64,000 nucleotides of DNA from Geothrix sp. 21YS21S-2 (GTDB lineage: Bacteria > Acidobacteriota > Holophagae > Holophagales > Holophagaceae). Under the pieces are notes generated by a model. That model made no database searches. It was not told where the DNA came from and saw only the letters and a program-made list of their open reading frames with translations. The stretch covers positions 1,274,001-1,338,000 of the forward strand of contig NZ_CP132910.1 in the NCBI RefSeq assembly GCF_030846775.1, written 5' to 3'. Shown piece by piece: positions 1 through 64,000 of the stretch (the stretch's first letter is position 1; each line of letters starts with the position of its first letter). A program made the position numbers and the translations under genes.

Positions 1-556
1 GCAGGTCAAGGATTTCCCGCAGCTTCCCGTGGTCCAAAGTATCGAAATACTTACGGATATCCACGTCAAGCACCCAGCCTCCCCCCATGTCCATCAACCC
101 CTGCCAAATCGCCTCCAGCGCCATGTGCGCGGAGCGCCCGGGCCTGAACCCGTAGGAGCAGTCCAGGAAGTCCTGCTCATAGAGCGGTTCCATCACCATC
201 ACCACGGCCCTTTGCAGGACCTTGTCTTCGAAGGCGGGAATGCCCAGGGGGCGTTGGCTGCCATCCCCTTTCGGGATGTAGGTTCTCCGGACTGGAGGGG
301 CCTTGTAGGTGTCGCCGTTCTTAGCCCGGTTCAGGAGGCTCTGGAGGTTGGACTCCAGGTTTTCCCCGTATTCCTTGCCCGTCACGCCGTCCACCCCGGT
401 CGCCCCATCCTTGCGGGTGCGCCCGAAGGCTTCCTTCATCCAGTCCAGGTCCATGTGGTAGGCCAAGGAGGTGAAAGCCACCTCCGGGTGGATCCTGGCC
501 AGTTCTGCGATCCGTTGTTGTTTCGTGGAGACGCTGTTGGATGTCATTGCACCCAT
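1..556 (-). CDS. ltrA: Group II intron reverse transcriptase/maturase, N-terminal part (truncated by window edge)
   Basis: The reading frame starts at ATG 556 behind an AAGGGA ribosome binding site and runs off the left edge, leaving about 185 residues of the roughly 442 seen in the complete copy at 53370-54698. The visible part holds the RT N-terminus with the fingers motifs: [13 protein letters not shown], the [11 protein letters not shown] motif and the start of the metal-binding block (DVDIRKYFD). The protein would copy the intron RNA into DNA after reverse splicing and also help the RNA fold (maturase). An upstream in-frame extension exists but lies in ribozyme sequence without a ribosome binding site, so I prefer the 556 start. 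Confidence 0.85.
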
Positions 557-1149
557 TATCTTTCCCTTCAACGGTTCCGTGATCCGGCAGCTCCTTGGCT
601 CCAGCGGGTCCCGGCGGCCCGGTTCCCCGCGATCATCGCTACTATGAGCTGCTCCGACTTCCGGCCACCCCTCCCGCGCTCCTTCGTTTCCTTCAGTTTG
701 CGGTACCGCCCTGTGCCGGCTGTTCGCTCCCGCCGGGGGCGGCACCCCCCGGCGAGCCTGGGTTCGTTTTACGTGGCTTCCCTCACCACTGGGTTGTTGG
801 CGGAGATGGCTGGATCTCCCAGGTTCCTGGGGAACCCCTGTGCACGTGCCCTGCTCTATGACCCCGGTGGGACCCTACGGTCAGGCCCTTGCGACCTTCG
901 GGTGCTGTCTTCCGATCGGAGAACGGCGTCGACTCCCACGGTTGGATGCTTTCGGGGCTCCATCACACGGCCCATGCACTCCCTGTCTACGCTTCACGAG
1001 GTCGGTCGCCCTTCCCCACGCAAGACTCGGTTCCGGCTGCTGGCCAGCTTTGCCGGGCGGGGCTTGCTGCCTCCCCGCTGGGCTCCATTGCGAGGTTTCA
1101 GTCTGTCTTAGGTCATCCATCCTCCTCGCCCAGGCTTGGCCTGGCGCAC
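1..1149 (-). mobile_element. Group II intron (IIC-like), copy A, 5' part; cut by window edge
   Basis: This stretch reads the same as 54143-55291 wherever compared, so it is a second copy of the intron found complete at 53293-55291. The 5' splice boundary lies at 1149, where the minus strand reads GTGCG, the usual group II intron start. From 1149 down to about 557 is the non-coding ribozyme part (domains I to III and the start of IV); below that the reverse transcriptase begins. The 3' half, including domain V and the 3' splice site, lies outside the window. The upstream exon ends in ...ACGGGGA at the edge of a palindromic repeat behind yicC. The ORFs predicted on the plus strand here (for example 29-1111) are shadows of the ribozyme and RT. 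Confidence 0.85.
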
Positions 1150-1245
1150 TCCCCGTCCATCCCCGTTCATCGCCGGCAAATTCAGCGTTTAATTAGCCGG
1201 GCATGAACGGGGATGGACGGGGATGGGTGAGGATGAAAAAAATCT
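1150..1245. repeat. Palindromic intergenic repeat carrying intron copy A
   Basis: The arms at 1151-1177 and 1196-1222 are inverted repeats matching at 25 of 27 positions, separated by 18 bases. Each arm contains the unit CATCCCCGT or its complement. On the minus strand the hairpin follows the yicC stop codon after a run of T, and the intron is inserted at the outer edge of the second arm (GGGGA just before the intron). The same layout recurs at 55292-55420. The hairpin could act as a terminator for yicC. Insertion beside a stem-loop is what is known for class C group II introns. Confidence 0.8.
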
Positions 1246-1253
1246 TTAGCCCC

Positions 1254-2129
1254 CTACTCCAGGTTCGCCCCCTGCTCCCGGATCTGATCCAGGACGCCCT
1301 TGGCCTCCATGACCGCCCGGGTCATGGCCAGGCGCTTGCACTTGGAGCCGCAGGTGTTGAGTTCCCTGAGCACCTCCTGGCTCCAAACGTCCAGGGCCTT
1401 GCCGCCCAGGTTGCCCTTGCGCAGCCGCTCCCGGAAATCCTCCAGGTGGGAGGCCAGGCGAACGAGCTCCTCCCGCACATCCTCCCGGACCGCCAGGGCG
1501 CCCGCCTCGGCGATGATCCGCTCGGCCGGTAGCTGACCCGACAGACGGGCGTCCTCCAGCACTTGCTCCAGGCGCTTGCGGTAGAGTTCCGGCAGTTCCC
1601 GGGCCTGGGCCTCGCTCTCGGCCTGCAAGGCGGCGCAGAGGGCCTCCAGGCGGGCCGCGCCGTCCTGGAAGGCGGGCAGGAGGCGCTCGCCTTCCTTCTC
1701 CCGCCCTTCATTCCAGAGCTTCAGCAGCGTGTCCAGGGCTTCCAGGATGGAACCCTCCAGCCGCTCCGCCAGGTCGGCGGAGGGGGGCAGCCAGGCGCCC
1801 GGCAGCCGGAAGAACGCCTCGGCGGACAAGGGCGGCAGGTTGAGCCACTCGGCGTCCTCCTGCCAGGTCTTGGCCATGGACCGCAGCAGCGAGCGGTTGA
1901 TCTGGGGCTCCAGGGAGGGCTCGTCCTGCACCTCCACCGCCAGGTCCACCTTGCCCCTCAGGGCCGCCTCCCGCACGCGGGCCCGGATGCCGGCCTCCAG
2001 GGGAAAGAAGGAGGGGTGGATGCGCAGGGAGATGTCCAGGGCCTTGTGGTTCACCGAGCGCACGGTGAGGCGCAGCGCCCCCCGTTCCAGGGGAAGGACG
2101 GTCTCGGCGTAGGCGGTCATTGAGCGCAT
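1254..2129 (-). CDS. yicC: YicC family endoribonuclease
   Basis: The 291-residue protein has both YicC family ends: an N-terminus of the type M-R-S-M-T-A-Y-A and a C-terminal DUF1732-like block (RELNTCGSKCKRLAMTRAV, then IREQGANLE). YicC proteins are endoribonucleases linked to small-RNA turnover; this role is from the family, not from the sequence. The length is normal for the family (about 290). It lies downstream of radA with a gap of about 90 bases on the same strand, and its 3' end is followed by the palindrome that holds intron copy A. In many bacteria yicC precedes gmk, which is not the case here. Confidence 0.9.
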   Translation of the reverse strand: MRSMTAYAETVLPLERGALRLTVRSVNHKALDISLRIHPSFFPLEAGIRARVREAALRGKVDLAVEVQDEPSLEPQINRSLLRSMAKTWQEDAEWLNLPPLSAEAFFRLPGAWLPPSADLAERLEGSILEALDTLLKLWNEGREKEGERLLPAFQDGAARLEALCAALQAESEAQARELPELYRKRLEQVLEDARLSGQLPAERIIAEAGALAVREDVREELVRLASHLEDFRERLRKGNLGGKALDVWSQEVLRELNTCGSKCKRLAMTRAVMEAKGVLDQIREQGANLE

Positions 2130-2222
2130 GGGAATCCCTCACTGCCCTGGATTCTAACCGCTGTGGCCGAGGCCGCCCCGGGAAGCGGGGCCCCTCAGGC
2201 GAGGTACGTGATCTTGCGCACC

Positions 2223-3599
2223 CTAGTCCTGCCCTTCGGTCCTGCCCAGCAGCCAGGCCTTGCCCTTCAGGCGCTCCATCCCCAGCTCCGGAAAGAGTTC
2301 CAAGGGGGAGGAAAGGGCGAGGTCCAGTCCCATGCGCGGCACCGCGGCGCTCTGGAAGCCCAGGCGGGCGCCCTCCTGCAGGCGCAGGGGCAGCTGGGAC
2401 ACCGGCCGCACTTCGCCGGTGAGCCCCACCTCGCCCAGGAACAGGCACCTGGGCGTGAGCACCCTTCCCGTCGCGCTGCTGGTGAGCGCGGCGATGACGG
2501 CCAGGTCCGCGGCGGGGTCCTCCACTTCCAGGCCCCCGGCCACGTTCAGGTAGACGTCCCGGTCGTGGAGCTGCACGCCGCCGCGGCGCTCGGCCACGGC
2601 GCAGAGCATGGAGAGGCGCTGGCCGTCGATGCCCAGCGCGGTGCGCCTCGGGATGCCCAGGCCCGCGGAAGCCACCAGGGCCTGGATCTCCACGATCACC
2701 GGGCGCGTGCCCGAGAGCACCACGGTGGCCGCGCAGCCCGGCCTGGGCTCGGCGTCGAGCCAGAAGGGGTTGCCCTCGGCGGGCACCAGGCCGCGCTCGG
2801 TCATGGCGAAGACGCCGAGCTCGAAGGCCGCGCCGAAGCGGTTCTTGAGGGCGCGCAGGAGGCGGTGGTGGTGGTGGCGGTCCCCCTCGAAGGCCAGCAC
2901 CGTGTCCACGAGGTGCTCGAGCACCTTGGGACCGGCGAGGGTCCCGTCCTTGGTGACGTGGCCCACCAGCACGAGCGGCGTGCCGGTGGTCTTGGCCCAG
3001 CGGGCCAGGAGCGTGGCGCAGCCCCGCACCTGGCTCACCGAGCCCGCGGAGGACTCGAACTCCGGATCGAAGAGCGTCTGGATGGAGTCCACCAGGAGCA
3101 GCGCGGGCTTCATGCGGTCCGCGGCTTCCAGGATCCTGCGCACGTCGGTCTCCGCGAAGAGGTGGATGCCGGGGCTCTCGGCGCCCAGGCGCTGGGCGCG
3201 CAGCTTGATCTGGCGCTCGCTCTCCTCGCCGCTGGCGTAGAGCACGTCCCCGCCGCAGGTGGCGGCCCACTGGAGGACGAGCGTGGACTTGCCGATGCCG
3301 GGCTCGCCCCCCAGGAGCACCACCATCCCGGGCACCACGCCGCCGCCCAGCACGCGGTCCAGTTCCGGAAGGCCCGTGGCGGCGCGGGAGGTCTCGCTGA
3401 TCTCCACGGACAGCAGGGACACGGGGTCCTGGTAGCTGCTCTGGGAAAAGGCGCTGCGGGCCCGGGAGAGATCCTTCCTCAGGCTGCCCCGGACCTCCTC
3501 GATGGTTCCAAAACTCCCGCAGGCCCCGCACTTGCCCATGGGCTGGGGGAACCGGGCGCCGCAGGCGGTGCATTCGTAGTGGGAGGAAACCTTGGCCAT
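2223..3599 (-). CDS. radA: DNA repair protein RadA
   Basis: RadA is a RecA-like ATPase that drives branch migration during recombinational repair. The 458-residue protein has all family parts: an N-terminal four-cysteine zinc finger (Cys10, 13, 24, 27), a Walker A motif GGEPGIGKST at 97-106, the Walker B strand ending LLLVDSIQT near 165-175, the RadA-specific KNRFG motif at 252-256, and a C-terminal Lon-like domain. A run of four histidines (242-245) sits in the normally His-rich stretch before KNRFG. The start ATG at 3599 gives the canonical MAKxxxxYxCxxCG N-terminus. About 410 bases of non-coding DNA separate it from smc upstream. Confidence 0.97.
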   Translation of the reverse strand: MAKVSSHYECTACGARFPQPMGKCGACGSFGTIEEVRGSLRKDLSRARSAFSQSSYQDPVSLLSVEISETSRAATGLPELDRVLGGGVVPGMVVLLGGEPGIGKSTLVLQWAATCGGDVLYASGEESERQIKLRAQRLGAESPGIHLFAETDVRRILEAADRMKPALLLVDSIQTLFDPEFESSAGSVSQVRGCATLLARWAKTTGTPLVLVGHVTKDGTLAGPKVLEHLVDTVLAFEGDRHHHHRLLRALKNRFGAAFELGVFAMTERGLVPAEGNPFWLDAEPRPGCAATVVLSGTRPVIVEIQALVASAGLGIPRRTALGIDGQRLSMLCAVAERRGGVQLHDRDVYLNVAGGLEVEDPAADLAVIAALTSSATGRVLTPRCLFLGEVGLTGEVRPVSQLPLRLQEGARLGFQSAAVPRMGLDLALSSPLELFPELGMERLKGKAWLLGRTEGQD

Positions 3600-4012
3600 G
3601 TATTGACTGTAACCGGGGCGGCCCTTCCCGCGCCCGGGGACCCGTCAAGGCGAAAAATGCAGGGAATTGCAGCACCCTGGAAAAAAGGGCACAAAAAGGA
3701 CTCCATGGACCCCGCAACAATCGTGTTTCCGCGCGTTTACGAAACGGTCACACGGGGGGTGCCCAGGCGCCTTGTGGAAAACCTTGTGGATTTCCGGCCT
3801 GGAGCCCAAGGAATCCAGTCCAGGTCATCGGGAACCGGGTAAGTCCAACCTTGGGGGTTCCATGGTTATGTCAAGTGTTATCAACGAATAGATATTAAGG
3901 ATTCGCAGGTTTGAATAAATCAAACATCAATTAGTTTTCCACACTTTCAGGTTTCTTTCGCGTTGACAACCCGAACCCTCTCCAAACAGTTCATGACATT
4001 CCCATGACCGTT
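3600..4012. other. Intergenic region between radA and smc with DnaA-box-like sites
   Basis: No gene is seen in these 413 bases. The part near radA is GC-rich, while 3850-3960 is clearly AT-rich for this genome. TTTTCCACA, which fits the relaxed DnaA box TTWTNCACA, occurs at 3935-3943 on the plus strand and at 3773-3781 on the minus strand; a weaker relative lies at 3785-3793. A small perfect inverted repeat GTTTGA-5-TCAAAC lies at 3910-3926. The radA promoter should be somewhere here, but I cannot place it. Confidence 0.4.
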
Positions 4013-7000
4013 TCAAACCAGCTGCGCCGCCTCCCGCAGCTGCACGCTCACGAGCCTCGATACGCCCATCTCCTCCATGGTCACGCCGTACAACGTGTCC
4101 GCCGCGATCATGGTCGGCTTCTGGTGCGTGATGACGATGAACTGGGTGCCTTCCTTCATGCGCTGCACCATCGCCGCGAAGCGCCCCACGTTGGCCTCGT
4201 CCAGCGGCGCGTCCACTTCGTCCAGCACGCAGAAGGGGCTGGGCTTGTAGTGGAAGATGGCGAACAGGAGCGAGATGGCGGTCAGCGCCTTCTCCCCGCC
4301 GCTGAGCAGCGTGAGGGCCTTGGCGCTCTTGCCGGGGGGCTGCGCGGTGATCTCGATGCCGCACTCCAGCAGGTCCTTGGGATCCTGCAGGATGAGCGTG
4401 GCCGCGCCGCCGCCGAAGGCCTCGCGGAACACCTCGTGGAACCGGGTGTTGATGAACTCGAACGCCTCGCGGAAGCGCTCCTCGCTGGTGGCGTTGATCT
4501 CGCGGATGGTGGCCTCCAGGTTGCCGATGGCCTCCGTCACGTCGCGCCGCTGCTCGTTCATGAAGGCCAGGCGGTCCTCGGCCTCCTGCAGCTCCTGGAT
4601 GGCCAGCGGGTTCACCCCGCCCAGGTCCAGGCGCTTGCTCTGCAGCTCCTGCATGCGCGTCTGGTGCACCAGCTCGCCCATGGCCCAGGCCTCCTTCTCC
4701 TCGTCCGAGATGGACGCCAGGAAGTCGGGCACCGTGAAGCCCAGCGCCAGCTCGATCTCCCGGGACATGGCCTCCATGCTCCCCTGCACCTGCGCGCCCT
4801 GCAGCAGGGACTCCTGGTGCAGCTGGCGGGCGTTCTCCAGGGCCTGGCCCAGCTCGCGCGCGTTGCGTTCCTGCACCCGCACGAACTCCTGGGCGCTCTC
4901 GATGCCGGGCAGGGCGGCGTTCTGCTCCTCCACCAGCTCCTGGCGCTCGACCAGGAGGCGGTTCGTCTCCAGCTCCAGCTCCTCCAGGCGCGCGGCGGCC
5001 TGGGCCGCCTTCTCGGAGCTCGCGGCGATATCGGCCTGCACGCGGCCCTTCTCGGCCTCCAGGTCGTAGACGCCCCGCTGGAGCTGCTGCAGGTGGCGCT
5101 GCACGGCGTCCCGCTCGGACCAGGCGGATCCGCGCATGCGCGAGGCCTCCACCAGCGTCTCGCGCCGGTCGTCCAGGGCCTTCTGCGCCTCGGCGCGCCG
5201 GGCCTCGGCGGCGTGCACCGCCTCCACGAGCTCGGCCTCCTCGGGGTTTTCCGCCGGGGCCTCCAGGTCGCGCAGCTGGGCCTGCAGGGTGGCGATCTCC
5301 GCCTCCAGCTGCTCCCACTGGGCGTCGGCGCGCTCCTGGGCCTCCTTGATCTCCCGCAGCTGGGCGGAGGCCGAGGCCCGCCGGCCCTTGAGATCCTCCA
5401 GCACGCGCCGGGCCGACATGTGGTCCTCGTCCATCTCCTTGAAGCGGTCGGCGGCCTCCCGCATGCGGTAGTCGGCGGTCTTCACCGCGGACTCCAGCGC
5501 CTCCACCCGGTCCAGCCCCTCCTCGCGGGCGGCCTTGGCGGCCTCGAACTCGTGGCGGAGCTTGAGGGGGGAGGCCGCGGGCGCGGCCACGCCGCCCTGC
5601 ACCGGGCCGAAGGGCAGTTTCACCAGGGCGGGCGACACGAAGGCCAGGTCCGGATGGGCCTTCGCCAGCTCCGTCAGCGCGGCGTCTTCGCACGCGAACG
5701 CGCGGTTCAGGAGCCCCTCCAGGGGCCGGGGACGGCCCGGGCGCCACTTCACGGCGTCCCGCAGGGCCCAGGCGCCCTCCGGGGCCGGGACGGGGTCCGC
5801 GGGGCCGCCGGCGCTGAAGATGAGCTGTCCCGGGGCCTCCCAGGCCCCGCGGGCCTCGCCCAGGTCGACGGTCTGGATCCAGGCGCCCAGCAGGCGCTCC
5901 AGGTCGGGCAGGTGCTCGTCGTCCACGGAGACCGCGTCCACGAAGGCCGTGGGCAGCACCCCCCTGCCGCGCAGCCACTCCAGCGCCTTGCGCTGCTCGT
6001 CCGAGCCGGCGGCGTCGCGCAGGAGGTCGCCCAGCTGGCGCATGCGCAGCTCCTGGGCCTCCAGGGCGCCCTCGGCCTCGCGCAGGGCGGCGGCGGCGGC
6101 GCGGTGGGCCTCGGCCGTCTCCTGCCGGATGCGGCTCTGCACCTGGACGGCCTCCTCCATCTGCTCCAGGCGCCCGGCGGCGCCCTCCTCCTCGCGGCCC
6201 AGGCGCAGGGACTCGGCCTCCAGGGTCTCCAGGCGCGGGGCGCGGATGGCCTCCTCGTGGTTGAGCGAATCCAGGCGCCCCGAGCGCTGGGCGATCTCCT
6301 GGTGCACGGCCTGGCGCCGGCGCTGCGCGGCCAGGGCCTCCCGCTCGGCCTCCACGCGCCGGGCCCGCAGCTCCTTGAGCTCGCCCTCGATGTGGCGCAG
6401 GGCGCCCCCGGCCAGGGCCACGGCCTCCTCGGCGTCGGCCACCAGCGTGTCCCGCGCCTCCAGCGCGGTCTCGGCGGCCTTGAGGGCCTCCTGGAGCCGG
6501 GCCGTCTCGGCCTCGGTGTCGCCCGAGCGCGCGGAGAGCTCGTCCAGGCGCGCCTGGAGGAGGGCGGCGGTCTGCTCCGAGTCCTGGATGCGCTCCCCCT
6601 GGAAGCCGCGGTCCTGGTCCAGCAGGCCCAGGCGCTGGTCCAGGCCCATGACGGCCCGGGCGCGCTTGTCCTGCCTGTGGTTCATCTCGTCCAGGGCCAG
6701 GCGCAGGCCCTCCACCTCCGAGGACTTCTCCGAAGCCTGGGCCGTCAGCGCGGCGATGCGCCGCTCCAGGGCGTCCAGGTTCTCCAGGATGCGCTCCTTG
6801 GCCTCCTCCAGTTCCGAGGCCTTGCCGGCCAGCAGGATGCGCTGGGTGGCCTTGATGGCGACGTCCAGCTCCTGGGCGCGCCGGGCCTTGGCGGCCTGGC
6901 GCTTGAGGGACTCCTGCTGCTTGTTGAGCTCGAAGAGGATGTCGTCCAGGCGGAGCAGGTTGGCGCGGGTCTCCTCCAGGCGGCGCTCGGCGTCGGTGCG

Positions 7001-7519
7001 GCGCAGCTTGTAGCGGGTGATGCCCGCGGCCTCCTCCAGGAGGGAACGCCGGTCCTTGGGCTTGGAGGAGAGGATGAGGTCGATCTGGCCCTGCTGGATG
7101 AAGGAGTAGGCCCGGGTGCCCATGCCCGTGTCCATGAGCAGGTCCGACACGTCCTTGAGCCGGCACTCCCGGCCGTTGATGCGGTATTCGCTGCCCGTGT
7201 CCCGGTAGAGCCGGCGGCTGATGACGACCTCCCGCACGGAACCGGGGTGGCCGGGGTCGGGCATCTCCAGGGTGAGCTTGACCTCGGCCATGCCCATGGG
7301 CTTGCGCTGCCCGGTGCCGGCGAAGATCACGTCCGCCATCTCGGCCCCGCGCAGCAGGGTGGCCCGCTGTTCGCCCAGGACCCAGGCCAGGGCGTCCGAG
7401 ATGTTGGATTTTCCACATCCGTTGGGTCCCACCACCGCCGTCATGCCCACCGGGAAGCTGAGCTTCTGGGGGTCGGCGAAGGACTTGAATCCATTAACTT
7501 CTAATGCAATTAAACGCAA
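4013..7519 (-). CDS. smc: Chromosome segregation ATPase SMC
   Basis: SMC forms the ring-shaped condensin core that compacts and segregates the chromosome. I place the start at TTG 7519 rather than at upstream in-frame ATG codons: it follows a GAGAGGG ribosome binding site and yields the canonical N-terminus MRLIALEVNGFKSF, giving 1168 residues, typical for the family. Walker A (GPNGCGKSN) is at 31-39, the signature LLSGGEKAL begins near 1071 and Walker B (CVLDEVDAPLD) near 1096. Between lie two long Ala/Glu/Arg/Leu-rich coiled coils around a hinge at roughly 490-640. No scpA or scpB is next to it. It is divergent from the first pilus operon, with about 155 bases between the starts. Confidence 0.96.
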   Translation of the reverse strand: MRLIALEVNGFKSFADPQKLSFPVGMTAVVGPNGCGKSNISDALAWVLGEQRATLLRGAEMADVIFAGTGQRKPMGMAEVKLTLEMPDPGHPGSVREVVISRRLYRDTGSEYRINGRECRLKDVSDLLMDTGMGTRAYSFIQQGQIDLILSSKPKDRRSLLEEAAGITRYKLRRTDAERRLEETRANLLRLDDILFELNKQQESLKRQAAKARRAQELDVAIKATQRILLAGKASELEEAKERILENLDALERRIAALTAQASEKSSEVEGLRLALDEMNHRQDKRARAVMGLDQRLGLLDQDRGFQGERIQDSEQTAALLQARLDELSARSGDTEAETARLQEALKAAETALEARDTLVADAEEAVALAGGALRHIEGELKELRARRVEAEREALAAQRRRQAVHQEIAQRSGRLDSLNHEEAIRAPRLETLEAESLRLGREEEGAAGRLEQMEEAVQVQSRIRQETAEAHRAAAAALREAEGALEAQELRMRQLGDLLRDAAGSDEQRKALEWLRGRGVLPTAFVDAVSVDDEHLPDLERLLGAWIQTVDLGEARGAWEAPGQLIFSAGGPADPVPAPEGAWALRDAVKWRPGRPRPLEGLLNRAFACEDAALTELAKAHPDLAFVSPALVKLPFGPVQGGVAAPAASPLKLRHEFEAAKAAREEGLDRVEALESAVKTADYRMREAADRFKEMDEDHMSARRVLEDLKGRRASASAQLREIKEAQERADAQWEQLEAEIATLQAQLRDLEAPAENPEEAELVEAVHAAEARRAEAQKALDDRRETLVEASRMRGSAWSERDAVQRHLQQLQRGVYDLEAEKGRVQADIAASSEKAAQAAARLEELELETNRLLVERQELVEEQNAALPGIESAQEFVRVQERNARELGQALENARQLHQESLLQGAQVQGSMEAMSREIELALGFTVPDFLASISDEEKEAWAMGELVHQTRMQELQSKRLDLGGVNPLAIQELQEAEDRLAFMNEQRRDVTEAIGNLEATIREINATSEERFREAFEFINTRFHEVFREAFGGGAATLILQDPKDLLECGIEITAQPPGKSAKALTLLSGGEKALTAISLLFAIFHYKPSPFCVLDEVDAPLDEANVGRFAAMVQRMKEGTQFIVITHQKPTMIAADTLYGVTMEEMGVSRLVSVQLREAAQLV

Positions 7520-7675
7520 TCGAACCCTCTCAACCCGGGAACCACCTGCCGGTTCGCTCCATTCACTTCTCCGATACCAACGATCTTCAAGGGCCATTCC
7601 AGCGATGTTGACCGGCTCACGTTTCCCCTGGCTCAAATTATTTAAGGCTTATATTTGTTCGGAAAGAGGGGTGTC

Positions 7676-8398
7676 ATGAGGCGGGGAGGTGGACAAGCTT
7701 CCATGGTATGGCTGGAACCGCATCGCGTCCACGCCGGAGGGCGGGAGCGGGCCATTTCGGGTCCCTTGACGGCGGACACCCTGGTCATGGCCCTGGGGGA
7801 CCTCCCCCCGGGCCCGGCCCGGTGGGTGGTGGACGACGCCTGGATCCCCTCGGTCCTGCTGCGCGACATCGTGGAGCTCCCCGCCGGGATCGAGGCCCGG
7901 GAGGCGTTCTTCCGGTGGCGCTTCGGCCAGAGCCTGGCCCTGGAGGCCCCCCAGGCGGTGCAGGCCCTCTCCCTGGGGGACAACGCCTGGCTCCTGGCGG
8001 GCCTCCCCGAGGCCACCCGCGAAACCTGGATCCAGGCCTCCCTGACCCTCGGCCGGCCCATCCGGAGCCTCCTGCCCCGGTGGCTCTGGCTCTACAACCG
8101 CCTCGCGCCATCCCGGGAGGTGCCGGGGATGCTCCTGTCCCTGTGCCCGGCCCGGGAAGGCGCCTTCACCGGCACCCTCGCGGCCTGGGGCCGCCACCTG
8201 GCCCTCCTGCGCCAGTGGACCGACCCGGCCACCCCCGGGGCGTGGATCCAGGAGCGGGTGCTGCCCTCGGCGGCCTACCTCCACCGGGAGTCCCGGAGCC
8301 CCCACGAGCTCCTGGTGTGGGGCGCCCCGGACTGGCCCGGCTTGGGAATCCCCCGCCGCATCCTTCCCCCGGACCTCCCGGACCGGGAGGCCCTCTGA
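7676..8398 (+). CDS. PilM-like pilus assembly protein, copy 1
   Basis: This 240-residue protein opens the first of two tandem pilus-type operons. It has no signal peptide or membrane segment, as expected for the cytoplasmic PilM, which binds the PilN tail in the T4P inner-membrane complex. Obvious actin-fold phosphate loops are missing, but the pattern IPSVLLRDIVELP....REAFFRWRFGQSL resembles the middle of PilM/GspL-like proteins, and its position before PilN-, PilO-, PilP- and PilQ-like genes fits. The start ATG 7676 follows an AAGAGGGG ribosome binding site; an ATG at 7655 lacks one. The stop overlaps the next ATG (TGATG). The paralog is at 12667-13398. The family call rests mainly on context. 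Confidence 0.55.
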   Translation: MRRGGGQASMVWLEPHRVHAGGRERAISGPLTADTLVMALGDLPPGPARWVVDDAWIPSVLLRDIVELPAGIEAREAFFRWRFGQSLALEAPQAVQALSLGDNAWLLAGLPEATRETWIQASLTLGRPIRSLLPRWLWLYNRLAPSREVPGMLLSLCPAREGAFTGTLAAWGRHLALLRQWTDPATPGAWIQERVLPSAAYLHRESRSPHELLVWGAPDWPGLGIPRRILPPDLPDREAL

Positions 8399-8994
8399 TG
8401 GCCGTCCCCGCCCTCCGGCTCGACCTGGCCCCGCCCAGTTCCCCCTGGCGGCTCAACCACGCCGCCATTGGCTGGGCCCTCCTGGCCGCGGGGGCCCTGG
8501 TGCTGGCGGCAGCGGCCGGGGCCACCCTGAGGGCCCACCGGCAGGCCTCCCGGGCCGGTCAGCAGGCGGTGCAGACCCGCACCCGCACCCGCCAATCCGA
8601 GGAGGCCAAGCGCCGGGTCCTGGACGAGCTGCGCGGCGTGGACGTGGCCCGGGAGATGCCCCGGTGGCGCCTGGCGGAACGCATCCTCCTGGAGCGCAGC
8701 CTGCCCTGGTCCCGGCTCACCGCGGAGCTGGAGCGCAGCCTCGTGGAGGGGGTGCGGGTGCGGTCCCTGCAGCGCACCCGGGGAGCGGACCGGAAGGTCC
8801 AGGTGAAGGTCAGGGGCGAGGCCAGGACCCGGGAGGCCGAGGTGGGCTTCGTCGAGGCGCTCCGGGGAAACGCCTTCTTCGAACAGGTGATCCTGGAACG
8901 CGAAAGCGAGCGCCAGGGGGGCGGGGTCGACTTCGAGTGCACCCTCGCCGCCCACTCCGTGCCGCCCCCCTTCGTCCCCCTGCCCCGGAGGTGA
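8398..8994 (+). CDS. PilN-like inner-membrane pilus assembly protein, copy 1
   Basis: A 198-residue protein with a short cytoplasmic N-terminus (MAVPALRLDLAPP), one membrane helix at about 22-42, and a periplasmic part starting with a helical stretch and ending in a small alpha/beta domain. This is the layout of PilN (GspL C-terminal type). The N-terminal segment is conserved with the paralog at 13398-14228, as expected if it docks into the PilM-like protein. It overlaps the upstream gene by one base. Unlike the paralog it ends soon after the periplasmic domain and has no Ala/Pro tail. PilN and PilO together form the alignment complex linking the cytoplasmic motor to the secretin. Confidence 0.7.
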   Translation: MAVPALRLDLAPPSSPWRLNHAAIGWALLAAGALVLAAAAGATLRAHRQASRAGQQAVQTRTRTRQSEEAKRRVLDELRGVDVAREMPRWRLAERILLERSLPWSRLTAELERSLVEGVRVRSLQRTRGADRKVQVKVRGEARTREAEVGFVEALRGNAFFEQVILERESERQGGGVDFECTLAAHSVPPPFVPLPRR

Positions 8995-8996
8995 CC

Positions 8997-9572
8997 GTGC
9001 TCACGACGCTGCGTTCGAGCACCTTCAGGGCCGTCGCCGGCGGAGCCATGGCGCTCCTGGGGGCGGGGATCTTCATCTTCGCGCTGCCCAGCGCCGCAAG
9101 GCGCCGCGAAAGCAGCGAGAAGGCCGCGAAGGAGGCCTCCGCGGCCCTGAAGCGCCAGGAGGATGAGCTCAAGGGGTACCAGGCCGAGTCCGAGCGCATA
9201 AGGGTCGACCGGAAGGTCATGGACGAGCTCCTGGGCGCCATGCCCGCCGAGACCGTCGGCAACCTCCAGTGGAAGCTCAGCCGGCGCCTCTTCGAACTGG
9301 CCGGCAGGCACGGCGCCCACCTCGTCTTCGTGAAGTACGGCGCCCCCGCCAGGGAGGGCGCCAGGGATGCCCTCCTGGAGGCGGTGGACGTGGAGTTCAC
9401 GGTGTTCGGAGTCTTCAGCGAGCTCAAGGCCTTCATGCTGGACCTGGAGGGCGGCAGGCTGCCCTTCGCGGTGGTGAGCGCCAAGCTGGACGAGGCCCCG
9501 GAAGGCGCGCACCTCACGGTGACGCTTCGGGCCTTCCGGCGAGCCCCGGGCGCGGGGGAGGAGGAACCATGA
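8997..9572 (+). CDS. PilO-like inner-membrane pilus assembly protein, copy 1
   Basis: The protein of 191 residues starts at GTG 8997, two bases after the pilN-like stop; alignment with the paralog (MIAPLRSSTLR versus VLTTLRSSTFR) supports this start over the GTG at 8991. It has one N-terminal membrane helix (about 13-33), then a coiled-coil segment rich in Glu, Lys and Ala (about 36-75), and a C-terminal domain with the pattern EAVDVEFTVFGVF, which fits the ferredoxin-like periplasmic fold of PilO. Its stop overlaps the next ATG (ATGA). In T4P systems PilO pairs with PilN and contacts PilP. Confidence 0.7.
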   Translation: MLTTLRSSTFRAVAGGAMALLGAGIFIFALPSAARRRESSEKAAKEASAALKRQEDELKGYQAESERIRVDRKVMDELLGAMPAETVGNLQWKLSRRLFELAGRHGAHLVFVKYGAPAREGARDALLEAVDVEFTVFGVFSELKAFMLDLEGGRLPFAVVSAKLDEAPEGAHLTVTLRAFRRAPGAGEEEP

Positions 9573-10210
9573 AACCGTACCTCAAGGGCGCCGACCCCGG
9601 TTCCATGCTCCAGGACCTCAAGACCAACCGGCGCGTCCAGGCGGCCCTGGCGGCCCTGTTCGTCATGGTCTGGCTCCTGTGGCCCTCCGCCCAGGCCCCG
9701 AAGCCGGCCGGTCCCGGGCGGCGCCCTGCGGCGCCCCTGGGCGACCGCCAGGCCCGGGAGCTCCAGAAGCTGCCCGACCTGTCGGCCCTTGCCCAGGCCG
9801 GGGAGCTGCCCCCGGACGCGCGGATGGCGCGGGACCTCTTCCTCTTCGAGGCGCCCCCGCCTCCGCCGCCGCCGCCCAGGCCCGAAAAGCCTCCGCCTCC
9901 GCCCACCCCGGAGGAGCTCGCGGCCCGGCAGCTCGCGGCGGACCGGGCCCGGGAGGCCGCGGGCAAGCCCCAGCTCCGCTTCCTGGGCTACCTGGGAACG
10001 GCGGGATCCGGGCGCCTGGGGGCCTTCATGAAAGGCGAAGAGCCCCTGGTCCTCGCCCAGGGCAGCCTCCTTGATCCCCGATGGCGCCTGGTGAAGGTCA
10101 CGGACGCGACAGCCGAATTCCAGAACGTGAGGTTCGCCGACCTCAGGCACCGCATCGACGCCATCGAGGCCCGGGGCCCGGCGGCCCGCGTCCCCTCCAA
10201 CGAATTCTGA
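9569..10210 (+). CDS. PilP-like protein with proline-rich linker, copy 1
   Basis: The 213-residue protein has an N-terminal membrane segment (about 24-42), a middle linker with eight prolines, Arg-Pro-Glu-Lys and five more prolines (about 93-110), and a C-terminal beta-rich domain that starts FLGYLGTAGSGRLGAFM and ends AEFQNVRFADLRHRID. That C-terminal block resembles the PilP/GspC homology domain that binds the secretin. Classical PilP is a lipoprotein; here the N-terminus looks more like a GspC-type membrane anchor. It overlaps the upstream gene by four bases. The second copy has a much longer proline run. Confidence 0.65.
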   Translation: MKPYLKGADPGSMLQDLKTNRRVQAALAALFVMVWLLWPSAQAPKPAGPGRRPAAPLGDRQARELQKLPDLSALAQAGELPPDARMARDLFLFEAPPPPPPPPRPEKPPPPPTPEELAARQLAADRAREAAGKPQLRFLGYLGTAGSGRLGAFMKGEEPLVLAQGSLLDPRWRLVKVTDATAEFQNVRFADLRHRIDAIEARGPAARVPSNEF

Positions 10211-10225
10211 GCCTCCCGGAAGGAA

Positions 10226-12067
10226 ATGATGCCGACGACCCCTCCCCACCGCCTCCCCCTGGCCCTCGCGGCCGCCCTGGCGCTCACGCTGGCCCTGGGC
10301 TGCGCCATCCACAAGGCCCAGGCCACCTTCGACGAGGGCAGGTACGAGGAGGCCCTGGAGCAGTTCCGGGCGATCCTCGCCAAGGACCCCGGGAACATCC
10401 GGGCCCGGATCGGCTTCCGCAGGACGGCCCCCCTCGCCGCGGAGGCGCACCTGGTCAAGGCCCGGGAGGCCCGCAAGCAGGGCCGGGAGGAGGAGGTGCG
10501 CCGGGAAGTGGCCGCGGCCGTGGTGCTGGATCCCGCCAACGCGGTGGCCGTGGACTGGATGAACCGCCTGGAGGAGGCCGAGGCGCGGAAGCGGGAGAAG
10601 GCGGAGAGGGAGGGCGGCATCGAGGAGGCCCGTCAGCGCGCCGGGGCCCGGCCGGCCCTGCCCATCAATCCGCGGTCCCTGGAGGGCCTGGACCTGAACT
10701 TCTCGCGCAAGACCAGCCTGAAGGAGATCTTCCAGCAGCTGAGCAAGGCCTCGGGGGTGAACATCATCCTCCACAGCTCCGCCAGCGCCCAGGACCCGAG
10801 CGTCTCCCTGGACCTGCGGGGAATGCCCTTCCAGAAGGTCCTGGACACCCTGATGCTCCAGAGCGACCTCTTCTACAAGGTGCTCGACCCCAACACCATC
10901 ATGGTGTTCAGGAAGACGCCCCAGAACCTCAACGATTTCGAGAACAGGCTCATCCAGACCTTTTTCCTCTCCAACGCCGAGGTGGACAGCGTCCGGCAGA
11001 TCTTCAACGCGATCATGCCCCAGATGCGCGTGTTCATGGACAAGCGGCTCAACGCCCTCACCGTGCAGGCCCGCGCCTCGGACCTGCCCATCGCCCAGCG
11101 CATCGTCAGCCAGCTGGACAAGGCCAAGGCCGAGGTCGTCGTCTATCTCGAGCTGGTGGAGGTGAGCGAGACCGCCAAGGAGCAGGTGGGCCTCCTGCCC
11201 ACCCTGAGCCTTGCGGATACCGGCGCGGGCGCGGGCATCTACCGCCTGGCCGCCACCACCTCCTCCATGAACGGCGGCCTCAACACCAACGCCGGCGGCC
11301 TGCGCATCACGAAGTCCAGCCTCAACTTCCTCTTCGCGCCCCTGGCCCTGGACGCCCTCAAGGCCAGCGGCCAGGGCAAGCTCCTGGCCAGCCCCAACGT
11401 GCGGGTGGTCTCGGGTGAGACCGGCGAGGTGAACATCGGGGAGAAGGTGAGCACCACCCAGTCCCAGCTGGGCGGCCTGGGCAGCGCCCCGGCCGCCGCG
11501 GGTTCCCAGGCGTCCAACGCCCTGGCCAGCCTCGGGGGCAACCTCACCACGCAGACCCAGTACAGCTACGAGGACGTGGGCGTGCAGATCAAGGTCAAGC
11601 CCCGCGTCCATTTCAACGGCGACATCACCATCGACCTGGAGTCCACGGTGAAGACCCTCAAGGCCGGTTCGGCCCAGGGCAGGCCCGACCTGGGCCAGCG
11701 CATCATCAAGACCTCGGCCCGGCTCCGGGACGGCGAGACGGCGATCTTCGGCGGACTCCTGAAGGAGGACGAGACCCGGAGCCTGCAGGGCGTCTGGGGC
11801 ATCACCGACCTGCCCATCCTGGGCAGGCTCTTCGGGAACAACCGCAAGGACAAGAGCCGCACCGACGTGATCCTCACCCTGCGCGCCGTGATCGTGCGCA
11901 AGCCCGACCTGGGCGAATCGGACTTCGCCCCCTTCGACCCCGACCAGACCGCCACCGCCATCAAGCCCTTCGCGCCAAGGCCCGAACCCGGGCCCCTTCC
12001 GTCCGGCCTGCGGGACGAGCCCGTCCCCGCACGGCCCGAGCCCCCCGCGCCGGAGGCGGCTCCGTGA
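10226..12067 (+). CDS. pilQ: Secretin (PilQ/GspD family) lipoprotein with N-terminal TPR region, copy 1
   Basis: This 613-residue protein starts with a lipoprotein signal whose lipobox LALG-C puts the lipidated Cys at 26. A TPR-like region follows (about 30-125: DEGRYEEALEQFRAIL), then a secretin N0/STN-type domain (RKTSLKEIFQQLSKASGVNIIL), N1-type repeats (FFLSNAEVDSVRQIFNAI) and the secretin beta-barrel (LASPNVRVVSGETGEVNIGEKV, DVGVQIKVKPRVH, FGGLLKEDET). It ends in a Pro-rich tail and has no cohesin-like domain, unlike copy 2. It would form the outer-membrane pore. Both of the two leading ATG codons are possible; the second (10229) is better spaced from GGAAGGA. The stop overlaps the next GTG. 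Confidence 0.88.
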   Translation: MMPTTPPHRLPLALAAALALTLALGCAIHKAQATFDEGRYEEALEQFRAILAKDPGNIRARIGFRRTAPLAAEAHLVKAREARKQGREEEVRREVAAAVVLDPANAVAVDWMNRLEEAEARKREKAEREGGIEEARQRAGARPALPINPRSLEGLDLNFSRKTSLKEIFQQLSKASGVNIILHSSASAQDPSVSLDLRGMPFQKVLDTLMLQSDLFYKVLDPNTIMVFRKTPQNLNDFENRLIQTFFLSNAEVDSVRQIFNAIMPQMRVFMDKRLNALTVQARASDLPIAQRIVSQLDKAKAEVVVYLELVEVSETAKEQVGLLPTLSLADTGAGAGIYRLAATTSSMNGGLNTNAGGLRITKSSLNFLFAPLALDALKASGQGKLLASPNVRVVSGETGEVNIGEKVSTTQSQLGGLGSAPAAAGSQASNALASLGGNLTTQTQYSYEDVGVQIKVKPRVHFNGDITIDLESTVKTLKAGSAQGRPDLGQRIIKTSARLRDGETAIFGGLLKEDETRSLQGVWGITDLPILGRLFGNNRKDKSRTDVILTLRAVIVRKPDLGESDFAPFDPDQTATAIKPFAPRPEPGPLPSGLRDEPVPARPEPPAPEAAP

Positions 12068-12516
12068 CCCGCCGCGGCTTCACCCTCCTGGAGATGGCCC
12101 TGGCGGCCACGGTGCTCGCCGTGTTCGCATCGGGCATCCTGCCCCTGGCCATGAACAAGGTGCGCCGGGACCGGGAGCTGCAGCTCCGCCGGGCGCTCCT
12201 GGAGCTGCGCGCGGCCATCGACGGCTACAGGGCGGCCGCTCTCCAGAACGCGGCCAAGGGCCCTCCGCCGGCCAACGACGGCTACCCGGCCTCCCTGGAG
12301 GCCCTGGTGGAGGGGGTGACGGTGCCGGGCAAGGAGAAGAAGGTCCGGCTCCTCCGCCGCATCCCCACGGATCCCTTCACCGGCAAGGCCGAGTGGGGCC
12401 TTCGCTCCATGGCCGACGATCCGGACAGCGCCACCTGGGGCGGCGGGGACGTCTTCGACGTCCACAGCCTGGCCCCGGGGGAGGGCGCCAACGGGATCGC
12501 CTACCGCCACTGGTAG
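12064..12516 (+). CDS. Type IV pseudopilin (GspG/PilE-like), copy 1
   Basis: A 150-residue prepilin-like protein with a five-residue leader and the prepilin peptidase site RRG-FTLLEM, followed by the hydrophobic helix typical of class I pilins. The C-terminal part (LRRIPTDPFTGKAEWGLRSM, then DVFDVHS) matches the GspG-type ending in which a calcium-binding loop closes the protein. It starts at GTG 12064, overlapping the secretin stop by four bases (GTGA), so it belongs to the same operon. It could be the major pseudopilin of a T2SS-like machine or a minor pilin of a T4P. The paralog is at 17827-18285. Confidence 0.85.
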   Translation: MTRRGFTLLEMALAATVLAVFASGILPLAMNKVRRDRELQLRRALLELRAAIDGYRAAALQNAAKGPPPANDGYPASLEALVEGVTVPGKEKKVRLLRRIPTDPFTGKAEWGLRSMADDPDSATWGGGDVFDVHSLAPGEGANGIAYRHW

Positions 12517-12544
12517 AAAAAAAGGCAGGAATCCGTCCACGCCC

Positions 12545-12573
12545 TTGGGAATCACCAACCCCGGCGATACTAT
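12545..12573 (+). promoter_or_regulatory. Candidate sigma-70 promoter of the second pilus operon
   Basis: TTGGGA (12545-12550), a 17-base spacer and TACTAT (12568-12573) lie about 95 bases before the first gene of the second pilus operon. It is the only good match in the 150-base gap, and suggests that unit 2 can be transcribed separately from unit 1. Confidence 0.5.
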
Positions 12574-12666
12574 GGGGGGTCGATTCGCCTGAGCCGGAGT
12601 TCCCTTGCCGATGAACCGTGGAACCATTCCCCCTATTGCAAACCCTGCCCATGGGGGACCTAGCAG

Positions 12667-13398
12667 ATGACCGCCATGACCCTGGGGACCAAAACAGCAT
12701 CCGTGGTCTGGCTGGAGCCCCACCGCATCCACGCCGGCGGCCAGTCCCGGAACCTGTCGGGCCCCATCACCCAGGATGTGCTGGTCATGGCGCTTGAGGG
12801 CCTTCCCCCCGGCCCCACCCATTGGGTGGTGGACGACGCCTGGATCCCGTCGCTGCTGATCCGGGACATCGTGGAGGTCCCCGCGGGTTCCGAGGCACGG
12901 GAGGCCTTCTTCAAGTGGCGGTTCAACCAGAGCCTGGCCCTGGAGGCCCCGCAGTCCGTGCAGGCCCTGGACCTGGGAGAGAACGCGTGGCTCCTGGCCG
13001 GCATCGCCGAGACGACCCGGGAAGCCTGGCTGCAGGCCTCCCTCACCCTGGGCCGGCCCATCCGCAGCCTCATCCCCCGCTGGCTCTGGCTCTACAATCG
13101 ACTGGCCGCCAGCCGTGAGGTTCCCGGCATGCTGCTGTCCCTTTGTCCGGCCGGTCCCGACACCTTCACCGGCACCCTGGCCTCCTGGGGGCGCAACCTG
13201 GCCCTCCTGAGGCAGTGGACGGAGCCCGCCACCGCGGAGGCCTGGATCCAGGAGCGGGTGCTCCCCTCCTCCGCCTACCTCCAGCGGGATTCCCGCTCGC
13301 CGCAGGAGGTCCTGGTGTGGGGGGCCGCCACGTGGCCCGACTGCTCGATCGCCACCCGGATCCTCCAGCCCGAAATCCCGGCCCAGGAGGCCCTCTGA
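12667..13398 (+). CDS. PilM-like pilus assembly protein, copy 2
   Basis: A 243-residue soluble protein, paralog of 7676-8398 with long stretches of identity, for example PRWLWLYNRLA and SREVPGMLLSLCP. The region WIPSLLIRDIVEVP....REAFFKWRFNQSLALE resembles PilM/GspL-like proteins of pilus operons, but no ATP-binding loops are evident, so it may be a shortened, non-nucleotide-binding scaffold. It starts at ATG 12667 (an in-frame ATG at 12676 is an alternative) after a GGGGGA sequence, and its stop overlaps the next start by one base. It would recruit the PilN-like partner at the cytoplasmic face of the inner membrane. Confidence 0.55.
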   Translation: MTAMTLGTKTASVVWLEPHRIHAGGQSRNLSGPITQDVLVMALEGLPPGPTHWVVDDAWIPSLLIRDIVEVPAGSEAREAFFKWRFNQSLALEAPQSVQALDLGENAWLLAGIAETTREAWLQASLTLGRPIRSLIPRWLWLYNRLAASREVPGMLLSLCPAGPDTFTGTLASWGRNLALLRQWTEPATAEAWIQERVLPSSAYLQRDSRSPQEVLVWGAATWPDCSIATRILQPEIPAQEAL

Positions 13399-14228
13399 TG
13401 GCCGTTCCCGCACTCAAGCTCGACCTCGCCCCCCCCAGCACCCTCTGGCGCCTCAACCACGCCCTCATCGGGTGGGCGGCCCTGGCCGCGGGCGGCCTGG
13501 TCCTGGCCGGCGCCCTGGGCTTCACCTTGAGGGCCTACCAGCAGGCCTCCCGGGCAGGCAAGCTAACCGTGGCCACCAACGCCCGCACCCGGCTCATCGA
13601 GGACTCCCAGCGCAAGGTCATGGACGAGCTCCGCTCCGTGGATGTGGCCAAGGAGCTGCCCCGGTGGCGCCTGGCCGAGCGCATCTTCACCGAGCGCAGC
13701 CTGCCCTGGTCCCGCCTCACCGCGGAACTGGAGCGGAGCATGGTGCCCGACGTGCGCCTCAAGTCCCTGCAGCGCACCCGCGGATCCGACCAGAAGGTGC
13801 AGGTGAAGGTCCGGGGCGAGGCCCGCACCCGGGAGGCCGAGGCCGCCCTCGTGGAGTCCATCCAGAAGAACCCCTTCTTCGAGCAGGTGATCCTGGAGCG
13901 GGAATCGGACCGCCAGGGCGGAGGGGTCGACTTCGAGTACACCCTGGCCGTCTTCTCCGTCCCGCCGCCCTACAAGCCCCTGCCCAAGTACGGCCCGCAG
14001 GCCAAGGCGTCCAAGGCGGCCCCCAAGGCCGAGGCGCCAAGGCCCGCCGCGCCCGCCCCCGCCGCGCCCCGCCCCGTCGCGCCGCGCCCCGCCGCCGTCG
14101 AGCCCCCGGCGCGGGATCCCTACGTCCCCACCCTCATGAACCCGGCCGTCCCGCAGAACCCCTTCCCCGCCAGGACCCCGAGGCCCCCGAGGTCCCGGCC
14201 CCGGCCTTCCGGCGGAGGTGAGGAATGA
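13398..14228 (+). CDS. PilN-like inner-membrane protein with Ala/Pro-rich tail, copy 2
   Basis: A 276-residue protein with the same N-terminal docking segment (MAVPALKLDLAPP), membrane helix (about 22-42) and periplasmic domain as copy 1, followed by an extra tail of about 75 residues (from about 200) made mostly of Ala, Pro, Arg and Lys. The tail is low-complexity and probably an extended periplasmic linker; it ends close to the next start (ATGA overlap at 14225). Copy 1 stops where the tail begins. The pairing with the neighbouring PilO-like protein is inferred from the family. Confidence 0.7.
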   Translation: MAVPALKLDLAPPSTLWRLNHALIGWAALAAGGLVLAGALGFTLRAYQQASRAGKLTVATNARTRLIEDSQRKVMDELRSVDVAKELPRWRLAERIFTERSLPWSRLTAELERSMVPDVRLKSLQRTRGSDQKVQVKVRGEARTREAEAALVESIQKNPFFEQVILERESDRQGGGVDFEYTLAVFSVPPPYKPLPKYGPQAKASKAAPKAEAPRPAAPAPAAPRPVAPRPAAVEPPARDPYVPTLMNPAVPQNPFPARTPRPPRSRPRPSGGGEE

Positions 14229-14809
14229 TCGCGCCGCTTCGCTCCAGCACCCTCCGGCTCGTCGGCGGCGGCGTCATGGCCGTCCTGGGCCTCGCCATCC
14301 TCCTGTTCGTGCTGCCCGACGCGTCCCAGCGCCGCGGCCGCAGCCTCAAGGCCGCCCAGGACGCCTCCCGGGACCTGGAGCGCAAGAATGCCGACCTCAA
14401 GGCGTACCAGGCCGAGGCCGAGCGCATCCGGACCGACCGCAAGGCCCTGGACGAACTCCTTCGCAACATGCCCGCCGAGAGCATCGGAAAGCTGCACTGG
14501 AAGCTCAGCCAGAAGCTCTTCGAGCTCGCGCAGAAGCACGGGGTCCGCCTCGTCTCCGTGAAGTACGGCGCGCCCAGCAAGGAGGGCGCCAAGGGCAGCC
14601 TCCTGGAGGCCGTGGACGTGGAGTTCACCCTCACGGGCGTGTTCAAGAGCCTGAAGACCTACATGCTCGCCCTGGAGGGCAGCAGGCTGCCCTTCGCGGT
14701 GGTCAGCGCCAAGCTGGACGAGAGCCCCGAAGGGGCCCATCTGACGGTGGTCCTGAGGGCCTTCCGCCAGGCCCCCGGCGCCGCCCTCGAACCCGGGGAG
14801 GGAGCATGA
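14225..14809 (+). CDS. PilO-like inner-membrane pilus assembly protein, copy 2
   Basis: A 194-residue protein with one N-terminal membrane helix (about 13-31), a charged helical segment (about 35-80) and a C-terminal domain with EAVDVEFTLTGVF, the counterpart of copy 1 at 8997-9572. Overlaps at both ends (ATGA) put it in a translationally coupled operon. By family it forms a heterodimer with the PilN-like protein and transmits to the PilP-like protein. It is highly similar to copy 1 in its C-terminal half (for example RLPFAVVSAKLDE), so cross-assembly between the two systems is conceivable. Confidence 0.7.
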   Translation: MIAPLRSSTLRLVGGGVMAVLGLAILLFVLPDASQRRGRSLKAAQDASRDLERKNADLKAYQAEAERIRTDRKALDELLRNMPAESIGKLHWKLSQKLFELAQKHGVRLVSVKYGAPSKEGAKGSLLEAVDVEFTLTGVFKSLKTYMLALEGSRLPFAVVSAKLDESPEGAHLTVVLRAFRQAPGAALEPGEGA

Positions 14810-15471
14810 GCGCACCCCTTAAAGGCATCAAGGGCACCGACGCCAAGGCCATGCTCCAGGACCTGAAGTCCAACCGCCGGGTGCAGGTCGCCCTGGCGGC
14901 CCTCGCGGTGATGGTCTGGTACCTGTGGCCCTCGTCCACTCCGGCCGCCGTCCCCAAGGGCGCCGAGGCCCGCCGCGCGGCCGCCGTGGCCCTGGGCGAC
15001 CGCCAGGCCCGGGAGCTCCAGAAGCTGCCGGATCTGGCCAGGCTGGACAAGGCCGGGGAACTGCCCACGGAGGACCGGATGCTGCGGGACCTCTTCCTCT
15101 TCGAAGGCCCCCCGCCCCCGCCGCCGCCGCCCCCGCCTCCGCCGCCCCCTCCGCCCCCGCCCACCGCCGAACAGCTCGCGGCCCAGGCCCTGGCCGCGGA
15201 CCGGGCCCAGCAGGCCGCGAGCAAGCCCCAGGGGCTCCGCTTCCTGGGCTACCTGGGCACGAAGAAGTCCGGGCGCCTGGGCGCGTTCATGAAGGGCGAC
15301 GAGCCGGTCACCTACAAGCAGGGCGATCTCTTCAACCCCCAGTGGCGCCTCGTCAAGGTCACGGAGGCCTCCGCCGAATTCCAGAACGTGAAGTTCGCCG
15401 ACATCAAGTTCCGGATCGACGCCGTGGAACCCCGCGGCCACTCCGGGTCGGGACCGGCCAATGAATTCTGA
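14806..15471 (+). CDS. PilP-like protein with an 18-proline run, copy 2
   Basis: A 221-residue protein with a membrane segment at about 24-42, a conserved stretch GDRQARELQKLPDL shared with copy 1, an uninterrupted run of 18 prolines (about 98-115) and a C-terminal beta domain from FLGYLGTKKSGRLGAFM to AEFQNVKFADIKFRID. The C-terminal domain resembles the PilP/GspC homology region that contacts the secretin. Copy 1 has two shorter proline blocks instead. The proline run is coded by mixed CCC, CCG and CCT codons, so it is not a simple triplet repeat. A long run of this kind would normally need EF-P for translation. Confidence 0.65.
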   Translation: MSAPLKGIKGTDAKAMLQDLKSNRRVQVALAALAVMVWYLWPSSTPAAVPKGAEARRAAAVALGDRQARELQKLPDLARLDKAGELPTEDRMLRDLFLFEGPPPPPPPPPPPPPPPPPPTAEQLAAQALAADRAQQAASKPQGLRFLGYLGTKKSGRLGAFMKGDEPVTYKQGDLFNPQWRLVKVTEASAEFQNVKFADIKFRIDAVEPRGHSGSGPANEF

Positions 15472-15490
15472 AACCCACCGGAAGGATAAG

Positions 15491-17830
15491 ATGCGAACCC
15501 TGCGACCCACCATCGATCACCTGGCCAAGACCCTCGCGGTCACGCTGTCCCTGGTCTTCGCCCTGGGCTGCGCCCTCCACAAGGCCCAGGCGTCCTTCGA
15601 CGAGGGCAAGTACGAGGAGGCGCTCGCGCAGTACCGCCAGATCCTGAACAAGGATCCGGGCAACATCCAGGCCAAGATCGGCTTCCGCAAGACCGCGCCG
15701 CTGGCCGCCGAGGCCCACCTGATCAAGGCCAGGGACGCCAAGAAGCGGGGCCGGGAGGACGAGGTGCGCCGCGAGGTGGCCTCGGCCGTGGTGCTGGACC
15801 CCTCCAACCAGGTGGCGGTGGACTGGATGACGCGGCTGGAGGAGGCCGCGGCCCGCCAGCGCGCCGCGGAGGAGAAGGAGAACAGCGTCGAGGAGGCCCG
15901 CCAGCGCGCCGAAGCCCGGCCCGCCCTGCCCATCAATCCCCGCTCCCTGGAGGGCATGGACCTCAACTTCACCCGCAAGACGAGCCTGCGCGAGATCTTC
16001 ATGCAGCTCAGCAAGACCTCCGGCGTGAACATCATCCTCCACAGCTCCGCCAGCGCCCAGGACCCGACCGTCTCCGTGGACCTGCGTGGGCTCTCCTTCC
16101 AGCGCGTGCTCGACACCCTGATGCTCCAGAGCGACCTGTTCTACAAGGTGCTCGACCCCAACACCATCATGGTCTTCAAGAAGAGCCCCCAGAACCTCAC
16201 GGACTACGAGAACAAGCTCATCCAGACCTTCTACCTCTCCAACGCCGAGGTGGACGCGGTGCGCCAGATCTTCAACGCCATCCTGCCCACCATGCGCGTG
16301 TTCATCGACAAGCGGCTCAACGCCATCACCGTGCAGGCCAAGGCCACGGACCTGTCCATCGCCCAGCACATCGTCGCCCAGCTGGACAAGGCCAAGGCCG
16401 AAGTGGTGGTGTACCTCGAACTGGTGGAAGTGAGCGAGACCGCCAAGGAGCAGGTGGGCCTGCTGCCCACCGCCAACCTCACCGACACCAGCGCCACCTC
16501 GGGCATCTACCGCATCGGCGCCATCACCAGCAACACCACCTCCGGCTTCAACTCCAACACCGGCGGCATCCGCATCTCGAAATCCAGCCTCAACTTCCTC
16601 TTCGCGCCCCTGGCGCTGGACGCCCTCAAGAGCAGCGGAGAGGGCAAGCTGCTTGCGAGCCCCAACGTGCGGGTGATCTCCGGCGAGACGGGCATGGTCA
16701 ACATCGGTGAGAAGATCAGCACCACCCAGTCCAGCCTGGGCGGAACCTCCACCGCGGGCACCACCGGCACCACCGCGGCCTCGGCCCTGGCGAGCCTGGG
16801 CGGCACCCTGGCCACCCAGACCCAGTACAGCTACGAGGACGTGGGCGTGAAGATCACCGTCAAGCCCCGGGTCCACTTCAACGGCGACATCACCATCGAC
16901 CTGAAATCGGAGGTCAAGACCCTCAAGGCCGGCTCCACCCAGGGCCGGCCCGACCTGGGCCAGCGCATCATCGAGACCTCGGCCCGGCTCAGGGACGGCG
17001 AGACCGCGGTGTTCGGCGGACTCCTGAAGGAGGACGAGACCAAGAGCCTCCAGGGCATCTGGGGCATCACCGACATCCCCATCCTGGGCAAGCTCCTGGG
17101 CAGCAACCAGAAGAACAAGAGCCGCACCGACGTCCTGCTCACCCTGCGCGCCGTCATCGTGCGCAAGCCGGACCTGGGGGAGGAGGACTTCGGCCCCTTC
17201 GACCCGGACCAGGCCCCCGGCGCCTCCAAGCCCTTCGCGCCCAAGCCCGAGCGCAAGCCCCTGCCTTCGGGGCTGCAGGACGAGACGTCCGCGGTTCCGC
17301 CCAAGGCCGCCCCCAGGGCGCCCGAAGCCCCCGCAGCGGCTCCGGCTCCCGTGCCCGCGCCCGTCCCCGCCAAGCCCGCCGCCGCCGAGCCCCCCAAGGA
17401 GGCGGCCCCGGCCCCGGCCCCCATGGCCGACGCCTCCTCCTCCCTGGTGTTCTTCATGTCGCCCCTGTCCACCGAGGCCGCCAAGGGCCAGCGCCTCTCG
17501 CTGAACCTCTTCGCCAGCGGGGCCCAGGGGCTCACCTCCGGCACCATGACCCTGCAGGTGGATCCCCGCCTCAAGGTGCTCTCGGTGAACGCCGGCGACT
17601 TCCTCACCTCCGAGGGCGGCGCCCTCTCCCAGGCCCCGGCCAAGGACGGCCTCGTCCTGCTCACCTTCAACCGGTCCACGGGCGCCTCGGACAGCGGCAC
17701 CTTCGCCGTGATCGAGCTGGAGGCCGTGGAACCCGGCAAGGCCACGGTGATGATCCAGGACGGCAAGTACCTGGTGGGCGCCAACCCCATCCCGGCGCGC
17801 TACGTGAACTCCCTGGTGACCATCCAATGA
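15491..17830 (+). CDS. pilQ: Secretin (PilQ/GspD family) with TPR region and C-terminal cohesin-like domain, copy 2
   Basis: A 779-residue lipoprotein (lipobox FALG-C, Cys27) with the same TPR, STN/N-domain and secretin core as copy 1. After an Ala/Pro linker (about 590-645) it carries an extra domain at about 648-779 that starts SLVFFMSPLSTEAAKGQ, contains LNLFASGAQGLTSGTMTLQ and ends with VMIQDGKYLVGAN. This reads like a cohesin-type beta-sandwich, a fold known in other bacteria fused to secretins. I chose ATG 15491, right after GGAAGGATAAG, over an upstream ATG at 15461. The position of the extra domain after the secretin barrel raises the question of whether it lies in the periplasm or at the surface. 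Confidence 0.88.
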   Translation: MRTLRPTIDHLAKTLAVTLSLVFALGCALHKAQASFDEGKYEEALAQYRQILNKDPGNIQAKIGFRKTAPLAAEAHLIKARDAKKRGREDEVRREVASAVVLDPSNQVAVDWMTRLEEAAARQRAAEEKENSVEEARQRAEARPALPINPRSLEGMDLNFTRKTSLREIFMQLSKTSGVNIILHSSASAQDPTVSVDLRGLSFQRVLDTLMLQSDLFYKVLDPNTIMVFKKSPQNLTDYENKLIQTFYLSNAEVDAVRQIFNAILPTMRVFIDKRLNAITVQAKATDLSIAQHIVAQLDKAKAEVVVYLELVEVSETAKEQVGLLPTANLTDTSATSGIYRIGAITSNTTSGFNSNTGGIRISKSSLNFLFAPLALDALKSSGEGKLLASPNVRVISGETGMVNIGEKISTTQSSLGGTSTAGTTGTTAASALASLGGTLATQTQYSYEDVGVKITVKPRVHFNGDITIDLKSEVKTLKAGSTQGRPDLGQRIIETSARLRDGETAVFGGLLKEDETKSLQGIWGITDIPILGKLLGSNQKNKSRTDVLLTLRAVIVRKPDLGEEDFGPFDPDQAPGASKPFAPKPERKPLPSGLQDETSAVPPKAAPRAPEAPAAAPAPVPAPVPAKPAAAEPPKEAAPAPAPMADASSSLVFFMSPLSTEAAKGQRLSLNLFASGAQGLTSGTMTLQVDPRLKVLSVNAGDFLTSEGGALSQAPAKDGLVLLTFNRSTGASDSGTFAVIELEAVEPGKATVMIQDGKYLVGANPIPARYVNSLVTIQ

Positions 17831-18285
17831 CCCTGCGCCAGCGCGGCTTCACGCTCCTGGAGATGCTGGTGACCGCCACGGTCCTGGTGATCCTCGCCTC
17901 GGCGGTGATCCCCATGGCCCGCAACGGCGTGCGCCGGCAGCGGGAGCTGGAGCTGCGCCGGGACCTGCGCGAGATGCGCATGGCCATCGACGCCTACAAG
18001 GCCGCCGCCGACGGCAACAAGATCAAGTCCCCGCCCCCCGAGAACAACGGCTATCCCGAGACCCTGGAGAGCCTGGTGGAAGGGGTCCCCGTCACCGGCA
18101 AGATCGGCAAGACCCGCTTCCTGCGCCGCATCCCGGTGGATCCATTCACCAACAAGCCCGAGTGGGGCATGCGCTCCATGGCCGACGACGCCACCAGCTC
18201 CAGCTGGGGGGGCGGCAACGTGTTCGACGTGTACAGCCTGGCCCCCGGGACCGGCTCGAACGGGATTCCGTACCGCCAGTGGTGA
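17827..18285 (+). CDS. Type IV pseudopilin (GspG/PilE-like), copy 2
   Basis: A 152-residue prepilin-like protein with a seven-residue leader and cleavage site QRG-FTLLEM, a long hydrophobic helix, and a C-terminal part (LRRIPVDPFTNKPEWGMRSM, then NVFDVYS) like GspG major pseudopilins. It overlaps the secretin stop by four bases (ATGA) and closes the second operon. It is the paralog of 12064-12516. The gene is followed by about 85 bases and then the tRNA-Leu. Confidence 0.85.
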   Translation: MTLRQRGFTLLEMLVTATVLVILASAVIPMARNGVRRQRELELRRDLREMRMAIDAYKAAADGNKIKSPPPENNGYPETLESLVEGVPVTGKIGKTRFLRRIPVDPFTNKPEWGMRSMADDATSSSWGGGNVFDVYSLAPGTGSNGIPYRQW

Positions 18286-18294
18286 AATTGGCGC

Positions 18295-18323
18295 TTGATC
18301 CCGGCACTGACCCAGGCTACGAT
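18295..18323 (+). promoter_or_regulatory. Candidate sigma-70 promoter for tRNA-Leu
   Basis: TTGATC (18295-18300), a 17-base spacer and TACGAT (18318-18323). Transcription would start near 18330, about 40 bases before the tRNA. Confidence 0.55.
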
Positions 18324-18370
18324 TATGTTTCGCGCACAAATGGACTCTCGAGGGGGGACAGCGCAAAAAT

Positions 18371-18457
18371 GCGGATATGGCGGAATTGGTAGACGCGCTA
18401 GCTTCAGGTGCTAGTGACTGCAAGGTCGTGGGGGTTCGAGTCCCTTTATCCGCACCA
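18371..18457 (+). tRNA. tRNA-Leu (anticodon CAG)
   Basis: The 87-base sequence folds as a type II tRNA. The acceptor stem GCGGATA pairs with TATCCGC, the D arm contains AATTGGTAGA, the anticodon stem CTAGC/GCTAG holds the loop TTCAGGT with anticodon CAG, there is a long variable arm, and the T arm has GGTTCGAGTCC. The CCA end is encoded (18455-18457). A small GC hairpin (18469-18485) follows before rpsO. Confidence 0.96.
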
Positions 18458-18551
18458 TTCTTGACACCGTCCGGAGCCTCCGGACTTGACCTTGGAGCCG
18501 GCTCGGGGCTGGTCCAAAGGTGACGGGAACTCACCCCAAAAGGAGCCGACC

Positions 18552-18821
18552 ATGGCCCTGAACGTCGAACAGAAGAAGATCATCATCGAGGACTACAAGC
18601 AGCACGACACCGACACCGGTTCGCCCGAGGTCCAGGTCGCGATCCTCACCAAGCGCATCAACGACCTCACCGAGCACTTCAAGGTGCACGCAAAGGACTA
18701 CCACAGCCGCCGCGGCCTCATGATCATGGTCGGCCAGCGCCGCCGCCTGCTGGACTACCTCCGCCGCAAGGACAAGGCCCGCTACACCACGCTCATCGAG
18801 CGCCTGGGCCTGCGCCGCTAG
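18552..18821 (+). CDS. rpsO: 30S ribosomal protein S15
   Basis: The 89-residue protein is a full-length S15 with the family pattern [15 protein letters not shown], the [16 protein letters not shown] central block and the C-terminal [11 protein letters not shown] segment. S15 binds 16S rRNA early in assembly of the small subunit platform. The start ATG 18552 follows AAAGGAG. It lies between the tRNA-Leu gene and a strong intrinsic terminator. pnp, its usual neighbour, is not adjacent. Confidence 0.97.
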
Positions 18822-18845
18822 TCCGGACCCAACCGACGAAGTACC

Positions 18846-18879
18846 AGCGCCCGCTCCCGCAGCGGGCGCTTGTTTTTTT
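18846..18879 (+). terminator. Intrinsic terminator of rpsO
   Basis: A perfect nine-base stem (AGCGCCCGC pairing with GCGGGCGCT) followed by TTGTTTTTTT, 25 bases after the rpsO stop. Confidence 0.92.
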
Positions 18880-18890
18880 CAGGGAACCAC

Positions 18891-19568
18891 GTGAGCCTCC
18901 CGCCCCTGCCCGTCCCAGCCGATCCCAACCCCTACCGCGTGACGGACCGGAAGGTCCTCTACGACTCCCCCTGGATCCGGCTGCGGGAGGACCACGCCGA
19001 GCACCGCGCCGGGGGCCGCTGCCGCTACGCCGTGTGCGGCTTCCGGCGCACCGCCTGCGGCGTGCTGGCCCTGGACGGCCAGGACCGGGTCGTGCTGGTG
19101 GGCCAGTGGCGCTACCCCCTGGAGGCCTACACCTGGGAGATCCCCGAAGGCGGCGGCGAGGCCCACGAGAGCCCCTTCGAGTCCATCCGGCGCGAGTTCG
19201 CGGAGGAGGCCGGCCTGGAGGCCGCCACCTGGGAGCCCCTGGCCTTCTTCCACACCAGCAACTCCAGCACGGACGAGGAGACCTTCCTCTTCCTGGCCCG
19301 GGACCTGACACCTTCCGACGGCGCGCACGGGCCTGAGGACACCGAGGAGCTCACCTGCCACCGGGAGCCCTTCGACCAGTGCGTCGAGCGCGTCCTCGCC
19401 GGCGAGATCACCGACAGCCTCACCGTGGTGGCCCTGCTCGCCCTGAAGGCCCGCCGCGCCGGCTCCGCGGGGGTGCTGGACCCGGCCCTGGCCGAGCGCT
19501 TCTTCCAGCGCCCCGATCGCCACCCCAGCGCGGGACGGGCCCGTTGGGATAACCTGGAACCGTCATGA
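18891..19568 (+). CDS. NUDIX hydrolase, ADP-ribose pyrophosphatase-like
   Basis: A 225-residue protein with a complete NUDIX box: G-x5-E-x7-REFAEEAGL within the stretch GGGEAHESPFESIRREF. The layout (N-terminal strands, then YAVCGFRRTACGVLALDG, then WRYPLEAYTWEIPEGG) matches ADP-ribose pyrophosphatases, which split ADP-sugars into AMP and a sugar phosphate. I chose GTG 18891, preceded by AGGGA, because the in-frame ATG at 18870 lies inside the T-run of the rpsO terminator. The stop overlaps the ATG of the next gene (ATGA at 19565), so the two are coupled. Confidence 0.85.
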   Translation: MSLPPLPVPADPNPYRVTDRKVLYDSPWIRLREDHAEHRAGGRCRYAVCGFRRTACGVLALDGQDRVVLVGQWRYPLEAYTWEIPEGGGEAHESPFESIRREFAEEAGLEAATWEPLAFFHTSNSSTDEETFLFLARDLTPSDGAHGPEDTEELTCHREPFDQCVERVLAGEITDSLTVVALLALKARRAGSAGVLDPALAERFFQRPDRHPSAGRARWDNLEPS

Positions 19569-20167
19569 TCCTCTCCCTCCACCCCCTGAACCCCCAGCAG
19601 CGCCACCTCGACCAGGTGGCCGAAATCCTCTCCCGCGACGGCGTGATCGCCTATCCCACGGACACGCTGTACGGCCTGGGCTGCCTCGTCTCGCGCAAGA
19701 AGGCCGTGGACCGCATCCAGGCCATGAAGGGCCGCGACCCCAAGAAGCCCATGTCCATCCTCTGCGCGGACATGGAGATGCTCTGCCGGTACACCCGCCA
19801 CCTGGACACGCCCACCTTCCGCATCCTCAAGCAGATGTTCCCGGGCCCCTACACCGCGGTGCTGCCCTGCAGCCGCGAGGTGCCGCGCTACCTCCAGAGC
19901 AAGCGCACCGTGGGCCTGCGCATCCCCGACCACACCTTCTGCCGCGCCATCACGCGCCTGGTGGGCGAACCCATCATCACGACGAGCTGCAACGTCTCCG
20001 GCGAGGAGCCGCTGACGACCTCCTGGGAGATCCAGGAGGCCCTGGGCTACCTGCTGGACCTGGTGGTGGACTGCGGGGAGCCCGCGGGCCTGGCCTCCAC
20101 GGTCGTCGACCTCACCGGGGACGAGCCCGTCCTCCTGCGCCAAGGAGCGGGCCCCTGGCCCCTGTGA
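19565..20167 (+). CDS. YciO/Sua5/YrdC family protein (threonylcarbamoyl-AMP synthase-like)
   Basis: This 200-residue protein starts like YciO (HPLNPQQR) and carries the Sua5/YrdC core: GVIAYPTDTLYGLGC near 26-40, KGRDPKKPMSIL near 56-67, and RIPDH followed by ITTSCNVSG. Family members bind ATP and RNA and make threonylcarbamoyl-AMP for tRNA t6A modification; for the YciO branch the natural role is less certain. It is coupled to the NUDIX gene upstream (ATGA) and touches the peptidase gene downstream. Confidence 0.88.
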   Translation: MILSLHPLNPQQRHLDQVAEILSRDGVIAYPTDTLYGLGCLVSRKKAVDRIQAMKGRDPKKPMSILCADMEMLCRYTRHLDTPTFRILKQMFPGPYTAVLPCSREVPRYLQSKRTVGLRIPDHTFCRAITRLVGEPIITTSCNVSGEEPLTTSWEIQEALGYLLDLVVDCGEPAGLASTVVDLTGDEPVLLRQGAGPWPL

Positions 20168-21729
20168 CCATGCGAAACCCCCTGCCCGCCCTTCTGGCGT
20201 TCGCCATGCTCCAGGGGGGCACCCCGAAGGTGCAGGAGGCCCCCATCCGCGCCCATCTGGCCTTCCTCGCCGACGACCTCCTGGAGGGCCGCGGCACGGG
20301 GCAGCGCGGCGGCGACCTGGCCGTGGCCTACCTGGAGGCGCAGGTGCGCGCGCTGGGCCTGGCCCCCGCCAACGGCGCCGGCTACCGCCAGCGCATCGAC
20401 GTGCTGGGCGCGCGCACGCTCCTGGCGAAGAGCTCCATCACCTTCCGCGGCCCCGGAGGCGCCCTCTCCCCGGCATTCCTCGAGGACGTGGTGGCCACCA
20501 GCGGGCAGGGCGTCCCCGAGACCGCCTTCGAGGCCCCCGTGCTCTTCGTGGGCTTCGGCATCGACGCCCCCGAGGAGCGGTGGGACGACTACAAGGGCGC
20601 GGACTGCCGCGGAAAGCTCCTGCTCATGCTCGTGAACGAGCCGCCGCCCACCGCCGCCGAACCGGGCCTCTTCGAGGGCGGAAGCCTCAGCCGCCACGGC
20701 CGCTGGACGACGAAGTTCGAGGAGGCCGCGCGCAAGGGCGCCGCCGGCGTCCTCCTGGTGCACACCGACGCCTCGGCCACCTACGGCTGGTCCGTGGTCA
20801 CCGCCGGCTTCCAGGGCGAGAAGTTCATGGTGGCCTCCGGCCCCCGCCTGGCGCCCCTGGAGGGCTGGATCACCGAGGCCTTCGCCCGCCGCCTGGCCAA
20901 GGCCGGGGGCCGCGACCTGGACGCCCTGCGCCGTCTCGCCGCCACCCGCGACTTCCGCCCCGTGCCCCTGGAGCTCACCGCCAAGGCCCGCCTGGAAAGC
21001 GCCGTGCGCACCTTCCCCCAGTACAACGTCGCCGCCCTCCTCCCCGGCACGGACCTCAAGGACGAGGCCGTGGTCTTCTCCGCCCACTGGGACCACCTGG
21101 GCATCCAGGACGGCCGCATCTACAACGGCGCCGTGGACAACGCCTCCGCCGTGGCATCCCTGCTGGCCCTGGCCCAGGCTTCCGCGGGCCACCCCGCGAG
21201 GCGCACCCAGCTCTTCCTGTTCACCTGCGGCGAGGAGCAGGGCCTCCTGGGCGCCGAGGGCTACGTGCGCCAGCCCCTGTGGCCCCTGGCGAAGACCGTG
21301 GCGGACCTGAACCTGGAGAGCCTCAACTGGGTGGGCCCCAGCCGCGACATCGAGTTCCTGGGCGGCGAGCGCAGCACCCTCCTCGACCTGGGCCGCACCG
21401 TCGCGGCCTCCCTGGGCATGACCCTTCGCAAGCCCGAGCCCGACACCCAGGGCCTCTACTTCCGCAGCGACCACTACCCCTTCGCCAAGGCCGGCATCCC
21501 CGCCCTGAGCCCCGGCTTCAGCCTGCTGGGCCAGCGGGACTACCTGGAGAACCCGGAGGCCTCCCGGGCCAAGGGCGCCTCCTACCAGGGCATCTACCAC
21601 CGCCCCTCGGACCGGTACGACCCCGCCTGGGACCTGCGGGGCATGGTGCAGCAGGCGCAGTTCATCCTGGAGCTGGGGCGGGCGGTGGCGGACGCCGACG
21701 CGCGGCCGGCATGGAAGAGGAACAGGTGA
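20164..21729 (+). CDS. M28 family zinc aminopeptidase, exported
   Basis: The protein of about 520 residues begins with a signal-like segment (NPLPALLAFAMLQ), then DUF-like N-terminal sequence (AHLAFLADDLLEGRGTG), an inserted PA-type domain and the M28 metallopeptidase domain. Metal ligands are seen in order: HWDHLG, the Asp of GAVDN, the pair of Glu in CGEEQG, an acidic residue near LNLES, and SDHYPF. M28 enzymes cleave N-terminal residues from peptides using two zinc ions. The start is either GTG 20164, overlapping the previous stop, or ATG 20170. It is the last gene of a four-gene plus-strand run. Confidence 0.87.
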   Translation: MTMRNPLPALLAFAMLQGGTPKVQEAPIRAHLAFLADDLLEGRGTGQRGGDLAVAYLEAQVRALGLAPANGAGYRQRIDVLGARTLLAKSSITFRGPGGALSPAFLEDVVATSGQGVPETAFEAPVLFVGFGIDAPEERWDDYKGADCRGKLLLMLVNEPPPTAAEPGLFEGGSLSRHGRWTTKFEEAARKGAAGVLLVHTDASATYGWSVVTAGFQGEKFMVASGPRLAPLEGWITEAFARRLAKAGGRDLDALRRLAATRDFRPVPLELTAKARLESAVRTFPQYNVAALLPGTDLKDEAVVFSAHWDHLGIQDGRIYNGAVDNASAVASLLALAQASAGHPARRTQLFLFTCGEEQGLLGAEGYVRQPLWPLAKTVADLNLESLNWVGPSRDIEFLGGERSTLLDLGRTVAASLGMTLRKPEPDTQGLYFRSDHYPFAKAGIPALSPGFSLLGQRDYLENPEASRAKGASYQGIYHRPSDRYDPAWDLRGMVQQAQFILELGRAVADADARPAWKRNR

Positions 21730-21744
21730 CGCGCCGCCAGCCTC

Positions 21745-22209
21745 CTAGTTGTCGGTCTTGAGCCGGTCCCGGTGCGCCCGGTAGTCGGGCACCAGCCGCA
21801 TGTATTCCTCGGTCATCAGGGGCGAGGAGATGATGAAGTCCGCCGAGCACCGGTTGCAGGCCACGGGGATGTTCCACACCGCCGCGATGCGCAGCAGGGC
21901 CTTGACGTCGGGGTCGTGGGGCGCGGGCTCCAGGGGATCCCAGAAGAAGATCAGCAGGTCGATCTCCCCCTCGGCGATCTTGGCGCCGATCTGGAGGTCG
22001 CCGCCCAGGGGGCCGCTGAAGAGCTTGGTGATGTCAGGGCCCAGAATCTGCTCCAGGAGCGTCCCGGTGGTGCCCGTGGCGAAGATCTCGTGCTCGAGCA
22101 GCAGGGCCTTGTTGAACTGCACCCACTCGAGGAGCTCGGGCTTCTTGTGGTCGTGGGCGACCAGGGCGATCTTCTTGCGGCTGGAAAGCGGGATCTCGAT
22201 CTGGGCCAT
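21745..22209 (-). CDS. mgsA: Methylglyoxal synthase
   Basis: MgsA converts dihydroxyacetone phosphate to methylglyoxal and phosphate, a bypass used under phosphate limitation. The 154-residue protein keeps the known residues at the same numbers as the E. coli enzyme: His19 and Asp20 (VAHDH), the catalytic Asp71 (GPLGGD), His98 and Asp101 ([10 protein letters not shown]). It ends on the minus strand just after the convergent M28 gene. It lies downstream of rho with about 80 bases between and may be cotranscribed. Confidence 0.96.
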
Positions 22210-22292
22210 GCGGTCCTCCGGGAGGTGCAGGTCCAGACTCCCATGGTGGGGAGCATCCGTCCAATCCGACGCGGGAAACGCCCTGTGAATTC

Positions 22293-23594
22293 CTATCGCC
22301 GGCCCCCGGGAGCCGGCGCGTCCTGCAGGTTGGCCAGGAAATCGTCGTTGTTTTTGGATTTGCCGAGCCGGTCCAGCAGCAGCTCCATGCTCTCCACGGG
22401 TCCGCTGGAGCTGAGGATCTTGCGCAGCACCCAGATCTTGGCAAGCCTGGCGGCCTCGATGAGGAGGTCCTCCTTGCGGGTGCCCGACTTCTGGATGTCC
22501 ATGGCGGGGAAGATCCGCTTGTCGCTGAGCTTGCGGTCCAGGCAGATCTCGGAGTTGCCGGTGCCCTTGAACTCCTCGAAGATCACGTCGTCCATGCGGG
22601 AGCCGGTCTCGATCAGCGCCGTGGCGATGATCGTGAGCGAGCCGCCCCCCTCGATGTTGCGGGCCGCGCCGAAAAAGCGCTTGGGCCGCTGCAGGGCGTT
22701 GGAGTCCACGCCGCCGGAGAGGACCTTGCCGCTCAGCGGCACCACCGTGTTGTAGGCACGCGCCAGGCGCGTGATGGAGTCCAGCAGGATCACCACGTCC
22801 TTCTTGTGCTCCACGAGGCGCTTGGCCTTCTCGATGACCATCTCGGCCACCTGGACGTGGCGCGTGGCAGGCTCGTCGAAGGTGCTGGAGACCACCTCGC
22901 CCTTCACGTTGCGCTCCATGTCCGTCACTTCCTCGGGGCGCTCGTCGATGAGGAGCACGATGAGGAACACCTCCGGGTGGTTCAGGGTGATGCTGTTGGC
23001 GATGTTCTGCATGAGCACCGTCTTGCCGGTGCGGGGCGGCGCGACGATGAGGGCGCGCTGGCCCTTGCCCAGGGGCGTCATGAGGTCCATGACGCGCGTG
23101 CTCAGCTCCTGCGGGTCCCGCTCCATCTTGAGCATCTGGGTGGGGTACAGGGGGATCAGGTTGTCGAAATGGACGCGCTCCTTCGCCGATCCGGGCGGAT
23201 CGAAGTTGATGGCGTCGATGCGCATGATCGCGAAGAACTTCTCGTCGCCGCGCGGAGGCCGGATCATGCCCGAGAGGGTGTCGCCCGAGCGCAGGCCGAA
23301 CTTGCGGATCTGGCTGGGGGAGACGTAGATGTCGTCGGAGCCGGCCAGGTAGTTGTGCTCGGGGGCGCGCAGGAAGCCGAAGCCCTCGGGGAGGACCTCC
23401 AGGACGCCTTCCGCGAAGAACAGGCCCTCGCGCTGGGCCTGCGCTTCCAGGAGCCGGAAGATCAGCTCCTGCTTGCGCATGCCCAGCGGGTTCTCGATCT
23501 CGTAGGCTTTGCCCATCTCGGCCAGGCGGCCGATGGACTGCTCCTTCAGATCCTGAAGACTCAGGACTGCCGGGGCTTGGGTTTCAATGGGCAT
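22293..23594 (-). CDS. rho: Transcription termination factor Rho
   Basis: Rho is the hexameric RNA helicase that ends transcription at C-rich unstructured RNA. The 433-residue protein has the Rho N-domain (about 10-50), the cold-shock-like RNA-binding fold with GFGFLR and [11 protein letters not shown] (about 60-130), Walker A (APPRTGKT, 185-192) and the typical [13 protein letters not shown] and [12 protein letters not shown] blocks. There is no long acidic or Arg-rich insertion. The start ATG 23594 follows GGGGGGAA. A strong promoter lies about 50 bases upstream. Confidence 0.97.
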
Positions 23595-23644
23595 GGATTC
23601 CCCCCTTGGGGATGCGGGTAACGGTAACGAGGTTGGGATTGAGA

Positions 23645-23672
23645 ATCATAACCCATCGGAAGAGAATGACAA
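23645..23672 (-). promoter_or_regulatory. Candidate sigma-70 promoter of rho
   Basis: On the minus strand TTGTCA (23667-23672), a 16-base spacer and TATGAT (23645-23650), in an AT-rich gap between the hydrolase gene and rho. The leader would be about 45 bases. Confidence 0.65.
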
Positions 23673-23691
23673 AAAAATCTTGCCGGAATTG

Positions 23692-24507
23692 TTAATAAGA
23701 AGATATGAAGGTCGTCATTTTTTCACAATAACGATGGGGGTCCTCCACGGGGAAAGCGTGCCCGATGCCTGGCACCAGTTCGAAGCGGCTGAACGGAAGG
23801 GCCTGGGCGACTTCCAGGCACTTCCAGGGGGGGGTTAGCAGATCCTCGGCGCCGGCCAGACACAGGACCGGTTCCTGGATGGCCATCAGCCGCGACCGAA
23901 TGTCCCATTGGAGAGCACCTGTTATCTGGTGTCGTGAACCGTGGAAAGGTTTGCCGTCTTCCTTTTTTGATTCATGGTAGGCCTTCAGGACCTGGTACCT
24001 GGCCTCCAGGAACCGGTCCCCCCACAGGTAGGGGGCCACGGCGTCGAACTGCAGCCCGGGCCCGCCCAGGTCGAGGCAGTGCAGCCAGTGCTCGAGCCGC
24101 AGGCGCATGGTGAAGTCCGTGCGGGCCATGGCGCTGGTGAGCACGGCCCCGGGGAAGGCTCCCGGATGGGCGGCCAGGAGCTCCAGGGCGACCGAACTTC
24201 CGTTGGAGAGCCCGGCCAGCCACGGCCTCCGGATATCCAGGTGTTCCAGGAGCTCCCAGGCATCCTGGGCCATCTGCGCCGCGGTGTAGGGCCCCTCGAG
24301 GGGAGCATCCGAGCGCCCCTGCCCCCGGCAGTCGAAGGTGAGCACCCGGAACCGCGGGGTGAGCCCGGGCAGCACCCCGGCCCACATCGTGGTGTCCGAC
24401 AGCAGGCCGTTGACGAGCACGATCCAGGGCGCCCCGGGCCGGCCCTGGACGCGGTAGTGGAGGGTCACGCCGCCGGGGAGGGCGGCGAACTGTCCGGCCG
24501 TCCTCAA
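23692..24507 (-). CDS. Alpha/beta hydrolase
   Basis: A 271-residue alpha/beta hydrolase of unknown substrate. Visible landmarks are the oxyanion region LVNGLLSDTTMW, the motif FDCRGQGRSD after strand 4, the nucleophile elbow GLSNGSS (Ser near 105), an acid in CLAGAEDLLTPP and the catalytic His in GIGHAFPVE. The start is taken as TTG 24507 after GGGGAGA; it overlaps the stop of the upstream phosphatase gene (TTGA), so the two are translationally coupled. A longer reading frame exists upstream but only overlaps the phosphatase gene. The fold resembles carboxylesterases and 3-oxoadipate enol-lactonases, but the substrate cannot be read from the sequence. Confidence 0.85.
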   Translation of the reverse strand: MRTAGQFAALPGGVTLHYRVQGRPGAPWIVLVNGLLSDTTMWAGVLPGLTPRFRVLTFDCRGQGRSDAPLEGPYTAAQMAQDAWELLEHLDIRRPWLAGLSNGSSVALELLAAHPGAFPGAVLTSAMARTDFTMRLRLEHWLHCLDLGGPGLQFDAVAPYLWGDRFLEARYQVLKAYHESKKEDGKPFHGSRHQITGALQWDIRSRLMAIQEPVLCLAGAEDLLTPPWKCLEVAQALPFSRFELVPGIGHAFPVEDPHRYCEKMTTFISSY

Positions 24508-24989
24508 GCGTCTCCCCGCAGTTCCGCAGGGGTGAAGTGCGCCGCCAGGGAGAAGCGGACGCCGTCCCAGTGCAGGACGGCGCAGCTGGCCTTCTTGAAG
24601 TCGATGCTCTTGCGGGTGAGGTGCAGCACCAGGTCCGAGCACAGGGGCTGGTGGCTCACCAGGGCGATGATCTCGAAGGGGCGCGCCTGGCCCACGATCA
24701 GGTCCAGCCACTCCCTTACGGCGCCCGCCGAACCCGACGGCTCCAGCCCGTCCCAGCAGCCCACGGGGAAGCCCTCGGGGGTGGCCTCCTTGAGGCAGAC
24801 CATGGTCTCGGCGGCGCGGCGGAAGGGGCTCGAGATGCCCCGCGCCGGCGCGTAGCCGCGGCGCACGAGGCCCTTCATGGCGGACCGCGTCTTCTCCCAG
24901 CCCTCCGTCGTGAGGCCCCGGTCGGAGTCCCTGAGGCCGTGTCTGGGATCTTCGGCGATCCCATGACGAATGAGCAGGATTGTGATCAT
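24504..24989 (-). CDS. sixA: Histidine phosphatase, SixA-like
   Basis: A 161-residue protein starting MITILLIRHGIAEDP with the phosphohistidine RHG motif at 8-10. A second conserved block is SSPFRRAAETM (near 58-68), and the second catalytic His lies in ALVSHQPL. Length and the DSDRGLTTEGWEK segment fit SixA, which removes phosphate from His on phosphorelay proteins. The upstream in-frame ATG at 25022 would add eleven residues that are not family-like, so I start at 24989. The gene is divergent from the helicase gene and coupled to the hydrolase downstream. Confidence 0.82.
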   Translation of the reverse strand: MITILLIRHGIAEDPRHGLRDSDRGLTTEGWEKTRSAMKGLVRRGYAPARGISSPFRRAAETMVCLKEATPEGFPVGCWDGLEPSGSAGAVREWLDLIVGQARPFEIIALVSHQPLCSDLVLHLTRKSIDFKKASCAVLHWDGVRFSLAAHFTPAELRGDA

Positions 24990-25126
24990 GGCGGCATTAT
25001 CCCATGGTACGCCTCCCGACAATACTCCTGGCGTTCAAGGGGTTTTCGTGGGAGACTAGCTGTTTGGGCCAGGTCCGGCAGGCGCAGTTCAGCTCCGATG
25101 TATCCGGCGACGCCCCGGGAGACAAC

Positions 25127-26590
25127 TTGACCACCGAGACCTTCGCAGCCCTGGGCTGCTCCGAGCCTTTTCTGTCGGCGTTGAGCCGCAGGGGCTTCAC
25201 CACCCCAACCCTCGTCCAGCAGGAGACCTTCCAGCCCGGACTCGAGGGACGCGACCTGCTGGTGCAGAGCCGCACGGGATCGGGCAAGACGCTGGCCTTC
25301 GGCCTGCCCCTGCTCCACCGCCTCAAGGACGAGCGCAGGCCCCAGGCCATCGTCCTCTGCCCCACCCGCGAACTGGCCCAGCAGGTGGCCGAGGAGCTCC
25401 AGAGCGTCATGCCGCGCCTGGACGTCGCCCTCCTGGTCGGCGGCCTCAGCTACGTGCCCCAGCTCAAGGCCCTGAAGTACGGCGCCCAGGTCGTGGTGGG
25501 CACCCCCGGCCGCGTGCAGGACCACCTCACGCGCCAGACCCTCGATCTCTCCGGCATCTCCATGGTGGTGCTGGACGAGTGCGACGAGATGCTGAACATG
25601 GGCTTCCTGGAGGACGTGGAGAAGATCCTCTCCGGCGTGCCCGCGGACCCCCAGACCTTCCTCTTCTCGGCCACCCTGCCCGCCCCCATCGCGAGCCTGG
25701 CCAAGCGGTTCCTCAAGAATCCCTTCCGCATCAACCACGCCCAGGCCGAAGGCAACAGCCAGCACGCCGACATCGACCACACCCCCTGCATCATGGCCGA
25801 GCACCTGCAGACCAAGGCCCTGGTGAACTTCCTCCTGGCCGACGAACCCACCGCGGCGCTGATCTTCACCAAGATGAAGGTGCAGACCGAGGAAGTGGCC
25901 CAGTCCCTCCGGGACGCCGGCCTCATCGCCGACTGCCTCCACGGGGACCTGGGCCAGCAGGCCCGCAACCGCATCATGTCGAACTTCAAGGAAGGCAAGC
26001 TGCGCTACCTGGTGGCCACCGACGTGGCCGCCCGCGGCATCGACGTGGAAGGAATGCCCCTGGTGGTCCACATGGGCATTCCCACCCAGATGGAGAGCTA
26101 CATCCACCGCTCGGGACGCACGGGCCGGGCCGGCTCCAAGGGCGCGTCGCTGGCCCTGGTGAGCTTCAAGGAATCCCGCATCCTGCTCGCCTGGGCCCGC
26201 CGCGGCGGCCTCAAGCTGGACTGGCGCGGGGTGCCCACCCAGGCCGAGATCAAGGAGCTGCGCACGCGCCGGCTCGTGGACAAGCTCAAGGAGAAGGAGT
26301 CCCCCGCCCTGCTGGACGTGGCCCGGCGCATGCTCGAGGGCCGCGACCCGGCCTCCCTGGTGGCCGCGCTCCTCTCCATGGTGGAAGGCCCCGAGCACGA
26401 CGGCTTCGACATCCCCGACGCGCCCCAGAAGGACTACTCGTCCGAGAAGCGCCCCTTCAAGCCCCGGCCCGGCGAGAAGCCCGGCTGGACTCCCGGCCAG
26501 AAGCCCGCCTACGCCGCCAAGAAGCCCTACGTGAAGCCCGCGTGGAAGACCAGCAAGCCCGGCGACTTCCCCAAGAAGCGCCGCGACTAG
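25127..26590 (+). CDS. DEAD-box type RNA helicase (DECD variant)
   Basis: The protein has all superfamily 2 helicase motifs: a Q motif (GFTTPTLVQQ), Walker A SRTGSGKT, PTRELAQQ, TPGRV, the box II variant DECD in place of DEAD, SATLP, and in the second domain TDVAARGID and HRSGRTGRAG. The C-terminal 60 residues are rich in Lys, Pro, Gly and Arg and probably bind RNA. I start at TTG 25127 after GGGAGA, which gives LTTETFAALGCSEPFL as the N-terminus, the usual helicase start, and 487 residues; the first ATG is at 25004 but adds 41 residues with no family match. Likely roles are ribosome assembly or cold adaptation. Confidence 0.88.
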   Translation: MTTETFAALGCSEPFLSALSRRGFTTPTLVQQETFQPGLEGRDLLVQSRTGSGKTLAFGLPLLHRLKDERRPQAIVLCPTRELAQQVAEELQSVMPRLDVALLVGGLSYVPQLKALKYGAQVVVGTPGRVQDHLTRQTLDLSGISMVVLDECDEMLNMGFLEDVEKILSGVPADPQTFLFSATLPAPIASLAKRFLKNPFRINHAQAEGNSQHADIDHTPCIMAEHLQTKALVNFLLADEPTAALIFTKMKVQTEEVAQSLRDAGLIADCLHGDLGQQARNRIMSNFKEGKLRYLVATDVAARGIDVEGMPLVVHMGIPTQMESYIHRSGRTGRAGSKGASLALVSFKESRILLAWARRGGLKLDWRGVPTQAEIKELRTRRLVDKLKEKESPALLDVARRMLEGRDPASLVAALLSMVEGPEHDGFDIPDAPQKDYSSEKRPFKPRPGEKPGWTPGQKPAYAAKKPYVKPAWKTSKPGDFPKKRRD

Positions 26591-26615
26591 TAAGCTGGAG
26601 GCACGGAGGAACCGC

Positions 26616-27254
26616 GTGCCCGATCGACCAGCCCTTCTCTTCGACCTCGGCGGGGTCCTCATCGACTGGGATCCGAGGCACCTCTACCGGCAGGTCTACG
26701 GGAACGCGGAAACCGAGTTCTTCCTCAAGAACGTCTGCACCCCCCAGTGGAACCTCGCCCTGGACGGGGGCAGGCCCTTCGCCGAGGCCATCCGGGAAAA
26801 GCAGGCTTCCTGGCCCGAGTACCGGGAGGCCATCGGGTGGTGGTGGAGCCGCTGGGAGGAGATGCTCAACGGCACCGTCCCCGGCGCCGTTGAGCTCCTC
26901 ACGGAGCTGAAGGACCTCGGCCAGCCCCTCTACGCACTCACCAACTGGTCCGCGGAGACCTTCCCCATGGCCCGGAAGCACTACCCGTTCCTGGACTGGT
27001 TCCAGGAGATCGTCGTGTCCGGGCGGGAGGGGCTGGTCAAGCCCGACCCCGCCATCTTCAAGGTGGCCGCGGAGCGCTGCGGCATCCCCATCGCGGGCAC
27101 GGTCTTCATCGACGACTCCACGGCCAACGTGAACGCCGCCAAGGCGCTGGGCTTCGACGCCATCCGGTTCACCGGGGCGGAGGCGCTGCGGCGGGAGCTG
27201 GTGGCGCGGGGCTACCTGCCGAGGCGGATGGAGCCTGTTCCAGCATGGTCCTGA
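26616..27254 (+). CDS. HAD family hydrolase
   Basis: A 212-residue haloacid dehalogenase-like hydrolase. Motif I is LLFDLGGVLIDWD (the second Asp of the usual DxD is replaced, as in the dehalogenase/epoxide hydrolase branch), motif II is the Thr/Asn in YALTNWS, motif III is the Lys in GLVKPDPAIF, and motif IV is FIDDSTANV. The start is GTG 26616 after GGAGG. The last 86 bases overlap tail-to-tail with the Sel1-lipoprotein gene on the other strand; the HAD core ends before that overlap is complete. Substrate unknown. Confidence 0.88.
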   Translation: MPDRPALLFDLGGVLIDWDPRHLYRQVYGNAETEFFLKNVCTPQWNLALDGGRPFAEAIREKQASWPEYREAIGWWWSRWEEMLNGTVPGAVELLTELKDLGQPLYALTNWSAETFPMARKHYPFLDWFQEIVVSGREGLVKPDPAIFKVAAERCGIPIAGTVFIDDSTANVNAAKALGFDAIRFTGAEALRRELVARGYLPRRMEPVPAWS

Positions 27255-28266
27255 TCGCCGCGGCCTCGGGCAGGCCCGCCGCCGCGGCCCGGTCCAGCCA
27301 GAGGCCGGAGGCGGCCCGGTCCGCGGCCACGCCCAGGCCGTGGTGGAGGCGCACGCCGATGTTCAGCATCGCCGTGGGATCGCCCAGGTCCGCGGCCTTC
27401 CTGAACCAGCCGTAGGCCTCGGCTTCGGCCGCCTCGCCCATGCCGCTGAGGCGCCGGCCCACCGCGAGGATCTCCGGGATGCCGCCGGCCGCGGCCCTGC
27501 TTCGCAGGCCGGCCAGTTCCTCCTGGAAGGCCGCGGACCGGAATTCCCGCTCCACGGACGCGCGGAAGGCCTCTAGGCTGCCGGGCGCCGCGTGGGCGGA
27601 ACCTGGCCGCACCTCGATGATGCCCCCGGAGGCCAGGTCGATGGACAGGGCCTGGCCGCCCCGGGTCTGGGCCCAGAGCACGTCCCCGGCGAAGGCGGCC
27701 CACGCGGGCGGGGCCGGATCGCTCCAGGGGCGCCAGCCCCGCCGCGGGGGGAACCCAGCCTCGGCCAGGCTCCAGGCCAGCAGGCCCGGCGCCCAGCGGA
27801 GGTCCACCGACCGGGACCCCGAGGCGAGCGTCAGCCGCTCCTCCCAGGGGCTCCAGTCCGCGGGCGGAGCCGGTTTCGCCATGGGGCGCACGAGGCCCTG
27901 CCCGACTGCGCCCAGGGCCCAGTCGAAGCCCTGCACCTGCCCGCGGGCGAAGTCCCCGCCGCCGGCCACCGAAACCACCAGGAGGCCCGTGTCCGGGTCC
28001 AGGTCGGCCAGGGGCCGGGGGGTCTCCAGGCCCTCGGGGGCCGGCCCCAGCAGGCGCGGCGGGGGCGCGGGCCGGTCCAGCACGGGGCGGAAGGGCCGGA
28101 TTCCCGACTTCAGGGCCTCGTGCACCATGTCGGCGCCGTTGCGAAAGCCCGCCTCGAAGTCCCGGCCTCCGGAGACCGGAGGCAGGGCGGCGCGGACCTG
28201 CTCGGGCCAGGCCTTGGGCCGGGCGCAGGCGCACAGCAGGAGGAGGCAGGCCGCGATCGCGCGCAC
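27169..28266 (-). CDS. Sel1-repeat lipoprotein
   Basis: I start this gene at GTG 28266, five bases after the M56 gene stop. The 365-residue product begins VRAIAACLLLLCAC, a short lipoprotein signal, and ends with one or two Sel1 repeats (EAEAYGWFRKAADLGDPTAMLNIGVRL and the repeat after it). The middle is a Trp/Pro/Gly-rich region of unknown fold. Sel1 repeats are protein-interaction helices. Position after blaI and the M56-TonB gene suggests a structural or sensory partner of that operon. The last 86 bases overlap the convergent HAD gene; the tail there is Pro/Ala-rich. Confidence 0.7.
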   Translation of the reverse strand: MRAIAACLLLLCACARPKAWPEQVRAALPPVSGGRDFEAGFRNGADMVHEALKSGIRPFRPVLDRPAPPPRLLGPAPEGLETPRPLADLDPDTGLLVVSVAGGGDFARGQVQGFDWALGAVGQGLVRPMAKPAPPADWSPWEERLTLASGSRSVDLRWAPGLLAWSLAEAGFPPRRGWRPWSDPAPPAWAAFAGDVLWAQTRGGQALSIDLASGGIIEVRPGSAHAAPGSLEAFRASVEREFRSAAFQEELAGLRSRAAAGGIPEILAVGRRLSGMGEAAEAEAYGWFRKAADLGDPTAMLNIGVRLHHGLGVAADRAASGLWLDRAAAAGLPEAAAIRTMLEQAPSASAGSPAPPAPAAAPPPR

Positions 28267-28271
28267 GCGGC

Positions 28272-29522
28272 CTACCGCAGCCGGAACGGCATGGTGATCG
28301 TGAAGCGCGCCTTGACGGCCTTGCCGCCCCGCACCACGGGGGCGAACGTCCAGGAGCCGGCGTAGTCGATGGCGGTGGCGCGCAGCTCCTGGGGGCCGGA
28401 GACGGCCTCCACGGCCACGGGGACGCCCTGCTCGTCGACGGTCACGCGGACCTCCACCGTGCCCTGGATGCGGGCGATCTTGGCCAGGGGCGGGTAGGCG
28501 GGGGCGTCGGGCTGGTGCGCGACCTTCACCTGGCTGAAGTCCAGCTCGGCCACGGGCCGGGTGCGGGGCGCCTGGCACGCGAGGACGGCGGCCCCCGCGA
28601 GGACGGCGGCGCCCAGGAGGAGCGCGAGGCCGCGGAAGGAGGGGACGCTGGCGTCCCGGGGCGTGAAGAGGCGGGTGATGCGTGGCATGAGGTCTCCTTT
28701 GGCCGCGCCGAGGGCGAACGGCGGTTCGGATTCGAAGGGAAGGGTCCGCCGCAGGCGCTCCAGGGCCGAAAGCCCCTGGGCCAGCAGGAAGGGATCCCCG
28801 CAGACGGCGGCCGCGGCGTCGTCGCAGCAGTGCTCGCGGAGCTCCCGCACGTGGCCGGACAGCCACCATGCGGCGGGATGGAAGAACAGGAGCGCCTCCG
28901 CGGCGGACTGCAGGAGGTTGGCGAGGTAGTCCCCCCGGCCCACGTGGGCGAGCTCGTGGGCCAGGACGGCCTCCAGGGCCGCGGGGTCGAGGTTCAGGAA
29001 GGCCGCGGCCGGAACGAGGAGGACGGGGCGGCGCCACCCGATGACCAGGGGGGAGTCCGCCTTCTCCGTGACGCGCAGGTCCAGCGGACGCCGGACCCCC
29101 ATGCGGGAAGCGAGCCTCGCGGCCGCGGCCCGCCAGGCCTCGGGGGCCGGGACGGAGGGCCGGACGTAGGCCCGGTCCAGCCACCACAGGCCGCCCCCCA
29201 GGCGCAGCGTCATGAGCGACGCGCCCAGGATCCAGGCCAGGGCGAGCCACGGCGTCGCCGCCGGGACCCCCTGGCCTTCCTGCGCCAGCACCCGCACCGC
29301 CCCCTCCAGCGCCCGGGAAGGCTCCCCGGGAGCGGAGATGAGGAAGGTGGCCGCCGGCACCGCGACCATGGCGCCCAGCATCGCGCAGGCGAAGCCGTAC
29401 CGCGTCCGGGCGGACCTGCGGCGCAGCAGGAGGAGCCCGCCCCAGGCCGCGAGGCCCAGGAGCGAAACCTCCCAAAGCGCGTGGAACAGCACGAGCCCCA
29501 GGCGGGTCAGGAACGGGATCAT
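28272..29522 (-). CDS. BlaR1-like M56 metallopeptidase with C-terminal TonB domain
   Basis: A 416-residue membrane protein with N-terminal hydrophobic segments (about 5-35, 45-65, 88-108), the M56 zinc site HELAH at 189-193 followed by REHCCDDAA, another membrane segment near 305-325, and a C-terminal TonB-type domain (about 335-416: PPLAKIARIQGTVEVRVTVDEQG). Classical BlaR1 has a penicillin-binding sensor domain at this end; here TonB takes its place, so the stimulus is unlikely to be a beta-lactam by the same route. The start overlaps the blaI stop (ATGA). By analogy the peptidase would lead to inactivation of BlaI. Confidence 0.87.
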   Translation of the reverse strand: MIPFLTRLGLVLFHALWEVSLLGLAAWGGLLLLRRRSARTRYGFACAMLGAMVAVPAATFLISAPGEPSRALEGAVRVLAQEGQGVPAATPWLALAWILGASLMTLRLGGGLWWLDRAYVRPSVPAPEAWRAAAARLASRMGVRRPLDLRVTEKADSPLVIGWRRPVLLVPAAAFLNLDPAALEAVLAHELAHVGRGDYLANLLQSAAEALLFFHPAAWWLSGHVRELREHCCDDAAAAVCGDPFLLAQGLSALERLRRTLPFESEPPFALGAAKGDLMPRITRLFTPRDASVPSFRGLALLLGAAVLAGAAVLACQAPRTRPVAELDFSQVKVAHQPDAPAYPPLAKIARIQGTVEVRVTVDEQGVPVAVEAVSGPQELRATAIDYAGSWTFAPVVRGGKAVKARFTITMPFRLR

Positions 29523-29905
29523 CTCCGGTCCTCCTTGAGCCGGGCCAGGAGAGCCTGGATCTCGTCCAGCTCCCCGTCGGTGGCCCTGCGGCTGCCCAGG
29601 GCCCGCACCACGAGGGAGGCGGCGCTGCCCTGGAAGGCCTTCTGCAGAAGGTCGTCCAGGAGGCAGGCCTGGGTGGGCTCCTCGCCCTGGGCGGCCTGGT
29701 ACACGTGGGTGCGCGTCGTCTCGTCCCGCGTCACCAGGCCCTTTTCCACCATGATCTGCATGAGCTTGAGCACGGTGGTGTAGCCCATGTCCCGGCTCCT
29801 CGAAAGTTCGGAGTGCACGTCGCGAACCGTCGCGGAGCCGCGGTCCCAGAGCACCCGCAGGATGGCGAGCTCGCCATCGGATGGGCGGATCGGAGATCGG
29901 GTCAT
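29519..29905 (-). CDS. blaI: BlaI/MecI/CopY family transcriptional repressor
   Basis: A 128-residue repressor with the BlaI winged-helix pattern: SDGELAILRVLWDRGSATVRDV, then YTTVLKLMQIMVEKGLV, and a C-terminal dimerisation part that ends QALLARLKEDR. BlaI dimers bind palindromic operators and are removed by proteolysis after signalling from the M56 partner. The start ATG 29905 follows GGAG. A perfect palindromic operator lies 30 bases upstream, inside its own promoter, so the operon should be autorepressed. Confidence 0.9.
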   Translation of the reverse strand: MTRSPIRPSDGELAILRVLWDRGSATVRDVHSELSRSRDMGYTTVLKLMQIMVEKGLVTRDETTRTHVYQAAQGEEPTQACLLDDLLQKAFQGSAASLVVRALGSRRATDGELDEIQALLARLKEDRR

Positions 29906-29931
29906 GGGGGCTCCAGGGGGGGGATGACCCT

Positions 29932-29959
29932 AGAATACGAACCGGTTCGTATTTGTCAA
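29932..29959 (-). promoter_or_regulatory. blaI operon promoter with operator 1 in the spacer
   Basis: The minus strand reads TTGACA (29954-29959), a 16-base spacer and TATTCT (29932-29937). A perfect 20-base palindrome, core TACGAACCGGTTCGTA, spans 29934-29953, filling the spacer and touching the -10 box. A repressor bound there would block RNA polymerase directly. Confidence 0.82.
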
Positions 29960-29973
29960 CGAACCCATTCGTA
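29958..29973. promoter_or_regulatory. Second, imperfect BlaI-type operator
   Basis: AACGAACCCATTCGTA resembles operator 1 (TACGAACCGGTTCGTA) at 13 of 16 positions and lies just upstream, starting inside the -35 box. The two centres are about 22 bases apart, allowing side-by-side dimers on one face of the helix. Confidence 0.6.
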
Positions 29974-30002
29974 CTTTTACGTCGCCATGACAAATGCCCC
30001 GG

Positions 30003-31220
30003 TCAGGCCAGGAAATCCGTCCATTCGACCTGATAGGAGGTGCTCCGCCCTCCCCCCGACGCGGCCAGGCATCCCATGGCGGCGAGATCCGAAAGGTCCC
30101 TCGATGCCGTTATGAGGCTGCAGCGGTTGAGCGACGCGTACTTCCGCGTCGTCATCCCGCCCTGGAATCCGCCGGGTCCGGCTTCCAGCATGCGGTTGAG
30201 AGCCTTGCGCTGCCGTTCGTTGATGTCGTCCTCCCGGTGCCTTGCCCAGAACGCCCCTTTGGCCAGCGTGCGCCGCACGATCTGTTCGCACTGAAGGCAG
30301 GCTTCGGCCACCTGGTCGAGGAACCACTCCAGCCAGGGCGTGATCTCCATTCCGCTCCCGAAGGCCTGGGCACGCTCCAGCGCCGCGTAGTACTCCGGGC
30401 GGACCTGGAGGATCCGGTTCGACATGCGGGCCAGGGGAACGCCTGCGCGGTCCTGGGCGAGCGCCAGATCGGTCAGGGCCCTTCCTATGCGTCCATTGCC
30501 GTCATCGAAGGGGTGGATCGTCACGAACCAGAGATGTGTCAGCCCTGCCCGGACCAGACCGTCCAATCCGGCCTTCACCGATCCTTCGTTGAACCAGTCC
30601 AGGAAACGCTCCAGTTCAGGTTCCAGCACCTCCCTGGGCACCGCCATCAGGTGGACGATCGTCTCCTCCTCGGAAACCGGGGTCTCGACGCTGATCCGTC
30701 CGGGGCGCAGGATCCCGACGGCGATGTCAGGCCTGCTTTCCGGGAACAGGGCCCGGTGCCAACGGCACAGGCGCTCCAGGGACAACGGCGCCGCATGGTT
30801 CTGAAGGGCGTCCCAGAGCACGGCCGCGATGCCCTCCGCGTTCCGGTCGATGGGGGCGCCCGGGTCCACCGGCAACTCCAGATGGCGGGCCACGGAGGTG
30901 GCCATGGAGGCCGGATTGATCCGTTCGCCCTCGATGGCGCTGCTGCTGACACCTTCAAGTGCCAGGATCTCCGAAAGAACCTCACGCGAGGACTGCGGGG
31001 CCAGCACCTTCCCTGCCATCTGGAGCCGGCCCAGCGCTTGGCGCGCCTTTCCCAGGGGTTCCACCAGCCGGTCCCACTTCCAGGTGAACGCGGGCCAATC
31101 CGGGTGCTGCCAGATCCATCGGTCCTGGATCCGGTCGACGGGAGGGACCAGACCCCTGGCCAGGCGGAGGGGCTTGGCGGAGGAAAGGGCTGGTTTGGGG
31201 CGGCTCACGGCTAATCGCAT
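30003..31220 (-). CDS. Fic family protein (putative AMP-transferase)
   Basis: A 405-residue Fic protein. The catalytic motif HPFDDGNGRIGR (236-247) is intact, so it can be expected to transfer AMP or another nucleotide part to a hydroxyl side chain. An inhibitory helix motif S-x3-E-G lies at 93-98, N-terminal to the Fic core (class II arrangement), so the enzyme is probably self-inhibited. The N-terminal 80 residues match the DUF4172 type and the C-terminus (MTTRKYASLNRCSLITASRDLSDL) is a winged-helix DNA-binding domain. No separate antitoxin gene is seen. It lies between PBP1A and blaI on the same strand. Confidence 0.9.
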   Translation of the reverse strand: MRLAVSRPKPALSSAKPLRLARGLVPPVDRIQDRWIWQHPDWPAFTWKWDRLVEPLGKARQALGRLQMAGKVLAPQSSREVLSEILALEGVSSSAIEGERINPASMATSVARHLELPVDPGAPIDRNAEGIAAVLWDALQNHAAPLSLERLCRWHRALFPESRPDIAVGILRPGRISVETPVSEEETIVHLMAVPREVLEPELERFLDWFNEGSVKAGLDGLVRAGLTHLWFVTIHPFDDGNGRIGRALTDLALAQDRAGVPLARMSNRILQVRPEYYAALERAQAFGSGMEITPWLEWFLDQVAEACLQCEQIVRRTLAKGAFWARHREDDINERQRKALNRMLEAGPGGFQGGMTTRKYASLNRCSLITASRDLSDLAAMGCLAASGGGRSTSYQVEWTDFLA

Positions 31221-31234
31221 CCTGTGGAGATGCG

Positions 31235-31263
31235 AATATACGATCTATTCACATCATGCGCAA
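31235..31263 (-). promoter_or_regulatory. Candidate sigma-70 promoter of the fic gene
   Basis: On the minus strand TTGCGC (31258-31263), a 17-base spacer and TATATT (31235-31240), directly behind the PBP1A stop. The leader would be under ten bases. Short arms GAATA and TATTC (31234-31238, 31246-31250) flank the -10 box and may be a weak operator for the protein's own winged helix. Confidence 0.55.
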
Positions 31264-31265
31264 GC

Positions 31266-33695
31266 TCACGGCAGCTCGATGGGCACCTGCACCGGCGGGC
31301 CGGGCACCGCGAGGTTGGCGCCCCAGGCGCGGTTCTCCACGGGCTGGGTGTTGGCCTTCTGCCGGGCCTCGCGCACCTTCTGGATGGCCTCGCCGGTGCT
31401 GGCGGACTTGGGGGCGGTGCCGGGCTTGAAGGCCAGGCGCACCAGGTCCGTGGCCTGGGTGGCGCTGGTGGCGGTCAGGCCGGTGTAGCGGTCGATGTCG
31501 GCCCACTCCATGCCCTCGGGCACCGGGAAGTCCTCCCTGGGGGTGGACGGCAGGGCGGCCTTCATGAAGTCCACCCAGATGGGCAGGGCCGCCTTGGCGC
31601 CGTCGGCGCCCCTGAAGATGGTCTTCTTGGCGTCCAGGCCCACCCACACGCCGCACGTGATGCGGGTGGAGAAGCCCAGGAACCAGGCGTCGGTGTGGTC
31701 GTTGGTGGTGCCGGTCTTCCCGGCCACGGGCCAGTTCAGCTCGTTGGCCCTGGCGCCGGTGCCGCGCTGGGCGACGCCCTGCAGGCACTGGATGAGCTGG
31801 AAGTTGCTCATGGGGTCCACCACCTGGTCGCCGGGGGACTGCTCGTAGTTCTCCAGCACGCGCCCGGAACGGTCGACGATCTTCTTGATGAGGAAGGGCA
31901 CCGGGGCCTGCTTCCCGCCCAGCGCGAAGGTGCTGTAGCCCCGCACCATCTCCTTGAGGGTGAGGTCCGAGGCGCCCAGCGCGAGGCTGGGGTAGGGGTT
32001 CAGGTGGCCGCTGATGCCCGCGGCGCGGGCGAAGGCGATGACGCTGTCGATGCCGGTGAGCTCAAGGGTGCGCACGGCGGCCATGTTCCGCGAGTCGCGG
32101 ATCGCCTCCCAGATGGGGATGGGCCCCCAGTAGTCCCGCTCGTAGTTCTTGGGCTCGTAGACCGTCGCGTCGTAGGTGAAGCGGGTGGGAACGTCCTCGA
32201 CCATGGTTGCGGGGTTGAGGCCCTTGGCGAACGCCGCGCCGTACACGAAGGCCTTCATGGAGGACCCCACCTGGCGTTCCGCCTGCCAGGACCGGTTGAA
32301 CATGGACCGCTTGAAGTCGTAGCCGCCCACCATGGCCCGGATCTCCCCGGTGCCGGGGTCCACGGCCAGCAGGGCCCCTTCCACGTCGGGCTCCTGGTCC
32401 AGCTCGAGCTTGACCGGCGCGCCGTCCTCGTTGGCCTGCTTGACGATGAACAGCGGGGCCGCGCCTCGCAGGAGGATCGACCGGATGGTCTTGGAGCCCG
32501 CCCAGGCGAAGGCGGAATCGGGCACCTCGACGGTGCGCTTGCCGATGCGCACCTCGGCGCCCCCGGCCTTCCAGGCAAGGATCACGCCCCGCACCGAATC
32601 CCCCGCCTCGAAGTAGCGGTTCCACCCCGGCAGGTTGACCTTCTCCGGGTCGCCCACGAACTGCACGCCGTCCTTGCGGTAGCCCCGGCGCCGGTCCACG
32701 GCCCGCAGCCCGGCGCGCACGGCGTCGTTGGCCGCGGACTGCCAGACCGAGTCGATGGTGGTGGTGACTTCGAGGCCGCCCTCCAGGACCTTGTCCTTGC
32801 CGTACTTCCGGTAGAGGTACTGGCGCACCTCCTCCACGGGATAGGGAGCCACCTGCTCCTCCCGGGCGTTCTCCCGGGCCAGCCGCACCGGGCGCTCCGA
32901 GAGCGTCTGGGCGTCGGCGTCCTTGATGTAGCCTTCGGCGGCCATGCGCCGGAGCACGTGGTTGCGCCGGGCCCGGGCCGCGGCCCTGGCCTTGGGATCG
33001 GGATTGTAGGGGTTGTACCAGTTCGGGTTCTGCACCAGGCCCGCCAGGAGGGCGCACTCCTCCACGCCCAGCTGCGGCGCGCTCTTGCCGAAGTAGAACT
33101 GGGAGGCGGCCTCGATGCCGTAGCGCCCGCCGCCGAAGTACACCTCGTTGGCGTACTGCTCGAAGATCTGCTTCTTGGTGTAGGCCTTCTCCAGCTTCAG
33201 GGCGAGGATGACCTCCTTGAGCTTGCGGTCCAGGCGCTTCTGGCGCTTGGCGGTGACGGTGCGGATCAGCTGCATGGTGAGGGTGGAGGCCCCTTCCCTT
33301 CGCCGGCCGAAGCTGGTGAAGAAATTGAAGCCGGCCCGCAGGAAGCCCCGGGCCGAGACGCCGCCGTGGCTCATGAAGTCGGAGTCCTCGGTGGCGATGA
33401 CCGCGCCCACGAAGGCCCTGGGGATGTCCCCGAAGGGGATCACCACCCGGTTCTCCTCCGCGAAGACGCCGATGACGTCCCCGTTGCGGTCCAGGACCTT
33501 GGTGATGGTCTTGGGCACCCTAAGGGCGAAGAACGTGAGGAAGCTGTCCACGTCCCGGCTCATGACGGACCACGCCACGGCCAGGACGATGGCCGCGGTT
33601 CCGGTCAAGGCGGCCGTGACCCACCCGATCCATTTCCACGGGATCCGCCGCCCCGCCTTTCGAGGTTTCCGAGAGTTCTCCGCTTTCGTCGCCAT
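31266..33695 (-). CDS. mrcA: Penicillin-binding protein 1A, bifunctional
   Basis: An 809-residue class A PBP. It has a basic cytoplasmic N-terminus, one membrane helix (22-44), a GT51 glycosyltransferase domain with Glu103 in ATEDSDFMSHGG and GASTLTMQL near 135-143, and a transpeptidase domain with the SxxK motif (Ser478-Lys481), SRN at 535-537 and KTG at 660-662. It polymerises and cross-links peptidoglycan in the periplasm. I start at ATG 33695 (MATKAENSRK); upstream in-frame starts overlap nadK. Only 22 bases separate the two divergent start codons, leaving little room for a normal promoter on either side. Confidence 0.94.
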   Translation of the reverse strand: MATKAENSRKPRKAGRRIPWKWIGWVTAALTGTAAIVLAVAWSVMSRDVDSFLTFFALRVPKTITKVLDRNGDVIGVFAEENRVVIPFGDIPRAFVGAVIATEDSDFMSHGGVSARGFLRAGFNFFTSFGRRREGASTLTMQLIRTVTAKRQKRLDRKLKEVILALKLEKAYTKKQIFEQYANEVYFGGGRYGIEAASQFYFGKSAPQLGVEECALLAGLVQNPNWYNPYNPDPKARAAARARRNHVLRRMAAEGYIKDADAQTLSERPVRLARENAREEQVAPYPVEEVRQYLYRKYGKDKVLEGGLEVTTTIDSVWQSAANDAVRAGLRAVDRRRGYRKDGVQFVGDPEKVNLPGWNRYFEAGDSVRGVILAWKAGGAEVRIGKRTVEVPDSAFAWAGSKTIRSILLRGAAPLFIVKQANEDGAPVKLELDQEPDVEGALLAVDPGTGEIRAMVGGYDFKRSMFNRSWQAERQVGSSMKAFVYGAAFAKGLNPATMVEDVPTRFTYDATVYEPKNYERDYWGPIPIWEAIRDSRNMAAVRTLELTGIDSVIAFARAAGISGHLNPYPSLALGASDLTLKEMVRGYSTFALGGKQAPVPFLIKKIVDRSGRVLENYEQSPGDQVVDPMSNFQLIQCLQGVAQRGTGARANELNWPVAGKTGTTNDHTDAWFLGFSTRITCGVWVGLDAKKTIFRGADGAKAALPIWVDFMKAALPSTPREDFPVPEGMEWADIDRYTGLTATSATQATDLVRLAFKPGTAPKSASTGEAIQKVREARQKANTQPVENRAWGANLAVPGPPVQVPIELP

Positions 33696-33717
33696 GCTCC
33701 CAGGGTAACCTAAGGTC

Positions 33718-34599
33718 ATGGTCCGACCCACCCTCGTTATCGTCGCGAAGAGCAGGTCCCCCTGGCTCGCCAAGGGCCTCGCGGATGTGGTCCCCACGTT
33801 CCTGGCCAGGGGCTGGGACGTCTGGGCCCATCCCAAGATCCAGGGCGCCTGGAACGCGGCGGGCCTGCCCCCGGAGGCCTTCCGCGGGGACCCCCGCTAC
33901 GGCGAGAGCCTCCCGGTGCCCGACCTGTGCCTGGCCCTGGGCGGGGACGGCACCCTCCTGACCGCGGCCCGCCACGTGGGGATGAGGGGCACCCCCCTCC
34001 TGGGCATCAACCTGGGCTCCCTGGGCTTCCTCACCTGCCATCCCTCCGAGGAGGCCCGTGAGGTGGTCGAGGGCTACTTCCTGGGGGCCTTCCGCAAGGA
34101 GACCCGGACCATGCTGCACGCCCAGGTGGTCCGCGGCGACGACGTCCTGGGCGGCCGCCCCGCCCTCAACGACGCCGTGGTGAACAAGGGCGTGGTGGCC
34201 CGCATCATGGAATTCCGCATCCAGGTGGACGGCCACGACGCCGCCAGCATCAAGGCCGACGGCCTCATCGTGGCCACCCCCACCGGCTCCACCGCCTACT
34301 CCCTTTCCGCCGGCGGCCCGATCCTGTATCCCGCCCTGGACGCCTGGGTCATCTCCGGCATCTGCCCGCATTCCCTTACCTTGCGTCCCATCGTGGTCCC
34401 GGCCCACCTGCCCGTCTCCATCACCATGGACCGGGCCGAGGACGCCCACCTGACCCTGGACGGGCAGCTTGAGATGGAAATCCATGCCGGGGACCGGCTG
34501 GAACTGAGGAAATCGGAACGGGCGATCACGCTGATCCAGGATCCGGAGTCGAGCTTCTTCCACCTGCTCGGGGAAAAGCTGCACTGGTCGGACCGCTAG
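33718..34599 (+). CDS. nadK: NAD kinase
   Basis: NadK makes NADP from NAD and ATP. The 293-residue protein has the GGDGT motif (75-79), the NDAVVNKG block and the family signature KADGLIVATPTGSTAYSLSAGGP region. The C-terminal substrate-binding part (DAHLTLDGQ) is normal and the length is typical. It is divergent from PBP1A and followed after five bases by the left inverted repeat of the IS110-type element, which has inserted without damaging the gene. Confidence 0.96.
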   Translation: MVRPTLVIVAKSRSPWLAKGLADVVPTFLARGWDVWAHPKIQGAWNAAGLPPEAFRGDPRYGESLPVPDLCLALGGDGTLLTAARHVGMRGTPLLGINLGSLGFLTCHPSEEAREVVEGYFLGAFRKETRTMLHAQVVRGDDVLGGRPALNDAVVNKGVVARIMEFRIQVDGHDAASIKADGLIVATPTGSTAYSLSAGGPILYPALDAWVISGICPHSLTLRPIVVPAHLPVSITMDRAEDAHLTLDGQLEMEIHAGDRLELRKSERAITLIQDPESSFFHLLGEKLHWSDR

Positions 34600-34617
34600 A
34601 TATCATGTATTGGCCTG

Positions 34618-34961
34618 ACACGAATCAGGCGGGCCGTTAGAACGAGATCCCCGGGGGCTCTGCCCCCAGACCCCCGGGATTTATCGCCTGAAGCCCAGAA
34701 ACTGGGCCGGTTGGAAAGGCGGTTGCCAAGGACGGGGCCGGATGACTCCGGCCCACCCTGTTTCCGGGCCCGGGTCGGCGCTCGGGTCTCATCCCTGCGG
34801 TAGCCCTAACCTCCGCCCGGCTGTCTAAAGGGTGGTGCGCAAGGCCCACCGAGGCAAGGCCCCAGGCTCCTCAAAGGGGCCTGTCCGTCCTTAAATGACG
34901 CGGGTTAAGCTCAGTGCGCATTACACAACCGGCTCAGAGCCGTAATTGAGGAGGACAGGCC
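34618..34961 (+). other. Left non-coding part of the IS110-type element
   Basis: No gene is seen. The segment is structured: GGGGGCTCTGCCCCC (34653-34667) sits within a larger CCCCGGGGG/CCCCCGGG pairing (34647-34680), and GGGCCGGA-4-TCCGGCCC is at 34735-34754. A GGAGGACAGGCC ribosome binding region ends it just before the transposase GTG. Confidence 0.6.
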
Positions 34962-36086
34962 GTGAACGATTCTAGCAAGGTGAGCAAGTACGTCGGGCTG
35001 GATGTCCACAAGGAGACGATTGCGGTCTCGGTGGCTGAAGCCCACGAAGGGGAAGTTCGGTACGTGGGTGAGATCGCCAATACACCGGAGGCCGTGGTGA
35101 AACTTGTGAGGCAACTCCGGAAGGATGGCGCGACGCTTTCGTTCTGCTACGAAGCGGGCCCCTGCGGTTACATCCTTTATCGGCAACTACTCGCTTTACG
35201 GCTGGAGTGCCAGGTTGTGGCGCCGTCCCTCATTCCCAGGAAACCTGGGGACCGGGTCAAAACCGACCGCCGCGATAGTCTGACCTTGGCCAGGCTCCAC
35301 CGGGCCGGGGAACTAACGGCAATATGGGTGCCCGACGAAGCCCAGGAGGCCCTGCGGGATCTGACCCGGGCTCGGGAGGACCTGAAGCATTTGCAGCACG
35401 TCGCCAAGCAGCGACTGTTGGCCTTCCTGCTGCGGCACGGGCGGACCTATTCCGGAAAAACCCGGTGGACCCAGGCCCATCTCCGCTGGCTGGAAACCAT
35501 GAAGTTCGACCAGCCGGTCCAACAAATCGTCTTTCAGGAATATGTCGATACGGTCCAGGCCATGACCAGACGGGTTGCGGCCTTCGACGAGCAGATCGAA
35601 ACCGCCGGATCGAGTTCGGCCTTCTCCAGGCTGATCGAAGGCTACATGGCCCTGCGCGGGATCAACCGCCTCACTGCGACCACGATCGTGGCTGAGATCG
35701 GCGATTTGAGGCGATTCGCCAATGCACCCCAGTTGATGAAGTATCTGGGGGTGGTTCCCAGCGAGCATTCCAGTGGCGAGACCCGGTCCCGCGGGGGGAT
35801 CACCAAGACCGGCAATGGCCATGTGCGCAGGGTCCTGGTGGAGGCAGCATGGACCTACCGGCATCCCGCGAGGAAAACCCCGAGCCTGCAAAGACGGGCC
35901 GAACGTGCTCCAGAAGCAGTGCAGACCATCGCCTGGGCTGCACAGAAGCGCCTTTGCGCACGCTACCGGCAGTTCGAGGCCAGGGGCAAGAAGAAGGTCC
36001 AGACCTGCACGGCCATCGCCCGCGAGCTGACCGGCTTCCTCTGGGCCATTGGCCAGGCCCTGCCACCGCCTACCACCAAGCCTTAG
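34962..36086 (+). CDS. IS110 family transposase (DEDD type)
   Basis: A 374-residue recombinase with the RuvC-like DEDD active site: Asp14 (GLDVHK), Glu64 (YEAGPCGY), Asp102 and Asp105 (KTDRRDS). The C-terminal Tnp20 domain has LRGINRLTATTIVAEIGD and the Ser-containing block SEHSSGETRSRGG (Ser270/271 the likely catalytic serine) followed by ITKTGNGHVRR. Family members cut and rejoin DNA guided by a structured bridge RNA. The start is GTG 34962 after GGAGG. The frame is intact, so the element may be active. Confidence 0.93.
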   Translation: MNDSSKVSKYVGLDVHKETIAVSVAEAHEGEVRYVGEIANTPEAVVKLVRQLRKDGATLSFCYEAGPCGYILYRQLLALRLECQVVAPSLIPRKPGDRVKTDRRDSLTLARLHRAGELTAIWVPDEAQEALRDLTRAREDLKHLQHVAKQRLLAFLLRHGRTYSGKTRWTQAHLRWLETMKFDQPVQQIVFQEYVDTVQAMTRRVAAFDEQIETAGSSSAFSRLIEGYMALRGINRLTATTIVAEIGDLRRFANAPQLMKYLGVVPSEHSSGETRSRGGITKTGNGHVRRVLVEAAWTYRHPARKTPSLQRRAERAPEAVQTIAWAAQKRLCARYRQFEARGKKKVQTCTAIARELTGFLWAIGQALPPPTTKP

Positions 36087-36117
36087 CTGGCTGAAGTGCA
36101 GCCGCAGTGTGTCGGCA

Positions 36118-36283
36118 GCAGAACGGACAACGGTGGGAGAATCCTCGAACCCTCTAAGAGGCATTCGCTTCTGGAATGACCCTCGCCACTAGATCGAGGC
36201 AGCTCCTCGACGAACCCGTTGTCATGCGGTACCCAACCCGCGCATATCAGACTGATCAACCGTCGGCATGCCGTCCGTTCTGC
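36118..36283 (+). ncRNA. Candidate bridge RNA of the IS1111-type element
   Basis: The non-coding stretch after the transposase is closed by a perfect 11-base stem, GCAGAACGGAC (36118-36128) with GTCCGTTCTGC (36273-36283). Inside are smaller hairpins such as CCTCT-A-AGAGG and CGAGG-CAGCT-CCTCG. A structured guide RNA downstream of the transposase is what is known for IS1111-type elements. That this one is expressed and has guide loops is inference; no loop has been matched to the target. Confidence 0.45.
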
Positions 36284-36346
36284 TCCCTACACACTGCCGG
36301 AAAAGAGAAATAGTTGGCTGCCAGCCTTGACAGGCCAATACATATC

Positions 36347-36616
36347 AGAGGGTGTTTTAGAAATAGAAGGCCCCGCGATGATGGCACCGTGCCCGGCAAA
36401 TCAAGGAAGGCGAGGAAAACCGATGCGGGACATCGGTCGACGAGCCTGACGCAGAGTTGGCGGGCACGCTGCCATCACCCGGAGGGCGGTGCCCAGAAGC
36501 GCGCTTATCGTGCGCAATGCCCTTGAATGGATTCCCAATCCATCCTGCGGGCATTGCGCACGATAATCACGCTTCTGGACACCGTCGCGGGGCCTTCTAT
36601 TTCTAAAACACCCTCT
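36347..36616. repeat. MITE-like nested palindromic element between IS110 and truB
   Basis: Outer inverted repeats of 32 bases, perfect as read, lie at 36347-36378 and 36585-36616. Inside are two hairpins. The first has arms 36380-36395 and 36461-36476 (15 of 16 paired) enclosing ACCGATG-5-CATCGGT. The second has arms 36487-36522 and 36549-36584 (33 of 36 paired) enclosing ATGGATT-3-AATCCAT. The whole can fold as a three-way junction. The outer repeat ends in the truB stop codon on the right and begins three bases after the IS inverted repeat on the left. No coding capacity is seen; the predicted ORFs reading into it are chance. Confidence 0.85.
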
Positions 36617-37502
36617 AGATTCCGCCCCGCAGATTCGCGCAGGTCCAATAGGCGCCTTCCTTTTCCCGCAGGAGCGCCACGGTCCTCCCCTGGTGCACGC
36701 CCGCCACCGGCGCGCCGGGATCGGGGAAGCCCGAAGGCAGCGCCCACGCGGGCGCTTCCAGGCCGCCCAGGGGCACCGGGCGCCCGTGCAGGAGGTGGTC
36801 GGCCTCCAGGTCGTCCAGGACCCGGACGGAGCACCAGGGCAGCACGTCCCGCCCCTCCAGGACCACCCGGTTCCCGCTGCCGGGATCCTCCCAGGGGCCG
36901 ATGGCGGTGCGCACGAGGCCCTTCAGGTGCGCGGGGCGCCCCAGGAGGCGCCCGATGTCCCGGGCCAGGCTCCGCACGTAGTAGCCGCCTTTGCAGGTGA
37001 TGCGCAGGAGGGACTCCCCGGGCAGGTCGTGGGAGATCCACTCGGCCTCGTGCAGGTAGACCCGGGAGGGCCTCATCTCGAAGACCTCGCCGCGGTGGGC
37101 CTTCTTGTAGGCGGCCTCGCCGTCGATCTTCTTGGCGCTGGTGGCGGGGGGGATCTGGTCGGTCCAGCCCAGGAAGCCCGCCAGGACGCCCTGGAGGGCC
37201 TCCAGGGAGGGCGCGGGGCCTTCGGCGGTCACCAGGCCCATGTGGTCGCCGGAATCGGTCTCCGAGCCCCAGGCGACCCGGGCCAGGTAGGTCTTGGGCA
37301 GGGGGTGGAGCAGCTCCATGAGGCGCGTGGCCTGGCCCGCCAGCACCAGCAGGAGCCCCTCCGCGAAGGGGTCCAGGGTGCCGCCGTGGCCCAGGGCGAA
37401 CTTCTTGAGCCCGGCCTCCCAGGCCTCGTGCTTGAAGGTCCGGACCACGTCGAAGCTGCTCTGGCCGACCTCCTTGTGGACGAGGTGGACGCCGGGGATC
37501 AA
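36615..37502 (-). CDS. truB: tRNA pseudouridine(55) synthase TruB
   Basis: TruB converts U55 in the T loop of tRNAs to pseudouridine. The 295-residue protein has the catalytic block GHGGTLDPFAEGLL (Asp near 44), the KTYLARVAWGSETDSGD segment, SAKKIDGEAAYKKA and the TCKGGYYVRSLARDIG block. It overlaps the rbfA stop (ATGA at 37499-37502). Its stop codon lies at the outer edge of the MITE-like element, which may have replaced the original 3' flank; the C-terminus looks of normal length. Confidence 0.95.
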   Translation of the reverse strand: MIPGVHLVHKEVGQSSFDVVRTFKHEAWEAGLKKFALGHGGTLDPFAEGLLLVLAGQATRLMELLHPLPKTYLARVAWGSETDSGDHMGLVTAEGPAPSLEALQGVLAGFLGWTDQIPPATSAKKIDGEAAYKKAHRGEVFEMRPSRVYLHEAEWISHDLPGESLLRITCKGGYYVRSLARDIGRLLGRPAHLKGLVRTAIGPWEDPGSGNRVVLEGRDVLPWCSVRVLDDLEADHLLHGRPVPLGGLEAPAWALPSGFPDPGAPVAGVHQGRTVALLREKEGAYWTCANLRGGI

Positions 37503-37903
37503 GCCTCTTCCCCGGCCGCGGGAGAAGGCACGGACTCATCCTCGGGCACGGGAGGACGCGCCGCCTCCTCCTCCTTGATCTTCTGGAAGATGGCCTCGAT
37601 CTTGTTGCCCTCCTCCAGGGTGGCGTCCGGGAAGAACTGCAGCTCGGGCACGCGGCGCATCTTGAGGTGCTTGGCCAGGTGGGTGCGCAGGAAGCCCGCG
37701 GCGCGGCCCAGGGCCTTGCGCGAGCGGTCCAGCTGGGCGTCGTCGCCCAGGACGGTGTAGTAGACCCGGGCGATGCTGCGGTCCCCGGTGATGCGCACGG
37801 CCGTGAGGGTCAGGAACCCCAGGTCGGGATCCCGGAGTTCCCGCTGGATGAGGGTGGAGAGCATGAACTGGAGTTGGTCTTCGATCTGTTGGGGGCGGAG
37901 CAT
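37499..37903 (-). CDS. rbfA: Ribosome-binding factor A
   Basis: A 134-residue RbfA with the KH-like core: QLQFMLSTLIQRELRDPDLGFLTLTAVRIT, then ARVYYTVLG and the C-terminal MRRVPELQFFPD. RbfA helps mature the 16S rRNA 5' end in the 30S subunit and supports cold growth. The C-terminal 25 residues are acidic and Pro-rich. It is coupled to truB, a common pairing. It starts 65 bases from the divergent methyltransferase gene. Confidence 0.94.
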   Translation of the reverse strand: MLRPQQIEDQLQFMLSTLIQRELRDPDLGFLTLTAVRITGDRSIARVYYTVLGDDAQLDRSRKALGRAAGFLRTHLAKHLKMRRVPELQFFPDATLEEGNKIEAIFQKIKEEEAARPPVPEDESVPSPAAGEEA

Positions 37904-37968
37904 GACGGTTCCTCGAAGGGATAGTGTAACCGCGCAGCCGTGAGAGGATGGTCACGGGAGGGTCGCGC

Positions 37969-38712
37969 GTGCCGGAATGGTTCAAGGACTGGTTCGACCA
38001 GGATTATGCGGCCATCTACGCCGGGCGCGGCCCCGAGGAGGCCGAGACGGCGGTGGCCATGGCCCTGGCGCGGGCCCCAGGCCTCGCCTCCGGGCCCGTC
38101 CTGGATCTGGCCTGCGGCTCGGGCCGGCACCTGGCGGCCCTGCGCCGCACCAATGACCTGGCCTTCGGCCTGGACCTCTCCAGGGACCTCCTGGCGATGG
38201 CGCCCGCAGAGCTCCGCCCCTGGCTCCTGCGGGGCGACATGCGGCGCCTGCCGGTGCGCGGGGGAAGCCTGGCGGGGATCTGCATGTGGTTCACGCCCTT
38301 CGGCTACTTCTCCGACGAGCAGAACCGGGCGCTGCTCCAGGACCTCCGCCGCCTCCTCCGCCCCGGAGGCGTGCTCCTGCTGGACTACCTCAACGCGTTC
38401 CAGGTGCGGGCCAACCTGGTGAAGGAGGACGAGGCCATGCACCACGGCCTGCGGGTGGTGAGCCGGCGGTCCCTGGAGGGCGGGCGCATCATCAAGCGCA
38501 TGGACCTCACCCGCATCGACACCGGCGCCACGCGCCGGGTCACGGAATCCGTGCGCCTCTACGATCCGGGCGAGCTGGTGGCCATGGCCCGGGAATGCGG
38601 CCTGGAGCTGGTTTCCGAAGCAGGGGACTACCACGGCGGCGCGTTCGAGGCCGCCTCGTCGCCCCGCTGGATCGGCTTCCTCGGCCGGAATGGGGTAGAC
38701 TGGGGTCAATAA
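37969..38712 (+). CDS. SAM-dependent methyltransferase, class I
   Basis: A 247-residue methyltransferase. Motif I is VLDLACGSGRHLAAL, the acidic end of strand 2 is in FGLDLS, and motif III is LRPGGVLLLDYL. The start is GTG 37969 after GGGAGG, giving VPEWFKDWFDQDYAAIYAGR, the N-terminus usual in this branch; the ATG at 37948 has no good ribosome binding site. The acceptor is unknown. It lies 21 bases before pgk and may be in the same transcript. Confidence 0.85.
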   Translation: MPEWFKDWFDQDYAAIYAGRGPEEAETAVAMALARAPGLASGPVLDLACGSGRHLAALRRTNDLAFGLDLSRDLLAMAPAELRPWLLRGDMRRLPVRGGSLAGICMWFTPFGYFSDEQNRALLQDLRRLLRPGGVLLLDYLNAFQVRANLVKEDEAMHHGLRVVSRRSLEGGRIIKRMDLTRIDTGATRRVTESVRLYDPGELVAMARECGLELVSEAGDYHGGAFEAASSPRWIGFLGRNGVDWGQ

Positions 38713-38733
38713 CGCCAATTCCGGGAGACCGCC

Positions 38734-39927
38734 ATGTCGTTCAGAACCCTCAGGGACATTGATGTCAAAGGCCACCGGGTCTTCCTCCGCGCGGACCTGA
38801 ACGTCCCCATCAAGGAGGGCGTGATCAAGGACGCCACCCGCATCACCGAGACCCTGGCCACCCTCCGCCACCTCCTGGACGGCGGCGCCTCCGTGGTGCT
38901 CTGCTCCCACCTGGGCCGCCCCGCGGGCACCGGGTTCGAGGCGGAGTTCAGCATGGCGCCCGTGGCCGCGCACCTCAAGGGCCTGGGCCTGGACGTGCGC
39001 CTGGCCAGCGGCGTCGCGGGGGAGGCCGTGGAGGCCGAGGCCGCCGCGCTGAAGCCCGGCCAGGTGCTGCTCCTGGAGAACCTGCGCTTCGACAAGGGCG
39101 AGACCAAGAACAAGCCCGAGTTCGCCCAGGCTCTCGCCAGGCTGGCCGACACCTACGTGGACGACGCCTTCGGGGCCTCCCACCGCGCCCACGCCTCCGT
39201 GAGCGGCATGGTGCCCTTCATGCCCGCGGGCCGCGCCGTTGCGGGCTTCCTCATGGAGAAGGAGCTCAAGGCCCTGGGCAAGGTCATGACCGACCCGGAC
39301 AAGCCCCTGCTGGCCGTCATGGGCGGCAGCAAGGTCTCCGACAAGATCGACATCATCCGCCACTTCTTCGGCAAGGCCGACGCCATCCTCATCGGCGGCG
39401 CCATGAGCTTCACCTTCCTCAAGGCCCAGGGCATCCCCATCGGGAAGAGCCTCTGCGAGGACGACAAGCTGGATCTGGCCAAGGCCCTCCTGGCCGAGGC
39501 CGCGGCCGCCGGCACCCGGCTCCTGATCCCCTCCGACCACGTGGTCGCCGACGCCATCTCCGCCGATGCCGAGTGCGACATCACCCAGGACGCCGCGGTG
39601 CCCGACGGGAAGCTGGGCCTGGACATCGGCCCCGAGACCGTCGCCACCTATGCCGGCGAGATCCGCAAGGCCCGCACCCTCCTGTGGAACGGCCCCATGG
39701 GCGTGTTCGAGATCGACGCCTTCGCCAGCGGCACGCTGACCATCGCCGAGGAGATGGCCGACGCCGCCGACCGGGGCGCCTTCGTGGTGGTGGGCGGCGG
39801 CGACAGCGTCTCCGCGGCCAACAAGGCCGGCGTCACGAAGCGCCTGAGCCACGTCTCCACCGGCGGGGGCGCGAGCCTCGAATTCCTCAGCGGCATGGAA
39901 CTCCCGGGCGTCGTCGCCCTCCAATAG
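38734..39927 (+). CDS. pgk: Phosphoglycerate kinase
   Basis: Pgk makes ATP and 3-phosphoglycerate from 1,3-bisphosphoglycerate. The 397-residue protein has the family blocks: VFLRADLNVPI, SHLGRPAG, LLLENLRF, AVMGGSKVSDKI, the LWNGPMGVFE block, and the nucleotide-binding GGGDSVSAANKAG with STGGGASLEFL near the C-terminus. The ribosome binding site is GGGAGA. tpiA follows 10 bases later in a glycolytic pair; gap is not in the window. Confidence 0.97.
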   Translation: MSFRTLRDIDVKGHRVFLRADLNVPIKEGVIKDATRITETLATLRHLLDGGASVVLCSHLGRPAGTGFEAEFSMAPVAAHLKGLGLDVRLASGVAGEAVEAEAAALKPGQVLLLENLRFDKGETKNKPEFAQALARLADTYVDDAFGASHRAHASVSGMVPFMPAGRAVAGFLMEKELKALGKVMTDPDKPLLAVMGGSKVSDKIDIIRHFFGKADAILIGGAMSFTFLKAQGIPIGKSLCEDDKLDLAKALLAEAAAAGTRLLIPSDHVVADAISADAECDITQDAAVPDGKLGLDIGPETVATYAGEIRKARTLLWNGPMGVFEIDAFASGTLTIAEEMADAADRGAFVVVGGGDSVSAANKAGVTKRLSHVSTGGGASLEFLSGMELPGVVALQ

Positions 39928-39937
39928 ATCGGATCAC

Positions 39938-40678
39938 ATGATGAGAATGGTCGTCGCAAACTGGAAGATGAACCACCTGCGCAGGGACGCCGAGGCCTTC
40001 TGCGCCGCGCTCCTGGCCTCCTACAAGCCCGTGGACGGCGTCGTCGCCGCCATCGCCCCGCCCTTCCCCCTCCTCCCCGTGGTGAGCCGGCTCGTGGCCG
40101 GGAGCGCGGTGCGGGTCTACGCCCAGAACGCCCACGCCGAGGCCAAGGGCGCCTACACCGGCGAGGTCTCCATGGCCATGGTCATGGACGCCGGCTGCAC
40201 CGGCGTGCTCCTGGGCCACAGCGAGCGCCGCCAGTACAACGGCGAGACCGAGGCCACCCTCCTGCCCAAGCTCAAGGCCGCCGCGGCCCAGGGCCTCCTG
40301 CCCATGCTCTGCGTGGGCGAGACCCTCGCCCAGCGGGACGCGGACCAGACCCTCGACGTCCTGCGCGGCCAGCTGTCCATCCTGGCCCAGGCCCCCGAAG
40401 GCCCCCTCGCCGTGGCCTACGAGCCCGTGTGGGCCATCGGCACCGGCCGCGTGGCCACGGTGGAGCAGATCGCCGAGGTGCACGCCTTCATCCGCAAGGA
40501 GCTGGTCACCCTCATGGGCGGGGCCGGCGGGGACGTGCCCATCCTCTACGGCGGCAGCGTCACCCCCGACAACTTCCCGGAGATCCTCAAGGTCCCCCAC
40601 GTGGCCGGCGGCCTGGTGGGCGGCGCCAGCCTTGACCCTGCCAAGTTCCTCAAGCTGCTGGAGATCGCGGCCCTATAA
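39938..40678 (+). CDS. tpiA: Triosephosphate isomerase
   Basis: A 246-residue TIM barrel enzyme that interconverts dihydroxyacetone phosphate and glyceraldehyde 3-phosphate. The active-site residues are in place: Lys in NWKMN, His in GHSERR and Glu in AYEPVWAIGTG; the phosphate loop ILYGGSV and the closing GGLVGGASLD are normal. Two start codons follow each other closely (39938 and 39941). The end overlaps the convergent zinc-ribbon gene by six bases. Confidence 0.97.
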   Translation: MMRMVVANWKMNHLRRDAEAFCAALLASYKPVDGVVAAIAPPFPLLPVVSRLVAGSAVRVYAQNAHAEAKGAYTGEVSMAMVMDAGCTGVLLGHSERRQYNGETEATLLPKLKAAAAQGLLPMLCVGETLAQRDADQTLDVLRGQLSILAQAPEGPLAVAYEPVWAIGTGRVATVEQIAEVHAFIRKELVTLMGGAGGDVPILYGGSVTPDNFPEILKVPHVAGGLVGGASLDPAKFLKLLEIAAL

Positions 40679-41392
40679 CCAGCGGGAGAGGCCGAACAGG
40701 CCCCGGACGACCGCCTCCAGCCCCGGGCTGCTGAAGCCGTGGGCCTCGCCGGCGTCGGCCATGAGGATGCTCCTGGGGGCCTCGGGGGCGCTGTTCCGGC
40801 GCTTCTCCTCCAGGTCCCGGATCTCGCGCTCCCGGTTCTTGTCCAGGCCGCCGGCCTCGATGAACGCCAGCACCCGGCGCAGCTCGTCCCGGTCGAACCA
40901 GAGGCCGTGGTCCTTGCACGCGTCCAGGATCACCCCGGAGTTGCGGGCGTAGTTGACCCGGTTCATGAACTTCCCGCACAGGGCGCAGGGGCGGTAGCGG
41001 ATCTCCTCGGCCTGGATGGGCCCCCGGGGCCCCTCCCCGGGCAGGGCGCCCAGCACGCCGCCCCGCTCCTCCCGGCCTCCGGCGATGCGCTCGAACTCCT
41101 TCTGGGCCACCCAGACCCCGCCGCAGGCGTTGCAGGAGTCCAGGTGCGCGTCCCCTACGGAAGTATGGACAAGCTTGGCCTTGCAGGCCGGGCAGGCCAG
41201 GTCGGTGAGGGCGGCCTCGTGGCGAGTGACCTGGGCGCCGCACCGGGAGCAGTGCGCGGCGTGCACCGAGACCATGCCCAGGCACCGGGGGCAGGCGACG
41301 GTGGCCAGCTGGCTCCGGCAGTAGGGGCACTGGACGTCGTTCTCCCCCACGGCGGCCCCGCAGGATCGGCAGTTCAGGGTCGCTGCTTCCAT
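40673..41392 (-). CDS. Multi-zinc-ribbon protein of unknown function
   Basis: A 239-residue protein starting MEAATLNCRSCGAAV, with at least five CxxC-type pairs in the first 130 residues (CRSC, CPYC, CPRC, CSRC, CPAC, CNAC) and another in RPCALCGKFMNRVNY. The CNACGGVWV block looks like the TFIIB-type zinc ribbon (zf-TFIIB), and the CKDHGLWFDRDEL block repeats that type. The C-terminal part is charged and then hydrophobic. The start at 41392 follows GAGGA. It is divergent from the DAHP synthase gene, with about 90 bases between starts. Function unknown; RNA or metal binding is possible. Confidence 0.7.
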   Translation of the reverse strand: MEAATLNCRSCGAAVGENDVQCPYCRSQLATVACPRCLGMVSVHAAHCSRCGAQVTRHEAALTDLACPACKAKLVHTSVGDAHLDSCNACGGVWVAQKEFERIAGGREERGGVLGALPGEGPRGPIQAEEIRYRPCALCGKFMNRVNYARNSGVILDACKDHGLWFDRDELRRVLAFIEAGGLDKNREREIRDLEEKRRNSAPEAPRSILMADAGEAHGFSSPGLEAVVRGLFGLSRWL

Positions 41393-41483
41393 GATCAGTC
41401 CTCGTGGTTCCAGGATGCCCCGTGCCGCCATGCGCATCAAGACAGGTTATATCCGACCCGTTAAGATGGGATTGGAGGCAACG

Positions 41484-42518
41484 ATGCTCATCCTCATGGA
41501 GCAGGGCGCGACGGCGGAACAGGTGCGGATCGTCATGGCCGTCCTGGAAGGGGCCGGGGTGCGGGCCTACGTCCAGGACTCGCCCGCGGCCACCAGCATC
41601 CTGGCCCCCAACGCCTCCCGGGTCCTCAAGACCGACCGCATCGAGCCCCTGGAGGGGGTGAGCCGGGTGGTGCCCATCACCTCCCCCTTCAAGCTGGCCT
41701 CGGCCGACGCCGCCCCGGGCCGCACCATCGTGGACGTGCGGGGCGTCAAGGTGGGCGGCCGCGGACTGGCCCTCATGGCCGGCCCCTGCGGCGTGGAGAG
41801 CCGCGAGCAACTGTTCACCGTGGCGCGCTACGTCGCCGAGAGCGGCACGCGGCTCCTGCGCGCCGGGGCCCACAAGCCGCGCACCAGCCCCTACGCCTTC
41901 CAGGGCCTGGGCCAGGAGGGCCTGGAGCTGCTGATCGAGGCCCGGCGGGAGTTCGACCTGGGCATCGTCACCGAGGCCACGGAAGTGGAGACCTTCGACG
42001 CCGTGGAACGCGTGGCCGACCTGGTGCAGATCGGCGCCCGAAACATGCAGAACTTCGCCCTCCTCAAGCGCGCCGGCCGTTCCGGAAAGCCGGTCCTCCT
42101 CAAGCGCGGCCCGGCCGCGACCCTGGAGGAGTGGCTCTTCGCAGCCGAGTACGTCCTGAGCGAAGGCAACCGCAACGTCATCCTCTGCGAGCGCGGCATC
42201 CGCACCTGGAGCGCCCACGCCCGCAACACCCTGGACGTCTCGGTCATCCCCGCCGCCAAGGCCCTCACCCACCTCCCCGTCATCGCCGACCCCAGCCACG
42301 CCACGGGCCGCCGGGACCTGGTGATCCCCTGCGCCCGGGCCGCCGTGGCCGCCGGCGCCGACGGGATCATCGTGGAGACCCACTGCCAGCCCTCCCAGGC
42401 CCTCAGCGACGGCCCCCAGGCGCTGCTGCCGCTGGATTTCATGCAGATGGCCGTGCAGGTCACGGCCATCCGGGAGCTGCTGGTGAAGGATACGGCCGGA
42501 GCCACCTTCTGCTTCTAG
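41484..42518 (+). CDS. aroF: 3-deoxy-7-phosphoheptulonate (DAHP) synthase, type I-beta
   Basis: This enzyme makes DAHP from phosphoenolpyruvate and erythrose 4-phosphate, the entry to aromatic amino acid synthesis. The 344-residue protein has an N-terminal ferredoxin-like domain (1-75: MLILMEQGATAEQVRIV), which in this class gives feedback control, and a TIM barrel with AGPCGVES, RAGAHKPRTSPYAFQG, IGARNMQNF, VLLKRG and ADPSHATGRR. The start ATG 41484 follows GGAGGCAACG. No other aro genes are nearby. Confidence 0.94.
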   Translation: MLILMEQGATAEQVRIVMAVLEGAGVRAYVQDSPAATSILAPNASRVLKTDRIEPLEGVSRVVPITSPFKLASADAAPGRTIVDVRGVKVGGRGLALMAGPCGVESREQLFTVARYVAESGTRLLRAGAHKPRTSPYAFQGLGQEGLELLIEARREFDLGIVTEATEVETFDAVERVADLVQIGARNMQNFALLKRAGRSGKPVLLKRGPAATLEEWLFAAEYVLSEGNRNVILCERGIRTWSAHARNTLDVSVIPAAKALTHLPVIADPSHATGRRDLVIPCARAAVAAGADGIIVETHCQPSQALSDGPQALLPLDFMQMAVQVTAIRELLVKDTAGATFCF

Positions 42519-42597
42519 GGAAAAAACCGCATAAACCACTCAAAGCCCCCTTCCGTAGACAAGCGACTTGGCGACCTGTCTGCGAAGGAGGCAATGA

Positions 42598-43554
42598 ATG
42601 CATGACCTGAATATCAGAAAATACTTCAGCCTCAGGCTCGCGACGGCATGGGGACTGGTCCTGCTGGCCGGGTGCGGCGGAGGGGGCGCGGGCGGCGCCC
42701 AGGCCCAGCCTGGGCCGCCGGTCTACGACCTCCTGTTCGACGGCCAGAATCCCGACGGCTCCCGCCTGCTCTACCGGGTGGGCCTGGACGGCGGCGCGCC
42801 GCAGGTGCTCGGCGCGGGGTACGAGGGCAACCGCCCCCATGCGCGGGCGGACGGGAAGAGCCTGGTCTACACCAGCTTCGGAACCGCGGAAATGCCGTCC
42901 CAGATCATGCTCGTCGAGGATTTGGCCAAACCCGCGGTACGGCTCTCGACCAACGGATCGGTGGTCGAACGGGAGGCCGTATGGTCTCCGGACGGCTCGC
43001 GCATCGCCTTCCACTCCCGGTTCGATGACGACGCCGGCGACATCTTCACCGCCCGAGTCGTCGGCCGGACCCTGGAGGACCCGCGCAACCTCACGCCCCA
43101 TCAGCCCGGGAACGCCCTGGTGGACGGGGACGTCACCCCGGCCTGGTCCCCGGACGGCACCCGCATCGCCTTCACGTCCTACCGGGCGGGCAGCCCCGCC
43201 CTCTGGGTGATGAACGCCGACGGCACCCAGGCGCGGCAGCTCACGCCCACCGACACCAGCCACAGCGACTACTTCCCCACCTGGTCGCCGGACGGGACCC
43301 TGATCGCCTTCCAGCGCAGCGACCCCACCCGCTCCCGCATCGGGATCGTGCCGGTCAGCGGCGGGAGCCCGGGCTTCTGGGACTTCGAGGGCAGGGCCTA
43401 TTCGCCTTCCTGGTCGCCCGACGGGAAATGGATCGCCTTCAGCGGGCTGGTGGACGGGGAATACGACATCCACCTGGTCAACCCGGAGGGCACCGGCCTG
43501 AGGCGGCTGGCCAGGGCGGGCGCGGACCTGGGACCAGCCTGGATCCGGCGCTAG
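42598..43554 (+). CDS. TolB-like beta-propeller lipoprotein
   Basis: A 318-residue lipoprotein (LLAG-C, Cys near 25, followed by a Gly-rich stretch) made of WD40-like PD40 repeats. The repeat core W-S-P-D-G occurs four times or more (AVWSPDGSRIAFHS, PAWSPDGTRIAFTS, PTWSPDGTLIAFQR, PSWSPDGKWIAFS). Such TolB-type propellers sit in the periplasm or outer membrane and bind proteins or sugars. The start follows GAAGGAGGCA. No tol-pal genes are near it, so it is probably not TolB itself. Role unknown. Confidence 0.8.
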   Translation: MHDLNIRKYFSLRLATAWGLVLLAGCGGGGAGGAQAQPGPPVYDLLFDGQNPDGSRLLYRVGLDGGAPQVLGAGYEGNRPHARADGKSLVYTSFGTAEMPSQIMLVEDLAKPAVRLSTNGSVVEREAVWSPDGSRIAFHSRFDDDAGDIFTARVVGRTLEDPRNLTPHQPGNALVDGDVTPAWSPDGTRIAFTSYRAGSPALWVMNADGTQARQLTPTDTSHSDYFPTWSPDGTLIAFQRSDPTRSRIGIVPVSGGSPGFWDFEGRAYSPSWSPDGKWIAFSGLVDGEYDIHLVNPEGTGLRRLARAGADLGPAWIRR

Positions 43555-43960
43555 ACGAAGGGGCGCGGCCCCCACCGCCCGGGTGGGCGATGGCACGATG
43601 GACGTGGTCATGGCCAACTGGGCCCTGGGATTTGAGGAAGGCCAACGACCTGGCATTCCGTCCGATTTCCAGCACCCGCGGGCTGGCCGGCGGGACTTTT
43701 GCGGTCGGCGTCCCGGCTGCGGGATGACGATCCAGGACCTGCCCTTCATATGAGGCAACCTCGCGGGTGAAATCTGCCGGTGCGGAGTCGATGGTCCTGC
43801 CCGGTTCGGCCTTGGGGACCAGGGCGGCATGGCAGGGCTTGGGCAGGAATGCGAGCCATCGATTCCCAGGTTCCCCGGAGCCCTTGACAGAATGCCTGGG
43901 CAGGCCATTTTCACTAATTATTTATTGCCGTGCCCTGGGTCATCACGTTTTGGAGGAACC
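43555..43960. other. Intergenic region before the lectin gene
   Basis: I see no gene. Just after the propeller gene, GGGGC-GC-GGCCCC could be a weak terminator. The last 100 bases become AT-rich. TTGACA occurs at 43884-43889, but no good -10 lies at the right distance. Confidence 0.4.
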
Positions 43961-44479
43961 ATGAAATTCAGACCATTAAGTCACCTATTCCTGGACATAG
44001 GGTTATTGAGCGCACCATTCGTTGCATTTTGTGGAGATGTCGTTGTGCTTAGGCCTGGCCAAAAGACATGGGGTTTCGATGTGCATAACGGCAAAAATGA
44101 TGTTCATTTTCATAATTCAAAAGTTCATGTAGATGAAGGAATAGACCTGATTGCAAGGAGTGCAAATATCAGAAGCCGCAAATTTTATACCTTAGCCGTC
44201 ATTTTCAGGTTGGAACATAGTAATGTCAGGAAATTCGGCGTCAGGAGGGTCAGGATGAATGAAGAATGTTTTATGGTAATGCAAACTGATGGCAATTTAT
44301 GTATTTATGCCAAAAATAATGGGTTTGTCTGGAACTCGGGCAGCCAAGGGAGAGACTGCAGTTTGGTCCTGGAAGACAATGGCAATCTCTCAATTAAAGA
44401 TGGTAATGGCATACGTGTGTGGATGGACAGGCGGAGATTTGACGAGCAGAGTATTCCAAGTATTGGAGACAGATATTAA
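43961..44479 (+). CDS. B-lectin-like (GNA type) secreted protein on an AT-rich island
   Basis: A 172-residue protein with a hydrophobic N-terminal signal region (about 8-24) and a C-terminal half like a bulb-type mannose-binding lectin: CFMVMQTDGNLCIYAKN (105-118), where QTDGNLCIY fits QxDxNxVxY with Cys in place of Val, then VWNSG and a second copy LEDNGNLSIKDGNG. The start ATG 43961 follows GGAGGAACC. The gene is visibly AT-rich (about 40-45% G+C by eye) compared with neighbours near 68-70%, and uses A/T-ending codons freely. It was probably acquired by transfer. Such domains occur in bacteriocins and adhesins; the role here is unknown. Confidence 0.65.
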   Translation: MKFRPLSHLFLDIGLLSAPFVAFCGDVVVLRPGQKTWGFDVHNGKNDVHFHNSKVHVDEGIDLIARSANIRSRKFYTLAVIFRLEHSNVRKFGVRRVRMNEECFMVMQTDGNLCIYAKNNGFVWNSGSQGRDCSLVLEDNGNLSIKDGNGIRVWMDRRRFDEQSIPSIGDRY

Positions 44480-44822
44480 GCCCCACCTCGATCCCTGAAC
44501 CTGAAATGAACGGGTGCGCCGTTGGGCTTGGCCATTGGCACCCAAGGCGTGGCTCCGGGGTGTCCCGCTGCGCCTTGGGCAGGTCGATGCCGGCACCGTA
44601 GGCGCCGGAAGCAGTCCAAGGTCCTCCACCCCCCGCGTTCGGATCGCCTCGAAGCCGTTCCTGCCCGGGGAAAGCCCTGCCAGGCAGGCCGCCATCCCAT
44701 TCCCAATCGGGATCCCATCCGGGCGCTTGGGAGGTGCCCGCCCAAGTCCTGGCTGAGCCGGGTGTGCATGGCAGGAATCTTGCTGCCGCATACCTGAAGG
44801 CAGGGTTTGCCCAGGAGTTCCC
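44480..44822. other. Intergenic region after the lectin gene
   Basis: No gene is supported here. Composition returns to GC-rich. Several short overlapping reading frames on both strands show no family motif; the region may be decayed coding DNA. Confidence 0.3.
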
Positions 44823-45320
44823 ATGACCATCACCTCCGTCGGTTCCAGCGACTCCCAGAGCCTGGGCAGCATCATCCTCCAGTCCCTCGTGGCGGGCAGC
44901 TCCAGCAGCCACAACTCCAACACGTCCTCCGGCGGCCTCTACGACCTGCTGAACCTGTCCTCCGCCTCCCAGAGCCTGGCCAAGGCGCCGGCGGCGGTGA
45001 CCCAGGCCATGAACGACCTTTTCAGCACCCAGAAGGACGTCGCCGGCGACATGGCGACCCTCAAGGGCTACTTCAAGGACAACCCCGGCAGCCTCACCAC
45101 CCTCCTGGGCGCCCTCCAGGGCGGCACCAGCACCTACGGATCCTCCGGACTCACGTCCGATTCGGCCCTCATGGCGGCCCTGGCCAAGGCCAAGGCGGGC
45201 GGGACCGACACCTCCTCGGTCATCAGCGCCCTCATGGGCGCCCGGCAGGATTCGCTCCTGGACTACATCGGCGGCACTTCCAGTGCCTCGGACTCGAACC
45301 TGATGTCCGTTCTGGGCTGA
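44823..45320 (+). CDS. Ser/Gly-rich protein of unknown function
   Basis: A 165-residue protein I do not recognise. It has no clear signal peptide or membrane segment. Ser, Gly, Ala and Leu dominate; low-complexity Ser stretches occur near 25-36, and a more ordered helical part lies at about 50-100 (SLAKAPAAVTQAMNDLFSTQ). The start follows CAGGAG. It is followed after about 85 bases by the DUF1003 gene. Codon use is normal for this genome, so it is likely a real gene, but the function cannot be read from it. Confidence 0.55.
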   Translation: MTITSVGSSDSQSLGSIILQSLVAGSSSSHNSNTSSGGLYDLLNLSSASQSLAKAPAAVTQAMNDLFSTQKDVAGDMATLKGYFKDNPGSLTTLLGALQGGTSTYGSSGLTSDSALMAALAKAKAGGTDTSSVISALMGARQDSLLDYIGGTSSASDSNLMSVLG

Positions 45321-45406
45321 CCGCCCCCCATGCCTGACGCCGCCCGGGGGGACGGCGGAGGGCATGGGCCTCTATACTCGGGAAGGAAACGATCCCGAGG
45401 CTGCCC

Positions 45407-45901
45407 ATGAATGACAGGAAAAAGGGCCCGGCGGCCCAGTACCGCCACGATCACCCCCCGGTGCGCAACATCAACGAGGTGGCCGCCCAGTCCATGACCC
45501 TGGGCCAGCGGGTCGCCGACAGGGTCGCGACGGCGGTGGGGAGCTGGCCGTTCATCATCGTGCAGAGCCTCCTGCTCTGCGTCTGGATGGCGGTCAACAT
45601 CTACCTGGCGTACATGATGCGCACCCACCCGGGCTTCCTGAAGGCCTGGGACCCCTACCCCTTCATCCTCCTGAACCTGGTGCTCAGCTTCCAGGCCGCG
45701 TACACGGGGCCGGTGGTGATGATGAGCCAGAACCGCCAGAACGAGAAGGACCGCCTGGCGGCGCAGAACGACTACGAGATCAACAAGAAGGCGGAGGAGG
45801 AGATCGAGGTGATCCTCAAGCACCTGGTGCACCAGGACAACCTCATCCTCGAAGCCACGAACCGCATCGAGGAGCTGCAGAAGGCGCTGCTTTCGAAGTG
45901 A
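45407..45901 (+). CDS. DUF1003 family membrane protein
   Basis: A 164-residue protein with the DUF1003 pattern: RVADRVATAVGSWPFIIVQS, then two membrane helices (about 46-68 and 83-103) around DPYPFILLNLVLS, and MMSQNRQNEKDR. A C-terminal charged helix (about 110-164) follows. DUF1003 proteins are small inner-membrane proteins of unknown function. Only one base separates its stop from the convergent S9 peptidase gene. Confidence 0.88.
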   Translation: MNDRKKGPAAQYRHDHPPVRNINEVAAQSMTLGQRVADRVATAVGSWPFIIVQSLLLCVWMAVNIYLAYMMRTHPGFLKAWDPYPFILLNLVLSFQAAYTGPVVMMSQNRQNEKDRLAAQNDYEINKKAEEEIEVILKHLVHQDNLILEATNRIEELQKALLSK

Positions 45902-45902
45902 G

Positions 45903-48305
45903 CTACTTCGCGTTCTTCACGTGGCGGTCGAACCAGTCCACGGTCTCCCAGAGCGTGTGCTCCACGGACTCCCGGGCCTGGTAGCCGTGGCTCTCGAAGG
46001 GGAGCATGACGACCCGCGCGGTGGCGCCCAGGCCCCGCAGCGCCTCGAAGAGCCGCTCGGTCTGGTAGGGCACCGTGCCGGGGTTCTGGTCCATCTCGCC
46101 GTGGATGAGGAGGAGGGGCTTCTTGACCTTGTCGGCGTTCCACAGGGGGCTGATCTTCAGGTAGGTGTCCCTGGCCTGCCACAGGGTGCGGCGCTCGTTC
46201 TGGAACCCGAAGGGGCGGATGGTGTGGTTGTAGGCGCCGCTGCGCGCCACGCCGGCCCGGAACAGCTCCGAGTGCGCCATGAAGTTGGCGGTCATGAGCG
46301 CGCCGTGGCTGTGGCCGGCGACGCCCACGCGGTTCCGGTCCGTCCAGCCCAGCTCCACGGCCTTGTCGATGGCGGCCTTGGCGCTGGCCTCGTCCTGCTC
46401 CAGGAAGGTGTCGTAGGCGGTCTTCGGGTCGCCCACCACGGGCATGGCGGCGTCCATGAGGACGGCGTAGCCCTGCAGGGCCAGGAAGACGGCGGAGGCG
46501 CCCGAGATCCAGGTGAAGCGCTGGTCGCTGCCCGAGACCTGGCCGGCGGCGCCGGCGGCCGCGTAGTCCAGGGGGTAGGCCCAGAGGATGGTGGGCAGAG
46601 GGGTGCCGGGCTTCGCGCCGGGCGGGAGGTAGAGGGTGAAGGAGAGATCGACCCCGTCGGCGCGCTTGTACTTCACGAGACGCTTCCGGATCGCCGCGAG
46701 CTCGGGCACCGGGTTCGCGAAGCGGGTGCAGGGCGCGCTCGCGGAGGCGAAGGCCGCCTCGCCCTCGGCGGCCTTCACGCGCCTGCCCAGGGTGCGCACC
46801 TGGAGGTTGGGGTAGTCCGTGGGGGACTCCCGCTGGGTGAGGAACCGCCCGGCCTTGACGTCCAGCCAGGTCAGGAACCGCTCGAAGGAAACCCGGTCGC
46901 AGCGGAAGAGCCGCTCCGTGCGCAGGGTGGCCAGGTCCAGCCGGTCCAGGAAGGGCCGGTCCCCGTCCGGGGAGGCGCCCGCGCCCTGGAGATGGATGGC
47001 GCCGTCCACCACCTGGATGACGGGATGGCCGCTGGGCAGGGCCCGGTACACGGGGGAGCCGGGGGCGCGGTAGCGCTCGTCGGAGCTCAGGTCCCACAGC
47101 AGCTTCGTGCCGCCCCGGCGCTCCAGGATCCAGGTGCGGGTCCAGTGGAGGTCCTCGTCGTAGTCGGAGAGGAGGGCGCGGCGCCCGTCCACCAACCAGG
47201 CCAGGCCGGCGAACCGGGCCCGGGTGCGGGCCAGCTCCACGGGCGCGGCGCCGGGGGCCTCCGCCAGGACCCGGTCCCGGAATTCGGCCTTGGCGGCGGG
47301 ATTGCCCCCGTCCAGGGCCTCCACCCAGGTCAGGGTGGCGGGTTCAGTGGGAATCCAGGCGAAGTGGCGCCGGCCCACGGGGACGCCGTGGATGGGCACC
47401 TGCTCGGCCAGGGGCAGGCTGGCGACGGTCTCCAGCACCCTGCCCTGCAGGTCCCACACCTCCACGTCCCGGGGGAACCGGGAGCAGTCGCGGATGACGG
47501 AGTAGGGCCGGTGGAGGCGGCTCACCAGGAGCCGCGCGCCGTCCGGGGAAGGCCCGGCGAGTTCGATGACGCCGGGGCGCCCCACGGGACGGGCCGGGCC
47601 GCCCGCGGCGGGGACCACCTGGAGCTGGCTGGTGGTGTAGTGGTCGAAGAGGTCCATGTCCACGGGCGTCTTCAGCACGTCGCGGGTCTCGTAGGTGCTG
47701 GATGCCACCACGAGCCCCGTGGTGCTCTGGATGCGGGGCTCGGGGGCCTTGGCTCCGGGGTCGGGCGCGGGACCGCGGTTTTCCGGCACGGCCTTCACCA
47801 GGAGGGCCTCCCCGCCGGGCATCCAGGTGAAGGCGCCGCCCAGGGCGGGGTTGAGCCGGAGCCCGTCCACGCGGCGCACCGCGCCGGTGGCGGCCTCGCC
47901 CAGCCACAGTTCCACGGCGGTGGCCGTCTCCCGCGTGAACGCGAAGCGGGTGCCGGAGGGATTCCAGCTGGGCATGCCGGCCCGGGCCCCGGGGGGCAGG
48001 TCGACCTTCACTTCGGTTCCGGTCCCCAGGTCCTTGAGGGTGTAGGCCACGTAGTAGAACGTGTAGCTGCGCTCGGCGTTGGAGCGCGGGTTCACGCGCA
48101 CGCCGGCGAGCTTGACCAAGGGTTCGGAGATGACGGCGATGGACGGATAGGCCTCCCGGTTCACCAGGAGGACCTTGTCCCTGGCCGGACTCACCAGGGC
48201 CGACGGCGGCAGGGGCGCGTCGAGGACCTTGCGGATCGCCGGGGGCGCGGCGTGGTAGCCCTCCGCCAGGAGCGGAAGGGCCAGGAGGAGGGCTGCCAGT
48301 CGCAT
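45903..48305 (-). CDS. S9 family serine peptidase (S9D glutamyl-endopeptidase type)
   Basis: An 800-residue exported peptidase with a signal peptide (MRLAALLLALPLLAEG), an N-terminal beta-propeller of about 500 residues and a C-terminal alpha/beta hydrolase domain. The catalytic Ser is in GHSHGA, the Asp in GEMDQNPGT and the His in FESHGYQ. The block ARSGAYNHTIRPFGFQNE and the ending are like the S9D (plant CGEP) subfamily, which cuts after Glu. It lies first in a run of three large exported peptidases on this strand, only 10 bases from the M16 gene. Confidence 0.88.
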   Translation of the reverse strand: MRLAALLLALPLLAEGYHAAPPAIRKVLDAPLPPSALVSPARDKVLLVNREAYPSIAVISEPLVKLAGVRVNPRSNAERSYTFYYVAYTLKDLGTGTEVKVDLPPGARAGMPSWNPSGTRFAFTRETATAVELWLGEAATGAVRRVDGLRLNPALGGAFTWMPGGEALLVKAVPENRGPAPDPGAKAPEPRIQSTTGLVVASSTYETRDVLKTPVDMDLFDHYTTSQLQVVPAAGGPARPVGRPGVIELAGPSPDGARLLVSRLHRPYSVIRDCSRFPRDVEVWDLQGRVLETVASLPLAEQVPIHGVPVGRRHFAWIPTEPATLTWVEALDGGNPAAKAEFRDRVLAEAPGAAPVELARTRARFAGLAWLVDGRRALLSDYDEDLHWTRTWILERRGGTKLLWDLSSDERYRAPGSPVYRALPSGHPVIQVVDGAIHLQGAGASPDGDRPFLDRLDLATLRTERLFRCDRVSFERFLTWLDVKAGRFLTQRESPTDYPNLQVRTLGRRVKAAEGEAAFASASAPCTRFANPVPELAAIRKRLVKYKRADGVDLSFTLYLPPGAKPGTPLPTILWAYPLDYAAAGAAGQVSGSDQRFTWISGASAVFLALQGYAVLMDAAMPVVGDPKTAYDTFLEQDEASAKAAIDKAVELGWTDRNRVGVAGHSHGALMTANFMAHSELFRAGVARSGAYNHTIRPFGFQNERRTLWQARDTYLKISPLWNADKVKKPLLLIHGEMDQNPGTVPYQTERLFEALRGLGATARVVMLPFESHGYQARESVEHTLWETVDWFDRHVKNAK

Positions 48306-48315
48306 GGGTGCTCCG

Positions 48316-51060
48316 CTACTTCACCACTTCGGGGTTGCCGTCGGCGTCCAGCACCTTCACCTCGCCGAGCTTCAGGTCGCGCAGGGGCTGCTCGACCTTG
48401 GTCCGGTCGCCCACGATGATGTAGGTGCGGCCCTGGGCGGGGATGATCTTGCGGGCGGCCTTCATCAGGTCCTCGGCCTTGAGCTGGTTGACCCGGCCCA
48501 CGTAGGACTGGAAGTAGTCGTCCTTCAGGTTCCAGGCGACGATCTCCTGCATGCCGCCCACCAGCGCGCGCACGGTCTCGTACTGGCCGGGGAGGCTCAG
48601 GGTGAGGTTGTCCTTGGCCATGGCCAGTTCGGCCTCGGTGACCGGGACGGCGCCCAGGATCCCCTTCATCTCCTTCTCCAGCTCCGCCACGGATTCGGCG
48701 GTCCTGTCGGTCTGCACCGAGGCGCCGGCGTAGAAGGTGCGCACGGTGCGGGTGTCCATGACGCCGGCGAAGGCGCCGTAGGTCCAGTGCTTGTCCTCGC
48801 GCAGGTTCATGTTCACGCGGGAGGTGAACATCCCGCCCAGCACCGCCTGCATGGCGCCCACGGCGGGCTCGTCCGCCTCGCTCCGGGGCGCGGCGGTGGC
48901 CACCAGGTTGATGGCGGACTGGATGGCGCCGGGCTTGTGCACCAGGTAGAGCGTCGTGGCCGCGGGGTTGGGGGCCGGGGGCACGACGACCTTGGGCGCG
49001 GCGCCCTTGGGCCAGACGCCCAGGTTCTTCTCGAGCCGCGGCAGGAGCTCGGCCATGGTGATGTCGCCGCCCACCAGGAGGGTGGCGCCGCCGGGCTTGA
49101 ACCAGGCCTGGTGATACGCCTTCAGGTCGTCCTGCTTGAGGGCCGCCACGCGCGCCTCGGTGCCCGAGGAGGGGCTCCCGTAGGGGTGCCTGGAGCCGTA
49201 CAGCACCGGGCCCAGGAGGCGGGAACGAAGGCCCTCGGGGCTGTTCTTCTGCTGCGCGATGGCCGCGAGGCGCTCCTTCTTGACCCGCTCAAGCGTGGTG
49301 GCCGGGAAGACGGGGTTCATCACCACGTCGGACCACACCGCCAGGGACGCGTCGAGGTTGGCCTTGAGGGCGCCCAGGAAGACGAAGGCCTGGTTGGTGC
49401 CCGCGCCCGCGCCGTAGGTGGCGCCCAGGAGCTCGAACTGTTCGCGGATCTCCTTTACGGTGCGGGTCTTCGTGCCCTCGTCCAGCATCGCCAGGGTGGT
49501 GGAGACGGTGCCGGGCCCGCTGGGGAGCTGGGCGTCGGCGGCGGAGCCGCCTTCCAGCATCAGCTCGAGCTGCACCACGGGCGCCTCGTGGCGCTCGGCG
49601 AGCACGACCTTGAGGCCGTTGGAGAGGGTGGCCCGCTGGAAGGCGGGGAGCTTCAGGGCCGGCACGGCGCCGGGCGCGGGCACCTTGGAGCGGTCCGCGT
49701 CCTTGGCGGCGGCCTTCGGTTCCACATAGGGGTGCACTTCCAGGATGAAGACGCCGTCGCCGAGCCACTTCCGGCCCGCGGCCTGGATGTCGGCGGCGGT
49801 GTAGCCCAGCATGCGGGTGGCGGACTTGTACCGCAGCTCGGGGTCGTCGGCCAGGGCGAGGCCGGAGGCGAGCATGTCGGACTTGCCGCCGAACCCGCCG
49901 ATGCGCTCCAGGCTCTGGATGTAGCTGGACTGCTGCCGCGCCCGCAGGCGGGCCAGCTCGTCGGGGGCGGGGCCCTCGGCCACCAGGCGCGCCAACTCCT
50001 CCTTGGCGATGCGCTCGATCTTCCCCAGGTCCGCGCCGGGCCGGGCGATGATGCGCAGGCTTACCTGGCCGCTGATCTCCTGGGCGTTGGCATAGGCGAA
50101 GACGTTGGTGGCCAGCTGCTCCTTCTCCACCAGCCGGCGGTACAGGCGGGAGGTGCGCCCGCCGCCCAGCACGCCGGTGAGGAGGCTCAGCTGCTCGCCT
50201 TCCACGTTCCCCAGCTCGGGGGTGTTCCAGACCATGGCCAGCATGGCCTGGGGCACGCGGTCCTGCATCACCTGGCGCCGCTCGCCGGTCATGCGGGGGA
50301 CCCAGACCTTCGGGCGGTCGATGGGCGGATTGGCCTTGAAGGAGCCGAAGTACAGCTCGGCCTTTTCCTTGGCCGTCTTCAGGTCGATGTCCCCCGCCAG
50401 GACCAGCACGGCATTGTTGGGGCCGTAGTAGGCCTGGAACCAAGCCTTCACGTCGTCCAGGCTGGCGGCATTGAGGTCGTCCATGGAGCCGATCACCGTC
50501 CAGCTGTAGGGGTGGCCCACCGGGTAGGTGCCCTTGGTGAGGGCCTCATAGGTCTTGCCGTAGGGCTGGTTCTCGCCCTGCCGCTTCTCGTTCTGCACGA
50601 CGCCCCGCTGCTCGTCCAGGCGGGCCTTGTCGATGGCGCCCAGGAGGTGGCCCATGCGGTCCGACTCCATCCACAGCACCGTGTCCAGCGCGCTGGTGGG
50701 GACGTTCTGGAAGTAGTTGGTGCGGTCCGAGTTGGTGGTGCCGTTCATGTCGGTGGCGCCGAGCTTCTCCAGCACCTTGAAGTAGTCGGTGTTCTGGTTC
50801 TCGCTGCCGTTGAACATCAGGTGCTCGAACAGGTGGGCGAAGCCGGTCTTGCCGGGCTTCTCGTTCTTGGAACCCACGTGGTACCAGATGTTCACGGCGA
50901 CGATGGGGGCCTTGTGGTCTTCGTGGACCACCACCCGGAGGCCGTTGGCCAGCGTGAAGGTCTCGAAGGGGATCCGGGGGAGCTGGGGAACCTGCGCCAC
51001 CAGGGCGCCGGCGGCGAGCAGCAGGGTGGAACGTCCTAGGGCGCGCAGGGCGTACGTCAT
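48316..51060 (-). CDS. M16 family zinc peptidase, two-domain
   Basis: A 914-residue exported protein (signal about 1-24) made of two M16 halves. The active half has the inverted zinc motif HLFEH (HxxEH) in GFAHLFEHLMFNGSE, with the distal Glu expected in the region about 75 residues later. The second half, from about 460, lacks that motif but keeps the fold pattern and the RVNMNLREDKHWTYGAF block with Arg/Tyr residues that bind substrate. M16 enzymes degrade peptides in a closed chamber. It is close to the S9 gene downstream and may share a transcript. Confidence 0.93.
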   Translation of the reverse strand: MTYALRALGRSTLLLAAGALVAQVPQLPRIPFETFTLANGLRVVVHEDHKAPIVAVNIWYHVGSKNEKPGKTGFAHLFEHLMFNGSENQNTDYFKVLEKLGATDMNGTTNSDRTNYFQNVPTSALDTVLWMESDRMGHLLGAIDKARLDEQRGVVQNEKRQGENQPYGKTYEALTKGTYPVGHPYSWTVIGSMDDLNAASLDDVKAWFQAYYGPNNAVLVLAGDIDLKTAKEKAELYFGSFKANPPIDRPKVWVPRMTGERRQVMQDRVPQAMLAMVWNTPELGNVEGEQLSLLTGVLGGGRTSRLYRRLVEKEQLATNVFAYANAQEISGQVSLRIIARPGADLGKIERIAKEELARLVAEGPAPDELARLRARQQSSYIQSLERIGGFGGKSDMLASGLALADDPELRYKSATRMLGYTAADIQAAGRKWLGDGVFILEVHPYVEPKAAAKDADRSKVPAPGAVPALKLPAFQRATLSNGLKVVLAERHEAPVVQLELMLEGGSAADAQLPSGPGTVSTTLAMLDEGTKTRTVKEIREQFELLGATYGAGAGTNQAFVFLGALKANLDASLAVWSDVVMNPVFPATTLERVKKERLAAIAQQKNSPEGLRSRLLGPVLYGSRHPYGSPSSGTEARVAALKQDDLKAYHQAWFKPGGATLLVGGDITMAELLPRLEKNLGVWPKGAAPKVVVPPAPNPAATTLYLVHKPGAIQSAINLVATAAPRSEADEPAVGAMQAVLGGMFTSRVNMNLREDKHWTYGAFAGVMDTRTVRTFYAGASVQTDRTAESVAELEKEMKGILGAVPVTEAELAMAKDNLTLSLPGQYETVRALVGGMQEIVAWNLKDDYFQSYVGRVNQLKAEDLMKAARKIIPAQGRTYIIVGDRTKVEQPLRDLKLGEVKVLDADGNPEVVK

Positions 51061-51130
51061 AGCTTCTCCATGAGAATTGGATGGGATAATAACGATCCTA
51101 GTCCGGTTGGCTCCGGATTGCTTCCTGGAA

Positions 51131-53209
51131 TCACTTGCCGGTCAGTTCCTTGGCCACCCACCCGGCGTCCATGATCTTCACCAGGGCCTCCCGGATGGCC
51201 CGGGCATCCACGGCGATGGAGCGCTTGCTGGTGCCGTCGTACACGTAGTAGCCGGCCTGGGCCTCGATGTTGCTGTCGAAGTTGAGGCCCACCAGCTCGC
51301 CCTTGGCGTTCAGGACCGGGGAGCCCGAGTTGCCGCCCACGGTGTCGCAGGCGTAGGCGAAGTTGAAGGGGGTCGCCAGGTCCAGCCTGTCCTTGAGGTC
51401 CCACCAGCGCCTGGGCAGGGACCACACGCCGTGCTCGGCCTCGGGGCCCCAGCCGATGGCCCGGTCGAAGAGCCCGTAGAAGGTCGTGAAGGGCTGGATG
51501 AGGGTGCCGTTGGCGGGATAGGTGGCCACGGGGCCGTAGGTGAGGCGCAGGGTGAAGGTGGCGTCGGGGTAGATGGCCTTGCCGTACACCTTGAAGCGCG
51601 CCAGGGCGATGCGGCCGCTGTGCTCGTCCAGGACGCTCTGCACCTCCTCCTGCTGCCGCGCCTGGGCGGCGCGGACGATGGGGTCCAGGACCCGCGCGAA
51701 GGCGATGAGGGGGTCCTTGCACGCGGCCAGGGCCGGCGCGCCGCCTTCCAGCAGGGCCTTGCGGGCGGCGGGGTCCGCCAGGGCGGTGCCGGCCAGCGCG
51801 GCCTGCGCCGCGGCCTCGGGGGTGCGCCCGGCCAGGAGCGCCTTCACGGAGGGATGCCCCTCGCCCAGCTGGAGGAGGGCCTCGCGCAGGCCCGCGGCGA
51901 TGCGCACCTGCTCCAGGTCCAGGCGCACGGGGGCCGGGTTGAGGAGCTTGTCCCGGGTGGCCTTCAGGGCGCCGTCGGTGTACTCGGGCAGGCGCTTGTC
52001 GGTGGGCAGCGCGGCCTCGGCCGGCATGCGCACGAGGGTGAGGGCCTTGAGGAGGAAATCGGAACCCAGCACGTCCCGCACCGCCAGCAGCGAGGTTTCC
52101 CCGAGGAGCTCCTTCTGGCGCTTGACGGCCTGGGCGATGCGGTCCCAGCTGGGGGCCACGGCGGCCTTGAGGGCGGGATCCCGCTCCACCTGGGCCTTGA
52201 GGTCCAGTTCGGCCTTCTCCACCTTCTCGAGGTTGCCCGGCTTGCGCAGGCCCAGGAGCATGCCCTCCATGCGCTTGACGCCGTTGTCGATGCCGTAGAT
52301 GGCGTCGGCGGTGATGCGCCGGGGTTCGTCCCCGGTGGCGGCGAAGGCCGCCAGGGCGGCGCGCCGGCGCAGCTGGGCGGCGATGCGGGCCGGGATGGAG
52401 ACGTCCCGGGCATAGCTCATCTGGGCGAAGGTCTCCTGCCGGTACGTGGTGCCCGGGTGGCCGGAGACCAGCGTGAGGTCGCCGTTGCGCAGGGGGGACG
52501 TGGCCCAGGGCAGGAAGGCCTCGGGGCGGTAGGGCGCGCCGTTCTCGTACACCCGGAAGAGGGCGAAGTCCAGGTTGTGCCGGGGGAAGGTGTAGTTGTC
52601 CGGGTCCCCGCCGAAGGAGGCCAGCTGCAGCTCGGGGGCCGCCACCAGGCGCACGTCGGTGAACTTGCGGTAGCCGTAGAGCCAGTGCTCGCCGCCGTGG
52701 TAGAGGTTCACGGCCTGCCAGGTGAGGCCCGTCTTCGCCTCCTCGGCCTTGACGAGGGCGGAGATGGCGTTGCGCCGGGCCTTGAGGGCCTCGGCCTCCG
52801 GCAGGCCCTTGGCGGCCTCCTGCACCCTGGCGGTGATGTCCTGGGTGGAGACCAGCATCATGAGCTCCAGGCCGGGGACCTTGAGCTCATGGGCGCGGTC
52901 GGCGGCGGTGAAGCCGCCCCGGATGAAGTCCTTGTCCGCCGTGGCCACCTGCTGGATGGAACCGCGGCCCACGTGGTGGTTGGTGATGACGAGGCCCTCC
53001 GCGCTCACGAAGGCGCCGGTGCCGCCGGGAAAGCGCACCGTGGCCAGCTGGAGGTGCCGGAGCCACGCGGCGTCCGGAGCGAACCCGTAGGCGGCCTTCA
53101 TGCGCGCCGCGGGCACGTTGTCGAAGGTCCACATCCCCTCGTCGGAACGCAGGGCCGGGGCGGCCAGCAGCACGGCCAGCGCGGTCAGGACGGAAGATCG
53201 CAGACGCAT
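51131..53209 (-). CDS. S46 family dipeptidyl-peptidase (DPP7/DPP11 type)
   Basis: A 692-residue exported serine peptidase. After the signal (RSSVLTALAVLLAAPALRS) comes DEGMW, the conserved N-terminus of S46. The chymotrypsin-like triad includes the His in TNHHVG (near 80) and the Ser in GGNSGSPVLN near the C-terminus, with a helical domain between. DPP7/11 enzymes release dipeptides from the N-terminus in the periplasm. I start at ATG 53209 after TCTGGAG; an upstream ATG at 53260 has no signal-like start. The group II intron lies about 80 bases upstream and may separate the gene from part of its promoter region. Confidence 0.93.
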   Translation of the reverse strand: MRLRSSVLTALAVLLAAPALRSDEGMWTFDNVPAARMKAAYGFAPDAAWLRHLQLATVRFPGGTGAFVSAEGLVITNHHVGRGSIQQVATADKDFIRGGFTAADRAHELKVPGLELMMLVSTQDITARVQEAAKGLPEAEALKARRNAISALVKAEEAKTGLTWQAVNLYHGGEHWLYGYRKFTDVRLVAAPELQLASFGGDPDNYTFPRHNLDFALFRVYENGAPYRPEAFLPWATSPLRNGDLTLVSGHPGTTYRQETFAQMSYARDVSIPARIAAQLRRRAALAAFAATGDEPRRITADAIYGIDNGVKRMEGMLLGLRKPGNLEKVEKAELDLKAQVERDPALKAAVAPSWDRIAQAVKRQKELLGETSLLAVRDVLGSDFLLKALTLVRMPAEAALPTDKRLPEYTDGALKATRDKLLNPAPVRLDLEQVRIAAGLREALLQLGEGHPSVKALLAGRTPEAAAQAALAGTALADPAARKALLEGGAPALAACKDPLIAFARVLDPIVRAAQARQQEEVQSVLDEHSGRIALARFKVYGKAIYPDATFTLRLTYGPVATYPANGTLIQPFTTFYGLFDRAIGWGPEAEHGVWSLPRRWWDLKDRLDLATPFNFAYACDTVGGNSGSPVLNAKGELVGLNFDSNIEAQAGYYVYDGTSKRSIAVDARAIREALVKIMDAGWVAKELTGK

Positions 53210-53292
53210 GGGGACTCCAGATGACAGGGATATACCTCGCAATATGCTACACGAAATCAAGAAAGGAATTCATCCTTCTTCATCCCCGTGCA

Positions 53293-55291
53293 GTCGGGTA
53301 GGCCGGGGAGCTTGCGCCCCCGGCCCCCCTCAGATCCGGACGTGCGGGACTACCGCATCCGGCTCCTCGTCACGGTCGCTGAGGACGTAGTTTCGATGCG
53401 TAACTGATGGCTGGGGCCAGTGGGAACCGAGCCAGAAGCTTGTTCATGCGATCCCAGGTCATGCGGGCCCGCTGGGACCTCCGGTTGAGCCATCCACGCC
53501 ACCTTCGCCCAACTTCATAGCGGAAGTGCGCCAGGGCCCTGGAGTTCCCCGTGATCCCGTAATACCTGAAGTGACCGACCAGTTTCTGGTTGATCGTCCG
53601 CCATTGCTCGCGCACCGGGAGGTGGCGGTGTTTGGCCATCCACTCCCCGATCTTCGTGAGCGCCCGACTCATCCGGCTCTTCGCGGTCTTCCGCTTCACC
53701 ACCCACCGGCCGTTCTTGGCCGTGGCCCAGTAGTGGGTGAATCCCAGGAAGTCGAAGTGGCCTGGTCCCCCATTGGGGTCCCTGGGCTCCCTCGGCTTCC
53801 AGAACTCCACCAGCCGGGTCTTATCCGGGTGGATCGTCAGGCCATACCGCTCGAACCGCTTGGGCAGGACTTCCATAACCCGCTTGGCATCCTCCTCCTG
53901 GGCAAAGCCCATCACGAAGTCGTCCGCGTAGCGCACCAGGAAGGCCCGACCCCGGAGTCGGGGCTTGACCTCCCTTTCAAACCACACGTCCAGCACCTCG
54001 TGGAGGTAGATGTTGGCGAGCATCGGACTGACCACCCCGCCCTGGGGCGAGCCGGTTTCCGGGTGCGTGATGCATCCTTTCTCCAGCACGCCCGCGTTGA
54101 GCCATTTGCCGATCAGGCGCCTCAGAACGCCGTCCTTCATCCGCAGGTCAAGGATTTCCCGCAGCTTCCCGTGGTCCAAAGTATCGAAATACTTACGGAT
54201 ATCCACGTCAAGCACCCAGCCTCCCCCCATGTCCATCAACCCCTGCCAAATCGCCTCCAGCGCCATGTGCGCGGAGCGCCCGGGCCTGAACCCGTAGGAG
54301 CAGTCCAGGAAGTCCTGCTCATAGAGCGGTTCCATCACCATCACCACGGCCCTTTGCAGGACCTTGTCTTCGAAGGCGGGAATGCCCAGGGGGCGTTGGC
54401 TGCCATCCCCTTTCGGGATGTAGGTTCTCCGGACTGGAGGGGCCTTGTAGGTGTCGCCGTTCTTAGCCCGGTTCAGGAGGCTCTGGAGGTTGGACTCCAG
54501 GTTTTCCCCGTATTCCTTGCCCGTCACGCCGTCCACCCCGGTCGCCCCATCCTTGCGGGTGCGCCCGAAGGCTTCCTTCATCCAGTCCAGGTCCATGTGG
54601 TAGGCCAAGGAGGTGAAAGCCACCTCCGGGTGGATCCTGGCCAGTTCTGCGATCCGTTGTTGTTTCGTGGAGACGCTGTTGGATGTCATTGCACCCATTA
54701 TCTTTCCCTTCAACGGTTCCGTGATCCGGCAGCTCCTTGGCTCCAGCGGGTCCCGGCGGCCCGGTTCCCCGCGATCATCGCTACTATGAGCTGCTCCGAC
54801 TTCCGGCCACCCCTCCCGCGCTCCTTCGTTTCCTTCAGTTTGCGGTACCGCCCTGTGCCGGCTGTTCGCTCCCGCCGGGGGCGGCACCCCCCGGCGAGCC
54901 TGGGTTCGTTTTACGTGGCTTCCCTCACCACTGGGTTGTTGGCGGAGATGGCTGGATCTCCCAGGTTCCTGGGGAACCCCTGTGCACGTGCCCTGCTCTA
55001 TGACCCCGGTGGGACCCTACGGTCAGGCCCTTGCGACCTTCGGGTGCTGTCTTCCGATCGGAGAACGGCGTCGACTCCCACGGTTGGATGCTTTCGGGGC
55101 TCCATCACACGGCCCATGCACTCCCTGTCTACGCTTCACGAGGTCGGTCGCCCTTCCCCACGCAAGACTCGGTTCCGGCTGCTGGCCAGCTTTGCCGGGC
55201 GGGGCTTGCTGCCTCCCCGCTGGGCTCCATTGCGAGGTTTCAGTCTGTCTTAGGTCATCCATCCTCCTCGCCCAGGCTTGGCCTGGCGCAC
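53293..55291 (-). mobile_element. Group II intron (IIC-like), copy B, full length
   Basis: The 1999-base element starts with GTGCG at 55291 and ends ...CCCGAC at 53293. Domain V is clear at 53332-53366: GAGCCGGATGCGG, a short loop, then CCGCACGTCCGGATC, including the catalytic AGC. Domain VI follows, with stem GGCCGGGG/CCCCGGCC and the bulged branch-point A at 53299. The RT gene ends four bases before domain V. No HNH endonuclease is present and the target is the edge of a stem-loop, both fitting class C. The sequence equals copy A over the 1149 bases that can be compared, so movement was recent. Confidence 0.92.
53370..54698 (-). CDS. ltrA: Group II intron reverse transcriptase/maturase
   Basis: A 442-residue RT starting at ATG 54698 after AAGGGA (a second ATG at 54689 is possible). 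It has RT motifs in order: [24 protein letters not shown], the first catalytic Asp in [25 protein letters not shown], the catalytic YADDFVMGF, and FDFLGFTHYW. The C-terminal X/maturase domain is seen in INQKLVGHFRYYGI and ALAHFRYEVGRRW. It ends without an endonuclease domain. The frame is intact, so the element may be active and could supply RT to copy A. Confidence 0.95.
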   Translation of the reverse strand: MGAMTSNSVSTKQQRIAELARIHPEVAFTSLAYHMDLDWMKEAFGRTRKDGATGVDGVTGKEYGENLESNLQSLLNRAKNGDTYKAPPVRRTYIPKGDGSQRPLGIPAFEDKVLQRAVVMVMEPLYEQDFLDCSYGFRPGRSAHMALEAIWQGLMDMGGGWVLDVDIRKYFDTLDHGKLREILDLRMKDGVLRRLIGKWLNAGVLEKGCITHPETGSPQGGVVSPMLANIYLHEVLDVWFEREVKPRLRGRAFLVRYADDFVMGFAQEEDAKRVMEVLPKRFERYGLTIHPDKTRLVEFWKPREPRDPNGGPGHFDFLGFTHYWATAKNGRWVVKRKTAKSRMSRALTKIGEWMAKHRHLPVREQWRTINQKLVGHFRYYGITGNSRALAHFRYEVGRRWRGWLNRRSQRARMTWDRMNKLLARFPLAPAISYASKLRPQRP

Positions 55292-55420
55292 TCCCCGTTC
55301 ATCCCCGGCTAATTCAACGCTTACATCGCCCGGGCGCCTGGAGTGGGCAGCCATGCGCCGCCAATCCATGCGAGAAAATCGCCTGGGATGAACGGGGATG
55401 CGCCGGGATAAAAAATGATA
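55292..55420. repeat. Palindromic intergenic repeat carrying intron copy B
   Basis: CCCCGTTCATCCC (55293-55305) is a perfect inverted repeat of 55385-55397, with about 80 bases between that contain further GC-rich pairings. On the minus strand a T-run follows the lspA stop, then the palindrome, then the intron. The segment next to the intron shares TAA-CG-TGAATT-GCCGG-GATGAACGGGGA with the copy A site. The 3' exon at 53279-53292 continues the motif (ACGGGGATGAA). Confidence 0.75.
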
Positions 55421-55429
55421 AAAAAAGAC

Positions 55430-55930
55430 TTAATTAATTCCCTTGGCCTGTTCCCGGCTCTTCAGCGCGGCAACGATCAGGGTCCATCCCAGCAGGATCC
55501 CCCCGCAGACGATGAAGCTGTCGGCGAGGTTGAACGTCCAGTAGTGCCAGCCCCAGAACTCGAAGTCCAGGAAGTCCACCACGGCGCCGTGGCGGAGGCG
55601 GTCCAGGCCGTTGCCCAGGGCGCCGCCCAGGATCAGGCCCAGGGCCACGCGCTGGATCGTGGGAGTGGCCTCCCTCATGAACTCCCAGCCGAAGTAGGCC
55701 ACGGCGGCGATGCCGGCGAGGAGGAAGACCGCGCTGCGCACCCCGGCCGGGGCCCCGCCCAGGGTGCCGAAGATGGCGCCGGGGTTGTAGCCCAGGGTGA
55801 GGCTGAAGAAGCCGGGGACGACCACCTGGGTGCCCCGGTGCGCGAGCAGGCCCACGATCCAGGCCTTGGAGGCGTAGTCGGCGGCCAGGGCCGCGGCGGG
55901 GAGGAGGAGCCAGGGAAGGCGGCGGATCAT
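55430..55930 (-). CDS. lspA: Lipoprotein signal peptidase (signal peptidase II)
   Basis: LspA removes the signal from lipidated prolipoproteins in the inner membrane. The 166-residue protein has four membrane helices and both catalytic Asp blocks: GNGLDRLRHGAVVDFLDF and FNLADSFI. The ASKAWIV segment near the start is also conserved. Its ATG overlaps the ileS stop (ATGA), the common ileS-lspA pairing. The gene is intact; the intron-bearing palindrome begins about 10 bases after its stop. Confidence 0.95.
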   Translation of the reverse strand: MIRRLPWLLLPAAALAADYASKAWIVGLLAHRGTQVVVPGFFSLTLGYNPGAIFGTLGGAPAGVRSAVFLLAGIAAVAYFGWEFMREATPTIQRVALGLILGGALGNGLDRLRHGAVVDFLDFEFWGWHYWTFNLADSFIVCGGILLGWTLIVAALKSREQAKGIN

Positions 55931-58713
55931 GCCTGGGCCCGCACCACGTCCCAGCACCGGGGGCACAGGTCCGCGTCCTCGCCCTGGCCCGCGCCGCCCT
56001 TGTGGTTCCAGCAGCGGGGGCACTTGACGCCTCCGTGGGCCGTGACCACCACGTCCAGGTCGGGGGCGGCCTGCAGCTCCAGGCCGCTGATCACCAGGAG
56101 GTCCTGGGGATCCTCGCCCAGGCGCCCCAGCATGGCCAGGTCGGCGTCGGGGACCAGCAGGGTGACCTGGGCGTCCAGGCTGGTGCCGATGGTCTTGGCG
56201 GCCCGGTGGGGCTCCATGGCGGCCTGCACGGCCTGGCGGATCTCCCAGAAGCGGTTCCACTCGGCGGACGCCGCGTGGGGCGTGCCCGCGGGGAAGCGCT
56301 GCTCGAAGATGGAGTCCGTGGTGCCCGGGATGTTCTCCCACACCTCGTCGGCGGTGAACGTGAGGATGGGCGCCAGGAGGGCCGACAGGCCCTGGGCGAG
56401 CTTCCAGCACAGGGTGCGGCAGCTCCTGCGGCGGGCGGATGCGGGTTCGTCGCAGTAGAGGCGGTCCTTGATGATCTCGAAGTACTGGCCGGAGAGCTCC
56501 AGCTGGCAGAAGGAGTGCAGGGCCTGGGCGGCTTCCATGAACTGGTAGTTGCGGTAGGCGGCGGTGACCTGGTTGGCCATGTCGCCGAAGGCGCCCCACA
56601 CCCAGGCGTCCAGGGGCGAGAACTCGCCCTCGGGCACCACGTCCGAAGCGGGATCGAAGTCGGCCACCGCGCCCAGGAGGAAGCGCAGGGTGTTGCGGAT
56701 CTTCCGGTAGGCGTCCGCGGAGCGCTCCAGGATCTCCTTGGAGATGCGGACGTCCTCGTTGTAGTCCACGGAGGCCGTCCACCAGCGGAGGATGTCGGCG
56801 CCCAGGGTCTTCATGATCTCCTCGGGGGTGACCACGTTGCCCAGGCTCTTGCTCATCTTCTGGCCCTTGCCGTCCAGCACGAAACCGTGGGTGACGACGG
56901 TGTCGTAGGGCTTGTCGCCCGTGGCCGCGAGGTTGAAGAGCAGCGAGGAGTGGAACCACCCCCGGTGCTGGTCCGAGCCCTCCAGGTAGATGAACTTGCC
57001 GTAGTCCGCGCGGCTCAGTTCCGGATGGGTGTCGCACACGACGGCGGCGCTCACGCCGGAGTCGATCCACACGTCCAGGATGTCGGTCTCCTTGGCGAAG
57101 GCGTCGGCGCCGCACTTGGCGCACACGGATCCTTCGGGCTTGAGCTGCTCCAGGGGGAGCTCGGCCCAGGCCTCCACCCCGCCCTCCTCGATGGCGGCGG
57201 CGGCCTTGGCGAAGATGTCGGCGGTGGCCAGGGGCTCGCCGCACTCCATGCAGCGAAGCACGGTCAGGGGCGTGCCCCAGGCGCGCTGCCGGGAGATGCA
57301 CCAGTCCGGGCGGCCCGCGATCATGGCATGGATGCGGTTGCGTCCCTGGGCCGGGACCCAGCGGGTGCTCTCGACCCCCTCCAGGCCCAGCTCGCGCAGG
57401 GTCTTGCCCTTGCCGGTGAGCTCGTCGTCCATGGTGATGAACCACTGCTCCGTCGCCCGGAAGAAGATGGGCGTCTTGGTGCGCCAGCAGTGCGGGTAGC
57501 TGTGCGTCAGCATCTCGTCGTGGAGCAGCGCGCCGGACGCCCGCAGGCGCTCCACCACCAGGACGTTGGTGTCGAAGATGTTCTTTCCTTCCAGCTCGGG
57601 GTCGTTCACGTCGGCCGTGAAGCGCCCGTCGGGGCCCACCAGCTGCAGGAGGCCCAGGTGGTGGGCGAGGTTGAAGTCGTCCACGCCGTGGTCGGGGGCC
57701 GTGTGGACCAGGCCCGTGCCGGTGTCGGCGGTGACGTAGTCGGCCAGCAGCACGGGGCTCTCCCGGTCCAGCCAGGCGTGGCGGGCCGTGAGGCTCTGGA
57801 ACGCCTTGCCCTTGCGGATCTCCTTCACGTGGAAGGGGACGCCGAGGCGGCGCTGGAAGTCCTCCTGGAGGGGCACGGCCACCAGGTAGTGGCGGTCCAC
57901 GGCCTGCACCACGGCGTACTCCATGTCGGGGTGCATGGCGATGGCGAGGTTGCTGGGCAGGGTCCAGGGCGTGGTGGTCCAGATGGGGAGGTAGAGGGGC
58001 GTGGGCAGGTGCATGCGCCGGGCCTCCTCGTCGGGCACCGGGAAGGCCACCGTGATCGCGGGGCTGGTCTTGTCTGCGTACTCCACCTCGGCCTCGGCCA
58101 GGGCGGTGCGGGCGCCGTAGCTCCAGTGCACGACCTTGAGCTTGCGGGTGACGGCCCCGCACTCGAAGAGCCTGGCCAGGAGCCGCACGACGTCGGCCTC
58201 GTAGCGGGGCTGCATGGTGATGTAGGGGTCCTCCCAGGCGCCCAGCACGCCCAGGCGCTGGAACCCGGAGCGCTGCGAATCGATCCACTTCTGGGCGTAC
58301 ACCCGGCACTTGGCCAGGAACTCGCTGCGGCTCATCTCCCGGCGCTTGGGGCCCAGGTCGCGCTCCACGGCGTGCTCGATGGGGAGGCCGTGGCAGTCCC
58401 AGCCGGGGATGTACGGGGACTCGTGCCCGTCCAGCCACAGGGACTTGACCACCATGTCCTTGAGGATCTTGTTCAGGGCGTGGCCGATGTGGATGGCCCC
58501 GTTGGCGTACGGGGGGCCGTCATGGAGGATCCTGCGCCCGCTGCCCAGGCCCGCGGCGTTGTCGGCCTTCTTGCGGGCCTCGACCCTGGCGTAGAGGCCT
58601 TCGGCCTTCCATCGCTCGAGCCGCTTGGGTTCCCTCTGGGGCAGGTCCGCCTTCATGGGGAAATCGGTGCGGGGCAGGAAAACGGTATAGCGTTTCCGGG
58701 TCGAGTCGGCCAT
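55927..58713 (-). CDS. ileS: Isoleucyl-tRNA synthetase
   Basis: A 928-residue class I synthetase that charges tRNA-Ile. HIGH is at 75-78, GWDCHGLPIE follows, the editing domain has WTTTPWTLPSN and GTGLVHTAPDHG, the second active-site motif KMSKS is in GKGQKMSKSLGN, and the C-terminal zinc ribbon CPRCWNHKGG...CPRCWDVV is complete. I start at ATG 58713 after GAGG; an in-frame ATG at 58743 adds ten residues with no family match. It is coupled to lspA downstream. Confidence 0.97.
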   Translation of the reverse strand: MADSTRKRYTVFLPRTDFPMKADLPQREPKRLERWKAEGLYARVEARKKADNAAGLGSGRRILHDGPPYANGAIHIGHALNKILKDMVVKSLWLDGHESPYIPGWDCHGLPIEHAVERDLGPKRREMSRSEFLAKCRVYAQKWIDSQRSGFQRLGVLGAWEDPYITMQPRYEADVVRLLARLFECGAVTRKLKVVHWSYGARTALAEAEVEYADKTSPAITVAFPVPDEEARRMHLPTPLYLPIWTTTPWTLPSNLAIAMHPDMEYAVVQAVDRHYLVAVPLQEDFQRRLGVPFHVKEIRKGKAFQSLTARHAWLDRESPVLLADYVTADTGTGLVHTAPDHGVDDFNLAHHLGLLQLVGPDGRFTADVNDPELEGKNIFDTNVLVVERLRASGALLHDEMLTHSYPHCWRTKTPIFFRATEQWFITMDDELTGKGKTLRELGLEGVESTRWVPAQGRNRIHAMIAGRPDWCISRQRAWGTPLTVLRCMECGEPLATADIFAKAAAAIEEGGVEAWAELPLEQLKPEGSVCAKCGADAFAKETDILDVWIDSGVSAAVVCDTHPELSRADYGKFIYLEGSDQHRGWFHSSLLFNLAATGDKPYDTVVTHGFVLDGKGQKMSKSLGNVVTPEEIMKTLGADILRWWTASVDYNEDVRISKEILERSADAYRKIRNTLRFLLGAVADFDPASDVVPEGEFSPLDAWVWGAFGDMANQVTAAYRNYQFMEAAQALHSFCQLELSGQYFEIIKDRLYCDEPASARRRSCRTLCWKLAQGLSALLAPILTFTADEVWENIPGTTDSIFEQRFPAGTPHAASAEWNRFWEIRQAVQAAMEPHRAAKTIGTSLDAQVTLLVPDADLAMLGRLGEDPQDLLVISGLELQAAPDLDVVVTAHGGVKCPRCWNHKGGAGQGEDADLCPRCWDVVRAQA

Positions 58714-58788
58714 GGCGCCCTCGTGCGCTGAGGGGATCCGCACAAGGATCCCGGGGGTTGATCCTCCAGTTAACCAAGGAATCCCGGT

Positions 58789-60357
58789 TCAGTCCAGCCG
58801 GTAGTGGCAGCCCCGGGACACCGGGTTCTGCAGCGCGGCCTTGAAGATGAGCCGGGCGCAGATGATGCCGTTGCGCAGTTCCAGCAGGCTGCGCGACAGG
58901 GGCGCCGCGCGGTAGAAGGCCTCGATGCGGTGGTAGAGGTAGCCCATGTCGCCCCGGCCCCGCGTGAGCCGGTCCCGGGTGCGCACGATGCCCGCGTAGT
59001 TCCACAGGGTGGTGCGGATGCTCGTCCAGTCCTGCTCGATGAGCAGCGGGTCGGGTTCCGGGCCGGGGGGCACGGGCCTCCAGGGTTCCAGGGAGTCCGG
59101 GTCCGGCAGCGCCGTGGTCCGGCTCTCGGCCGCGCAGCTCTCGCCGGCGCGGTAGCCCCACACCAGGCCCTCCAGGAGGGAGGACGAGGCCAGGCGGTTG
59201 GCCCCGTGGACCCCGGTGCAGCTCACCTCGCCCACGGCGAAGAGCCCCGGGAGGCTGGCCCTGCCGTCCAGGTCCACGGCCACGCCGCCGCAGAAGTAGT
59301 GGGCCGCGGGCACGACGGGGATGGGCTGGGAGAGGGGCTCCAGGCCGGCCTTGCGGCACGTGGCCAGGACCGTGGGGAACCTCGCCTCCAGGTCCAGCCG
59401 GGCCTTGAGGGGCTCCAGGTCGAGGTACATGCAGGGCTCCCCCGTGGCCGCCATCTCCTGGAAGATGGCCCGGCTCACCACGTCCCGGGGGGCCAGTTCC
59501 AGGCCTTCGGGGGCGTACCTCCGCATGAAGCGCTCCCCCCTGCCGTTCACCAGGTGCGCGCCCTCGCCGCGCAGGGCCTCGGTGAGCAGCGTCCGCGGCC
59601 TGCCGGGGACATAGAGGGTGGTGGGATGGAACTGGACGTACTCGCAGTTCACGATGCGGGCCGAGGCCCGGTAGGCCGCGGCCAGGCCGTCCCCGGTGGC
59701 CGAGGCCGGGTTGCTCGTGTGGAGGTAGAGGTAGCCCAGGCCGCCGGTGGCCAGGATGGTGCGCTTGGCCAGGCACATGCGCACCACGCCGTCCGGGCTC
59801 AGGCCGTAGGCGCCCCACACCTGGATGGGATCGTAGACGGCCCTCGGGTCCCGGCTGTGGTGGGGGACCGTGAGGAGGTCCACCAGGGAGTGGTTCTCGA
59901 AGATCCGGATCCGCGGGTGGGAACGCACCTTGGCGGTGAGCGCGGTCTGGATGGCCCGGCCCGTGGCGTCCTTCACGTGCCAGATGCGGCGGGCGCTGTG
60001 GGCGGCCTCGGCGGTGGGCTCGGGCTCCAGGGCGCCGGTGTGGTCGAAGTCGACCCCCACCTGCTTCCAGAGGAACTCCTTGCAGAGGATGGGCCCCTGT
60101 TCGGCCAGGAGGGCCACGGCCTCGGGCTTGCAGAGCCCGGCCCCGGCGGCCTCGACGTCCGAGGCCAGGAGTTCGGCGGAGTCGTGGGCGTCCGGGGGCG
60201 GCAGGCCGATGATGCCCCCCTGGGCGTACGCGGTGTTGGATTCCCCCAGGGTGTCCTTGGCCACCACCACCACGTCGGCGCCCAGTTCCGCGGCCCGGAG
60301 CGCCGCCGAACAGCCCGCGATGCCGCCGCCGAGCACGAGTACGTCGCAAGTGATCAC
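58789..60357 (-). CDS. nadB: L-aspartate oxidase
   Basis: NadB oxidises aspartate to iminoaspartate, the first step of de novo NAD synthesis. The 522-residue flavoprotein begins with the FAD-binding fold (VLVLGGGIAGCSAALRAAELG), then SNTAYAQGGI, the ILATGGLGYLY block, EYVQFHPTT, RGEGAHLVN and the C-terminal GEVSCTGVHGANRLASSSLLEGLVWG. The helical C-terminal domain is present. I start at GTG 60357 (overlapping the previous stop as GTGA) after GGGAG; the ATG at 60369 is an alternative. nadA and nadC are not in the window. Confidence 0.94.
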   Translation of the reverse strand: MITCDVLVLGGGIAGCSAALRAAELGADVVVVAKDTLGESNTAYAQGGIIGLPPPDAHDSAELLASDVEAAGAGLCKPEAVALLAEQGPILCKEFLWKQVGVDFDHTGALEPEPTAEAAHSARRIWHVKDATGRAIQTALTAKVRSHPRIRIFENHSLVDLLTVPHHSRDPRAVYDPIQVWGAYGLSPDGVVRMCLAKRTILATGGLGYLYLHTSNPASATGDGLAAAYRASARIVNCEYVQFHPTTLYVPGRPRTLLTEALRGEGAHLVNGRGERFMRRYAPEGLELAPRDVVSRAIFQEMAATGEPCMYLDLEPLKARLDLEARFPTVLATCRKAGLEPLSQPIPVVPAAHYFCGGVAVDLDGRASLPGLFAVGEVSCTGVHGANRLASSSLLEGLVWGYRAGESCAAESRTTALPDPDSLEPWRPVPPGPEPDPLLIEQDWTSIRTTLWNYAGIVRTRDRLTRGRGDMGYLYHRIEAFYRAAPLSRSLLELRNGIICARLIFKAALQNPVSRGCHYRLD

Positions 60358-61130
60358 ATCAGCTCCCATTCGGGCCGGTCGAGGCTCCAGAGGCGTTCCC
60401 AGGGGGGTTCCTCGGCCCGCAGGCCGAATTCGTCCTCCAGGGCCGAAAGGCGTTCCCGCACCAGGTCGAGGGCGGCGCCGTAGGCCACGGTCCCCCAGGG
60501 GGTGGCAAGCTCGCCGCTCCCGCCCAGGGCCTCCACGGCGTCCTCGAAGAGCCCGGCCATGCCGGGCGCGTTCTGGAGCTGGTGGTGGTGGAAGCCGCCC
60601 GCCATGAGGATGAGGCCCTGGAGCCCGGCCTTGAGGGGACCTTCGGCCTCCAGCCAGAGGGGCTCCAGGGCGTCGTGGCATTCGTGGAACAGCGCGGCGT
60701 TGAACAGGGACACGCCCGCCGCCAGGGGATACGCCTCCCCCTCCGGCAGGCCCAGCAGGGCCAGGAGGGTCACGCCGCTGCGCAGGCTCACCAGGGAGGA
60801 GAGCGGGTCCCAGATGCGCTGGGGGACCCATCCCCCGGGGCCCCGGTCGGCGGTGTCGGGGAACCTCGCCAGGGCGTCCCGCCAGGCCCGCCCGGGGTCC
60901 TCCTGGGGGAGCATGGCGCCGGCCCGCGCAAGCAGCTCGGCCTCGGGCAGGCCCCCGGGGAACTCCGCCCGCACCCGGGGGGCGCCCAGGACGGTGGGCC
61001 ACACGAGGAGCGCCCGGTCCGCGGGGTCGGCCAGGGCCGCCTCCAGGCGGGAGCGCAGGAAGCCCAATACCGGCCTCGGCAGCCCGGGCTGACGCTGCCA
61101 GAAGACGGGGGTGCGCGGACCGCAGGCCAT
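60354..61130 (-). CDS. DUF309 domain protein
   Basis: A 258-residue protein with a C-terminal DUF309 domain (from about 140). The family motif is FHECHDALEPLWLEAEGPLKAGLQGLI, followed by AGGFHHHQLQN. The N-terminal 130 residues (MACGPRTPVFWQR...) have no family I can name. The start ATG 61130 shares one base with the exbB stop, and the stop overlaps nadB, so the three form a coupled operon. DUF309 function is unknown; its His and Glu residues suggest metal binding. Confidence 0.8.
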   Translation of the reverse strand: MACGPRTPVFWQRQPGLPRPVLGFLRSRLEAALADPADRALLVWPTVLGAPRVRAEFPGGLPEAELLARAGAMLPQEDPGRAWRDALARFPDTADRGPGGWVPQRIWDPLSSLVSLRSGVTLLALLGLPEGEAYPLAAGVSLFNAALFHECHDALEPLWLEAEGPLKAGLQGLILMAGGFHHHQLQNAPGMAGLFEDAVEALGGSGELATPWGTVAYGAALDLVRERLSALEDEFGLRAEEPPWERLWSLDRPEWELM

Positions 61131-61831
61131 CAGGTGAAGTTTCGTTCGGAGACGCCGATGAACTCGAGGGAGAAGTCGTCCAGCTCGGTCTGCCAGTGCT
61201 TGAGCTGGCCCTGGAAGAAGTTGTAGGCCATCAGGGCGGGGATGGCGGCCACCAGGCCCAGGGCCGTGGCAACCAGGGCCTCGGAGATGCCGGGGGCCAC
61301 CGTGGCGAGGCTGGCGTTGCCCGCCGTGCCGATGCCGTGGAAGGCGTCGATGATGCCCCACACCGTCCCGAACAGGCCCACGAAGGGGCTCACGGCCGCG
61401 ATGGTGGCCAGGATGCCCAGGTAGTTCTCCATGCGCCCCATCTCCACGACCGAGGCGCGCTGGAGGCAGCGTTCCACGGCCTCCATGCTCTTGATCTGGG
61501 CCTTCTGCCCCGCGGGGCCCGGGGCGGGACGGAGCTGGTAGTTGACTTCGGAGAAGCCGGCGGTGAACAGGCCCACGAGGGGGCTCATGGTGTAGTCCGC
61601 GGCCCGGCCCTTGAGCTCGCCCCAGTTGGTGGTCTTGCGGAAGACGGCGCGGAACCGCTCGGTGACGCCCTTGCTGCGGCTGAGCAGGATCGCCTTCTGC
61701 ACGATGATGACCCAGCTGGTGATGGAGAAGGCTCCCAGGATCAGCAGCACCACCCGGGCCACGGTGCCCGCGTGGAGCACCACTTCCCAAAGGTTGACGC
61801 CCTGCCCCGCGATCAGGCCCAAGTAAGCCAT
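61130..61831 (-). CDS. MotA/TolQ/ExbB proton channel family protein
   Basis: A 233-residue membrane protein with helices at about 17-40, 134-156 and 170-192. The ExbB/TolQ core is seen in VSPFVGLFGTVWGIIDAF and ISEALVATALGLVAAIPALMAYN. Such proteins form a proton channel with an ExbD/TolR partner that powers TonB or TolA. No exbD/tolR gene is next to it; DUF309 and nadB follow instead. The start ATG 61831 is set by a strong AGGAGG. Whether it serves Tol or Ton cannot be told. Confidence 0.9.
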   Translation of the reverse strand: MAYLGLIAGQGVNLWEVVLHAGTVARVVLLILGAFSITSWVIIVQKAILLSRSKGVTERFRAVFRKTTNWGELKGRAADYTMSPLVGLFTAGFSEVNYQLRPAPGPAGQKAQIKSMEAVERCLQRASVVEMGRMENYLGILATIAAVSPFVGLFGTVWGIIDAFHGIGTAGNASLATVAPGISEALVATALGLVAAIPALMAYNFFQGQLKHWQTELDDFSLEFIGVSERNFT

Positions 61832-61940
61832 GATTCCTCCTAGGGAAGTGATTCTACCAAGGCTCGCGGTCCGGTAGGGCAACGGATACACTTGCAGGAG
61901 CGCTCCCGTGCGCAAGACTGTCATCAGCGAGAGGTAGGAT

Positions 61941-63296
61941 ATGCAAGTTCTGGTCATCGGCACTGGATATGTGGGCCTTGTGGCCGCGGCTGGCTTCGCC
62001 GAAGCCGGGCACCGCGTGCTGGGCATCGACACCGACGCGGGGAAGATCGCGAAGATCCGCCAGGGCGTCTCGCCCATCTACGAGCCCGGGCTGGACGAGC
62101 TGCTGGCGAAGCACCAGGCCTCCGGGGCCCTGTCGTTCAGCCTCGACCTCAGGGACGGCATCGCCGCCGCCGACGCCGCCTTCATCTGCGTGGGCACGCC
62201 CCAGAGCGAGGACGGCAGCGCCGACCTGCAATACGTCCTCTCCGTGGCCGGCGCCATCGGCTCCGCCATGGGCCTGCGGCCCGCGGACGCCCCGCCCCTG
62301 GTCGTGGTGGACAAGAGCACCGTGCCCGTGGGCACCGCCGCCCGGGTCCACGCGGCCATCGCGGCCCGCACGGACCGCGCCTTCGAGGTGGTCTCCAACC
62401 CCGAATTCCTTCGCGAGGGCTGCGCCATCGACGACTTCATCCGGCCCGACCGCGTCGTGGTGGGCTGCAGGACGGACCACGCCGCCGGGATCATGAAGGG
62501 GCTCTACGCGAAGTTCCTCGAGGCGAGCTCCGGCCAGTGGCTCCGCATGGATCCGCCCAGCGCCGAGCTCACCAAGTACGCCGCCAACGCCATGCTCGCC
62601 CTGCGCATCAGCTTCATCAACGAGATCGCCGGCCTGTGCGAGAAGGTGGGCGCCGACGTCGATTTCGTCAAGCAGGGCATCGGCAGCGACCACCGCATCG
62701 GCAAGTACTTCCTGAATCCCGGGCCCGGTTTCGGCGGCAGCTGCTTCCCCAAGGACCTCCAGGCCCTGCTCAAGGTGGGCCGGGAGAACGCCCACCCCCT
62801 GCGTGCCCTGGAGGCCACGGTGGAAGCCAACCGCCACCAGAAGCAGGTGCTGGCCCTGAAGGTGCGCGCCCACTTCGGGTGCGCCTCGGGCAGCCCCGCG
62901 CCGCTGGCGGGCCGGAAATTCGCCCTGTGGGGCCTGGCCTTCAAGGCCCACACCGACGACATCCGGGAGGCCATGTCCATGGAGCTCATCGACAGCCTCA
63001 CGGCCCTGGGCGCCCGGGTCGTGGTGCACGACTTCGAGGCCATGGACAACGTGAGGGCGAAACTGGGGGACCGGGTGGAGTACGCCGCGGACTTCATGGA
63101 AGCCTGCGCCGGGGCCGACGCCCTCCTCATCGCCACCGAGTGGCCCCAGTACGCGGCGGCCGACCTCCCGAAGGTCGCGGGCCTCCTCAAGGGAAAGGTG
63201 ATGTTCGACGGACGCAACCTCTTCCGCCCGGAAGCCATGAAGGCCGCCGGCTGGACGTACCACTCCATCGGCCGGGTAACTGTCTACCCTGTATAA
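61941..63296 (+). CDS. ugd: UDP-glucose 6-dehydrogenase
   Basis: A 451-residue enzyme that oxidises UDP-glucose to UDP-glucuronate for surface polysaccharides. It has the NAD-binding start MQVLVIGTGYVGLVAAAGFAE, the block ICVGTPQSEDG, VVDKSTVPVGT, VVSNPEFLREGCA, the catalytic Cys in PGFGGSCFPKDL and the C-terminal domain (LWGLAFKAHTDDIREA). The start follows GAGAGGTAGG. It is divergent from exbB and about 95 bases before tatA, with a hairpin between. Confidence 0.96.
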   Translation: MQVLVIGTGYVGLVAAAGFAEAGHRVLGIDTDAGKIAKIRQGVSPIYEPGLDELLAKHQASGALSFSLDLRDGIAAADAAFICVGTPQSEDGSADLQYVLSVAGAIGSAMGLRPADAPPLVVVDKSTVPVGTAARVHAAIAARTDRAFEVVSNPEFLREGCAIDDFIRPDRVVVGCRTDHAAGIMKGLYAKFLEASSGQWLRMDPPSAELTKYAANAMLALRISFINEIAGLCEKVGADVDFVKQGIGSDHRIGKYFLNPGPGFGGSCFPKDLQALLKVGRENAHPLRALEATVEANRHQKQVLALKVRAHFGCASGSPAPLAGRKFALWGLAFKAHTDDIREAMSMELIDSLTALGARVVVHDFEAMDNVRAKLGDRVEYAADFMEACAGADALLIATEWPQYAAADLPKVAGLLKGKVMFDGRNLFRPEAMKAAGWTYHSIGRVTVYPV

Positions 63297-63324
63297 ACTT
63301 ACCCCCACGGTTCCATTTCATGCC

Positions 63325-63346
63325 AACCTGACATCGGCGTCAGGTT
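63325..63346 (+). other. Hairpin between ugd and tatA
   Basis: AACCTGAC-6-GTCAGGTT is a perfect eight-base stem. No T-run follows, so it is not a standard terminator; it could be a Rho-assisted end or a processing site. Confidence 0.35.
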
Positions 63347-63392
63347 CCCGGTGGGGCCTCGAAGCCACTTACCAGACCAAGGAGAAGGAAGC

Positions 63393-63581
63393 ATGGGCAA
63401 TCTCGGTTTGACTGAAATGCTGCTGATCGGCATCCTGCTGCTGATATTTTTCGGCCCCTCCAAGCTCCCCGAACTCGGCAAGGCACTGGGCAAGGGCATC
63501 CAGGAATTCAAGAAGGCCAGCCGCGAGATCACCGACTCGGTCAAGGACGACGTGAACAGCAACACGTCCGAGAAGAAATAG
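63393..63581 (+). CDS. tatA: Sec-independent translocase protein TatA
   Basis: A 62-residue TatA/E protein: short N-terminus, one membrane helix (about 8-22, TEMLLIGILLLIFFGP), the FGPSKLPELGKALG hinge and amphipathic helix, and a charged tail. TatA multimers form the pore of the twin-arginine pathway, which exports folded proteins. The start ATG 63393 follows GGAGAAGGA. tatC begins 24 bases downstream; no tatB is seen between them. Confidence 0.95.
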   Translation: MGNLGLTEMLLIGILLLIFFGPSKLPELGKALGKGIQEFKKASREITDSVKDDVNSNTSEKK

Positions 63582-63605
63582 GGCGGGGCGCCCGACCTCG
63601 CCTCC

Positions 63606-64000
63606 ATGACGACACCCGACACGCCTCCCAATCAGATGTCCTTCTGGGAGCACCTGCATGAACTGCGGGTGCGGCTCATCCGCAGCATTCTGATCGTCGC
63701 GGGGGCCTTCGCCCTCACCTACTTCTTCCGTTTCCGGCTGATGACCTGGGCCCAGAAGCCCTTCATGGAGACGTTCAAGAGCCACGCCATCGCCCAGGCC
63801 CAGGCCGCCCACCAGCCGATCCCCACGGTCTTCGACCCCTTCGCCTACACCAGCCTCACCGAGCCCTTCTTCTCCCTCATGAGGCTTTCCATCTGGGCGG
63901 CCATCTTCGTGGCGGCGCCCTTCCTCTTCGGCCAGCTCTGGGGCTTCATCAAGCCCGGGCTCTACAGCCGCGAGCGGCGCTTCGCCATCCCCTTCGTGCT
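63606..64000 (+). CDS. tatC: Sec-independent translocase protein TatC (5' part, runs off window)
   Basis: The frame from ATG 63606 stays open to the window end (about 131 residues). It begins TTPDTPPNQMSFWEHLHELRVRLIRS, where the E-HL-ELR motif is the signature N-terminus of TatC. The first membrane helix (about 28-45) follows, then a periplasmic loop of about 55 residues with FDPFAYTSLTEPFFSLM, and the second helix (AAIFVAAPFLFGQLWGFIKPGL). The loop is long, with an insert like SHAIAQAQAAHQP. TatC recognises twin-arginine signals. Confidence 0.94.
   Translation, partial: MTTPDTPPNQMSFWEHLHELRVRLIRSILIVAGAFALTYFFRFRLMTWAQKPFMETFKSHAIAQAQAAHQPIPTVFDPFAYTSLTEPFFSLMRLSIWAAIFVAAPFLFGQLWGFIKPGLYSRERRFAIPFV

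Follow-up and report, generated by a model that had tools for sequence, protein, structure and literature searches.

Why would a genome keep two complete six-gene assembly operons of pilus or secretion type side by side, and what does the cell build with them? Gene-block duplication is thought to be one route to new pilus and secretion systems, and a locus in the 5.25 Mb single-contig genome of Geothrix sp. 21YS21S-2 raises this question. We analysed a 64 kb window of the genome (the whole stretch from genome position 1274001 to 1338000), in which two such units occupy window positions 7676-18285. No published account of this locus turned up in literature searches.

Two head-to-tail units share their gene order and differ in content

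The two co-directional units stand head to tail, each with the gene order M-N-O-P-Q-G. The upstream unit A spans 7676 to 12516 and the downstream unit B spans 12676 to 18285. Their features, in window coordinates, are:

7560..7675, + strand: unit A leader, AT-rich block AAATTATTTAAGGCTTATATTT, kept in the window genome (G000) and G075; differs from the ancestral promoter block
7676..8398, + strand: A_M, PilM/GspL-cyto-like actin-fold protein (predicted), 240 aa; 75% identical to B_M
8398..8994, + strand: A_N, PilN-like, 198 aa, without the Pro-rich C-terminal tail; PF05137 1.3e-5
8991..9572, + strand: A_O, PilO/GspM-position protein, 193 aa; 65% identical to B_O
9569..10210, + strand: A_P, PilP/GspC-position protein, 213 aa; 69% identical to B_P
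10226..12067, + strand: A_Q, TPR-secretin, 613 aa, no cohesin domain; PF00263 5.5e-29; GspD model 1.2e-40
12064..12516, + strand: A_G, GspG-like pseudopilin, 150 aa; N_methyl 9.8e-5; TIGR01710 (GspG) 8.4e-6
12540..12660, + strand: promoter-like block 5' of unit B, CCCTTGGGA...CGATA, common to single-copy genomes
12676..13398, + strand: B_M, 240 aa; alternative start possible at 12667
13398..14228, + strand: B_N, PilN-like with Pro-rich tail, 276 aa; PF05137 3.2e-6
14225..14809, + strand: B_O, PilO/GspM-position protein, 194 aa
14806..15471, + strand: B_P, PilP/GspC-position protein, 221 aa
15491..17830, + strand: B_Q, TPR-secretin with C-terminal cohesin domain (predicted), 779 aa; PF00263 2e-30; alternative start possible at 15461
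17827..18285, + strand: B_G, GspG-like pseudopilin, 152 aa; TIGR01710 5.5e-9

In both units the genes overlap by 1-4 bases at M/N, N/O, O/P and Q/G, with a short gap from P to Q. The amino-acid identity between A and B was 75% for M, 74% for N, 65% for O, 69% for P, 78% for Q and 65% for G, a similarity far beyond chance. The preliminary description had placed two diverged PilM-N-O-P-Q-pseudopilin sets of the same order and overlap style here, with every gene intact; both sets were found where it put them (65-78% identical), and all 12 of the 12 frames were open. The content of the units is unequal: the cohesin domain at the C-terminus of B_Q (779 aa) is missing from A_Q (613 aa), and A_N (198 aa) lacks the proline-rich tail of about 78 aa carried by B_N (276 aa). 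A_Q has a lipobox-like LGCA near residue 26. Sigma-70 and terminator scans of the coding strand found nothing. Elsewhere in the window, at about 35700-35900, an IS110-type transposase-like sequence was noticed by eye while scanning for another motif.

The encoded platform leans towards type II secretion

A secretin, a prepilin-type pseudopilin and PilM/N-type inner-membrane proteins occur together in these units, as is typical of the type IV filament superfamily. N carries a PilN domain (PF05137) in both units, Q is a TPR-secretin with one Secretin_N domain, and G has a prepilin N-terminus. Among the curated models Q was nearest to GspD and G to GspG, with every score under its cut-off. B_Q matched GspD, its best model, at 2.4e-38 (132 bits versus a cut-off of 351, with only one Secretin_N domain), and the N domain of Q is a single N1-type domain as in PilQ, versus several in GspD. 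The PilQ model gave 87-98 bits on Q against a cut-off of 284. PulG/EpsG were the top, weak, fold matches of B_G. The cohesin family PF00963 was detected in 6 of 12 orthologous Q C-termini (best 1.1e-6), with B_Q itself below threshold and short of E 1; by these sequence matches, Q of unit B and of complete single-copy orthologs is predicted to end in a cohesin domain.

The 240-aa short-form M was unmatched by any Pfam or NCBIfam PilM model. The AlphaFold model of B_M (pLDDT 91.8) shows a PilM/GspL actin-like fold, with Foldseek matches to PilM (1.8e-8) and EpsL (5.5e-7) and a Z of 17.7 over 227 residues when compared with PilM of 2ych. The putative identity of M as PilM thus comes from the predicted fold, with no sequence match. 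M, O and P were also compared by sequence with solved structures, and no useful match was obtained. B_O had a weak GspM match (XpsM, 4.6e-5), P had no relevant family match in either unit, and O and P were assigned by their gene position in the unit.

The units resemble a type II secretion system (T2SS) in that GspD and GspG are the best-scoring models for the secretin and pseudopilin, M is predicted to fold like cyto-GspL/PilM, the pseudopilin closes the operon and an orphan GspF gene is present in the genome. However, they differ from it in that their proteins fall below all curated Gsp cut-offs, Q has one N1 domain, a TPR lipoprotein-like N-terminus and a cohesin C-terminus, M and N are two distinct proteins, an arrangement known from pili, and the components are scattered over the genome. 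With the PilMNOPQ proteins of type IVa pili they share the order M-N-O-P-Q, the PilN domain in N, the PilM fold and the one N1 domain in Q, but they carry their own GspG-like pseudopilin, and M is a short form (240 aa) that PilM models miss.

The preliminary description had read the units as a pilus or secretion assembly operon, and the pilus side of this reading had to be modified. A separate canonical pilM-N-O-P-Q operon, which passes both the PilM and PilQ models, lies about 170 kb away (at about 1.462-1.467 Mb), with pilB-pilT-pilC at about 2.90 Mb, and we rejected the units as the genome's type IVa pilus operon because that operon fills the role. Taken together, the machine belongs to the type IV filament superfamily as a divergent platform with features of both T2SS and type IV pili, and its leaning is towards type II secretion. 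The GspD/GspG leaning suggests that it may work in T2SS-like protein export.

The operon is confined to Holophagaceae and is nearly always single

Within the class, the M profile matched 73 of 93 genomes, every one of them from the family Holophagaceae and nearly always in one copy. Similarly, 26 of 297 genomes across the phylum were matched, again all in Holophagaceae, and the operon is confined to this family. About 70 related genomes carry a single unit, nearly always between smc and rpsO, in a nearly fixed setting with smc divergent upstream and rpsO, a nudix gene and sua5 downstream; in the window, a tRNA-Leu lies between the unit and rpsO. An exception among the loci examined was G078, with no smc and rpsO flanks in the stretch examined. 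In that genome (L054 4657-7205) the cohesin domain is out of frame with the secretin, through either an assembly error or a frameshift within the Pro-rich linker.

The comparison of one versus two units among relatives, which the preliminary description had proposed, gave a single unit in nearly all and two full units only in the window genome and in G075, a metagenome-assembled genome whose unit B is split across contigs C117 and C13. In the congener G074 unit B is intact, and the space between it and smc holds a remnant of A, a stump of 25-33 codons followed by the B leader. The first 75 bases of the stump were identical to A_M at 66/75 positions, versus 50-57/75 for B or single-copy M. As the stump is A-like and the B leader stands behind it, unit A was once present there and has since been lost. 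The preliminary description had named loss of selection (frame breaks) in one unit across related strains as refuting its reading; the deletion of A to a stump in G074 goes part of the way towards this for A, and B shows no such loss.

Tandem duplication of the whole operon left B as the resident copy

In all six gene trees the A copies grouped together (support 100) and so did the B copies (92-100), which agrees with the duplication that had been proposed rather than an origin from separate lineages. The paralogous units are adjacent, their clades are consistent across genes and the outgroups have a single copy: this is a lineage-specific tandem duplication of the whole operon. As to its timing, the concatenated tree placed A as sister to B with weak support (65/62). 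One alternative in the AU test, an older duplication, had a p-AU of 0.33, and by this sequence-based test a duplication older than the split from G073/G076 is not rejected; synteny favours duplication in the lineage of the window genome, G074 and G075. A separate horizontal origin of A was unsupported, with A falling inside the genus in all gene trees but one; in that one, for the pseudopilin, the long A branch is uninformative. Gene conversion between A and B was likewise rejected, with no sustained tract (4 of 78 windows).

The leader block CCCTTGGGA...GATA...AGCCGGAG is common to single-copy genomes and unit B and absent from A, which has a different, AT-rich leader. Moreover, the cohesin domain and the proline-rich N tail are kept in B, as in nearly all single-copy orthologs, and are missing from A in both two-unit genomes. 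Since B keeps the ancestral leader, cohesin domain and N tail and A is without them, unit B is the resident copy and unit A the derived duplicate.

Both units are constrained and unit A evolves faster

The A stem is longer than the B stem (pseudopilin 0.52 versus 0.08, N 0.30 versus 0.09), and A_G is the most accelerated gene in unit A. Between species, dN/dS (NG86) was about 0.21-0.51 for A and 0.11-0.33 for B, values that are relative only, as dS is both underestimated and close to saturation in this GC-rich genome. Among 411 conserved columns, 8 carry A-specific changes, and the pseudopilin accounts for four of these. Both units are under purifying selection, with A less constrained and faster evolving. 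The claim that both are under selection stood as far as dN is below dS in all genes, with the qualification that A is relaxed and has been deleted in one related genome. The claimed similarity of the PilO- and PilP-like C-terminal domains was seen for O, in which conservation is 79% over the last quarter and 53% over the first, but not for P (60% over the last quarter). The argument drawn from it, that mixed complexes may form, is thus half right.

A second unit brings no extra motor genes

No PilB/PilT/GspE or PilC/GspF gene was found within the 64 kb window, as the preliminary description had noted for PilB/PilT and PilC at the locus. Beyond the canonical pilBTC, the genome holds one orphan PilB/GspE-like ATPase gene (3.326 Mb), scoring equally as PilB and GspE, and one orphan GspF gene (3.110 Mb), scoring best as GspF; both fall below cut-off and are unlinked. 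The single-unit genomes G073, G018, G059 and G025 match it in both counts, with two GspF/PilC genes and two ATPase genes of PilB/GspE size, and G043 and G074 have one more of each. Because the counts are equal in single-unit relatives, the second unit arrived without a second motor. These counts suggest one shared motor for both units and fit the earlier proposal of alternative complexes on it; the canonical PilB/PilC could also serve as that motor. The canonical PilB (L083 8400-10280) has an MshE-related cyclic di-GMP-binding N-terminal domain (60 bits).

A proposed model: two envelope complexes on one motor

We propose that the Holophagaceae-specific operon would encode an inner-membrane alignment complex (M, N, O, P), an outer-membrane secretin (Q) and a major pseudopilin (G). 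It was copied head to tail in the lineage of the window genome, with B staying resident and A shedding the secretin cohesin domain and the N tail, sitting behind a different leader and evolving faster while remaining constrained. Both units would probably run on the same two orphans, one PilB/GspE-like ATPase and one GspF, so that the cell could build two versions of the envelope complex on one motor, with two pseudopilins and a secretin with or without the cohesin module. Taken whole (a duplicated T2SS-leaning operon, B resident, A derived, two alternative complexes and a shared motor), we consider this explanation reasonably likely. A and B may further differ in regulation or substrates. More tentatively, and with the odds against it, the machine may be switchable, a single motor docking to one or the other complete envelope complex, each with its own secretin and pseudopilin.

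The loss of two domains, the faster evolution and the reduction to a stump in G074 could also mean that A, kept only briefly after duplication, is decaying and does little or nothing, so that B alone matters. This is unlikely, as two species keep all six A genes open, each gene with dN lower than dS, and A retains nearly all ortholog-conserved residues, with the few A-specific changes given above. Complete platform sets and separate leaders would also suit two independent machines that share neither motor nor substrates, but the GspF/PilC-type and PilB/GspE-type genes show no increase alongside the second unit, and we regard such machines as very improbable. Lower still we place a single hetero-oligomeric complex of A and B with a mixed secretin or mixed platform: paralogs 65-78% identical that retain nearly all conserved residues might co-assemble, but the pseudopilin and N have diverged strongly, B alone suffices in G074 and all other genera have a single unit.

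Duplicated pilus genes are known from the minor-pilin operon paralogs of Xylella fastidiosa (PMC9956873) and from pilTU-type tandem duplicates (PMC6668835). The present case resembles them in that paralogous filament genes diverge after duplication in one cell, and differs in that a whole block of platform, secretin and pseudopilin stands in tandem. Single-copy, two-copy and copy-lost states occur in one genus, which makes the order of changes in promoter, secretin domain and pseudopilin readable. The locus also documents a Holophagaceae-specific machine with a putative cohesin-bearing secretin in soil Acidobacteriota. If true, a switchable machine would be a natural experiment in which a whole multiprotein platform splits in two.

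Related secretin and prepilin genes outside the units

A contig profile search with the Q alignment returned two loci only, owing to poor patterns. A stand-alone secretin paralog, 38-40% identical to unit Q, lies on the minus strand of the window genome at 1185377-1185760 (L082 about 9261-10400), and no neighbouring platform genes were noticed. The congener G077, whose genome has 8% contamination, carries a second, also stand-alone, Q paralog (58-64% identical) at contig edges (C50 and C251; L076 1-1056, L077 2-658), which may be genuine or foreign. In the window genome, two further clusters of prepilin-type proteins (L086 4032-7836, L087 4714-7098) are candidate minor pseudopilins for either system.
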